Shown here: positions 1 to 40,341 of the stretch, in pieces
Layout of the letters: the number at the start of each line of letters is the position of its first letter
How positions within the stretch are numbered: position 1 is the stretch's first letter
Source of the DNA: Chloroflexota bacterium
GTDB lineage: Bacteria; Chloroflexota; Anaerolineae; Ardenticatenales; JAADHH01
Direction of reading: 5' to 3'
Assembly (NCBI GenBank): GCA_013151955.1
Contig: JAADHH010000025.1
Location: 1 to 40,341, forward strand
DNA: 40,341 nt
Position numbers and translations under genes: made by a program
Notes under the pieces: model-generated
The model's database searches: none
What the model saw: the letters and a program-made list of their open reading frames with translations, nothing else
What the model was told of the DNA's origin: nothing

Positions 1-63
1 CAGGTCTTTGTCCTCTAAAGCGCTTTCTATCTGCTTCTTTAGAAGCTCTTCTTGTGCTGTCAT
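1..63 (-). CDS. Partial CDS, N-terminal 21 residues of an unknown protein
   Basis: Reading leftward from an ATG at 63, the frame stays open to the window edge and encodes MTAQEELLKKQIESALEDKD plus one more residue, a charged, probably helical N-terminus. A strong Shine-Dalgarno (GAGGAGG on the minus strand, about 73-79) sits at good spacing, and a sigma-70 promoter lies further upstream (125-153). Too little is present to name a family. The real-gene call rests on the SD plus promoter. Confidence 0.6.
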   Translation of the reverse strand, partial: MTAQEELLKKQIESALEDKDL

Positions 64-124
64 CTGGACGGTATCCTCCTCACGTTCATCGTGACGGAAA
101 GCCAACAGCCATTACGACTCCTTT

Positions 125-153
125 ATGTTACAGTGAATTGGGGTCTTTGTCAA
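125..153 (-). promoter_or_regulatory. Sigma-70 promoter for the partial leftward gene
   Basis: On the minus strand, TTGACA (148-153) is followed by a 17-bp spacer and TAACAT (125-130). The predicted start is near 118. A tiny frame (86-112, MAVGFPSR then stop) begins a few bases after that start and precedes the SD of the partial gene; it may be a leader peptide or chance. Confidence 0.6.
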
Positions 154-291
154 TAGCCTCTTCGTGATGGGAAATGTGCAGCCAGACTTCGGTACCATAC
201 TTTTTGCTGCTGTGTCGTTGCGTCCGATAACGTGAAACGGGTAGATGTGAAGATGATTGCCCAAAGTGGCCATGTGGACTGCGGTGGTAAC

Positions 292-367
<76 letters not shown>

Positions 368-447
368 ATGTGATGGGTCGCCTGCGACCGACGGGCGTGA
401 TGCCGGTCGTATCGAAGTCGGTTGCAGGCCACCCATGCACAGGCGGT

Positions 448-476
448 ATTATACCGTATTTTCCATTTCTTTACAA
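448..476 (-). promoter_or_regulatory. Promoter of tRNA-Pro
   Basis: On the minus strand, TTGTAA (471-476), a 17-bp spacer, then a perfect TATAAT (448-453). The -35 box overlaps that of the divergent tRNA-Arg promoter (470-475). Confidence 0.65.
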
Positions 477-498
477 ATGTTGCATCCCGCGTTATAAT
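470..498 (+). promoter_or_regulatory. Promoter of tRNA-Arg
   Basis: TTTACA (470-475), a 17-bp spacer, then a perfect TATAAT (493-498). The predicted start, about 505, is just ahead of the mature tRNA 5' end at 509, so very little 5' leader needs trimming. It may also feed the polysaccharide operon, since no terminator separates them. Confidence 0.75.
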
Positions 499-508
499 CT
501 CAGCATTG

Positions 509-580
509 GCCCCTGTAGCTCAGAGGATAGAGCAGCGGTTTCCTAAACCGCGAGCGCAGGTTCGAGTCCTGCCAGGGGTA
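509..580 (+). tRNA. tRNA-Arg (anticodon CCT)
   Basis: The acceptor is GCCCCTG/CAGGGGT (one G-U pair at the end) with discriminator A at 580. The anticodon arm GCGGT-TTCCTAA-ACCGC gives anticodon CCT (reads AGG). The T arm is GCAGG-TTCGAGT-CCTGC and the variable loop is four bases. CCA is not encoded. Confidence 0.95.
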
Positions 581-609
581 CTGGGCCGGTGTCGGAACCG
601 TAACGCCGG

Positions 610-639
610 GACCGTAGCGCCGGAATCCCTATTCCGGCG
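610..639 (-). repeat. Dispersed hairpin repeat, family B copy 1
   Basis: Perfect 9-bp inverted repeat (618-626 with 631-639, 4-nt loop) between tRNA-Arg and the first glycosyltransferase. Read on the minus strand, its 30 bases match 17225-17254 at 26 positions. Two of the four differences are a paired change in the stem (C:G versus A:T). No T-run follows. Confidence 0.7.
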
Positions 640-668
640 ACCACCGTGGGGGAGGAGTTTGCACGATC

Positions 669-1850
669 ATGCGTGTTCTGAAGGTGGCGCCCACCATGTT
701 CTTTGCCGATTATGGGTGCCATGTACGTATCTTGGAAGAAGCCCTGGCCTTGCGTAAACGGGGGCACCAAATCACGATTCTGGCCTACCCCAATGGGCGA
801 GACATAGCGGGACTGGACGTCCGTCGCGGATGGGGCGTTCCCTTCAACTATCGCGTCTACGTCGGCTCGTCGCGGCACAAGCTCTATCTGGATGCGCTCC
901 TGGCCCTGAAGGGAGCCGTAACCGTTTTACGCGACGAGCCAGACATCATCCACGGCCATCTGCACGAGGGCGCGCTGATCGGCCACTATCTGGCGAAGTT
1001 CCGGCGTGTCCCCATGGTGTTTGATTTCCAGGGGAGCCTCAGCGCCGAGATGGTAGACCATAACTTCTTGCGCAAAGACGGCCCTTTTTACGCGCCCGTC
1101 CATTTCCTGGAACGCTATATAGACCACCTGCCGGCCGCCATTGTCACCAGCTCCAATCATGCAGCCGACCTGCTCGTGCGCGACTTCGGCTGTTCTGCCT
1201 GCCACATCTACCCGGTTCCAGACAGCGTGGATACAACCCTGTTTCGGCCACGCCGGCCGGCAGACGCAGAAGAAATCGCGGCCCTCAAAACAACCTTGGG
1301 CATCCCCCCGGAGCGGCGAGTACTTGCCTACCTGGGCCTGCTGGCCGGCTACCAGGGCATCGACCTCCTCTTGCAAGCCATGCAGCGGATCGTGCGCAGC
1401 GCCCCCGACGTCCACCTGCTGCTGATGGGATACCCGGCTGAAGAGCACTACCGGAGAATGGCCGGCGATTTGGGTGTGGCTGCGCACGTCACCATCACGG
1501 GACGCATTCCGTATGAGGAAGCGCCGGCCTATCTGCGGCTGGGTGATGTTGCCGTAGCGCCAAAGGTGTCCGCGACAGAGGGGAGCGGCAAACTCCTCAA
1601 CTATATGGCCGTAGGATTGCCCACAGTGGCTTTCGATACGCCCGTCAGCCAAGAGTACCTGGGGGATCGCGGAATCTATGCCACCGCGGGGGATGAAGAA
1701 TCGCTGGCGAAATGCCTGCTCGATACGTTGCGCGACCCAACCGGCGCTGCCCAACTCGGCCTGGCTCTGCGTGAACGTGCCCAGGCCCTCTTTTCATGGG
1801 ATTGCACCGTGAATACCCTCTTGGACGTGTATCGCGCTGTCCAGAGCTAA
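669..1850 (+). CDS. Glycosyltransferase family 4 protein
   Basis: A 393-aa GT-B fold glycosyltransferase that probably moves a sugar from a nucleotide-sugar donor during surface polysaccharide synthesis. The N-terminal half resembles a GT4-like acceptor domain (HxRILEEALALRKRGHQ near residue 20). The C-terminal half has the donor-site pattern EGSGKLLNYMAVGLPTVAFD near residues 303-322, typical of GT4. The start ATG has a GGAGGAG SD at about 651-657. It is the first of four co-directional genes; the next begins 13 bases after its stop. Acceptor and donor cannot be named from sequence. Confidence 0.85.
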   Translation: MRVLKVAPTMFFADYGCHVRILEEALALRKRGHQITILAYPNGRDIAGLDVRRGWGVPFNYRVYVGSSRHKLYLDALLALKGAVTVLRDEPDIIHGHLHEGALIGHYLAKFRRVPMVFDFQGSLSAEMVDHNFLRKDGPFYAPVHFLERYIDHLPAAIVTSSNHAADLLVRDFGCSACHIYPVPDSVDTTLFRPRRPADAEEIAALKTTLGIPPERRVLAYLGLLAGYQGIDLLLQAMQRIVRSAPDVHLLLMGYPAEEHYRRMAGDLGVAAHVTITGRIPYEEAPAYLRLGDVAVAPKVSATEGSGKLLNYMAVGLPTVAFDTPVSQEYLGDRGIYATAGDEESLAKCLLDTLRDPTGAAQLGLALRERAQALFSWDCTVNTLLDVYRAVQS

Positions 1851-1863
1851 GGAGTCTGATCCA

Positions 1864-4104
1864 ATGACAAAAAGAAAATGGTACCTGCGCCGCTTGCGTA
1901 GCATGTCCCCGCCAGAACTTGCCGAACGTTCTCTTGACAATGCGCGCGTGGCCACGGAATGGATGCGGTGGCGGATGGGAGGACATGTTCTTGGTGAACA
2001 GGACCTCATTCGCCGGCTTCGGCACGTCTACCGCTCCCAGAAAAGTGTCTGGGCCACCTTGCTGGGCGAATATTGTCGAGATGGGCCGGCCCCCCTGTTC
2101 CTTTCCCACCACGACCGTGTCGTGCGCGTGGACTGGCTGCGTACACACCACCCGGAAAGAATAGACGCGGTCATAGAAAAGGCAGACCAGATTCGTGCGG
2201 GCGAAGTTACCCTCTTTGGACGAACGTTCCACCTCGACTTCTCCGATTCGCAGGTGTGGATGCGCGACCCGGTGACGGAGAACCTGTGGCCGCGCAAATA
2301 TTGGGCTGCCATCGACCATCGCGACGGCCGAACCGTGGGGGGGTGTAAATGGGTGTGGGAGCTGAACCGCCATGCGCATCTCATCACCCTGGCAAAAGCG
2401 TTCTTCCTCACCGACGACGAAACGTATGTGCAAGAAGCCCGCCGCCAACTGATTAGCTGGATCGGAGCCAATCCGCCCCTCACCGGCATCAACTGGACCA
2501 GTTCCCTGGAAATCGCGCTCCGCCTGATCGCCTGGACCTGGGTGATGGCTTTTATCTCAGAGTCGCACGCGCTGGACGAAGACCTGTTTCGCGCGATCAA
2601 CCGCTCCATTTACCAGCAAATCCAAGCCGTCCGGCAACGCTTGTCCGCACATTCCTCCGCAAACAACCATTTGATCGGAGAAGCAACCGGCCTGGTCGTG
2701 TGCGGAATCTCTTTCCCCTGGTTCCGCGATTCAGAAGACTGGATTCAGACCGGACGCGCCATCCTGATTCGCGAAGCCAGACGCCAATTTCACCCTGACG
2801 GCGTCGGCGCCGAACAGGCACTGGCATATCAACGCTTCGATATGGAGATGTACATGGTTGCCGGCCTGCTGCTGCAGGGCGCAGAATTGCCGTTACCCGT
2901 GGAAACGACCGACCGTTTGGAGAAGGCCTGCCAATTCCTCCAGGCCCTCGCCGATGAGGAGGGCAACCTCCCCGACATCGGCGATCGGGACGACAGCCGG
3001 GCCTTTCCCCTCGATGGCCGGCCCGGCACGATCTCCCTTCCCGGACTGCTCAACCTGGCCTCCGTTGCCCTGGCCCAGGGAGACCGGTACCCGCCACCTT
3101 CAGATTTTGACGAGACTCTCTATTGGCTGACGGGACGCCACACGGCGTCCGCAAAGACAAAAACGGTCCATCCTCCCCTACCCGCGCCCAAATCGCAGGC
3201 TTTCCCCTGGGGGGGCTACTACGTATTGCGTGAAGCAGATGAATTCGTGGCCACCTTCGATTGTGGCCCGCTGGGATACCTTTCCACAGCGGCACATGGA
3301 CACGCCGATTCCTTGAGCATTACCTTGCGGGCGCATGGCCGCTCTTTTCTGATCGACCCAGGCACCTATGCCTACCACGAAGCGCCGGCATGGAGAAACT
3401 TTTTCCGCGGCACCCGCGCGCACAATACCGTCACCGTCGATGGTGAGGATCAATCCGAAAGTGGAGGGCCCTTCCTCTGGTCCAATCACGCGCAGACACA
3501 ATGTCACCGGTGGGTCACCACCGATACGTATGATTATGTGGATGGCAGTCACAACGGCTATGCTTCCATAAACGTCACCCATCGCCGCCAACTCATCTAC
3601 CTTCGCCCGGACATCCTGGTGGTGATTGACGACATCACCGGCAAAGGGGACCACCACGCTTCTCAGATATGGCACTTTGCCCCCGGTGTGGAAATCTATG
3701 CCCGCCCTTTGCAGGCCCATCAAGTGGTGGCCGAGGTGGAGATCGGAGACGATGGTTCGCTGCGCATGGCAGACCGGCGCGCCGGCTCCATTTTGGTCGA
3801 GCCCACGAGCACGATCCGCGACGGGGATGTGTGGCTGTCTCTGACCCCCCTGGCCGCACAGCCGGTGGACGCCCGGCTAACCTGGGGATGGCTGGCACGC
3901 ATCCAAGGCTGGGTTGCTCCGACGTACGGCCACAAGGTGGCTGCGCCGGTCCTGTCATACAACCTGCGTGGCGATGCACCGCTCCGCTTGATCAGCATCT
4001 TGCAAGTTCGGAAAAGTCAGACACTCCCCGAATTTACGTCCCCTACCAAGGTGTTGGAACGCGCCCGGAAAATCCTGGCTGAAGTCGAAAGAGAAGGTTC
4101 ATGA
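1864..4104 (+). CDS. Heparinase II/III family protein (polysaccharide lyase-like)
   Basis: A 746-aa protein with the two-part plan of heparinase II/III and alginate lyase families. There is an N-terminal helical toroid (about residues 60-380, including SxNNHLIGEATGL near 267) and a C-terminal beta-sandwich domain (HGHADSLS near 477; RAHNTVTVDG near 518). The opening MSPPELAERS segment is one I associate with members in exopolysaccharide loci. The family cleaves uronic-acid polymers by beta-elimination. Being inside a synthesis operon suggests it trims or edits the nascent polymer. No signal peptide is apparent. SD AAGGAG precedes the ATG. Its stop overlaps the next start (ATGA). The exact substrate is unknown. 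Confidence 0.85.
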   Translation: MTKRKWYLRRLRSMSPPELAERSLDNARVATEWMRWRMGGHVLGEQDLIRRLRHVYRSQKSVWATLLGEYCRDGPAPLFLSHHDRVVRVDWLRTHHPERIDAVIEKADQIRAGEVTLFGRTFHLDFSDSQVWMRDPVTENLWPRKYWAAIDHRDGRTVGGCKWVWELNRHAHLITLAKAFFLTDDETYVQEARRQLISWIGANPPLTGINWTSSLEIALRLIAWTWVMAFISESHALDEDLFRAINRSIYQQIQAVRQRLSAHSSANNHLIGEATGLVVCGISFPWFRDSEDWIQTGRAILIREARRQFHPDGVGAEQALAYQRFDMEMYMVAGLLLQGAELPLPVETTDRLEKACQFLQALADEEGNLPDIGDRDDSRAFPLDGRPGTISLPGLLNLASVALAQGDRYPPPSDFDETLYWLTGRHTASAKTKTVHPPLPAPKSQAFPWGGYYVLREADEFVATFDCGPLGYLSTAAHGHADSLSITLRAHGRSFLIDPGTYAYHEAPAWRNFFRGTRAHNTVTVDGEDQSESGGPFLWSNHAQTQCHRWVTTDTYDYVDGSHNGYASINVTHRRQLIYLRPDILVVIDDITGKGDHHASQIWHFAPGVEIYARPLQAHQVVAEVEIGDDGSLRMADRRAGSILVEPTSTIRDGDVWLSLTPLAAQPVDARLTWGWLARIQGWVAPTYGHKVAAPVLSYNLRGDAPLRLISILQVRKSQTLPEFTSPTKVLERARKILAEVEREGS

Positions 4105-5402
4105 ATGTAAGTCTATTTGGCCTTGGTCAAGTTGGGTGCGTGACCGCCGCCTGCCTGGCCCGCGACGGACACCGGATCATCGGCGTTGACCGGAACCTGC
4201 GGCGCGTGGAAATGATCAACGCCGGCAAGAGCCCGGCACTCGAACCCTTCCTCGATGCACTCATCGCGCAGGGGCGGCAGCGCGGCCTTCTGGAAGCCAC
4301 CGATGATCCCGAATATGCACTTCACGAAAGTGAAATCTCGCTCCTTTGCGTGGGTAGCCCGGCCAAGGAAAATGGGCAGATCGACACGTTTCAAATCGAG
4401 CAAGCCTGTCTCGACCTTTCCCCCGCCCTAAGAACGTTGCAGCGGTACCACACCATTGTCATACGGAGTACGGTTGTCCCCGGCACGACCGAGAACTTGC
4501 TGATCCCCCTCCTGGAAGGGGCCACCGGCCGTTCCGCGAGCCGGGATTTTGCGGTTTGCGTCAACCCTGAATTTTTGCGGGAGGGGACTGCCGTGGCCGA
4601 TTTCGACTCGCCTCCCTACACCATCGTCGGTCAGAACAGAGAAACGGATGGACTCCCTGTGCGCCGCTTGTTCGCTGCGCTGCCTGCGCCGCTGTTTCAG
4701 GTCTCCTTGCGCATGGCCGAGATGATCAAGTATGCGAACAACGCCTTTCACGCCCTAAAAGTGGCTTTCGCCAATGAGATGGGTATGTTAAGCCAAGCTA
4801 TGGGACTGGATGGTCAGGAACTGATGGATTTGCTCTGTGCAGACACGAAGCTCAACCTTTCAAACTACTACCTCCGCCCGGGAGCACCCTTTGGCGGGGC
4901 CTGTTTGAGCAAAGACCTGGAAGCGGTACTCTTTCACGGGCGACAACTCGGCCTGCAACCGCCCTTGTTGGGGGCCATCTTGCCCAGCAACGAACAGCAC
5001 CAGGAACGGGTTCTTGACCAGATCAGGAAGGCAGCCCGCCGAAACATCACTTTCCTGGGGCTGACGGCCAAGAAGGGAAGCGGTGACCTCAGGGGCAGTG
5101 CTTTCGTGACCATGATCCGCGAATTGCTCGAGTCCGGATACATCGTGCGGGCATTTGACGAAGATATTCCCTGGGACAGCGTCCGGACCCCGGACCCGGC
5201 GATCTTTCCGGATGGCCTGGGGCCTTTGATCCGCGATGTTCTTTCCCCTTCCTTGCAAGAATCAGTACGTTTGGCGGAAGTCATCATCCGTCCGAAGCCG
5301 CTGAGTTCGGCACGAGAACAGGAATTCCTGGCCCTGCTGCGACCGGAGCAAACGGTGATCGAACTGGCGCACCAGCGGGGACGGGAAGGACCGCAATCGT
5401 GA
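4101..5402 (+). CDS. UDP-glucose/GDP-mannose 6-dehydrogenase family protein (AlgD-like)
   Basis: A 433-aa NAD-dependent nucleotide-sugar dehydrogenase that oxidises the C6 hydroxyl of a sugar nucleotide to a uronate. A Rossmann motif GLGQVG is at residues 7-12, NPEFLREGTA is near 155, and the catalytic Cys falls at 268 in FGGACLSKD. This matches both the length and the active-site cysteine position of GDP-mannose dehydrogenase AlgD, so GDP-mannose is a reasonable guess, though UDP-glucose or UDP-ManNAc enzymes remain possible. It starts inside the stop of the heparinase-like gene, implying translational coupling and a shared uronic-acid pathway. Confidence 0.85.
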   Translation: MNVSLFGLGQVGCVTAACLARDGHRIIGVDRNLRRVEMINAGKSPALEPFLDALIAQGRQRGLLEATDDPEYALHESEISLLCVGSPAKENGQIDTFQIEQACLDLSPALRTLQRYHTIVIRSTVVPGTTENLLIPLLEGATGRSASRDFAVCVNPEFLREGTAVADFDSPPYTIVGQNRETDGLPVRRLFAALPAPLFQVSLRMAEMIKYANNAFHALKVAFANEMGMLSQAMGLDGQELMDLLCADTKLNLSNYYLRPGAPFGGACLSKDLEAVLFHGRQLGLQPPLLGAILPSNEQHQERVLDQIRKAARRNITFLGLTAKKGSGDLRGSAFVTMIRELLESGYIVRAFDEDIPWDSVRTPDPAIFPDGLGPLIRDVLSPSLQESVRLAEVIIRPKPLSSAREQEFLALLRPEQTVIELAHQRGREGPQS

Positions 5403-5418
5403 AGGAGACGGTTTCGCC

Positions 5419-6597
5419 TTGTCCGGTAGGATACTGATTATTGTTCAGAACTTGCCTGTGCCCTTTGATCGCCGCGTTTGGCTGGAAGCCGTCGCTCTCC
5501 GGGAGGCCGGGTACACCGTTTCTGTGATTTCCCCGGCCGGCCCGGAACCGCCGGGGCGAAGGGTGCTCGATGGCGTGTACTTGGTTCGTTATCCTTCCCC
5601 CCCGGAGGCCCATAGTTTGGCCGGCTATCTTTTTGAATTCGTCTACTGCTGGATTTGCACGCTGGTGCTTTCGCTCGTGGTGTATGTTTCCCGGGGCTTC
5701 GATGCCATCCATGCCTGCAACCCCCCGGAAACCTACTTCCTGTTGGCCCTGCTATACCGTCCGCTGGGGGTACGCTTCCTCTTCGATCATCATGACCTTT
5801 CGCCGGAGATGTATCTGGCCAAAGGAGGGCATCCCGACGGATGGTTGTTTCGCGGGTTGCGCTTCCTGGAGCGCCTCACGTTCCGTACGGCCGACGTAGT
5901 CATTGCCACGAACGAATCGCACAAGCGCATCGCGATGGAACGGGGTCAGGTGCCCGAGGCAGATATCTTTGTGGTGCGCAGCGGCCCCGATTCGGACAGA
6001 TTGCGCCTTCTGCCGCCCGACCTGTCACTGAAAGAAGGCCGGCAATATCTGCTCTGCTATCTGGGCGAAATGTGCCCGCAGGATCGTGTGGACATTGTCT
6101 TGCAGGCCATGCACCACCTGGCACACAACCTGGGCCGGACCGACCTGCTCTGCGTCTTGATGGGTGGTGGCTCCCAACTGGCCCGGTTGCGGGACATGAA
6201 TCGAGAGATGAATTTGGCAAACTGGGTGCGTTTCCTGGGCCGCGTGAGCGATGATCTGCTTTGCCGTTATCTCTCCACCGCAGATGTCTGCTTGGCACCA
6301 GACCCCCTAACCGCCTGGGCCGATCAATCCACGATGAACAAAGTGGTGGAGTACATGTTCTTCGGAAAACCGGTCGTAGCGTTTGACCTGAAGGAAACGA
6401 GGGTGTCGGCCCAAGACGCGGCCCTGTACGCCACACCGAATGACCCGCACGATTTCGCAAACAAAATCAACACGCTCCTTTCCGCGCCAGAACGTCGCCA
6501 GGAGATGGGGCAAATCGCGCGCCGGCGTGTGCAGGACCAACTGGGCTGGGAGCATTCGGTGCCCCATTTGTTGAAGGCGTACCAACGGTTGTTGTGA
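5419..6597 (+). CDS. Glycosyltransferase family 4 protein
   Basis: A 392-aa GT4 enzyme starting at TTG, with AAGGAG at about 5402-5407. The N-terminus (IIVQNLPVPFDRRVWLEAVA) is a common signature of GT4 enzymes in exopolysaccharide clusters. The donor-site segment MNKVVEYMFFGKPVVAFD lies near residues 304-321. A hydrophobic stretch near 70-95 (YLFEFVYCWICTLVLSLVVY) may dock it to the membrane. It is the last gene of the four-gene operon, 16 bases after the dehydrogenase stop. Confidence 0.85.
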   Translation: MSGRILIIVQNLPVPFDRRVWLEAVALREAGYTVSVISPAGPEPPGRRVLDGVYLVRYPSPPEAHSLAGYLFEFVYCWICTLVLSLVVYVSRGFDAIHACNPPETYFLLALLYRPLGVRFLFDHHDLSPEMYLAKGGHPDGWLFRGLRFLERLTFRTADVVIATNESHKRIAMERGQVPEADIFVVRSGPDSDRLRLLPPDLSLKEGRQYLLCYLGEMCPQDRVDIVLQAMHHLAHNLGRTDLLCVLMGGGSQLARLRDMNREMNLANWVRFLGRVSDDLLCRYLSTADVCLAPDPLTAWADQSTMNKVVEYMFFGKPVVAFDLKETRVSAQDAALYATPNDPHDFANKINTLLSAPERRQEMGQIARRRVQDQLGWEHSVPHLLKAYQRLL

Positions 6598-6712
6598 GAA
6601 TAGTGGCCAGTCGTCAGATGTCAGTTGCCAGACGGCCCCGCATGAATGACGGGCCTTGGGCTGCCAACCCAGGCGGCGTGATTCCATCAGCCGTCGTCCG
6701 CCAGTTGCGCGC

Positions 6713-6747
6713 GAAGGTTGCCAACTTTCCAAAAGTTGGCAGCCTTC
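6713..6747. repeat. Perfect 16-bp stem-loop between the polysaccharide operon and GH57
   Basis: GAAGGTTGCCAACTTT (6713-6728) pairs over its full 16 bases with 6732-6747 (one G-U pair), leaving a 3-nt loop. No T-tract follows, so it is not a standard intrinsic terminator. The rest of the 6598-6780 gap holds short reiterated words (GTCAG/GCCAG) and no credible gene. Confidence 0.7.
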
Positions 6748-6794
6748 AACCTTCACGCACCACGCAATACGTTGACACGTGAGGAGGAATGAAC

Positions 6795-8963
6795 ATGCCG
6801 CAAATCTATTTAAGTCTGGCCATCCATAACCACCAGCCGGTGGGGAACTTCGACCACGTATTTGCCGAGGCCACCCGCACTGCCTACGAGCCGATGATTG
6901 CCGCCTTGGAGCGCCATCCCGGCGTGCGTCTGGCGCTGCATTACACCGGCCCCCTGCGCGACTGGCTGCTGGAGCACGAGCCCGGCCTGCTCGAACGGGT
7001 CCGCGCCCTCGTCCACCGTGGGCAAGTAGAGATCATGACCGGCGGGTACTACGAACCGATCCTCGTGGCCCTGCCCGAAACCGACAAGCAGGGCCAGATT
7101 CTGAAACTGACGCGGGCTGTCAAGAACGATTTCGGCTACGATGCGACCGGGCTGTGGCTCGCCGAGCGGGTGTGGGAACCACATCTGCCCCGGACGCTGG
7201 CCCAATCGTCGGTAGACTATACCATTGTAGACGACACGCACTTCAAGCATGTTGGCCTGACCGATGATGACCTCTTCGGTTACTACGTCACCGAAGAAGA
7301 GGGCTGCCCGGTGAAGGTCTTTGGCACCTCCAAGTTTCTGCGTTACACCATTCCCTGGGCTCCGGTCGAGGAAGTGATAGAAAACCTGCGCCGTGAAGCC
7401 ACGGAGGGGGGAGACAAGGTTGCGGTGATGGGGGACGACGGCGAGAAGTTCGGGCTTTGGCCGGGTACCTACGCACATTGCTGGACCGGCCAACACGGAC
7501 AGCCCGGCTGGATGGAGCAATTCTTCACGGCCCTGGAGGAGAACGCCGGTTGGCTGATCACTATGCCGCCGGGCGAATACGCCCAGACTCACGCGGCGCT
7601 GGGGCGGGTCTACCTCCCCACCGCCTCCTACGACGAAATGACCGAGTGGGCCTTGCCCGCCGAACAGTCTGGCAAGATCACCCGCCTGAAGCATACCCTG
7701 CAACAAGAAGGGCGGGAAGACATTTTGCAATTCGTGCGTGGCGGATTCTGGCGCAATTTTCTGGTCAAATATCCCGAAGTCAATGCCATGCACAAGAAGA
7801 TGCTCTGGGTCAGCTCCAAAGTTGCCCAAATGTCCAAAGACGTGCCGGCCGGTGAATGGGTTGCGGCCGCAGACGATCTGTGGGCCGGGCAGTGCAATTG
7901 CCCCTACTGGCACGGTGTGTTCGGTGGTGTCTACTTGTTCCACATCCGCCACGCCAACTTCCAACACCTGATTGCCGCAGAGAACCGCGTCGACACACTT
8001 CGCTACGGGGATGCGCCCTGGATCGAGGTGGTGACCGCGGACTACGACAACGACGGAGCGGACGAGATCATCGTGAGCAGCGACCAGATGAACCTCTACG
8101 TGGCGCCGGCCGCCGGTGGCAGCCTGATCGAGTGGGACTGGCGGGCCAAATCGTACAATCTGATGAACCCGCTGGCCCGCCGCTGGGAAGGCTATCACCA
8201 GGAACTGGTCGATGCCGCCCGCGAGGGGCGTGTGCAGTTGCCGGACACACCATCCGGGGAACTGGAAACCATTCACACCAGCATCGTGCGGGCCAAGGAA
8301 CCTGGACTGGAGAAGAAATTATTTCGCGATTGGTACCGCCGCGTTGCCTTCCTGGACCACTTCCTGGCCCCTGATGTCACGTTCGATGATTTCTACCGGT
8401 CGTCCTACACGGAAGCGGGCGATTTCGTCGACGGGAAATACCGGGGTGCGGCGACCGAACAGGGTGACCGGGCCACGATTGCCCTCCGGCGCGACGGTGG
8501 CGTGTGGCAGGATGGGCGCTTCCGGCCGCTGCGCCTGGAAAAAAGTTTTACTGTCCGTGCCGGTGAGACCCAACTCGCAGTGCGTTACCGTTTGACCAAT
8601 CCGGGCGAAGCGCCGCTCTCCTTGCGCTTCGGGGTGGAGACCAACTGGGGGCTCTTGGGGGGCAATGGGCCGGGGGCCTACTACGATCTGGAGGGACACG
8701 CGCCACAGTCGCTGGCTGCCGCACTCCAGGCGCAAGACGTCCGCGCTTTGCGCCTGGTCGTCGAATGGCTGCAAATGGACATCGGCCTGCGCTGGTCCCG
8801 CCCGGCCGAATTGTGGTGTTTCCCCCTGGAAACGGTGTCCAATTCCGAAGCCGGCTTCGAGTGTGTGTATCAGGGTTCTTGCGTTATGCCCATCTGGACG
8901 ATCACGCTGGAGGCGGGCAAAACGTGGGAGGGAGAATTTACGGTGACCCTGCAAGGAGCATAG
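6795..8963 (+). CDS. GH57 family 4-alpha-glucanotransferase / alpha-amylase
   Basis: About 722 aa. It rearranges or cuts alpha-1,4-glucans, probably cytoplasmic glycogen-type polymers (no signal peptide). GH57 regions are clear: HNHQP (11-15), GGYYEPIL (about 83), GLWLAERVWEP with the nucleophile Glu near 124, GDDGEKFG with the acid/base Asp near 214, and SYDEMTEW. Nucleophile and acid/base positions agree with the Thermococcus 4-alpha-glucanotransferase. The C-terminal 400 residues match the accessory DUF1925/DUF1926-type beta domains of that subfamily. An upstream in-frame ATG (6789) is only 1 nt from GAGGAGG; the one at 6795 has ideal 7-nt spacing, so I chose it. Confidence 0.9.
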   Translation: MPQIYLSLAIHNHQPVGNFDHVFAEATRTAYEPMIAALERHPGVRLALHYTGPLRDWLLEHEPGLLERVRALVHRGQVEIMTGGYYEPILVALPETDKQGQILKLTRAVKNDFGYDATGLWLAERVWEPHLPRTLAQSSVDYTIVDDTHFKHVGLTDDDLFGYYVTEEEGCPVKVFGTSKFLRYTIPWAPVEEVIENLRREATEGGDKVAVMGDDGEKFGLWPGTYAHCWTGQHGQPGWMEQFFTALEENAGWLITMPPGEYAQTHAALGRVYLPTASYDEMTEWALPAEQSGKITRLKHTLQQEGREDILQFVRGGFWRNFLVKYPEVNAMHKKMLWVSSKVAQMSKDVPAGEWVAAADDLWAGQCNCPYWHGVFGGVYLFHIRHANFQHLIAAENRVDTLRYGDAPWIEVVTADYDNDGADEIIVSSDQMNLYVAPAAGGSLIEWDWRAKSYNLMNPLARRWEGYHQELVDAAREGRVQLPDTPSGELETIHTSIVRAKEPGLEKKLFRDWYRRVAFLDHFLAPDVTFDDFYRSSYTEAGDFVDGKYRGAATEQGDRATIALRRDGGVWQDGRFRPLRLEKSFTVRAGETQLAVRYRLTNPGEAPLSLRFGVETNWGLLGGNGPGAYYDLEGHAPQSLAAALQAQDVRALRLVVEWLQMDIGLRWSRPAELWCFPLETVSNSEAGFECVYQGSCVMPIWTITLEAGKTWEGEFTVTLQGA

Positions 8964-8983
8964 CGCAGAGGCACCCGTGAGCG

Positions 8984-9025
8984 GTTGCGTGTTGCGTGCC
9001 CAACGCAGAGCACGCAACACGCAAC
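8984..9025. repeat. 16-bp perfect stem-loop between convergent genes
   Basis: GTTGCGTGTTGCGTGC (8984-8999) is perfectly inverted at 9010-9025 with a 10-nt loop. Each arm is itself a 7-bp word repeated (GTTGCGT). It sits between the stops of the GH57 gene and convergent glpX, so it could end transcription in both directions, but no T-tract follows on either strand. Confidence 0.7.
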
Positions 9026-9037
9026 ACGCGAGTGCAG

Positions 9038-10027
9038 CTATGCAATGAGTTGTCCTGTTTGGATTCGTCGCAACTTGTCCAAGCTATGGTTGGCTTCGAT
9101 GTAGCGAATCGTGCCGGAGCGGGATCGCATCACCACAGAGTGTGTGTATGCCTTGTTCGAGGTGTAGCGCACACCGCGCAGCAATTCTCCGGAGGTAATG
9201 CCTGTGGCGGCAAAGAAGACGTTATTGCCGGAAACCAACTTGTCGAGGGTCAACACTTCTTGCAGGTCAAGGCCTACCTCGAGGGCGGCCTGGCGTTCCT
9301 TCTCGTTGCGCGGCCACAGACGTCCTTGCATGTCGCCGCCCATGCACTTCATGGCGCTGGCGGTGATCACCCCTTCGGGCGTTCCGCCGATGCCCATCAG
9401 GACATCCACGCCCGTATCTTCCATCGCCGCCAGGATGGCGCCGGCCACATCGCCATCTGTAATCATCTTGATGCGTGCGCCGGCGGCACGGATTTCGTGG
9501 ATGAGGTTTTCGTGGCGGGGACGGTCGAGCACCACGACCGTGAGGTTCTCGACGGTCATATCCTGCGCTTCGGCAATGCTTTGCAAGTTCTCCGCGACCG
9601 ATGCTTCGATGTTGATCGCCCCTTTGGCCGACGGGCCAACCGCGATCTTGTCCATGTAAACGATGGGCCCGGGGCTGTACATGGCACCACGTTCTGCAAT
9701 AGCCACAACGGCGATAGACCCGGGCCGCCCCAGGGAGAGCAACCGTGTGCCATCGATGGGGTCCACGGCGACATCCACGTCGGGGTGTTGGCCGTTGCCG
9801 ACGCGCTCCCCGTTGTAGAGCATGGGGGCTTCGTCTTTTTCCCCCTCGCCGATCACGACGATGCCGTCCATGGTGACCATATCCATCATGGCCCTCATGC
9901 CATCTACCGCCGCTTGGTCAGCCCCGATTTTGTCGCCTCGTCCCATCCACCGGGCTGCATTCAGGGCCGCCGCCTCGGTGACGCGCACCAGTTCCAGGGC
10001 AAGGTTCCGATCCGGTATGTTACTCAT
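9038..10027 (-). CDS. glpX: Class II fructose-1,6-bisphosphatase
   Basis: A 329-aa protein that hydrolyses fructose-1,6-bisphosphate to fructose-6-phosphate in gluconeogenesis. Hallmarks of the lithium-sensitive phosphatase superfamily GlpX branch are present: [12 protein letters not shown] (59-70) and the metal-binding DPIDGTRL (89-96). Length matches the family. A strong AGGAGG SD precedes the ATG. It is last in a leftward run after the GNAT gene (59-bp gap). With GAPDH and enolase in the same window, it points to active gluconeogenic and glycolytic flux. Confidence 0.95.
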
Positions 10028-10086
10028 TTGTTACCTCCTGTGATAGTAAATGTGTTTGGTCATGAACGCCAAATTTCGAGCTCAGT

Positions 10087-10626
10087 TCAAACTGGACACG
10101 AAAAGAATACCGCCACATCCCGGTTGGGATAGTAATAGTCATTGAAGCTGCAAAAGCGCCCACCATTTTTCTGGTAGAAATGGATGGCCGGCACGTTCTT
10201 GGTTTGCGCTTCCAGGATCATGTAGCGCAGCCCATAGGAGCGCGCCCAATCTGCCGCTGCTTCCAGCAAAATTGCGCCAATGCCCTTGCGCCTTTCCTTG
10301 GGGTCTACGATCAGGTTCGTCACGTGGGCAGTTTCGTTCCAAGTGATGGGCTGCACGTCAACAAACCCTTTGACTTTGTCCTCCTGCGCCGCGACAAGGA
10401 AACAACCAACGCCTTGCCAGTGTCCAACCAGTTCGTCGCTGGGTCGGGGGTAGGGTACTTGGACGGAACGGGGCAGCCGAATCGTCTGAAAAGAGACGGT
10501 GAGCGCTTCCATCTCTTTGTTGACATCACCCCTTTTCTGCATTTGCCACACAAACTCGGTAGAAAATGAACCATCGAGTTGAATACATTGGTTCAGGTCG
10601 GCCAAATCGGCCACACGAATCTCCAT
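10087..10626 (-). CDS. GNAT family N-acetyltransferase
   Basis: About 179 aa with a GNAT fold. The beta4 / acetyl-CoA binding loop reads RRKGIGAILLEAA near residue 120, followed by RYMILEAQTKNVPAIHFYQKNGG, the usual C-terminal signature. The acceptor is unknown. A TTG at 10635 would overlap the previous stop and touch the SD (AAAGGA); the ATG at 10626 has about 10-nt spacing and is preferred. It is separated from the DUF58 gene by 5 nt, so co-transcribed. Confidence 0.8.
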   Translation of the reverse strand: MEIRVADLADLNQCIQLDGSFSTEFVWQMQKRGDVNKEMEALTVSFQTIRLPRSVQVPYPRPSDELVGHWQGVGCFLVAAQEDKVKGFVDVQPITWNETAHVTNLIVDPKERRKGIGAILLEAAADWARSYGLRYMILEAQTKNVPAIHFYQKNGGRFCSFNDYYYPNRDVAVFFSCPV

Positions 10627-10631
10627 TGCTA

Positions 10632-11915
10632 TCAATTCCTTTCAGGAAGTTGCTTTCTGTGAGAGGCCAGAGCCAGGGCTAGATCGTCGCCCTTTTTTAC
10701 CCAATACGTTGGTGTCCCCTCTTTCTCAACAGTGGTGGGGTGGAGCAATGCGCCATGATAGCCGGCGTTAAACGAGGAAGGATCAATCATGATGGCGACG
10801 GGATGGATTCCGCGATACTTTAGCGTGTGCAAGGCCTTGATCCAGCGTATGTCCGGCGAGGGAGAAATGGCGATTGCCGTGGTGCCTCGTCCGAAAAGAA
10901 GATGATCCGTGGTCAACACCTCGAATAGTGGAACATGCCCTTGCGCTTGGAGTACGGCCAACGATTGGAGGAGGCGGTTCAGTTGCCGCAGGCCACGGTC
11001 GGCCTGTATGACTTCCCGGTGCTGGCCGTAAGCCAGCAGCCCAACAGAGCGCTGGCGCAGAAGAAAGTGATGGGCCAAAGAGGCTGCAATCGTTACCACG
11101 TACTCCTCCGTGGTCGCCGCTATCTGCGGGTTCCCTTTGTCCAGGTGCAGCAGGGCGGGTTCCGGTTTCGGCAGAACATTCAGGGCCGGGTCAAGGGCTT
11201 GCACATCTGCGTGCAAATCGAGAATCAACCACACGTCTGTGGCGGGGTCGAGCTCGAATTCCTTGACGATGAGGCGACCCTTGCGAGCCGAAGAGGGCCA
11301 GTGTATGCGGTTGTAGCTGTCGCCGGGCACGTAATCGCGCACACCGGCCGCGCTGGGTGTGACGTAGTGTGTGCGCCGGCGCATGACTTCTCCGCCGGTC
11401 AGCCGGCCCATCGGCAAGGCCAGGTTCGGTAGGGGTACAACGGCTGGGTAGACCACCAAGTTGTGGACCTCTGGCAATTGGCGTGTGAACTTGAACAGCC
11501 CCAGGGGGTCACCGCTGATCATTTGCGCCGGCCCTACGCGAAATCGTCCTCGCTTGCGACATAGCGTTCTGGTTACCCATCCTCTTTCGTGCCGTGGCGG
11601 GATACTGTTGAGCACCTGACTGGGATTGTGTCCAGGCAATTCAGATTCATCGCGCACTTCAAGCCACAATTTTGGCAGAAAGCTGCTGTTTTGGGCAACA
11701 AAACGTTCCTCGATGGATTCTCCAACCTGCGACTGCTGGGTCACCAGGACTCGGCGCACACGGATCCAGTGTACATTCGACCAGGCCCACACGAAAGACA
11801 ACACCAGCGTCAGGCCCACCACGTATGTCAGGTTGAAAAGTAAGGGCCGACCGGTGTAGAGCGCGACAGCGCCGAGCAACATGAAAATGGCCAGGAGCAA
11901 TCCAACTCGCCGCAT
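10632..11915 (-). CDS. DUF58 domain-containing membrane protein
   Basis: A 427-aa protein with two N-terminal transmembrane helices (about 5-22 and 28-44) and a cytoplasmic region holding the DUF58 signature GDSYNRIHWPSSARKGRL, then a VWA-like segment (DVWLILDLHADV). DUF58 proteins pair with MoxR ATPases, as here: the MoxR gene ends 12 nt upstream. The pair is generally linked to assembly or maturation of membrane or secreted complexes. The transglutaminase-like partner often found next is absent. Confidence 0.9.
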   Translation of the reverse strand: MRRVGLLLAIFMLLGAVALYTGRPLLFNLTYVVGLTLVLSFVWAWSNVHWIRVRRVLVTQQSQVGESIEERFVAQNSSFLPKLWLEVRDESELPGHNPSQVLNSIPPRHERGWVTRTLCRKRGRFRVGPAQMISGDPLGLFKFTRQLPEVHNLVVYPAVVPLPNLALPMGRLTGGEVMRRRTHYVTPSAAGVRDYVPGDSYNRIHWPSSARKGRLIVKEFELDPATDVWLILDLHADVQALDPALNVLPKPEPALLHLDKGNPQIAATTEEYVVTIAASLAHHFLLRQRSVGLLAYGQHREVIQADRGLRQLNRLLQSLAVLQAQGHVPLFEVLTTDHLLFGRGTTAIAISPSPDIRWIKALHTLKYRGIHPVAIMIDPSSFNAGYHGALLHPTTVEKEGTPTYWVKKGDDLALALASHRKQLPERN

Positions 11916-11927
11916 CCACCAAAGTTC

Positions 11928-12890
11928 CTACCGGCCCTGTTGACCTTGCGAAGGCGTTCTGGGCACCGGCACGGTATGGAGCAGTTCCTCGATGATCAGG
12001 TCCGCTTGTACATCCTTGAGCCGGGCCGCCGGGCCGATAATCAGGCGATGCGCGAGGGTCGGTTTTGCCAGTTCTTTGATGTCATCGGGAATCACGTAGT
12101 CGCGGCCAAATATTGCCGCCCGGGCCTGAGCCATCTTGTAGAGCGCCAGTGATCCGCGCGGGCTCGCGCCCAGGTAGACATCAGGATGGGTGCGGGTTGC
12201 ATGCACCAACCGCACGATATATTTCTTCACCAGATTGTTCACGTACACTTCACGTACCCGCTTTTGTATTTCTCGCAATTCCGTGACACCGAGCACTTTG
12301 TCCAGCGTAAGTAGCGGGTGTTCATATTGCTGCGAGTCTATCATGGCCACCTCGTCTATCTCGCGCGGATAGCCCAGGTGGATACGCACCAGAAAACGAT
12401 CAATCTGGGCCTCTGGTAACGGGAAAGTCCCTTCATATTCAATCGGATTTTGGGTTGCCAGTACGAGAAATGGGCGTGGTAGGGGGTAGGACGTGCCGTC
12501 CACCGTCACTTGTTGTTCTCCCATCGCTTCCAGGAGCGCCGATTGTGTCTTCGGCGTAGCACGGTTGACTTCATCTGCCAACACGATTTGCGAGAGAATG
12601 GGGCCTGGACGAAACTCAAATTCGCGGGCTTTTTGATTATAAATCGAAACGCCGGTCACATCGCTGGGGAGCAGATCGGGCGTGAACTGAATACGGCTAA
12701 ATGTACACCCCAGAGATTGTGCCAATGCCCGGGCCAGCATAGTCTTTCCAACACCCGGCACATCTTCTATCAACAAGTGACCTTCGCAGAGAAGATCCAG
12801 CAGGATAAGTTGAATCTCCTTCTCTTTGCCGAAAATCACTTGTTTGATATTCTTGGTAATCCGTTCAACGGCGCGTTGTACAGTTTTCAT
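11928..12890 (-). CDS. MoxR family AAA+ ATPase
   Basis: A 320-aa AAA+ ATPase: Walker A DVPGVGKT (43-50), Walker [11 protein letters not shown] (102-111), sensor 1 [10 protein letters not shown], and the C-terminal lid helices. MoxR ATPases act as chaperones for metal loading or complex assembly, usually with a VWA/DUF58 partner encoded next to them. First gene of the leftward MoxR-DUF58-GNAT-glpX run. The SD is weak (GGGAAA) and I could not pick a convincing promoter upstream. Confidence 0.93.
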
Positions 12891-13007
12891 AAGTTGTGGC
12901 GTTTCCCGGCAACACCGGTGTTAGGCGCGAGAATCATTGCCACCCCGTTTCTTATGGGGACATTGGCTATTTATCGAATTATCGGTCAGCACTCATGGCC
13001 CACGGTT

Positions 13008-13104
13008 ATGAAAATAAGTGTCAGGTGTCAGGTAAAACGTGATGCGTGATGCGTAAGACGCAATACGTTTCACGTCTTCACGTTTCACGTCCCGCCATTT
13101 TCAT
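13008..13104. repeat. MITE-like dispersed repeat, family C copy 1
   Basis: A 97-bp element bounded by perfect 8-bp terminal inverted repeats ATGAAAAT / ATTTTCAT. Inside are reiterated words (GTGTCAG, GTGATGC, TTTCACGT). Related copies are at 32270-32372 and 34681-34769. The remainder of the 310-bp gap (12891-13200) shows no gene; ACACCGGTGT near 12912 is a short palindrome. Confidence 0.65.
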
Positions 13105-13200
13105 CGAAGCGTGGCGGCCGGTAAAGTAATCTTCATTGTGAGTGCCAGGTAAATTCTACCACGCAGTACGTTTTTTCGCAACATTGCCCATGCCGTGCGA

Positions 13201-14529
13201 TCATACCCGGCCCCAGACGATGCGGGCTCGCTCGCGGGCCTTCGCGGCGATGGCTTCTTCGTCCAGCGTGAGCAGCCGGCGGTCTTCCATGAGCAACTGC
13301 CCCGCGCAAATCGTGTGTGTGACGTACGACCCGTCGAGGCCGAAGATCACGTGCCAGGGAAAGTTCTCCGCGGTCAAGGGAGTCGGCGGCACGTAGTCGA
13401 GCAGGATCACGTCGGCATAAGCACCGGTCGCCAGCCGGCCCAGCGCGCGCAGGAAGAAGGGGCCGGCGACCTCGGCGTTGTTCGCGTAGGCCATTTGCAC
13501 AACCTGATCGGCAGGCAGCGCGCGTGGGTCTTGACGCGCCAGCTTTTGCACCAGATAAGCGGCTTTCATCTCCTGGAACATGTCGTTCGAGAAGCCATCA
13601 TTGCCCAGCCCGACCGTCACGTGGCGTTTGAGCAGCGACTCGACCGGCGCGGTGCCCACGGCGTTGTTCATGTTCGAGCGGGGTTGGTGGGTAACTTTGG
13701 TGTGCGTGCTGCGCAGGGTGTCCATCTCATAAGCGTCCACGTGGACGCAATGCGCGGCGATGGTGCGCGGCCCCAGGATGCCTTCGTCCTCCAATCGCTC
13801 GACGACGCGCTGCCCCGATTTCTTCAGGCTGTCCTTCTGGTCGGCCTTCGCTTCGGCGACATGGATGTGGAATCCCACGTCCAGCGCACCGGCCGCTTCC
13901 CGGCAAAATCGCAGCGACTTGTCGGAGAGGGTGAGCGAGGCGTGCAGGCCGAACGTACCGGCCAGTTGCTCGCTCCCCTCGCGGCGGGTCTTTTCGATGA
14001 AGCGACGGTTCTCGCGGATGCCGGCGTGCATTCCGTCCTCGCCATTGCGGTCGGTGACCTCGTAGCAGAGGCAAGCGCGCAGTCCGGCTTGCTGCACCGC
14101 TTCGGCGATGATGTCGAGCGAGCCGTCAATCGCCCCCGGGCTGGCGTGGTGGTCGAACAGAGTGGTAGTGCCGTGGCGGATCGCCTCGACCAGGCAGACG
14201 AGAGTGGAGTAGCGGATGTCCTCCCAGGTCAGGGCGCGGTCCAGCCGCCACCAGAGCTTTTGCAAAATTTCCAGGAAATTGGCCGGTGGTGGGCCGGAGA
14301 GGGCCAAGCCCCGCGCGAACGCGCCGTAGAAGTGCGTGTGTGCGCAGACGTTCGCCGGCAGGACAAGTTTGCCGCCGGCGTCCAGCCGTTTTGCGGTGGG
14401 GTAACGCGCGACCAGTTCGGCGGTAGTGCCGACGTCGGCGATGTGGTCCCCTTCGATGTAGAGTGCGCCGCCGGCGATCAGCCGGTTCGGCGCTTCCAGG
14501 GTAATCAGCGTCCCGTTGGTGATGAGCAT
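13201..14529 (-). CDS. ssnA: SsnA-type aminohydrolase (amidohydrolase superfamily)
   Basis: About 442 aa. Metal-dependent hydrolase of the SsnA branch: HTHF (64-67), DHHASPGAIDGSLDIIAEA, HIHVAEA, AHCVHV and the catalytic-Asp region GLGNDGFSND. The pattern LWWRLDRALTWEDIRYS closely follows E. coli SsnA, whose physiological substrate is not settled; that gene sits in a cluster implicated in purine or related nitrogen catabolism. The ATG at 14529, 2 nt after the upstream stop, is preferred to earlier in-frame TTG/ATG codons. Last gene of a coupled three-gene operon. Confidence 0.85.
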   Translation of the reverse strand: MLITNGTLITLEAPNRLIAGGALYIEGDHIADVGTTAELVARYPTAKRLDAGGKLVLPANVCAHTHFYGAFARGLALSGPPPANFLEILQKLWWRLDRALTWEDIRYSTLVCLVEAIRHGTTTLFDHHASPGAIDGSLDIIAEAVQQAGLRACLCYEVTDRNGEDGMHAGIRENRRFIEKTRREGSEQLAGTFGLHASLTLSDKSLRFCREAAGALDVGFHIHVAEAKADQKDSLKKSGQRVVERLEDEGILGPRTIAAHCVHVDAYEMDTLRSTHTKVTHQPRSNMNNAVGTAPVESLLKRHVTVGLGNDGFSNDMFQEMKAAYLVQKLARQDPRALPADQVVQMAYANNAEVAGPFFLRALGRLATGAYADVILLDYVPPTPLTAENFPWHVIFGLDGSYVTHTICAGQLLMEDRRLLTLDEEAIAAKARERARIVWGRV

Positions 14530-14531
14530 AT

Positions 14532-15086
14532 TCAATCCCACCATGTTTCGTCTTCCCAATCGTCACCCTCCAGCAAGCGCAATTGTTGCGGCCCGTCGGG
14601 ATTGCCCAGGGCGCGCAGACCGGGGTTTGCTTCCAGTTGGCCCTTGATGATGCGGTAGAGAGGATCGCCGGCGATGGGGCGCTTGCGCAGCAAGTCCTCC
14701 ACGCGCCGGGCGGTGATAAATTGCACGCCGGTGGTCATCACGAACAGGAGCCGGCGGCCCTTCTCACTGACAATCGGTTCGGCCAATGTCTCCAGCGGGC
14801 CAATGCGCGCACGGACATATTGGGCGTTGGCGCGGGGATGGGCCGGCTCGTCCGGCAGGAGGTCGCGCCGGCGGACGGTATCCAGTCCGATGAGGGAGGC
14901 ATAATGGCGGATGGCCCATTTCTCGTCACCGAAGGCCCTCGTCTGGTAGAAGGCCAGGTAGTCAGCCTGGGCCAGCTTCTTCGGTGCGCGCGATTTGGGG
15001 ATGCGATACCACCCTTCTGTGCGGGCAATCTCCAGATCGCGGGGGCTGTTCATCAGTACGACGAGCACCCGCGCACCCGGTTTCAT
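14532..15086 (-). CDS. Conserved hypothetical protein, coupled to the PLP enzyme and SsnA
   Basis: A 184-aa soluble protein I do not recognise with certainty. Seen: an N-terminal segment EGWYRIPKS followed by YLAFYQTRAFGDEKWAIRHYA, which recalls PUA/EVE-like beta barrels (weak inference), then FVMTTGVQFITARRVEDLL and a very acidic tail (GDDWEDETWWD). The ATG overlaps the stop of the PLP gene (ATGA) and SsnA starts 2 nt after its stop, so all three are translated together. No catalytic motif is evident. Confidence 0.75.
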   Translation of the reverse strand: MKPGARVLVVLMNSPRDLEIARTEGWYRIPKSRAPKKLAQADYLAFYQTRAFGDEKWAIRHYASLIGLDTVRRRDLLPDEPAHPRANAQYVRARIGPLETLAEPIVSEKGRRLLFVMTTGVQFITARRVEDLLRKRPIAGDPLYRIIKGQLEANPGLRALGNPDGPQQLRLLEGDDWEDETWWD

Positions 15087-16471
15087 GCTGCGCCCTCCGC
15101 TCGGGCGGCCAGGATGCGTCCGTCAATGCCTTGCACCAAGGCCTGGTGTTGTTCCCACCAATCGGGGTCTTTCTGAGCATCCAGCGCTTCTACGGTTTTG
15201 CCCTGTTGTTCCACCCAGGTGTAATACTTCAGGTTGTGCCAGCGTGTGCGTGCCTCCAGCGTGCCCTCTTGAATCCAATCCAGTTTCTGGCCGTGGAAGA
15301 TACGCTCCATCCGCACAGCCGCCTCGGTTTCATCCAGCGGGCCGTAGCGAGCGGTCATGTCTTGCATGACGGAGTGGTAGCGGTCTATCGCATCGGTGCA
15401 TACAGTGACAATCACATCGCGGGGGCCGAAGCCGTAGAAACGGGCCGTTTTGATCGCGCCCAACACGTTGCACACACCGGAGATGCCGAAAATCCGGCTC
15501 ATGGCCATGACCTGTGTCTCGGCAATGCCGTAGCGGTCGGACAGTGTGCGCCAGCCGGCCTCCTCGGTCAGCAGTTGCAAGCCCTTTTTCGATTCCAGGT
15601 CGTCAATGCACATCAGGGCGTCCATGTTCGTGACGTGATGGATCCAGGTGACGTGCTTGTCGCCGATGCCCTGGATGTCGTGGCTGCCGTAGCCGTTGCT
15701 GTAGAGCGTGGGGCACTGGACCGGTTCCAGGCCGACGATCTTGTGCTCGGGCCAGACCTGTTTGAGCCGGTCGCCGGCGGCAATCGTGCCGGCCGAGCCC
15801 ATGGCGGAGATGTATGCGCTGATGCGCCCGTCGCCAATACCCTGCGATTCCAGCACACCAGCCAGCTCGACGATCGTGTTGCCGGTGACGTAGTAGTGAA
15901 AGCGGTAGTTGCCCATCACCTCGAACTGGTTGAGCACGCGCACTTTTGGGTCTTGGCGCAGCTCCCACGTTTTGTCGTAGATCTCTTTGACGTTGCTCTC
16001 GGAGCCGGGGGTTTTGATCACCCGTGCGCCGTAGCGTTCGATCTGCTCGAACCGTTCGCGGCTCATCCCCGCCGGCAGAACGACGACGCTATCGAAGCCC
16101 ATGCGGCAGCCGACCCAGGCCCCGCCGATGCCGTAGTTCCCCGTGCTGGGCCAGACGAGCGTGTTCACCTGCGGGTCTACCTCGCCGAACAACTCCTTCT
16201 CGACGAGAACGGCATAGGCTGCCCCGACCTTGTGCGAGCCGGTGGGGAAGTCTTTGCCGTAGAGGACGACAATCGGTGTGTCTACACCGGTCAATTCTTC
16301 CGGCAAGACGTGATAGTAAATGTGTCCCTCGCCGTCCTTCCAGGTGATGTTGAACAGGTTGATCGGATCGAGGGGGTCTTCGGTTTTCATGCGCAGGGCA
16401 CGCTTGCGCACCTTGGGGTCTATGCGCTCGGGGTGCAGCATTTCATCGAATGTAGGGCCGGTGATGATCAT
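15083..16471 (-). CDS. Fold-type II PLP-dependent enzyme (cysteine synthase/lyase-like)
   Basis: A 462-aa enzyme, longer than cysteine synthases. The PLP lysine is K81 in FPTGSHKVGAAY. WPSTGNYGIGGA (about 109-120) is the substrate loop, and SAMGSAGTIAAG binds the PLP phosphate. Fold-type II enzymes eliminate or replace beta-substituents of amino acids, or deaminate them. The exact reaction is unknown; diaminopropionate lyase (YgeX), which lies near ssnA in E. coli, is a functional analogy only. SD AAGGAT precedes the ATG. It heads the trio with the unknown protein and SsnA. Confidence 0.85.
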   Translation of the reverse strand: MIITGPTFDEMLHPERIDPKVRKRALRMKTEDPLDPINLFNITWKDGEGHIYYHVLPEELTGVDTPIVVLYGKDFPTGSHKVGAAYAVLVEKELFGEVDPQVNTLVWPSTGNYGIGGAWVGCRMGFDSVVVLPAGMSRERFEQIERYGARVIKTPGSESNVKEIYDKTWELRQDPKVRVLNQFEVMGNYRFHYYVTGNTIVELAGVLESQGIGDGRISAYISAMGSAGTIAAGDRLKQVWPEHKIVGLEPVQCPTLYSNGYGSHDIQGIGDKHVTWIHHVTNMDALMCIDDLESKKGLQLLTEEAGWRTLSDRYGIAETQVMAMSRIFGISGVCNVLGAIKTARFYGFGPRDVIVTVCTDAIDRYHSVMQDMTARYGPLDETEAAVRMERIFHGQKLDWIQEGTLEARTRWHNLKYYTWVEQQGKTVEALDAQKDPDWWEQHQALVQGIDGRILAARAEGAA

Positions 16472-16490
16472 GATTATCCTTATCTATCGG

Positions 16491-17047
16491 TCAGGTGAAA
16501 ATCGCGGGGTCCACGTCTTCGGCATAGCTGTATACCTGGATGCCCAGCTTATCGGCCACAGTCCGGGCTTTTTTATCTACCATAGGCGAGATCACCAACG
16601 CTTTGGATGCCTGACGATCGTGCTTCTTCTCGTAGAATTTGACCTTGCGTTCAAAGGCATACATTTGTGTTCTTCCCATTCTCTATCTTGCTCTTCCCGC
16701 CTGCGCTCCGACGCTCGGATAGATTCCAACATCTGATTGATCGTGGCCTGATTCTCTGCCCATTTGCGATCCGATTCCCGAATAGAATTGAGCATCTGAT
16801 TGATTGCGGTCTGGTTCTCTGCCCATTTCTCTGCTTCTCTCCGGTTGTGTTCTGCCCACTTTCTGCTTTGCTCCTCACGATCCCGGCGCATTTCATCGAG
16901 CAGGCGGTCGAAGTGGTTATTCGTTTCCTGTTTGTCGGCAAAGTGACGCCTGGATAGACGCAGGATGAAACGCTGCATTTCGGCGTCTGTTTGCAAGATG
17001 CCGGGTAGCTCCTGCATGATGACTTCTTTCACTTGTTGTTTGTTCAT
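16491..17047 (-). pseudogene. DUF3782-like coiled-coil/nuclease gene, deleted and frameshifted
   Basis: The N-terminal frame (from ATG 17047, MNKQQVKEVIMQELP) encodes the coiled coil typical of DUF3782-type proteins. It includes a 21-residue repeat KWAENQ..INQML.SIR.S present twice (63 bp, three heptads). After EWEEHK this frame runs into unrelated sequence. The family C-terminus (YAFERKVKFYEKKH..KALVISP..ADKLGIQVYS) continues in another frame to a stop at 16491. The PD-(D/E)XK-like middle (about 90 residues, including the expected EIKS region) is missing. So a deletion plus frameshift removed the nuclease core. Family assignment is from memory of the architecture. Confidence 0.75.
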
Positions 17048-17128
17048 CTGAAGAGTACCTTCGTTCTCATGTGGCAGCACTTCATCTCGTTTCGAGAGGA
17101 AAGGGACATTGTCTTGGCAACAGTTATA

Positions 17129-17157
17129 GTTTACCACATCACACGGACAGCGTCAAG
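17129..17157 (-). promoter_or_regulatory. Sigma-70 promoter upstream of the broken DUF3782-like gene
   Basis: On the minus strand, TTGACG (17152-17157), a 17-bp spacer, then TAAACT (17129-17134). With the downstream gene broken and no terminator seen, it may now drive the PLP enzyme / unknown / ssnA operon. Confidence 0.6.
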
Positions 17158-17224
17158 AGAGATTACGAACGGTAGGGCTTGCGTCTCTTTTGCATTTTGG
17201 GTTGGTCAAGGGCCGGCCTGGACG

Positions 17225-17254
17225 CGACGGATTGGGGATTCCGTCGCTACGGTC
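17225..17254 (+). repeat. Dispersed hairpin repeat, family B copy 2
   Basis: CGACGGA (17225-17231) pairs with TCCGTCG (17240-17246). The 30 bases match the minus strand of 610-639 at 26 positions, including the trailing CTACGGTC. The A:T pair here replaces C:G there, keeping the stem. Confidence 0.7.
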
Positions 17255-17278
17255 AGACGCAACCCTGGACGATGGAAC

Positions 17279-17330
17279 GTAGGGGCGATCCCTTGCGGTC
17301 GCCCTGGGCGTGTGCAAAACCTGCCTCTAC
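17279..17330. repeat. Nested-hairpin intergenic repeat
   Basis: GTAGGGGC (17279-17286) pairs with GCCTCTAC (17323-17330), one G-U. An inner stem GGGCGA (17283-17288) / TCGCCC (17299-17304) competes or stacks with it. The form resembles a palindrome I have seen widely in Chloroflexota and cyanobacteria gaps (recall, not checked). The 360-bp gap 17048-17407 otherwise holds only the promoter and the family B copy. Confidence 0.45.
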
Positions 17331-17407
17331 CGGTGCCCCAACGCAAAAAATGACGGACACCCTGAACGGGAGGAGTGTATCTCTTTCGGTGGAAATTCGA
17401 CCCAATA

Positions 17408-18685
17408 TCATGCCAACGGTTCACCAACAAGGGCCTCCTTGACGGCACGCAAAGAGGGCGCGATCCGTGTGGCCTGCCCGGTCGCTTTCATCGCACTCTC
17501 CACATCTTTCAGCCCGTTGCCGGTGACGAGGACAACGACGTGCTCGTCCGGGTTTACCAGTCCCTCAGACAACGCCTTTTGCAACCCGGCGAACCCCGTC
17601 GCTCCGGCCGGCTCGGCGAAGATACCGGCTTCGCGGGCCAGCAGGCGCATCGCCGCCAATATCTCGTCGTCGCTGACGGCCAGGAAGGTCCCGCCGGTCT
17701 CACGCACGGCGCGTAGGGCCTTCACGCGGTCGCGCGGCAGCCCCACAGAGATCGAATCGGCCAGCGTCTGCGCCTCGACCGGGACAACTTCGTCGCTGCC
17801 ACGCTGCCAGGCGTGGACCAGCGCTGCTGCCCCCTCCGCCTGCACGCCGACCAGGCGAGGCATCCGTTCGATCCAGCCGAGAGCCAACAAATCGCGAAAG
17901 CCTTTGTGTACCCCGCCGATGATACAACCGTCACCGACCGGCACGAAGACGCAGTCGGGCGATTGCCAGCCAAGCTGCTCGGCGATCTCGAAGCTGACGG
18001 TCTTTTTGCCCTCCGTCATGTAGGGGTTGTAGGCCGTGTTGCGGCAGTACCACCCGAACTCGTGACTCGCTTCGATGCACAGGTCGAAAGCCTGGTCGTA
18101 CGTCCCCTCGACGAGAAAGACTGTGGAACCAAAGATGAGCAGTTGGGCCACCTTGGCCGGCGGCGCAGAAGCGGGCACGAAGATTACATTCGGCAAACCC
18201 ACGCAGGCGGCCATCCCCGAAAGTGCCGCCGCCGCATTCCCCGAACTGGCGGTCGTTATCACAGCAGCCTCTGCTTCGCGCGCCTTGACCACGGCGAGCG
18301 CACTGGCCCGGTCCTTGAAGCTGGCCGTCGGCTGGCGGGTATCGTCCTTGAGGTGCAGGTGGCGCAGGCCGAGCGAGGCGGCCAACCGGCTGGCACGGAA
18401 AAGAGGCGTCCAGCCAACATCGTTCAGCGGCGTATCGCCGGCCAGCACCTCGTCGAGGGTGCGCGGATCGAGCGGCAAGAGTCTGCGATACCGCCAGAGA
18501 GAAGGGGCATACCGGTCATCGGCCAGCGTCTGTCGCCGCACCCGCCGGCGCAGCTCGTCGTAGTCGTACTGCACATCGAGAATGCCGTCGTTACCGTGCT
18601 TCGGACAGACATAGTCTACCTCGCCGGGCGTGTATTGCGCCCCGCACAGGACACATCGCAACGTGATCGCCAAATTGCTTGTCAT
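17408..18685 (-). CDS. thrC: Threonine synthase
   Basis: A 425-aa PLP enzyme converting O-phosphohomoserine to threonine. The N-terminus has cysteines at 11, 14 and 27, resembling the small Zn-ribbon-like cap of this subgroup. The PLP lysine is K124 in TASFKDRASA, with SSGNAAAA as the substrate/phosphate loop and GDGCIIGG near 255. SD AAGGAG is at good spacing. Its 5' region holds a 21-bp-period word repeat (18709-18746). A fold-type II relative lies two genes downstream, but the two are not close copies. Confidence 0.88.
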   Translation of the reverse strand: MTSNLAITLRCVLCGAQYTPGEVDYVCPKHGNDGILDVQYDYDELRRRVRRQTLADDRYAPSLWRYRRLLPLDPRTLDEVLAGDTPLNDVGWTPLFRASRLAASLGLRHLHLKDDTRQPTASFKDRASALAVVKAREAEAAVITTASSGNAAAALSGMAACVGLPNVIFVPASAPPAKVAQLLIFGSTVFLVEGTYDQAFDLCIEASHEFGWYCRNTAYNPYMTEGKKTVSFEIAEQLGWQSPDCVFVPVGDGCIIGGVHKGFRDLLALGWIERMPRLVGVQAEGAAALVHAWQRGSDEVVPVEAQTLADSISVGLPRDRVKALRAVRETGGTFLAVSDDEILAAMRLLAREAGIFAEPAGATGFAGLQKALSEGLVNPDEHVVVLVTGNGLKDVESAMKATGQATRIAPSLRAVKEALVGEPLA

Positions 18686-18708
18686 TTTCGCTCCTTATCC
18701 GTTGCCAC

Positions 18709-18746
18709 TTGACAATTGCCCATTGTCCGTTGACAATTGACCATTG
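18709..18746. repeat. Tandem word repeat upstream of thrC
   Basis: TTGACAATTGCCCATTG (18709-18725) recurs at 18730-18746 with one change, period 21 bp (two helical turns). Each unit contains the palindrome CAATTG. It occupies the gap between the secreted-protein stop and the thrC start. Confidence 0.65.
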
Positions 18747-18747
18747 A

Positions 18748-19626
18748 TTACCGTCCCTGCCACCAGTCTTTGCGCGAGCGGGGGTCCATGAACGTGCCGT
18801 AGTCACGAATAGCCACGCCGATTTCATCGCCCCGTGCCCGGCCGAGAGCCTGACCGGCGCGCAACGCCGGCAAGTGCCCCCGTCCCGCATCGTTCCACGA
18901 TTGGTAGAGGGCCAGCAAGCGGGGTTCCACGCACAGGCCCTCGATGTGCAGCGCGTACCCGTGGACGACGTTATCCTCGCGGGTGTATTTCAGGGTGACA
19001 CGCGTGGTACTGGCGTACAGCACCAACACCTCGTAGCCACTGCCGATGGTGTAGCCGGATGCCGGCACGTGGATCGTTTCGCCGGGCGTGGCGGAGAGGC
19101 CGGCCAGGGTCACGTCCCAATTGGCCAGCAAATCGCCCCGGCAATTGCAGCCCCAGTCCCAATCGTACACGCGATACGCGGCTTGAAACGTGGCCGTGCG
19201 ATGGTCGGCGAAGAGGCCGGGCAATTGTGGCGCTTTGGAATCGGTGCCGCCGGTGTAATCTACCAGACCCAGGAATGCCGTTGTGGGGGCGTACCCGCGC
19301 AAGGCCAGGTTCAGGTCGGCGTGTTGTTCGGCGGGCCGGTCGGTGGGGGGCGGATTGACGGAAAGGTCGCCATAGTTTTCGCCGGCAACCGGTGAGCACG
19401 TGCCCTCGCTGCTGATGACAATGGGCAGATAGATAGCAGGGGTAAGCAGACCCAAAGCGTGCCCCGTTTCGGGGTGGTTCGTGCCGGTATCCTGCTGTAT
19501 GGCAATCGATTGGCCGCTGGCCGGTGCAGGTGTGCCGATCGGGCCGGGCAACAGGAAGAATCCTCCCGCACCAAGCAACAGACTGAGGAATGGCCACAAC
19601 AGACGCAGACGAGTTTTTCGAGACAT
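18748..19626 (-). CDS. Secreted hypothetical protein
   Basis: About 292 aa from the ATG at 19626, chosen because it starts a clear signal peptide (MSRKTRLRLLWPFLSLLLGA, then a Pro/Ala-rich cleavage zone), follows an AAGG SD and lies just after a promoter. The mature part has CNC at the middle (DWGCNCRGD) and a striking C-terminus: GRARGDEIGVAIRDYGTFMDPRSRKDWW. I do not recognise the family. The middle (YDWDWGCNC...LANWDVTLAGL) reads like a beta-rich extracellular domain. Likely exported or surface-associated. Confidence 0.75.
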   Translation of the reverse strand: MSRKTRLRLLWPFLSLLLGAGGFFLLPGPIGTPAPASGQSIAIQQDTGTNHPETGHALGLLTPAIYLPIVISSEGTCSPVAGENYGDLSVNPPPTDRPAEQHADLNLALRGYAPTTAFLGLVDYTGGTDSKAPQLPGLFADHRTATFQAAYRVYDWDWGCNCRGDLLANWDVTLAGLSATPGETIHVPASGYTIGSGYEVLVLYASTTRVTLKYTREDNVVHGYALHIEGLCVEPRLLALYQSWNDAGRGHLPALRAGQALGRARGDEIGVAIRDYGTFMDPRSRKDWWQGR

Positions 19627-19645
19627 AGAACAGTACCTTGCCCGT

Positions 19646-19674
19646 ATCTTACCACAGCTTATTCGGTACAGCAA
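19646..19674 (-). promoter_or_regulatory. Promoter of the secreted protein gene
   Basis: On the minus strand, TTGCTG (19669-19674), a 17-bp spacer, TAAGAT (19646-19651). The predicted start near 19639 leaves about 13 nt before the ATG. Confidence 0.5.
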
Positions 19675-19704
19675 ACCGGAGATTTGATTGCCAAGAAGTT
19701 GCCC

Positions 19705-19735
19705 GAAGTTCGACTTCTGGCAGAAGTCGAACTTC
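19705..19735. repeat. Dispersed hairpin repeat, family A copy 1
   Basis: GAAGTTCGACTTCTG (19705-19719) is perfectly inverted at 19721-19735. It is related to copies at 20875-20919 and 30335-30367, but with G:C in place of A:T at the same stem pair (TTCGA/TCGAA versus TTCAA/TTGAA). It lies between two divergent promoters. Confidence 0.75.
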
Positions 19736-19753
19736 TTCTCTTCTGTCTGCGAT

Positions 19754-20865
<1,112 letters not shown>

Positions 20866-20874
20866 TCGGGCCAA

Positions 20875-20919
20875 GAATCCAGAAGTTCAACTTCTCGGCG
20901 AAGTTGAACTTCTGGATTC
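20875..20919. repeat. Dispersed hairpin repeat, family A copy 2
   Basis: A perfect 20-bp stem (20875-20894 with 20900-20919) and a 5-nt loop, built on GAAGTTCAACTTC. It begins 10 nt after the gap stop and ends 15 nt before the next start. No T-run follows, so if it matters it more likely affects mRNA stability or partial readthrough than full termination. Confidence 0.8.
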
Positions 20920-20934
20920 ACGTTGTGCCATCTC

Positions 20935-23466
20935 ATGCGCCTGACAAAACGCATCCACATCCACACCGCAACGCTTCTTCTGTGGGCGATGGTCATCGCC
21001 TACGTACTTTTTTTTAGTCTGGCCACGCTACAAAAGCACGCGGCCTACCAGACCACGGCCTTCGACCTGGGGAACATGGACCAGGCAGTGTGGGGTACCC
21101 TCCACGGCCGGCTGCTCCCCTACACCAACTGGGATACCGAAGGGACACGGCTGGGCTATCACGTAGACCCGATTCTGATTCTCTTCTCCCCCTTCTATCT
21201 CCTTCATGCCGGCGCCGAGACTCTGCTGGTCTTGCAATCGCTTCTCCTGGCCCTGGGTGCGTTTCCCATCTACGCCCTTTCCCGCCGCATCTTCCTGCAG
21301 GTGGCCGATAGAGAATCTGCCGTCTCCCAACCCCGATGGCCTGTCGAAGTGCCGGCGCTGGTTTTTGCTCTGAGCTATCTGCTCTTCCCGGCCCTCGAAG
21401 CGGCCAACATGTTCGATTTTCACCCCACGGCGTTGGTGGCTCCCTTGTTGGCCTTTGCCTTCTATTTCGTGGAAAGCCGGCGGCATCGCGCCCTGTTCGT
21501 AACGGCTCTGCTGATCATGGCCTGCAAAGAGGACATGACTCTTGTGGTGATTGCCCTGGGCCTGTATACGGTCCTGCGCACATTCTGGAATCGTCGTGCC
21601 GACCCCTCCGTTCACTGGCGACCGGCAACCGTGGCAGGCCTTGCTCTCGTCCTGGCCGGCGTCGTGTGGTTCCTGATCGCCGTATACGGGATCATACCGC
21701 ACTTCAACGCGGGTGGGAAATCGCCCTACCTCGGCGGGTATGCCGCTGTGGGAGGGAGTCCCACCGGCATCCTGCGCACACTGTTCACCAATCCGGGCAA
21801 GATCGCGGCGGTCGTGTTGACCCCAGAAAAGCTCACCTACCTGCGAAACCTTTTCACACCGGTGCTGTTCATGTCGCTACTTTCACCCCTCACGCTGTTG
21901 CCGATGCTCTCTACCCTGGCCTTGAACTTGCTCAGTCACAACGCAACGCTCTACACGCTGGAAAAATACCACTATGCCGCTCCACTCGTGCCCTCTGTGG
22001 TCATCTCCGGGGCTTATGGGAGTGCCTTCCTCGTCCGGCACCTGACCAAACGGTGGCCACGATTTATGGCAAGCAAAGCCGTCTTCGGGATTTCTGCGGC
22101 TGTGCTGGTCAGCACCTTGCTCTATCATGGCAGTCACGGGTTCACGCCGCTGGGGGCACGCTTCCGCTGGTACGAAATCACGCCCCACGCGCGATTGGCC
22201 GATACATTCGTGCGCGAGATTCCGCCGGGCGTTTCCGTCTCGGCGCAAAGCAAGCTCAATCCACACTTGAGCAACCGCCCGCTGATCTACATGTTCCCCA
22301 AAATTGCCGGTGCCGAGTATGTGTTCTTCGACGCTTCCGCAGACTCCTGGCCGGCACATCCGAACGATGTGCGACACATCTACGACGAGCTGACCGCCGG
22401 AGACTACGGCGTGCTGGATGCAGCAGACGGATTCATCTTGCTAAAACGGGGCGAGGCCAACAAAACCTTGCCCGACCGCTTCTATGACTTCGTGCGAGGG
22501 GACAATCCTGCCTGGCCCGTAGAAGTCAACTTCGAGGACAAGCTGGCCTTGCGAGGCTTTGATCTGCGGCAGGACGAAGCGGGGCGCACCTCGCTGGTCA
22601 CCTACTGGCAGGCATTGCGCCCCCTGGACAGGGATTACCGCATCTACCCATTCTACTACGATCCTGCAACCAGCCGCATCACCGAGGACACGGAAAAGCG
22701 GCCACTCGTTGGATTGCTGTGGCATCCGACAAGTCAGTGGCGGCCGGGTGAGATTGTGCGTCTGTCCACGCTGCCTTGGAAGGTAGCCGCCGACTCGAAC
22801 GTCGGCGTGGGGGTGATCGCCGGGCAAGACTGGTGGCACGACCGTCGCCTATCGTCTGAAATCATCACCGGCACGGCCGTCGTGCGCGAGGCTTTTGGCA
22901 GTACGGCGTTGCAGGTAGCGCGATTGATTGACGGGCAGCCGCAGGTGGATGCCAGGCAGTTCACGTTGCCGGCTTCTCCGCGGTACGAAGACCACGTCCG
23001 CTTTGCAAAGGTCGCCGCACTGCTCGGGTTCGACCTCTCTTGCCCGGTATGCCGGCAAGAGTTGTCGCCCGAGGGGAACCCTCTGGTGGTCGTCTCGCCC
23101 GCGGGGGGCGGCGAGGCCACATTGTCTTTGAATCTGTATTGGCGAGCGTTGGGGCCCACAGAAACGTCTTACACCGTTTTCGTGCATCTGTTGGGGCCAG
23201 ACGGGCGAGTCGTCTCGCAACGCGACACGCTACCCCTCTCCGGTTCGCGCCCCACGACCACCTGGCTACCTTCCGAAATCATTGTGGACCCCTATCGCCT
23301 GCCGTTGCCTGCCGGCATGAAAGCGGGCACGTACAGAATCGAACTGGGATTTTACGATGGCGTCACGGGCAAGCGGCTGCCGGCGTTCGACCGCGCGGAC
23401 GAGCCGTTGCCAGACGACCGCCGGCTGCTTCCGGTGACGATTAGGCAACTACGAGCCCTGGAATGA
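20935..23466 (+). CDS. DUF2079 membrane protein with duplicated C-terminal beta domains
   Basis: About 843 aa. The first ~490 residues are a polytopic membrane region with the DUF2079 pattern (TTAFDLGNMDQAVWGTLHG; GYHVDPILILFSPFYLL), related to GT-C/GT39-like glycosyltransferases. Two similar extracellular beta-sandwich segments follow (about 525-650 and 690-840), each with a GFDL start and a TYWQALRPLDRDY or NLYWRALGPTETSY core. The N-terminus has no good SD: the ATG at 20935 and the TTG at 20923 both follow the hairpin closely. It is probably co-transcribed with gap. Donor and acceptor are unknown. Confidence 0.82.
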   Translation: MRLTKRIHIHTATLLLWAMVIAYVLFFSLATLQKHAAYQTTAFDLGNMDQAVWGTLHGRLLPYTNWDTEGTRLGYHVDPILILFSPFYLLHAGAETLLVLQSLLLALGAFPIYALSRRIFLQVADRESAVSQPRWPVEVPALVFALSYLLFPALEAANMFDFHPTALVAPLLAFAFYFVESRRHRALFVTALLIMACKEDMTLVVIALGLYTVLRTFWNRRADPSVHWRPATVAGLALVLAGVVWFLIAVYGIIPHFNAGGKSPYLGGYAAVGGSPTGILRTLFTNPGKIAAVVLTPEKLTYLRNLFTPVLFMSLLSPLTLLPMLSTLALNLLSHNATLYTLEKYHYAAPLVPSVVISGAYGSAFLVRHLTKRWPRFMASKAVFGISAAVLVSTLLYHGSHGFTPLGARFRWYEITPHARLADTFVREIPPGVSVSAQSKLNPHLSNRPLIYMFPKIAGAEYVFFDASADSWPAHPNDVRHIYDELTAGDYGVLDAADGFILLKRGEANKTLPDRFYDFVRGDNPAWPVEVNFEDKLALRGFDLRQDEAGRTSLVTYWQALRPLDRDYRIYPFYYDPATSRITEDTEKRPLVGLLWHPTSQWRPGEIVRLSTLPWKVAADSNVGVGVIAGQDWWHDRRLSSEIITGTAVVREAFGSTALQVARLIDGQPQVDARQFTLPASPRYEDHVRFAKVAALLGFDLSCPVCRQELSPEGNPLVVVSPAGGGEATLSLNLYWRALGPTETSYTVFVHLLGPDGRVVSQRDTLPLSGSRPTTTWLPSEIIVDPYRLPLPAGMKAGTYRIELGFYDGVTGKRLPAFDRADEPLPDDRRLLPVTIRQLRALE

Positions 23467-23752
23467 GGCCAGCGGCGCCGGCACCACCGTGCCCGCCTGT
23501 GCGAAGCGGTCCGGAGAAGCGTCGTAATACCGCGCTCCACAAGTTGTCACTGCCATAGCCGCTGCGCCGCTCCGCGGCATCGTACGCCGTGGTTACCCCC
23601 CCCGTTGTCCGGGTAGGTCTGGGTCCGCACCCGGTCGTCGGCGCGGTAGGTGTAGCTGGTGGTGTAGGCCACACTGTCGATCGTCTTCTGCTCCGCCGTC
23701 ACCCGGCCCCGCTGGTCGTAGTGGTAGGTCACCGCCGCCGTGTTGGGACTCC
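23449..23752 (-). pseudogene. RHS/YD-repeat protein remnant
   Basis: Three fragments of an RHS core are read in order in different frames. First TYHYDQRGRVTAEQ...YTYRADDRVRTQTYPD (23732 to about 23600), then GVTTAYDAAERRSGYGSDNLW (23599-23537), then GARYYDASPDRFAQAG to a TAG at 23449. The first frame break falls at a run of eight C (23596-23603), so it could be slippage or a base-call error. The second is an internal deletion of most of the core. The 3' end overlaps the end of the DUF2079 gene by 18 bp on the other strand. The 5' part of the gene is absent. Confidence 0.75.
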
Positions 23753-23802
23753 GACAGCCTGCTAGGGGGAAACTGCTTCTGCTTCATGTTGTGACGGCCT
23801 GT

Positions 23803-23831
23803 TTGACCTTTCCAAAAGTGCATAGTACAAT
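23803..23831 (+). promoter_or_regulatory. Near-consensus promoter in the degenerate region
   Basis: TTGACC (23803-23808), a 17-bp spacer, TACAAT (23826-23831). It precedes the SD and ATG of the disrupted small gene at 23870. Confidence 0.6.
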
Positions 23832-23869
23832 TCACTCACATATCTCCGGAACCTGAAAGGAAAAGTACG

Positions 23870-24224
23870 ATGTCTGCACTGGCCTTGCGTACGCTACCAT
23901 CTAGTGTCTCGCGTCCCATCTTATTTCAACTGCTAGACGAAGCGTTACTACTCAGGCCGGCCTCGGCGAGCAATGAATTGCCCGCCTGTTGTCGCGAAAC
24001 CCGTTGAAACGGGTTGCCGTTGTCCTTGAAATAGAAATAGTGCGTTTCAACGCACTTTACAGTATCAGACGGCGAATTCATTCGTCTGCTACTCAGGTGT
24101 TTCCGCGTACCCGCATCATGTACGTCGTCCCACTGGGCAGATCGAACCATCCACGCTGTCTGGCGACCCAGATCATGATCTGGAGCAAATTCGGATTGCG
24201 CTTGAAAGATTTCTCGCGTTGTAA
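23870..24224 (+). pseudogene. Disrupted small gene of unknown function
   Basis: A promoter (23803-23831) and an AAAGGA SD (about 23856-23861) precede an ATG at 23870. The frame encodes 45 residues (MSALALRTLPSSVSRPILFQ...) and then stops at 24007 inside a cluster of repeats. Past the repeats, another frame reads convincingly as a protein end (DPDHDLEQIRIALERFLAL, TAA at 24222-24224). The two frames differ by one. I infer that a small gene was interrupted by repeat insertion and frameshift. Alternatively, the 45-aa ORF is a functional small gene. No family recognised. Confidence 0.35.
23998..24088. repeat. Cluster of three short palindromes
   Basis: Three hairpins follow one another: AACCCGTT/AACGGGTT (23998-24015), AGTGCGTT/AACGCACT (24039-24056) and CAGACG/CGTCTG around CGAATTCATTCG (24066-24088). 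This looks like a compound intergenic repeat, and it splits the small gene described above. Confidence 0.6.
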
Positions 24225-24307
24225 AAGTACAGCCTATTCCAAACGATGAACGTTCCGTCGTCCGTTCTACGCTCATTATTCTGCGTTACGCCTGCCGTTA
24301 CCCCCCA

Positions 24308-24351
24308 GACACAAAGGCACGAAACATTCAAACTGATTGTTCTTTGCGTCT
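24308..24351. repeat. Short-word inverted pair in the 24225-24513 gap
   Basis: AGACACAAAG (24308-24317) is inverted as CTTTGCGTCT (24342-24351), one mismatch, within a stretch of CACGAA/CTTCGTG words. The rest of this 289-bp gap has no credible gene until the promoter at 24459. Confidence 0.45.
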
Positions 24352-24458
24352 TCGTGGCGTAGAGGTTTACCGGCCAGGACCTCCGCGCAAGAAAATGACG
24401 CGCACCCCATTCCGGAGCTTGCGGCGACCTGCTGTGCAAGCCCGTTCCGGCGACCGGC

Positions 24459-24487
24459 TTGACGACTCGCCCGCGTTCGGATACAAT
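24459..24487 (+). promoter_or_regulatory. Promoter of the small membrane protein operon
   Basis: TTGACG (24459-24464), a 17-bp spacer, TACAAT (24482-24487). The predicted start near 24494 leaves a short leader containing the SD of the 11-residue ORF. Confidence 0.65.
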
Positions 24488-24513
24488 AGGGGTACATCCT
24501 TGGAGGCGGTAGC

Positions 24514-24549
24514 ATGAAAAGCCACGCTGGCAACAGGAGCGAGCCATGA
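24514..24549 (+). CDS. Possible leader peptide MKSHAGNRSEP
   Basis: An 11-codon ORF with a good SD (GGAGGCGG about 10 nt upstream), placed directly after a promoter. Its stop overlaps the next start as ATGA (24546-24549). The layout suggests translational coupling or a short regulatory leader. The peptide shows no run of one amino acid that would mark a classical attenuator. Confidence 0.45.
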   Translation: MKSHAGNRSEP

Positions 24550-24848
24550 ACTCAGAGGCAATGGCAGCAGAAGATCAACGGTCGGGTCAGCCCCCATCAT
24601 CGAGCTGGCTATCTCGTTTGAGCGGGCCGGTGAAAGTCGGATTGTTTTTTGCCCTGCTGGCCATCACCATGTCTGTGGTTGGCCTGGTGCGCGACCCCAC
24701 CACGCCGGTCACTGCGCGCTCCCTCCTGATTGCGACCCTCATCTCCGGGGGGACCTGGGGTGTGGTCAGTTGGGCCATCGCCACAGCCGTGGTTGATGTC
24801 GAGCAAGATGTGGCCGAACGAGAGGACGACCCTCTCGAAGATGACTAG
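24546..24848 (+). CDS. Small membrane protein, unknown
   Basis: A 100-aa protein. A polar N-terminus (to about 28) is followed by two transmembrane helices (about 31-48 and 61-83) and an acidic C-tail ending DDPLEDD. It starts within the stop of an 11-residue ORF and carries an internal SD (ACAGGAG) ahead of its ATG. No family recognised. The next gene, also a small membrane protein, starts 27 nt after its stop, so the two may work together. Confidence 0.7.
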   Translation: MNSEAMAAEDQRSGQPPSSSWLSRLSGPVKVGLFFALLAITMSVVGLVRDPTTPVTARSLLIATLISGGTWGVVSWAIATAVVDVEQDVAEREDDPLEDD

Positions 24849-24875
24849 CCGGCACCGGAAGCGCGCGGGCCACAG

Positions 24876-25268
24876 ATGGCGAAGAAGACCTGTTTGCTCC
24901 TCGGTGCAACCGGCTTGCTAGCCGGCGGCGTTATCCTGTTCGTTGCTAACCTGCTGCATCGATACATCCCTGTGCTTGTCCCCCCTCTCCCATTTCTCTC
25001 GGGACTGTTTTTTCTTTTTTTCCTGGCTGTGGCCCTCCTGGAGATTCCGCTGATGCTGGTCGTGTTACGCCGTATGAAGCGTGCGTCACTCCAGCACCCC
25101 TCCAAAGCGTATTGCGGCCTGTCCATCTTCTTTGTCGCTTTTCCGGCCATCTATGCGAGTTTCTATCTGTTGCTGATCGGGTGGTTGGTGGGTTCACTGG
25201 CGATTGCGGCCACCAGCCTCTTACGTTTTGGGTTATTGCTTTTCGAGGGTAGGGAGGTGGCCGTGTGA
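24876..25268 (+). CDS. Small polytopic membrane protein, unknown
   Basis: A 130-aa hydrophobic protein with about four predicted helices (6-26, 36-65, 80-105, 105-125) and basic loops (RRMKRASLQ). Unrecognised. No strong SD is seen before the ATG. The C-terminus (LLFEGREVAV) overlaps the start of the HAD phosphatase (GTGTGA), so expression is linked to that gene. Confidence 0.7.
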   Translation: MAKKTCLLLGATGLLAGGVILFVANLLHRYIPVLVPPLPFLSGLFFLFFLAVALLEIPLMLVVLRRMKRASLQHPSKAYCGLSIFFVAFPAIYASFYLLLIGWLVGSLAIAATSLLRFGLLLFEGREVAV

Positions 25269-26065
25269 AACCACACAAGATTTCGGCCTGCGTGCTGGAT
25301 ATGGACGGCGTGTTGTATCTGGATGAGACGCCGCGTCCGGGGGCCGTGCAACTCTTGGCCTGTCTGCGCAGCCGGCAAGTCCCCTACGCCTACCTGACGA
25401 ACAACGCCAGCCGCTCGGCAGCGCAGTATGTGGCGCGGTTGAATGCACTGGGCCTGGACCGCGAGGCATCAGAGGCGCAGGTTATCACCTCGGCCCAGGT
25501 TGCCGTGGCCTGGCTGCACAAGAATTTCCCACGGAGCGCCCGCGTGCTCCTGGTGGGCGAACCTTCATTCCGCAATCTGCTGTTGCGGGAAGGCTTCGCC
25601 CTGACCGAAGCGCCTGACGCCGACGTGGTCGTCGTCGGCTTCGACACAGCGCTGACCTATGCAAAGCTGGCCGCTGCTTCATTGGCGATCCGGCGCGGCG
25701 CGCGCTTCATCGGCACCAATCCGGATACCACCTACCCCACGCCGGAAGGGTTGTTGCCGGGCACTGGCAGCATTCTGGCCGCCATCGAAGCAGCCACCGG
25801 CGTGCAACCCACGGTGATGGGCAAACCGCACCGCCCCCCCTTCGAGGAGGCCTTGCGGCGGCTGGCACAACCGGCCGGGCAGACGATCATGATTGGCGAC
25901 CGCCTGGAAACGGACATCGCCGGCGGGCAGGGCGCCGGCATGATCACCGGGTTCGTTCTGGGCGGCGCCTCGTCGGAGGCGGACCTGGCACAAAACCCGA
26001 TCCAGCCCGATTACGTATTTCAAGATGTAGAACACCTGGCACGCTGGTGTGAAGAGGTTTTTTGA
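25265..26065 (+). CDS. HAD-IIA family phosphatase (NagD/phosphoglycolate-like)
   Basis: A 266-aa HAD hydrolase. Motif I is DMDGVLYLDE (nucleophile and acid/base Asp near 12 and 14), motif II TNNASRS, a type IIA cap (about 75-180), the motif III Lys in VMGKPHRPPFEEA, and motif IV GDRLETDIAGG. It matches the family usually annotated as 4-nitrophenylphosphatase or glycerol-1-phosphate / phosphoglycolate phosphatase. The true substrate is unknown. GTG start with a GGGAGG SD, overlapping the preceding gene by 4 nt. Confidence 0.88.
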   Translation: MKPHKISACVLDMDGVLYLDETPRPGAVQLLACLRSRQVPYAYLTNNASRSAAQYVARLNALGLDREASEAQVITSAQVAVAWLHKNFPRSARVLLVGEPSFRNLLLREGFALTEAPDADVVVVGFDTALTYAKLAAASLAIRRGARFIGTNPDTTYPTPEGLLPGTGSILAAIEAATGVQPTVMGKPHRPPFEEALRRLAQPAGQTIMIGDRLETDIAGGQGAGMITGFVLGGASSEADLAQNPIQPDYVFQDVEHLARWCEEVF

Positions 26066-26089
26066 TTTGCGTGTGGAATGTAGTATAAT
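26062..26089 (+). promoter_or_regulatory. Promoter of the zinc metallopeptidase gene
   Basis: TTGATT (26062-26067), a 16-bp spacer, perfect TATAAT (26084-26089). The box starts at the HAD gene stop, so the metallopeptidase and rlmN can be expressed independently of the upstream genes. Confidence 0.65.
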
Positions 26090-26133
26090 TTAAGAGTAAC
26101 GTGTTTTGTTTTGGGTTGGGAGGTGGATGGAAA

Positions 26134-26826
26134 ATGTTTTTCTTTGACCCCATGTATTTTGTATTCGCTTTGCCGGCGCTATTGCTGGCTTTTTACGCGC
26201 AGATGAAGGTGAAGTCCTCTTATGCGAAGTATCTGAAGGTGCCCAACATGCGTGGCATCAACGGGGAGCAAGCTGCACGCAGTTTGCTATCTGCAAATGG
26301 CCTGGACTATGTGAACATCGAGGGCATTCCGGGGGAGTTGACCGACCATTATGACCCACGTTCGAAGACACTGCGCCTGTCGGCCGGCGTCGCCCGCAGC
26401 AGTTCCGTCGCCGCCGTAGGCATCGTGGCCCACGAGGTGGGTCACGCAGTGCAGGACGCCAAGGCGTACACACCGCTGCGTTTGCGTGCCGGGCTCGTGC
26501 CGGTCGTCAATCTCGGTTCCTGGCTGGGGCCGATCATCTTTCTGGCCGGCCTGTTCATGCAAAGCTCCAGCCTGGCCTGGATGGGCGTCATTCTCTTTGG
26601 CGGCACGGCCATCTTTGCGCTGGTGACCCTGCCGGTGGAACTGGATGCCAGTCGCCGCGCCCTGAAAATGTTGGAAACGAACGGGCTCGTTGGTGTACAA
26701 GATGCAAAGGGAGCCAAGTCCGTTCTCCAGGCAGCCGCGCTGACCTATGTCGCGGCCCTGGCCCAGGCATTGTCCACGCTGCTGTACTACGCACTGCTGG
26801 CCTCCGGTATGAGTCGGGATAACTGA
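26134..26826 (+). CDS. Membrane zinc metallopeptidase (YugP family)
   Basis: About 230 aa. An N-terminal helix (about 7-22) is followed by a zinc-binding HEVGH motif (100-104) in VAHEVGHAVQD, and then three hydrophobic segments. This matches the neutral zinc metallopeptidase YugP family, integral membrane proteins of unknown substrate. The ATG at 26134 has GGGAGGTGG at 7-nt spacing; the longer frame from 26101 would begin before that SD. rlmN starts 4 nt after its stop. Confidence 0.88.
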   Translation: MFFFDPMYFVFALPALLLAFYAQMKVKSSYAKYLKVPNMRGINGEQAARSLLSANGLDYVNIEGIPGELTDHYDPRSKTLRLSAGVARSSSVAAVGIVAHEVGHAVQDAKAYTPLRLRAGLVPVVNLGSWLGPIIFLAGLFMQSSSLAWMGVILFGGTAIFALVTLPVELDASRRALKMLETNGLVGVQDAKGAKSVLQAAALTYVAALAQALSTLLYYALLASGMSRDN

Positions 26827-26830
26827 GAGC

Positions 26831-27913
26831 GTGGCTGAACCCGCGCGAAGCATCTATAACCTGACGTATGATCAGCTTTCGGAACGGCTCGCCGATTGGG
26901 GCGAGCCGTCCTTTCGTGTGCAACAGGTCTGGCAATGGCTCTACCAATCGCTGGTCACGGAGACAGAGGCGATGCGGAACATCCCCCTGGCCCTGCGCCG
27001 GCGGCTGGAAGAGGACTTGGGCATGGGCGCACTCAGACCCGTGCGTACGATTGCGTCGCAGGATCAAGCGACCAAAAAGTGGTTGTTCGAACTGGCCGAT
27101 GGGGAGACCATCGAGACTGTGTTGATGCAATATCGCCGGCGTCGCACGGCCTGCATCTCTGCACAGGTGGGGTGCGCATTCGCTTGCGCTTTTTGCGCAA
27201 CGGGGCAGATGGGCTTGCATCGTAACCTGACCGCCGGAGAGATCGTGCAACAGGTCTTGGTTGTCGAGCGGTTTCTGCGCGAAGAGGGGGAAGAGAAGCA
27301 GCGCCAGCTCACGAACATCGTTTTCATGGGGATGGGGGAGCCGTTGGCCAATTACCGGGCGACCTTACAGGCCGTCCGCACCCTGCATGATCCCCGTGGT
27401 CTGGCTTTTGCCGGCCGCCGCATCACGCTCTCCACGGTCGGATTGGTGCCGGCGATGCGCAGGCTGGCGGACGAAGGGCTGGAACTTGGCCTGGCCATCT
27501 CGCTGCACGCCCCCGGCGATGAACTTCGTGACCGGCTCGTGCCCATCAACCGGCAGTTTCCGCTCGCCCAACTGATGGACGCTTGCCGGAACTACGCAAA
27601 CAAGACCGGGCGGCGACTGACCTTTGAATATACGTTGATTCGGGATGTGAACGACGGTCATGAACAGGCCCGCCAACTTGTCCAGCGGTTACGGGGCTTG
27701 CTGTGCCATCTGAATATCATTCCCCTTAACCCTGTTTCAGATCGCGCTTTTCAGCCGCCGGCGCGCGCGCAAGTTGATGCGTTTCGACAGATTCTCGAAA
27801 GGGGCGGCATCTCCGTGACCGTCCGAATGCGGCGCGGAATTGATATCCAGGCCGGCTGTGGCCAATTACGGTCGCCCCCTCCTACTAGACATCAGAGACG
27901 GAATGCGGTATAA
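26831..27913 (+). CDS. rlmN: 23S rRNA (adenine2503-C2)-methyltransferase RlmN
   Basis: A 360-aa radical SAM enzyme that methylates A2503 of 23S rRNA and A37 of some tRNAs. The cluster motif CxxxCxxC is C115-C119-C122 (CAFACAFC). GMGEPLANY near 172, and a conserved C-terminal Cys near 343 (IDIQAGCGQL) that forms the methylated intermediate; a second reactive Cys is expected in the N-terminal half of the same family. GTG start with only a weak SD, as expected if coupled to the metallopeptidase. It ends 6 bp from convergent rpmB. Confidence 0.95.
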   Translation: MAEPARSIYNLTYDQLSERLADWGEPSFRVQQVWQWLYQSLVTETEAMRNIPLALRRRLEEDLGMGALRPVRTIASQDQATKKWLFELADGETIETVLMQYRRRRTACISAQVGCAFACAFCATGQMGLHRNLTAGEIVQQVLVVERFLREEGEEKQRQLTNIVFMGMGEPLANYRATLQAVRTLHDPRGLAFAGRRITLSTVGLVPAMRRLADEGLELGLAISLHAPGDELRDRLVPINRQFPLAQLMDACRNYANKTGRRLTFEYTLIRDVNDGHEQARQLVQRLRGLLCHLNIIPLNPVSDRAFQPPARAQVDAFRQILERGGISVTVRMRRGIDIQAGCGQLRSPPPTRHQRRNAV

Positions 27914-27919
27914 TGGGGA

Positions 27920-28108
27920 TCAGCTACGGGCTGCTTTGTGTACGGAACGTAAGCAACGGGTGCAAATTCGAACGCGTTGGGGTTGTCCTTGCAAATAGAC
28001 CGTAGCCTTTTGGATATTGGGTTGCCAACGTCGTTTTGTATGGTTCATTGCGTGACTGACGTTGTTTCCTGAAAGCGGCCCCTTGCCGCAAATTTGACAC
28101 TTTGCCAT
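27920..28108 (-). CDS. rpmB: 50S ribosomal protein L28
   Basis: 62 aa. It contains CxxC pairs at both ends (CQICGKGP and CTRCLRS), the zinc-type form of bL28, plus the usual NNVSHAMNHTKRRWQPN core. A strong AGGAGG SD precedes the ATG. It is transcribed divergently from the Asp23/FakA genes, a neighbourhood conserved in Firmicutes and seen here too. Confidence 0.96.
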   Translation of the reverse strand: MAKCQICGKGPLSGNNVSHAMNHTKRRWQPNIQKATVYLQGQPQRVRICTRCLRSVHKAARS

Positions 28109-28209
28109 GTTTCGTGTTTCCTCCTGCGAACGTACGGGACATGCAAGCCCGATGTTTTCTCAACTGTGCATAGAAACGTGCTGGCGGATGAACGCCCAAA
28201 CAATTTGCT

Positions 28210-28238
28210 ATCATAACATACTCGGTGATTTTTCGCAA
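28210..28238 (-). promoter_or_regulatory. Promoter of rpmB
   Basis: On the minus strand, TTGCGA (28233-28238), a 17-bp spacer ending in TGT (extended -10), then TATGAT (28210-28215). The leader is about 95 nt, long enough for regulation, though no known L28 operator is recognised. Confidence 0.5.
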
Positions 28239-28257
28239 ACGAAGAGGATTTGTTCGC

Positions 28258-28647
28258 GTGCTTAAAGAAAAAACAGCTTTGGGGACAATTGTTATTACCC
28301 GTACGGCGGTAGCTTCCTTGTCTGCCCAGGCTGTGTTGGAATGTTACGGGGTGGCGGAGATGGCCCAGCCCGGTCTGCGCGAGCGGGTGATGGAGCGTTT
28401 TCAGCGAGATACCACCCAAAAGGGCATCATTGTTCGTCAATTGGACAGAGCGATTGCCCTGGACCTATACGTGGTTCTGGCGCACGGCGTACGCATCTCC
28501 GAAGTCGCGCAAAATATCGTTGAGAAGGTAAAGTTTTCGGTAGAACGTGCTACAGGCTTCGCCGTTTCGGAGGTGGAAGTTCATGTACAGGGGTTGCAAG
28601 ACAAACAACCAGGCAAGGACGCTGTATGGCAAGGGGGGGCTGAATAG
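28258..28647 (+). CDS. Asp23/Gls24 family envelope stress response protein
   Basis: About 129 aa. A DUF322 / Asp23 domain with the opening LGTIVITRTAVASLSAQAVLECYGVAEM and the central DLYVVLAHGVRISEVAQNI. In Firmicutes (YloU) it is a small membrane-associated protein encoded just before the FakA homologue, the same order as here. The GTG at 28258 has an AAGAGGA SD 9 nt upstream, whereas the earlier GTG at 28225 has none. The stop abuts the fakA region. Confidence 0.88.
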   Translation: MLKEKTALGTIVITRTAVASLSAQAVLECYGVAEMAQPGLRERVMERFQRDTTQKGIIVRQLDRAIALDLYVVLAHGVRISEVAQNIVEKVKFSVERATGFAVSEVEVHVQGLQDKQPGKDAVWQGGAE

Positions 28648-28671
28648 TTGACATCTGAAAAGGAGAATGCC

Positions 28672-30324
28672 TTGCCCGTAACGACAGACGCGGTGACGAA
28701 GGTGAAAGCCCCGCTCAAGGATTGTGACGGCCAACTGCTGAAGCGGATGTTTGAAGCAAGCACCACTTGGCTGGACGCCAACAGCCAGGCCATCAACGCC
28801 CTGAACGTTTTCCCTGTGCCGGACGGAGATACGGGTACGAACATGCTGTTGACCATGCGGTCGGCGATCAAGGAGGTGGCCACCTCCCCGGAACATTCCG
28901 TTGCCCAGATCGCACACGCCGTGGCTCAGGGAGCTTTGATGGGCGCACGTGGAAACTCCGGGGTCATTCTTTCGCAGATTTTGCGCGGCTTTGCTCGTGG
29001 ACTCGATCAAACCGATAAAATGCGCGCCTGCGACTTTGCCAAAGCGTTGCGTCTGGCAGCCGATACAGCGTACCAGGCCGTGATCAAACCTGTGGAGGGC
29101 ACGATCCTGACGGTGATCGAAGACATGGCCCAGGCTGCCCATCGCGTGGCCGACGAGAACGACGACTTGTATAGCGTCTGGGAAGGGGCTGTGGAAGCCG
29201 CCCGGCACTCCGTGGCCCGCACGCCGCAGCTCCTGCCCGTTTTGCGCGATGCCGGTGTGGTGGATGCCGGCGGCCAGGGCCTCTTCGTTGTTTTCGACGG
29301 AGCCTTGCGATTCTTGCGCGGCGAATCGATAGACGCCGCCACCCAGGCCAGCGAGCCGGAGAGCGAAGCGCATTTCCTGGCCAGCGAGAGCTATGGATAT
29401 GACATCCAGTTCCTCCTGCGGGGCAAAGACCTGGACGTGGATGTCGTCCGGGCCAAGATCGACAGCATGGGAGAATCAACCCTGGTTGTTGGGGATAGCA
29501 GCCTGATCAAGGTACACGTTCACGCACCCAACCCGGGACCTGTCATCCAATATGCAGCCGACCTGGGGCCGCTGAGCAAAGTGATCATCGAAAACATGGA
29601 TGAGCAGTATCAAGACTTTATGCTGGGTACGGCGGCAACGCCCAGCCAGAGTGCTGCGCTGGAACTGACCGACATCGCGACGGTAGCCGTTGTACCCGGA
29701 GAGGGATTGCGCCAGGTGTTCGAGAGTTTGGGGGTAACAGCAGTCGTCCCCGGCGGCCAATCCATGAACCCCAGCACAGAAGAATTGCTGCGAGCCATCG
29801 ACGAAGTCTCTTCCGACCAGGTCATTTTGCTCCCCAACAACCGGAATGTCATCCTGGCGGCCAACCAGGCACAATCTCTTTCCCAGAAACAGGTTGCCGT
29901 TGTTCCAACCCAAACCATTCCCCAAGGAATCTGCGCCTTGGTTTCATTCAAATATCAGGCCGACCTGAATGCCAATGCGCAAGCCATGGAACGAGCAATG
30001 GGTGAGATTCAAACCGGGGAGATCACCAAAGCCGTACGGTCCACGCGCGTGGATGGCATGCAGGTGGAAAAGGGCGAATACATGGCCCTGCTCAACGGCA
30101 CACTCGCTGCCGCCGGCGCCAGCATGGAGGGTGTCGTGAATGAAATGTTGCGGCAGTTGGGAGCAGAAGATTACGAACTCCTCACCCTTTACTATGGCGA
30201 CGAGGTCACGGCCAGCGAGGCCGAAGATTTGGCCGGTGTGATCCAGTCGCAGTACCCGGACCAGGAAGTGGAACTGGTAGACGGGGGACAACCTTTGTAC
30301 CCCTACATTATTTCGGTCGAGTGA
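28672..30324 (+). CDS. fakA: Fatty acid kinase subunit FakA (DAK/DhaL-DegV type)
   Basis: About 550 aa. A DhaL-type nucleotide-binding domain comes first (VPDGDTGTN near residues 49-57, GARGNSGVILSQ), then a middle region and a C-terminal domain. It phosphorylates fatty acids bound to FakB (DegV) proteins, feeding exogenous acyl chains into phospholipid synthesis. The TTG at 28672 has AAAGGAG at 6 nt; an earlier TTG at 28648 directly follows the previous stop with only a G-run, so it is less likely. Two degV genes follow, which supports the kinase role. Confidence 0.9.
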   Translation: MPVTTDAVTKVKAPLKDCDGQLLKRMFEASTTWLDANSQAINALNVFPVPDGDTGTNMLLTMRSAIKEVATSPEHSVAQIAHAVAQGALMGARGNSGVILSQILRGFARGLDQTDKMRACDFAKALRLAADTAYQAVIKPVEGTILTVIEDMAQAAHRVADENDDLYSVWEGAVEAARHSVARTPQLLPVLRDAGVVDAGGQGLFVVFDGALRFLRGESIDAATQASEPESEAHFLASESYGYDIQFLLRGKDLDVDVVRAKIDSMGESTLVVGDSSLIKVHVHAPNPGPVIQYAADLGPLSKVIIENMDEQYQDFMLGTAATPSQSAALELTDIATVAVVPGEGLRQVFESLGVTAVVPGGQSMNPSTEELLRAIDEVSSDQVILLPNNRNVILAANQAQSLSQKQVAVVPTQTIPQGICALVSFKYQADLNANAQAMERAMGEIQTGEITKAVRSTRVDGMQVEKGEYMALLNGTLAAAGASMEGVVNEMLRQLGAEDYELLTLYYGDEVTASEAEDLAGVIQSQYPDQEVELVDGGQPLYPYIISVE

Positions 30325-30334
30325 TTTTTCAATT

Positions 30335-30374
30335 AGAAGTTCAACTTCTCCAAGAAGTTGAACTTCTTGGAGAG
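30335..30374. repeat. Dispersed hairpin repeat, family A copy 3, with alternative folding
   Basis: AGAAGTTCAACTTCT (30335-30349) is perfectly inverted at 30353-30367. An overlapping stem (30346-30359 with 30361-30374; one G-U, 1-nt centre) uses the same right arm, so the two hairpins exclude each other. It lies between fakA and the first degV gene. Confidence 0.7.
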
Positions 30375-30436
30375 AGAACTTCTGAGGAACTTATTCTTAA
30401 ACGCTTACTTGGGGATCAGATATCAGGAGCAAGCAG

Positions 30437-31303
30437 ATGGCTCAACAACCTCTTATCGTAACAGATAGTGCAGCCGACCTGCCCCCTGAGGTGGTAGAAG
30501 CACTGGGGATTACGGTCATTCCCCTAAATCTACACCTCAACTCGCAAATCTATCGAGATGGTGTAGATATTTCTTGTGACGACTTGTTTTCTAAGGCGCG
30601 GAATGCACAAGCTATTCCCAGCTTGTCTGCGCCTGCTGTGAAAAAGTTTTATCAAACATACAGCAAACTGGGCCAGCAAGCCGAAGAGATCATCTCCATA
30701 CACCATTCCTCCCGGCTGAGTCTGACCGTGGAACGCGCCCAACAGGCGGCGATCTCCATGGTGGGCCAGTCGCGCGTGATGGTTGTCGACTCTTTGCTAA
30801 CTACTGTGGGATTGGGTATGTTGGTCGTCGCCGCTGCAGAAGCAGCACGTGCCGGCGAAAGTGCGGACAGCATCCTTCGCTTGTTGCGGGATATGATTTC
30901 TCACATTTATCTGGTACTCTTCGTCGAATCTCTGGGCTATCTGGAACGCGACGGTCGCATCCGGGAAGCGCAGTCCATTCTGGGCACGATGCTCAATATC
31001 AAGCCTCTGCTCATCATGGAAGATGGCGAGATTGAACCAATGGAGAAAGTGCGGACACGTTCGCGGGGCTTGGACAAACTGGCCGAGTTCGTTTCCGAGT
31101 TTACGCGCATAGAGCGTCTGGTGATCATCCACAAACAGGGTATTCCCAAGGAGATCCAGGGGGTAATCGAACGGGTGGATGCCGTGAAACCCGGGGTACC
31201 GATAGAAATCGCCAACTATGGTTCCGCACTGGCCACTCACGTGGGAATGGATGCACTGGGCATCGTCATTTACGAAGGACAAACGGGGCCAGAACTCTGG
31301 TAG
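30437..31303 (+). CDS. DegV family protein (FakB-like fatty acid-binding subunit)
   Basis: 288 aa. The N-terminus IVTDSAADLPPEVVEALGITVIPL is typical DegV. The lipid-binding middle includes SIHHSSRLSLT (the usual SGTYQSA-type helix start is altered) and a C-terminal domain with RDGRIREAQSILGTMLNIKPLL. FakB proteins present a bound fatty acid to FakA. SD CAGGAG. It is 112 bp after fakA with a hairpin repeat between, and 9 bp before a second degV. Confidence 0.9.
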   Translation: MAQQPLIVTDSAADLPPEVVEALGITVIPLNLHLNSQIYRDGVDISCDDLFSKARNAQAIPSLSAPAVKKFYQTYSKLGQQAEEIISIHHSSRLSLTVERAQQAAISMVGQSRVMVVDSLLTTVGLGMLVVAAAEAARAGESADSILRLLRDMISHIYLVLFVESLGYLERDGRIREAQSILGTMLNIKPLLIMEDGEIEPMEKVRTRSRGLDKLAEFVSEFTRIERLVIIHKQGIPKEIQGVIERVDAVKPGVPIEIANYGSALATHVGMDALGIVIYEGQTGPELW

Positions 31304-31312
31304 GAAGACGCC

Positions 31313-32179
31313 ATGTCAGGTTTTGTACAAGTCATTGTAGATAGCTCGGCAGACATTCCCCAAGATCACGTCGAGGCATTGGGCATTCATGTGCTACCTT
31401 TGGCGATTCACTTCGGCGAAGAAAGTTTTCTGGAAAGACAGAACATCACATCGGAGCAATTCTACCAACGACTGGAGGCCGAGGCCCCCCGCGTGCCCAA
31501 AACCTCTCACCCCTCACAAGGTGAATTCGAAGTGCTCTATCGCGATGTCTTGGCGCGTGGAGACGAAATCGTTTCGATCCACCTCTCTGACAACTTCAGC
31601 GGTACCTACCAGACAGCTTTGGCAGCAGCCAGGGCCATCGGCGATGATGCCCCCATCACGGTCGTTGACTCGCGCAACGTCTCCATGTGCGTCGGGTGGC
31701 TGGCCATTGTGGCAGCCAGGGCCGTCAAGCAAGGGGCTACGCGTCCGGAGATTGAGACGCTGGTCACCTCGATGATTCCTCGGTTGCGCCTCCCCGCTTT
31801 CCTGGGGACGCTGGACTACATCCGCTATAGCGGGCGCATCGGAAAGGCCTCGGCCTATTTGGGCACATTGTTGAACATCAAACCGATCGTACACGTGGAG
31901 GGGGGCGAGTTGCTCCCTCTGGAAAAAGTCCGTACGCACAGACGGGCACTGAAGAGACTGGTGACGTTGGTGGAACAACAGGCCCCCTTCGAGGAAGTTT
32001 GTGTTGTCCATACCCATTGCCTCGATACCGCCCAAGAAGTCGTGGAGATGATTGCCGGCCTGCACCCACGGGAACACATCCTGATCGCCGAGGCCGGCGT
32101 GGCCATGGGCTGCCACATTGGGCCGGGGGCCGTGGGGGTCGCCCTGTTGCGCCAGCCGGTCGAGGCGCATGAGGGATAA
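31313..32179 (+). CDS. DegV family protein, second paralogue
   Basis: 288 aa with a standard DegV layout: VIVDSSADIPQDHVEALGIH at the N-terminus, SIHLSDNFSGTYQTALAA (canonical loop), and YIRYSGRIGKASAYLGTLLNIKP. Two FakB paralogues beside one FakA suggest binding proteins with different acyl-chain preferences, as in Staphylococcus aureus FakB1 and FakB2. Sequence alone does not say which chain each prefers. SD GGAAG precedes the ATG. Confidence 0.9.
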   Translation: MSGFVQVIVDSSADIPQDHVEALGIHVLPLAIHFGEESFLERQNITSEQFYQRLEAEAPRVPKTSHPSQGEFEVLYRDVLARGDEIVSIHLSDNFSGTYQTALAAARAIGDDAPITVVDSRNVSMCVGWLAIVAARAVKQGATRPEIETLVTSMIPRLRLPAFLGTLDYIRYSGRIGKASAYLGTLLNIKPIVHVEGGELLPLEKVRTHRRALKRLVTLVEQQAPFEEVCVVHTHCLDTAQEVVEMIAGLHPREHILIAEAGVAMGCHIGPGAVGVALLRQPVEAHEG

Positions 32180-32269
32180 ACGTGAATCGTACTTGTTCCC
32201 CATGTTCTCTCCCGGCCTGGCTGGACCAGAACCAAAAAGGCTAACCACAGAGTGCACAGATTTCTGTTT

Positions 32270-32372
32270 TGAAAATAACGTGTTCAGGTGTCGGGTGTCA
32301 CGTAATCCGTAAAACGTGATGCGTGATGCGTAAGACGCAGTGCGCAATACGCATCACGCGCCGCCATTTTCA
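32270..32372. repeat. MITE-like dispersed repeat, family C copy 2
   Basis: A 103-bp element bounded by TGAAAAT / ATTTTCA. Inside, GCGTGATGCGT and ACGCATCACGC form a perfect 11-bp inverted repeat. The right flank (TTGGTGG..GCGC) and left flank (TTTCTG.TTTGAAAATAACGTGT) match copy 3, so the true unit may be longer. The rest of the 332-bp gap 32180-32511 holds ACCACAGAG/ACCACAAAG words and no gene. Confidence 0.65.
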
Positions 32373-32511
32373 TCCTTGGTGGCGCGCGTGCCGTTCATGG
32401 TGACTGTTACGGTACGAACCACAAAGACACCAGTGGTCGATTTGGGCATAGAGGGGGTCGGATAACAAACAGCATGAATCAATTTGAGAGTCCATACCAA
32501 GGAGAACACTA

Positions 32512-33339
32512 TTGCAGCAGAGGAACATTGCTACAGTAGCAATCGCCGCCGGCGTATTGCTTATCCTAGTAGGGCTGGGGGTGGCGTACCAAGACTGGCA
32601 AGCCACCTCATCAGCAGCTTCGGGCGATCCGGTGGTAGTGGCCATCACGGCTACGTACACACTCGTGCCTACGTTTACGCCAGAGGCCGGGCAAACACCC
32701 TCCCCAGAAGCTCCGAATCTATTGCCGGAATTCCCCGGCGCGGAATCTCCCAAGAATCCTTCTACACCCGAGAAGTTGGCGCCGGTACCCACCGAACCCT
32801 CCCCGGCCGCCCTTGAGGCCACGCCCACCACGGCGGTGATTCCCCCGGCAAATGTTCCGCCGGACAAATTGGTGATCCCCTCGATCCAACTCGATGCCAC
32901 GGTGGTGCCGATGGGCTGGCGTGTCGTGAAATCGGGGGGTAAAGAGGTTTCCGAGTGGGTCGTTCCGGACAATGCGGCAGGGTGGCACAAGAACTCCGCC
33001 TTGCCGGGCCACGGTGGAAACACAGTTTTGTCTGGCCACCACAATATCAAAGGGGAAGTTTTCCGCTATCTGGTGGATGTCAAAGTTGGCGATAAGATTG
33101 ACTTGTACGTTGGTTCCACGCTGTACCCCTACCAAGTGACCGAAACGTATGTGCTCAAGGAGAAGGGACAGCCACTTTCCGTGCGCCGGCAAAATGCCCG
33201 CTTCATTCAGCCCACCGACGACGAGCGCGTGACGCTGGTCAGTTGTTGGCCCTACAACAACAATACCCACCGGGTGATTGTTGTGGCCAAGCCACGGGAT
33301 TGGACTGCGCGATCGGCGCTGCGGGGTACGGCCAAGTGA
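32512..33339 (+). CDS. Sortase (class F / class E-like)
   Basis: 275 aa. One N-terminal membrane anchor (about 7-26), a long Pro/Thr-rich linker (55-115), then a sortase barrel with catalytic His176 (LSGHHN), Cys245 (LVSCWP) and Arg254 (HRVIVVAKP). Sortases attach proteins to the envelope, but no LPxTG-type substrate is visible here. The start is TTG with AAGGAG at 7 nt; no ATG fits. Enolase follows 43 bp after. Confidence 0.85.
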   Translation: MQQRNIATVAIAAGVLLILVGLGVAYQDWQATSSAASGDPVVVAITATYTLVPTFTPEAGQTPSPEAPNLLPEFPGAESPKNPSTPEKLAPVPTEPSPAALEATPTTAVIPPANVPPDKLVIPSIQLDATVVPMGWRVVKSGGKEVSEWVVPDNAAGWHKNSALPGHGGNTVLSGHHNIKGEVFRYLVDVKVGDKIDLYVGSTLYPYQVTETYVLKEKGQPLSVRRQNARFIQPTDDERVTLVSCWPYNNNTHRVIVVAKPRDWTARSALRGTAK

Positions 33340-33361
33340 AGTATCCGAAGACAATTCATAA

Positions 33362-34666
<1,305 letters not shown>

Positions 34667-34680
34667 CAGGTTTTCTGCTT

Positions 34681-34769
34681 TGAAAATAACGTGTCAGGTA
34701 AAACGTAAAACGTGATGCGTAAGACGCAATACGTTTCACGTCTTCACGTTTCACGCCCCGCCATTTTCA
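34681..34769. repeat. MITE-like dispersed repeat, family C copy 3
   Basis: An 89-bp element bounded by TGAAAAT / ATTTTCA. The GTGATGCGTAAGACGC core and the TTTCACGTCTTCACGTTTCACG tail match copy 1 closely. Downstream, CTGTTTTGAAAACAG is a further palindrome. No gene is seen in the gap 34667-34912. Confidence 0.65.
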
Positions 34770-34912
34770 TGATTGGTGGTGCGCAATCGCTCATGGGGAC
34801 TGTTTTGAAAACAGACGCCCCTCCCCCGCACAGAGAGGGGAGATGTGGTGCATATTGCGTGGCGCGCGTAACCGTTCACGTTGAATGATGTGATAACTGG
34901 AAAGGCGTTGTA

Positions 34913-35302
34913 TTGAAACTGCGTTGGGTTATTCTACTGCTGCTGTTGATCCCGGTAGTCGCTCACCTCGCCTACGCGACGACCCACTCGACGTTCACCG
35001 ATTATTACATCACCGTGGACGAGTTGTTGGCGAGAGGAGATGCCGGCGAAGGAGTGATGGTACGGCTGAGCGGTCCTGTCGTCCCGGGCACGATAAAATT
35101 TGACGGAAAGTCGGCAACGTTCCGCTTCCGGATTCGGGGTGACGGACCGAGCGAAATCGCTGTGGTGTATCAGGGTCGTGTGCCAAACGTTTTCCGTGAC
35201 AACGCGAGGGCGATTGTCGAAGGTACGCTGGACTCGGACGGCATATTCCGCGCGCACACCTTGATGGTACGCTGCCCGCACGAATACGCTGCCGCCGTGT
35301 AG
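34913..35302 (+). CDS. ccmE: CcmE-like cytochrome c maturation haem chaperone, CxxxY variant
   Basis: 129 aa. An N-terminal membrane anchor (5-20) and an OB-fold domain (YYITVDELLARGDAG; AVVYQGRVPNVFRD; AIVEGTLDSDGIFRAHTLM), as in CcmE. The usual haem-attachment HxxxY (KHDEnY) is replaced by Cys121-Pro-His-Glu-Tyr125, i.e. CxxxY. A CxxxY CcmE with working activity is known from some Deltaproteobacteria and Archaea. It is encoded alone: no ccmA, B, C, D, F, G or H in the window. TTG start with GGAAAGG upstream. It lies 2 bp before the next gene. Confidence 0.82.
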   Translation: MKLRWVILLLLLIPVVAHLAYATTHSTFTDYYITVDELLARGDAGEGVMVRLSGPVVPGTIKFDGKSATFRFRIRGDGPSEIAVVYQGRVPNVFRDNARAIVEGTLDSDGIFRAHTLMVRCPHEYAAAV

Positions 35303-35304
35303 CG

Positions 35305-36351
35305 ATGGACAAACCGGTAGAAAACGACCTCGGAAAGAGTGCGGTGTCCATTTCCAAATCGAACGACCGCCGCACCCAGCAGGGCATGACATGGATTGGC
35401 ATCCTGGTCAGTGTGCTATTCCTCTACCTGGCTTTCCGTGGTGTGGACTGGCACACCATGTGGTCTGCACTGCTGGCCGCCGAATATTTCTGGATCTTTC
35501 CGGCCCAACTCTCCCTGCTGGCCGGCTTCCTCGTGATTACCTGGCGGTGGCAGAGATTGCTGCGACCGGCCGGTCGTGTGCCAACGCGGCGCGCGTTCAA
35601 CCTGGTGATGATCAGCTATCTGATCAACTATGTGCTCCCCGGCCGGCTCGGCGAACTGGGTCGCGCCTACCTGGTTGGGCAGGACGGCATCAGCCGCATG
35701 GCCGCTCTGGCGACCGTGGTCCTGGAGAAAGTGTTCGACGGCCTCGTGATCTTGCTGGCCCTGGCCCTCGCCTCGCTGATGTTGCCCTTGCCGGCCTGGG
35801 GACACTGGATCGGTCTGGCCGGCCTGGCTCTGTTCGGCAGCGCCTTCCTGATCACCCTTTTGTGGCTGCGGATGGAAACGCGGGGTATCGCCCTGCTTAC
35901 CCGGCTTGTCACACCCTTTTCCAAACGGCTGGCGGACGACGTGGCCGGTATGGCCCAACGCTTTACCCTCGGTCTGGCCACGCTGCAACAGGGCCAGGAT
36001 ATCTTCGCCATCACCACATTCTCGCTGCTCCATTGGACGACCAATGCGCTGGTCATGGCCTTCACCCTGCGAGCGTTTCGTTTCGACGTGCCCTTCATCG
36101 GGGCCGTCCTGCTCATGGCCGTGCTGGGCCTGGGAACGACCGTGCCCTCTGCCCCCGGTGCTTTGGGAACCTACCAGTGGCTCGCGGTGCAGGTGCTCGG
36201 CCTCTTTGCGGTGGACCCGAGTAGCGCGCTCACGTTTGCCTTCGTGCTCCAATTCAGCCAGACGGTGACCATCGTCCTCGTCGGAGGGCTGGCCATGCTG
36301 TGGGAGGGGACGTCGGTGGGGCGGATTCGACGGTACGCGGAACGATACTGA
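35305..36351 (+). CDS. Flippase-like integral membrane protein (LPG synthase TM region / UPF0104)
   Basis: 348 aa with about eight transmembrane helices after a hydrophilic N-terminus (1-27). The segments LINYVLPGRLGELGRAYLVGQ (near 105-125), VVLEKVFDGLVILLA and VPSAPGALGTYQWLAVQ are typical of the flippase-like UPF0104 family, which includes lipid-linked sugar or phospholipid translocators. The substrate is unknown. It directly follows the CcmE-like gene (2 bp), likely co-transcribed, but the functional link is not evident. Confidence 0.85.
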   Translation: MDKPVENDLGKSAVSISKSNDRRTQQGMTWIGILVSVLFLYLAFRGVDWHTMWSALLAAEYFWIFPAQLSLLAGFLVITWRWQRLLRPAGRVPTRRAFNLVMISYLINYVLPGRLGELGRAYLVGQDGISRMAALATVVLEKVFDGLVILLALALASLMLPLPAWGHWIGLAGLALFGSAFLITLLWLRMETRGIALLTRLVTPFSKRLADDVAGMAQRFTLGLATLQQGQDIFAITTFSLLHWTTNALVMAFTLRAFRFDVPFIGAVLLMAVLGLGTTVPSAPGALGTYQWLAVQVLGLFAVDPSSALTFAFVLQFSQTVTIVLVGGLAMLWEGTSVGRIRRYAERY

Positions 36352-36421
36352 AATGACGAGTGTAGAATGATGAACGATGAACGGTGGGAGACAGAAGGCA
36401 TGGAGCGGAGAGCGTAGGGCG

Positions 36422-39313
36422 ATGGAACCCGAAACCCAAAACGCGAAACGCGAAACCATCTTCGCCGAACTGAAACGACGCACCTCCGCCGAGGTGCGCA
36501 CCGACCGCGTGACCCGGCTGCTCTACAGCACGGACGCCAGCATCTACCAGATCGAGCCGCTAGGCGTGGTGATCCCCCGCACGGCGGACGACGTGGCCGC
36601 GACGGTGGAGCTGGCGGCACAATACGGCGTGCCGGTACTTCCGCGCGGCGCCGGCAGCAGTCTGGCCGGGCAGGCCGTAGGCCACGCCCTCGTGCTCGAC
36701 ATGACCCGTCACCTGGACGCCATCCTGGAAGTGGACGCCGCAGCGCGCACCGTTCGCGCCCAACCCGGCGTGGTGCTCGACCGGCTGAATGCTGCGCTGC
36801 GCCCGCACGGCCTCATGGTCGGGCCGGACCCGGCCAGCGGCAACCGTGCCGTGCTGGGGGGCGTCGTCGGCAACAACGCCACCGGCTCCCACTCCATCCT
36901 CTACGGCCACATCGCCAACCACATCGAGTCGCTGCGCGTCGTGCTGGCCGACGGTTCCAACGCCACGTTCCGGCCACGCGACGAGAGGGCCGTAAGCCGC
37001 CTGTCGCAACACGACTCGCGGGAAGGGACCATCTACCGCCAGGTCGAACGCATCCTCACCGACAACCGGGCTGAAATCGCCGCCCGCTTCCCCCGGCACT
37101 GGCGACGCGCCAGCGGCTACAACCTGGACCGGCTGATCGTGGAAGGGCCGCTCGACCTCTCCGCGCTCATCGCCGGCTCCGAGGGAACCCTGGCCACGAT
37201 CACCGAAATCACTCTCCGTCTGGTGCCGCGACCGGCCATGACCGCCCTGGCCATCGTCCACTTCGACGACCTCATCACGGCCATGGAAGCCACGCCGGTC
37301 ATCCTGGAATGCGAACCGTCGGCGGTAGAACTGATGGACCGCATGTTGCTCGACCTGACCCTCGCCGTTCCCGACTTTGCCCGCCGGCTCACCTTCGTTC
37401 ACGGCGAGCCGCAAGCGCTCCTGGCCGTCGAGTTCTACGGTGCATCGGAGGCCGAGCTGAGCGGCAAACTGGACCGGCTGGCCGACCACTTGCACCGGCA
37501 TCGTCTGGGCCGCGACATGGTCCGTGCCCTCACGCCACAGGCGCAGGCCGATTTCTGGGGTGTGCGCAAGGCCAGCTTGGGTCTGCTGATGAGCCGCAAG
37601 GGAGATTGGAAACCGATCCCCTTCATCGAGGATTGCGCCGTGCCGGTCGAGCACCTGGCCGCGTACGTAGCCGCCATCCGCGAGGCGATTGCCGGGCAGG
37701 GCACACAGGCCGCGTTCTATGCCCACGCCAGCGCCGGCTGTCTGCACATCCGCCCACTGATCAATCTGAAGCAGGCGGACGATGTCGCGCGCATGGCGGC
37801 GATCAGCGAAGCGGCCAGCGACCTGGTGCTGCGCTTCCGTGGCGCGATGAGCGGCGAGCATGGCGACGGCCTGTCCCGCAGCCAGTGGAACGAGAAGCTG
37901 TTCGGTCCGCAAATCTACGGCGCGTTCCGGCAGATCAAAGCGGCATTCGACCCACAAGGGATCATGAACCCCGGCAAGATCGTGGACGCATCGCCGATGA
38001 CCGAGCACTTGCGCTACGGGCCGGAATATCGCACCCGCGCATGGCCCACGCGGCTCGATTTCTCGGCGGATGGCGGCTTTGCCGGTGCGGTCGAGCTGTG
38101 CAACGGCTGCGGCACTTGCCTGAAGCTGGACAGCGGCACGATGTGTCCCTCGTTCATGGCCCTGCGCGAAGAGAAGCACAGCACACGCGGGCGGGCCAAC
38201 CTCTTGCGGGCCGCGATTTCTGGCCGGCTCCCCCCCGAAATGCTGGACGGTCCCGAATTGTACAGCGCGCTGGAACTTTGCCTGGCCTGCAAGGGCTGCC
38301 GCGCAGAATGCCCCTCGCAGGTGGACATGGCCGCGTTGAAGGCGGAAACCCTGGCCCGTTACCACGACAAACAGGGCCTGCCGCTGCGGTCACGGCTCAC
38401 CGGCAACATCGCCCTGCTGAACCGGTTGGGCTGTGCCACGGCCCCGCTATCGAACTGGGTGGCAAATGCGGGCCTCTCCCGCCGGCTGCTCGAAGCGGTT
38501 GCCGGTTTCGACCGGCGGCGACCGTTGCCCCCCTTCGCGCGGCCTACGTTCACGCAATGGTTCCGGCAGCATCCGCGCCGGGAAGACGCGCCCCGCGGCC
38601 CGGTCGTCCTCTTCCACGACACCTACATGACCTACAACTATCCCGCCGTCGGCATGGCCGCGAGCCATTTGCTGGAAGCGGCCGGCTTCGAGGTGATCTT
38701 GCCGGAGAAGAAATGCTGTGGCCGCCCGATGATTTCGCAGGGCATGTTGGACGAGGCCCGGCGGCTGGCCGAATACAACATCGCCCGGCTGTCTCCCTAC
38801 GTGGAGCAAGGGTTGGCGATTGTAGGCTGCGAGCCGAGCTGTGTAGCGGCACTCAAGGAGGAATACCCCATGCTCGTGCCGGGTGAGGCGGCACAAAAGT
38901 TGGCGGAGAATACGCACCTGCTGGAAGATTTCCTGCTGCACCACGAGGCGCAGACCGGCGAACGGTTGCGCTTCCGCGCCCGGCCCGGCCCGGCGCTTTT
39001 CCACGGGCATTGTCACCAGAAAGCCCTCGCCGGTACGTCGGCCACGGAGGCGTTGCTGCGCCGGGTACCGGAGTTGCAGGTGGAAGTGCTGGATGCCGGT
39101 TGCTGTGGCATGGCCGGCGCGTTCGGCTACGAGCGGGAGCACTACGACCTGTCCATGCAGGTTGGCGAGCTGCGGCTGCTGCCCACCGTGCGCAACGCTC
39201 CGCCCGAAGCGGCCATCGTCGTCACCGGGGCCTCCTGCCGCCAGCAGATCGAACAGGGCACCGGCCGGCGCGTCCTGCACGTGGCCGAGCTGCTCGCGGA
39301 GGTGTTGCTCTAA
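36422..39313 (+). CDS. FAD-linked and 4Fe-4S dehydrogenase (D-2-hydroxyacid / glycolate oxidase type)
   Basis: About 963 aa. An N-terminal FAD-binding PCMH domain (RGAGSSLAGQAVGHALVLDM near 80; GGVVGNNATGSHS near 160) and FAD-oxidase C-terminal domain (to about 540) are fused to a 4Fe-4S region (CNGCGTCLK..MCPSF; CLACKGCRAECPSQ) and a CCG-type domain (CCGRPMISQ near 780; CCGMAGAFG near 910). This is the YdiJ-like architecture that oxidises D-2-hydroxyacids such as D-lactate or 2-hydroxyglutarate and passes electrons to quinones. The ATG at 36422 is preferred; the earlier ATG at 36377 would translate only word-like repeat DNA. The first codons after 36422 also come from a 7-bp repeat (ACGCGAA twice, 36441-36454). 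Confidence 0.88.
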   Translation: MEPETQNAKRETIFAELKRRTSAEVRTDRVTRLLYSTDASIYQIEPLGVVIPRTADDVAATVELAAQYGVPVLPRGAGSSLAGQAVGHALVLDMTRHLDAILEVDAAARTVRAQPGVVLDRLNAALRPHGLMVGPDPASGNRAVLGGVVGNNATGSHSILYGHIANHIESLRVVLADGSNATFRPRDERAVSRLSQHDSREGTIYRQVERILTDNRAEIAARFPRHWRRASGYNLDRLIVEGPLDLSALIAGSEGTLATITEITLRLVPRPAMTALAIVHFDDLITAMEATPVILECEPSAVELMDRMLLDLTLAVPDFARRLTFVHGEPQALLAVEFYGASEAELSGKLDRLADHLHRHRLGRDMVRALTPQAQADFWGVRKASLGLLMSRKGDWKPIPFIEDCAVPVEHLAAYVAAIREAIAGQGTQAAFYAHASAGCLHIRPLINLKQADDVARMAAISEAASDLVLRFRGAMSGEHGDGLSRSQWNEKLFGPQIYGAFRQIKAAFDPQGIMNPGKIVDASPMTEHLRYGPEYRTRAWPTRLDFSADGGFAGAVELCNGCGTCLKLDSGTMCPSFMALREEKHSTRGRANLLRAAISGRLPPEMLDGPELYSALELCLACKGCRAECPSQVDMAALKAETLARYHDKQGLPLRSRLTGNIALLNRLGCATAPLSNWVANAGLSRRLLEAVAGFDRRRPLPPFARPTFTQWFRQHPRREDAPRGPVVLFHDTYMTYNYPAVGMAASHLLEAAGFEVILPEKKCCGRPMISQGMLDEARRLAEYNIARLSPYVEQGLAIVGCEPSCVAALKEEYPMLVPGEAAQKLAENTHLLEDFLLHHEAQTGERLRFRARPGPALFHGHCHQKALAGTSATEALLRRVPELQVEVLDAGCCGMAGAFGYEREHYDLSMQVGELRLLPTVRNAPPEAAIVVTGASCRQQIEQGTGRRVLHVAELLAEVLL

Positions 39314-39338
39314 GCCACCTGCCCTGTGCTATGAAACT

Positions 39339-39617
39339 TTAAGATCGCTCGACGAAACGACCAGAAACGTATTTGTGAAGAATACTGGCGATTAAGGTTT
39401 GGTATGGCATACCCTCTTCTAGCGCTCTTTTCTGAATTCCTTCCAAATCTTTGGAAGAGACCCTGATGTTCACTCGCCTGTCTTTCTTGAATGTTGCACG
39501 GGCATACCCCCGGTATTTCTCGACTTCTGTCTCAAGCCCTTCCACCGACCTCCACTCTCCCTGTTCATACGAAGTCAGCAAGCTCTTCTCTTCTTCATCC
39601 AGTTTTTCCTGTTCCAT
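39339..39617 (-). CDS. CopG-type antitoxin (BrnA-like)
   Basis: 92 aa. Matches the CopG antitoxin family that partners BrnT-like toxins: EEEKSLLTSYEQGEWRSV at the N-terminus (toxin binding) and a ribbon-helix-helix type end KKDRRVNIRVSSKDLEG..AIKRA-like helix then MPYQTLIASILHKYVSG. Its ATG overlaps the toxin stop (TAATG at 39615-39619), so translation is coupled. Antitoxins of this type usually repress their own promoter; a palindrome sits in the promoter spacer upstream of the toxin. Confidence 0.85.
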   Translation of the reverse strand: MEQEKLDEEEKSLLTSYEQGEWRSVEGLETEVEKYRGYARATFKKDRRVNIRVSSKDLEGIQKRALEEGMPYQTLIASILHKYVSGRFVERS

Positions 39618-39895
39618 TATCTACCACCTCTTAAATACTTCTTGGTTGCTTTACGACTGGGAATAATCGTCTTCAGAAAAATCTCTCGTTCCGTCTCTAC
39701 AAACAGAACGAGATAGGCGTAATCATCAATATTGACGATAAAGATACGTTGTCCTTTGTACTTCTCGGGGTTTGGATGCTCAATAACATCCAGCAGTTGG
39801 CCTTTTTCAATGTAAAAGACAACCTCTTCAAACGATACATCGCGTTCAGCCTGCAATCGTCTGTTTTTTTCGTTGTTCCAGGAGAAGTACCTCAT
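39617..39895 (-). CDS. BrnT-like toxin
   Basis: 92 aa. It starts MRYFSWNNEKNRRLQAERDVSFEEVVFYI, with a beta-rich core (KGQRIFIVNIDDYAYLVLFV) and the end FLKTIIPSRKATKKYL, as in the BrnT/DUF4258-like toxin family (ribonuclease fold, RelE-like). Toxin first, antitoxin second is the usual brnTA order. The ATG lies 7 nt from the -10 box, so the transcript is probably leaderless. Confidence 0.85.
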   Translation of the reverse strand: MRYFSWNNEKNRRLQAERDVSFEEVVFYIEKGQLLDVIEHPNPEKYKGQRIFIVNIDDYAYLVLFVETEREIFLKTIIPSRKATKKYLRGGR

Positions 39896-39901
39896 GCGTA
39901 A

Positions 39902-39930
39902 ATGTTAGCACAGTGTGTGCTTTTTGTCAA
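39902..39930 (-). promoter_or_regulatory. Promoter of the toxin-antitoxin operon with spacer operator
   Basis: On the minus strand, consensus TTGACA (39925-39930), a 17-bp spacer, TAACAT (39902-39907). The spacer contains GCACA-CAC-TGTGC, a 5-3-5 palindrome (39908-39920), well placed for autorepression by the antitoxin complex. Confidence 0.75.
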
Positions 39931-39945
39931 CACGACTCATGTTAG

Positions 39946-39973
39946 TTGTGTTTTGGTGCCTTTGTGGTAAAAT
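39946..39973 (+). promoter_or_regulatory. Promoter of the SPFH gene
   Basis: TTGTGT (39946-39951), a 16-bp spacer, TAAAAT (39968-39973). Divergent from the toxin-antitoxin promoter, whose -35 ends 15 bp away, so the two may interfere. Confidence 0.45.
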
Positions 39974-40040
39974 GAAGAACACAGATAACAAGCATCCATG
40001 AAAGTGGAAAGTGTAAGTGACATCAGAAGGAGGTTTTCGC

Positions 40041-40341
40041 ATGACTACTACGGAACAACCGCCTGCTCGCGATCCGAAAATCCCACGCCGGCCGTCATTG
40101 CTGGACCGCCTCTATCGCCTGTCCGTTGTGGTGCTGGCGACATTTGTGGTGTTGGGCGTTGGGTTGACATTGATGCGCAGTTCCCTGTACAAGGTGCATG
40201 AATATGAACGCGGGCTGCACCTGCGCGGTGGCCGTTTCGTCAGCCTGGATGATCCCGGCTGGCACTGGCAGATTCCGCTGGTGGACACCGTCATCCTGGT
40301 TCGTGTCAACGAGCGGCTGGGCTACATCGAGCGCATTCCGG
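40041..40341 (+). CDS. SPFH/band-7 (prohibitin-like) membrane protein, partial
   Basis: The N-terminal 100 residues are open to the window edge. A polar start (MTTTEQPPARDPKIPRRPS) is followed by a transmembrane helix (about 26-45) and the start of the band-7 domain (VHEYERGLHLRGGRF..PGWHWQIPLVDTVILVRV), as in slipins and prohibitins that scaffold membrane microdomains or protease complexes. AAGGAGG SD precedes the ATG. A partner NfeD-type protease is not visible here. Confidence 0.85.
   Translation, partial: MTTTEQPPARDPKIPRRPSLLDRLYRLSVVVLATFVVLGVGLTLMRSSLYKVHEYERGLHLRGGRFVSLDDPGWHWQIPLVDTVILVRVNERLGYIERIP

Follow-up and report, generated by a model that had tools for sequence, protein, structure and literature searches.

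The 40,341-nucleotide stretch of Chloroflexota DNA analysed here (the window) contains a short gene for a CcmE-family protein in which cysteine takes the place of the usual haem-binding histidine. An initial annotation of this gene placed the cysteine motif in a minority of Ccm systems lacking some components and suggested an atypical maturation route or a different haem task. The question raised by this locus is what such a CcmE does when no other ccm gene lies nearby.

The window gene encodes a cysteine-type CcmE

The product of the window gene, designated CcmE2 below, matched the Pfam CcmE profile over positions 2-98 of 99 (2.5e-23). The score of 82.7 bits vs a cut-off of 24.6 indicates that the assignment to CcmE is not due to chance. 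The protein scored 58.6 bits against the NCBIfam CcmE equivalog model, below the cut-off of 126. As the second CcmE of the same genome (CcmE1) also fell below this cut-off (79.1 bits), we conclude that the NCBIfam equivalog cut-offs do not reach these sequences. A sequence search of solved structures returned CcmE entries only, with 2kct of Desulfovibrio vulgaris at the top (2.3e-8), and the Cys121 motif aligned with the C-terminal motif of the solved CcmEs. These results confirm the earlier identification of the protein as a CcmE with Cys121 substituted for histidine in CPHEY, as well as its match to the known Cys variant of System I.

AlphaFold, given the family alignment, predicted a single N-terminal helix followed by an OB-like barrel (pLDDT 88). 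When this model was compared with solved structures, the five top matches were all CcmE (8ce8_E, the best, and 1lm0, 2kct, 1sr3 and 1j6q). The protein is thus predicted to consist of an OB-fold domain and one N-terminal membrane helix, and it carries the haem-attaching His/Cys with Tyr at +4 as C121-P-H-E-Y125. Core positions were also retained, including Arg51 (R61 in E. coli), with Phe72 and Tyr86 aligned. A promoter scan gave nothing above chance.

Table 1. Features of the ccmE2 locus in window coordinates
Feature	Position	Strand	Evidence
ccmE2, CcmE-family haem chaperone paralogue, 129 aa, TTG start	34913..35302	+	PF03100, tree clade, model
GGAAAGG, Shine-Dalgarno-like, 7 nt 5' of the ccmE2 TTG	34899..34905	+	read in sequence
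N-terminal helix, residues 3-25, presumed membrane anchor	34919..34987	+	model helix 3-25; hydrophobic sequence
His18 within the ccmE2 anchor	34964..34966	+	sequence
C121-P-H-E-Y125, presumed haem-attachment motif; CPHxY is the CcmE2 signature	35273..35287	+	sequence, alignment
Flippase-like membrane protein (LPG_synthase_TM), start 2 nt past the ccmE2 stop	35305..36351	+	PF03706 8.7e-48

A Cys-type ccm gene set lies on other contigs of the same genome

The window corresponds to contig C71 of an assembly of 3.0 Mb with 86% completeness. Contamination by this contig was not supported, as its tetranucleotide correlation was 0.60-0.83 with contigs of its own genome vs 0.14-0.56 with other genomes. 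No other ccm genes were found in the window, as originally reported; homologues of CcmE, CcmF/CcmC and CcmH were found on other contigs. Contig C57 carries the gene for CcmE1 (CPSKY), with ccmF, ccmA, ccmB and ccmC downstream in the same orientation; the haem-site motifs are WWTWD in CcmC and WGGYWAWD in CcmF. Contig C94 contains ccmH (LFCPLC; CcmH match 1.3e-23) and a gene for a CcmG-like thioredoxin (WCKPC). There was one CcmF_C match in the genome. A third Cytochrom_C_asm match, on contig C152, lies between genes reading as hemA and hemC, and the protein reads as HemX-like by its place.

From the genes on C57 and C94 we conclude that the Ccm system of this genome is not stripped down, contrary to the suggestion that components are lacking. 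The initial annotation had named a complete HxxxY-type operon elsewhere in the genome as evidence against its proposal. The check, which covered CcmA, B, C, E, F, G and H, detected no such operon but revealed a Cys-type set. Both CcmEs of the genome have Cys instead of His, as in System I*, the Ccm variant with Cys-type CcmE. CcmH is present, and its absence is not required for System I* (PMC3601427). A search of the genome for one cytochrome c family yielded 18 matches, several of them in one protein with 8 CxxCH motifs.

Contig C111 of this genome (L167:113-2569) encodes a protein of 819 aa that starts like cytochrome b6f subunit IV and contains 8 CxxCH motifs. Its gene is in a row with those for an apparent Rieske-type protein and what looks like the N-terminal part of a cytochrome b, and together they look like a bc-type complex whose multihaem subunit is a fusion.

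Cysteine is the rule in the sampled chloroflexotan CcmEs

Cys was present at the motif position of every one of 108 different CcmEs examined and His in none; these tree sequences were all from Chloroflexota and had been collected by a motif pattern that includes Cys. His was also not found at this position in the C-termini of a wider CcmE set. The most frequent motif was CPSKY (41), with CPHxY (16), CPSRY (14), CPSKF (13), CPSRF (10), CPTRY (10), CPTKY (3) and CASKY (1) making up the rest. Chloroflexi were previously named by Stevens et al. among the holders of Cys-type CcmE, most of which have CPSKY, and CcmH occurs in about a third of such bacteria (PMC3601427). Covalent haem binding by Cys-type CcmE has been reported for Desulfovibrio and Methanosarcina (PMC3601427; PMC9084895). 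As Cys is universal in the sampled Chloroflexota and already published, the cysteine of the window protein is by itself explained, and the minority status first given to the motif does not hold in this phylum. Among the sampled Chloroflexota a Cys-type CcmE is what one normally finds, and it can occur in the same genome as CcmH and a CcmG-like protein.

Phe replaced the Tyr of CxxxY (CPSKF/CPSRF) in 23 of the 92 chloroflexotan CcmE1 proteins (loci L104, L107, L109-L111, L113-L114, L116, L118-L123, L125-L132 and L146).

CcmE2 is a separate clade with its own signature

What sets the window protein apart is its clade, for which we coined the name CcmE2 (CPHxY; 16 sequences from 14 genomes). CcmE2 formed one clade in the 108-sequence tree (support 98/92) and appeared as one change in 98% of the bootstrap trees. 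It comprises the short CcmEs of families f40 and f44 together with two f62 proteins from outside the class. In class-wide searches the window protein was 40-48% identical to the f40/f44 proteins vs 35% to CcmE1 of its own genome. Named relatives in the set are Chloroflexota MAGs, several of them labelled Anaerolineae or Anaerolineales.

CPH was found in 16/16 CcmE2 vs 0/92 CcmE1 sequences, the CcmE1 pattern being CP[ST][KR][YF], and CxxxY was invariant within CcmE2. The residue after the motif Tyr is hydrophobic in CcmE2 and mostly Glu, Asp or Gln in CcmE1, and the tail beyond this Tyr is 3-5 residues in 14 of the 16 CcmE2 proteins and 3-33 in CcmE1. A His in the anchor, within the 20 residues preceding Y[YF]xT, occurred in 14/16 CcmE2 vs 2/92 CcmE1; it is present in the window copy (PVxAH-like) and missing from both f62 sequences. 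The window copy grouped with three operon copies of its own class (support 97/76, the latter by SH-aLRT); its branch is long (0.98 changes per column).

Each of six sampled relatives of the window's order had one CcmE. Five genomes (G000, G039, G273, G137 and G236) each had a single CcmE1, a single CcmE2 and a single match to CcmF, indicating that CcmE2 does not have a CcmF of its own. Scanning wider genome contigs with the window CcmE2 alone detected no relative. A scan of the same contigs with the CcmE2 alignment, using a pattern blind to the f62 motif, gave 12 loci, 11 of which were apparently records already in the set; the twelfth was a CPTKY CcmE of SAR202. The open-access literature on CcmE paralogues of bacteria or chloroflexi contained no description of the CPHxY clade. 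CcmE2 thus seems to be a small, distinct and undescribed CcmE subfamily. The initial hint of something atypical holds in another sense, as the protein is a second CcmE of a distinct clade; an atypical maturation route is not needed to account for it.

CcmE2 genes occur in three arrangements

The order F29-CcmE2-CcmE1-CcmF-CcmH was found on one strand in four genomes (G300, G308, G183 and G397), and the same order from CcmE2 onward starts at a contig edge in G409. The ccm runs of G397 and G409 extend on to CcmA-B-C. In the second arrangement, ten f40 copies of CcmE2 have a response regulator gene, a sigma-70 factor gene or both next to them in the same orientation; in nine of these the sigma-70 gene lies downstream. 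Both arrangements occur in G300 and G308. The window copy, adjoining a flippase-like gene, represents the third. A parsimonious reading, which we infer from these arrangements, is that CcmE2 arose as a component of the ccm operon and relocated in some lineages.

In addition to the sigma-70 factor and response regulator, the regulatory locus (L068-L069, L072 and L074-L080) encodes a PAS histidine kinase; a second kinase and a protein with a beta-lactamase fold are often present as well. A small Cys-rich protein with no family match (L076:8228-8536) lies beside several of these CcmE2 copies. F29, located directly before CcmE2 in the ccm operons of two chloroflexotan lineages (L070:648-1229, L071:4856-5428, L073:8764-9387 and L162:9073-9612), is membrane-anchored, about 190 aa long and matches no Pfam or NCBIfam family; its model reached a pLDDT of 65. 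Homologues of F29 were also present in genomes where no CcmE2 was found, in two of these near a CcmE. F29 was rejected as a constant partner of CcmE2, being absent from the window's genome and present where no CcmE2 was found.

Proposed role of CcmE2

The reading that we favour, and consider somewhat better than an even bet, is that CcmE2 is an auxiliary System I* haem chaperone that uses the shared CcmABC and CcmF alongside the housekeeping CcmE1. CcmE2 would be anchored by its N-terminal helix with the OB-fold domain outside the membrane. CcmC would offer haem at its WWD site, CcmABC being shared with CcmE1, and Cys121 would bond the haem while Tyr125, and perhaps also His123 or His18, served as iron ligands. 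From CcmE2 the haem would move on to the single CcmF(H) and so to c-type cytochromes. Two chaperones may be kept because one has a specialised substrate, acts as a relay or serves as a back-up; haem binding, partners and a specialised or back-up role are all inferred here.

CcmE membership and predicted fold, the retained core positions, the position of CcmE2 directly before ccmE1-ccmF-ccmH in several relatives, the grouping of the window copy with them, the lack of a separate CcmF for CcmE2, and the ccm genes and many c-type cytochrome matches in its genome argue for an auxiliary chaperone. Against it, the window ccmE2 is away from other ccm genes, 10 of the 16 known copies are in the regulatory locus, and the SH-aLRT value tying the window copy to the operon copies reaches only 76. 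Function might also have changed, given the anchor His and CPH. E. coli CcmE contacts CcmC through R73, D101 and E105 (PMC6204919); these positions are F63, N92 and D96 in the window protein, mostly W, D and D in the CcmE2 clade, and Y, D and K in CcmE1 of the same genome, which departs from E. coli at two of the three. As both CcmE1 and CcmE2 depart from E. coli, these positions do not separate the two.

The sigma-70 factors and response regulators beside the f40 copies, the additional histidines of the anchor and haem motif, and the lack of a CcmF dedicated to CcmE2 would fit a protein that has no part in cytochrome c assembly but holds or senses haem, and that might, e.g., inform a sigma factor or two-component system about haem supply. 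We consider this unlikely, as the window copy is outside the regulatory locus and groups with operon copies, a neighbourhood shared within one family may be plain synteny, and four genomes have retained CcmE2 within the ccm operon, flanked by F29 and CcmE1. A related and slightly less probable reading is that CcmE2 has a different function as a haem carrier, with CPH and the anchor His supplying further iron ligands for a relay or sensor, e.g. to CcmE1 or the f40 sigma-factor locus, and does not simply duplicate the ordinary chaperone. Equally doubtful is that the window ccmE2 is a redundant or decaying copy without a separate role. CcmE2 is dispensable in the six sampled relatives with one CcmE only, the branch of the window copy is long, and its neighbour is unlike that of any relative; however, its frame is open with a plausible ribosome site, it has retained the motif, fold residues and anchor His at 40-48% identity to its relatives, and CcmE2 recurs with a conserved signature in 14 genomes.

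The spacing of only 2 nt suggests that ccmE2 and the flippase-like gene, which was correctly recognised at the outset, are probably co-transcribed, as would suit a CcmE2 that serves this neighbour by tying haem handling to lipid or cell-wall synthesis. This is very improbable, since the pair was absent among the CcmE2 relatives and flippase homologues examined, and for the same reason the linkage was rejected as a functional clue. The flippase-like protein is one of five homologues in the window's genome. The closest relatives of this protein in six of the order's genomes were 32-36% identical to it, and the CcmEs of these genomes are located elsewhere; no CcmE was beside the flippase homologues at the loci read among relatives of the order.

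Comparison with known systems

CcmE2 shares with the System I* CcmEs of Desulfovibrio, archaea and chloroflexi (PMC3601427; PMC9084895) the Cys for His in C-x-x-x-Y, an OB fold with one N-terminal anchor (predicted for the window protein) and a Cys-type ccm set in its genome. It differs from the published CPSKY majority in having CPHEY, almost no tail and an anchor His, and in being a second CcmE in a genome that encodes CcmH and a CcmG-like protein. The CcmE1 that accompanies it in this genome belongs to the same family and has the same Cys and Tyr, but is in a separate clade, with a longer tail, no anchor His and ccmF-A-B-C next to it. E. coli CcmE (HxxxY) resembles the window protein in predicted fold, with 8ce8_E as the best match, and in motif position, whereas its haem-attaching residue is His130; the His and Cys of CcmE are reported not to be interchangeable (PMC9084895). 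In ANME archaea one Ccm component is likewise duplicated, with specialisation proposed (PMC9012536), although the duplicated component there is CcmF, tied to one cytochrome, and here it is CcmE with no target cytochrome tied to it. A question that System I* still poses is how CcmE forms a stable bond between Cys and haem and how this bond is later broken (PMC3601427). Genomes in which CPSKY and CPHxY CcmEs share one CcmF offer a natural comparison of motif versions with the same partners.

Two further gene groups were observed in the window. Asp23, a FakA-like (DAK2) gene and two tandem DegV genes form a fatty-acid-kinase-like cluster in a row (28225-32179, + strand), and a small gene pair resembling a BrnT toxin and CopG antitoxin, both slightly under the Pfam cut-offs, is located at 39339-39895 on the - strand.
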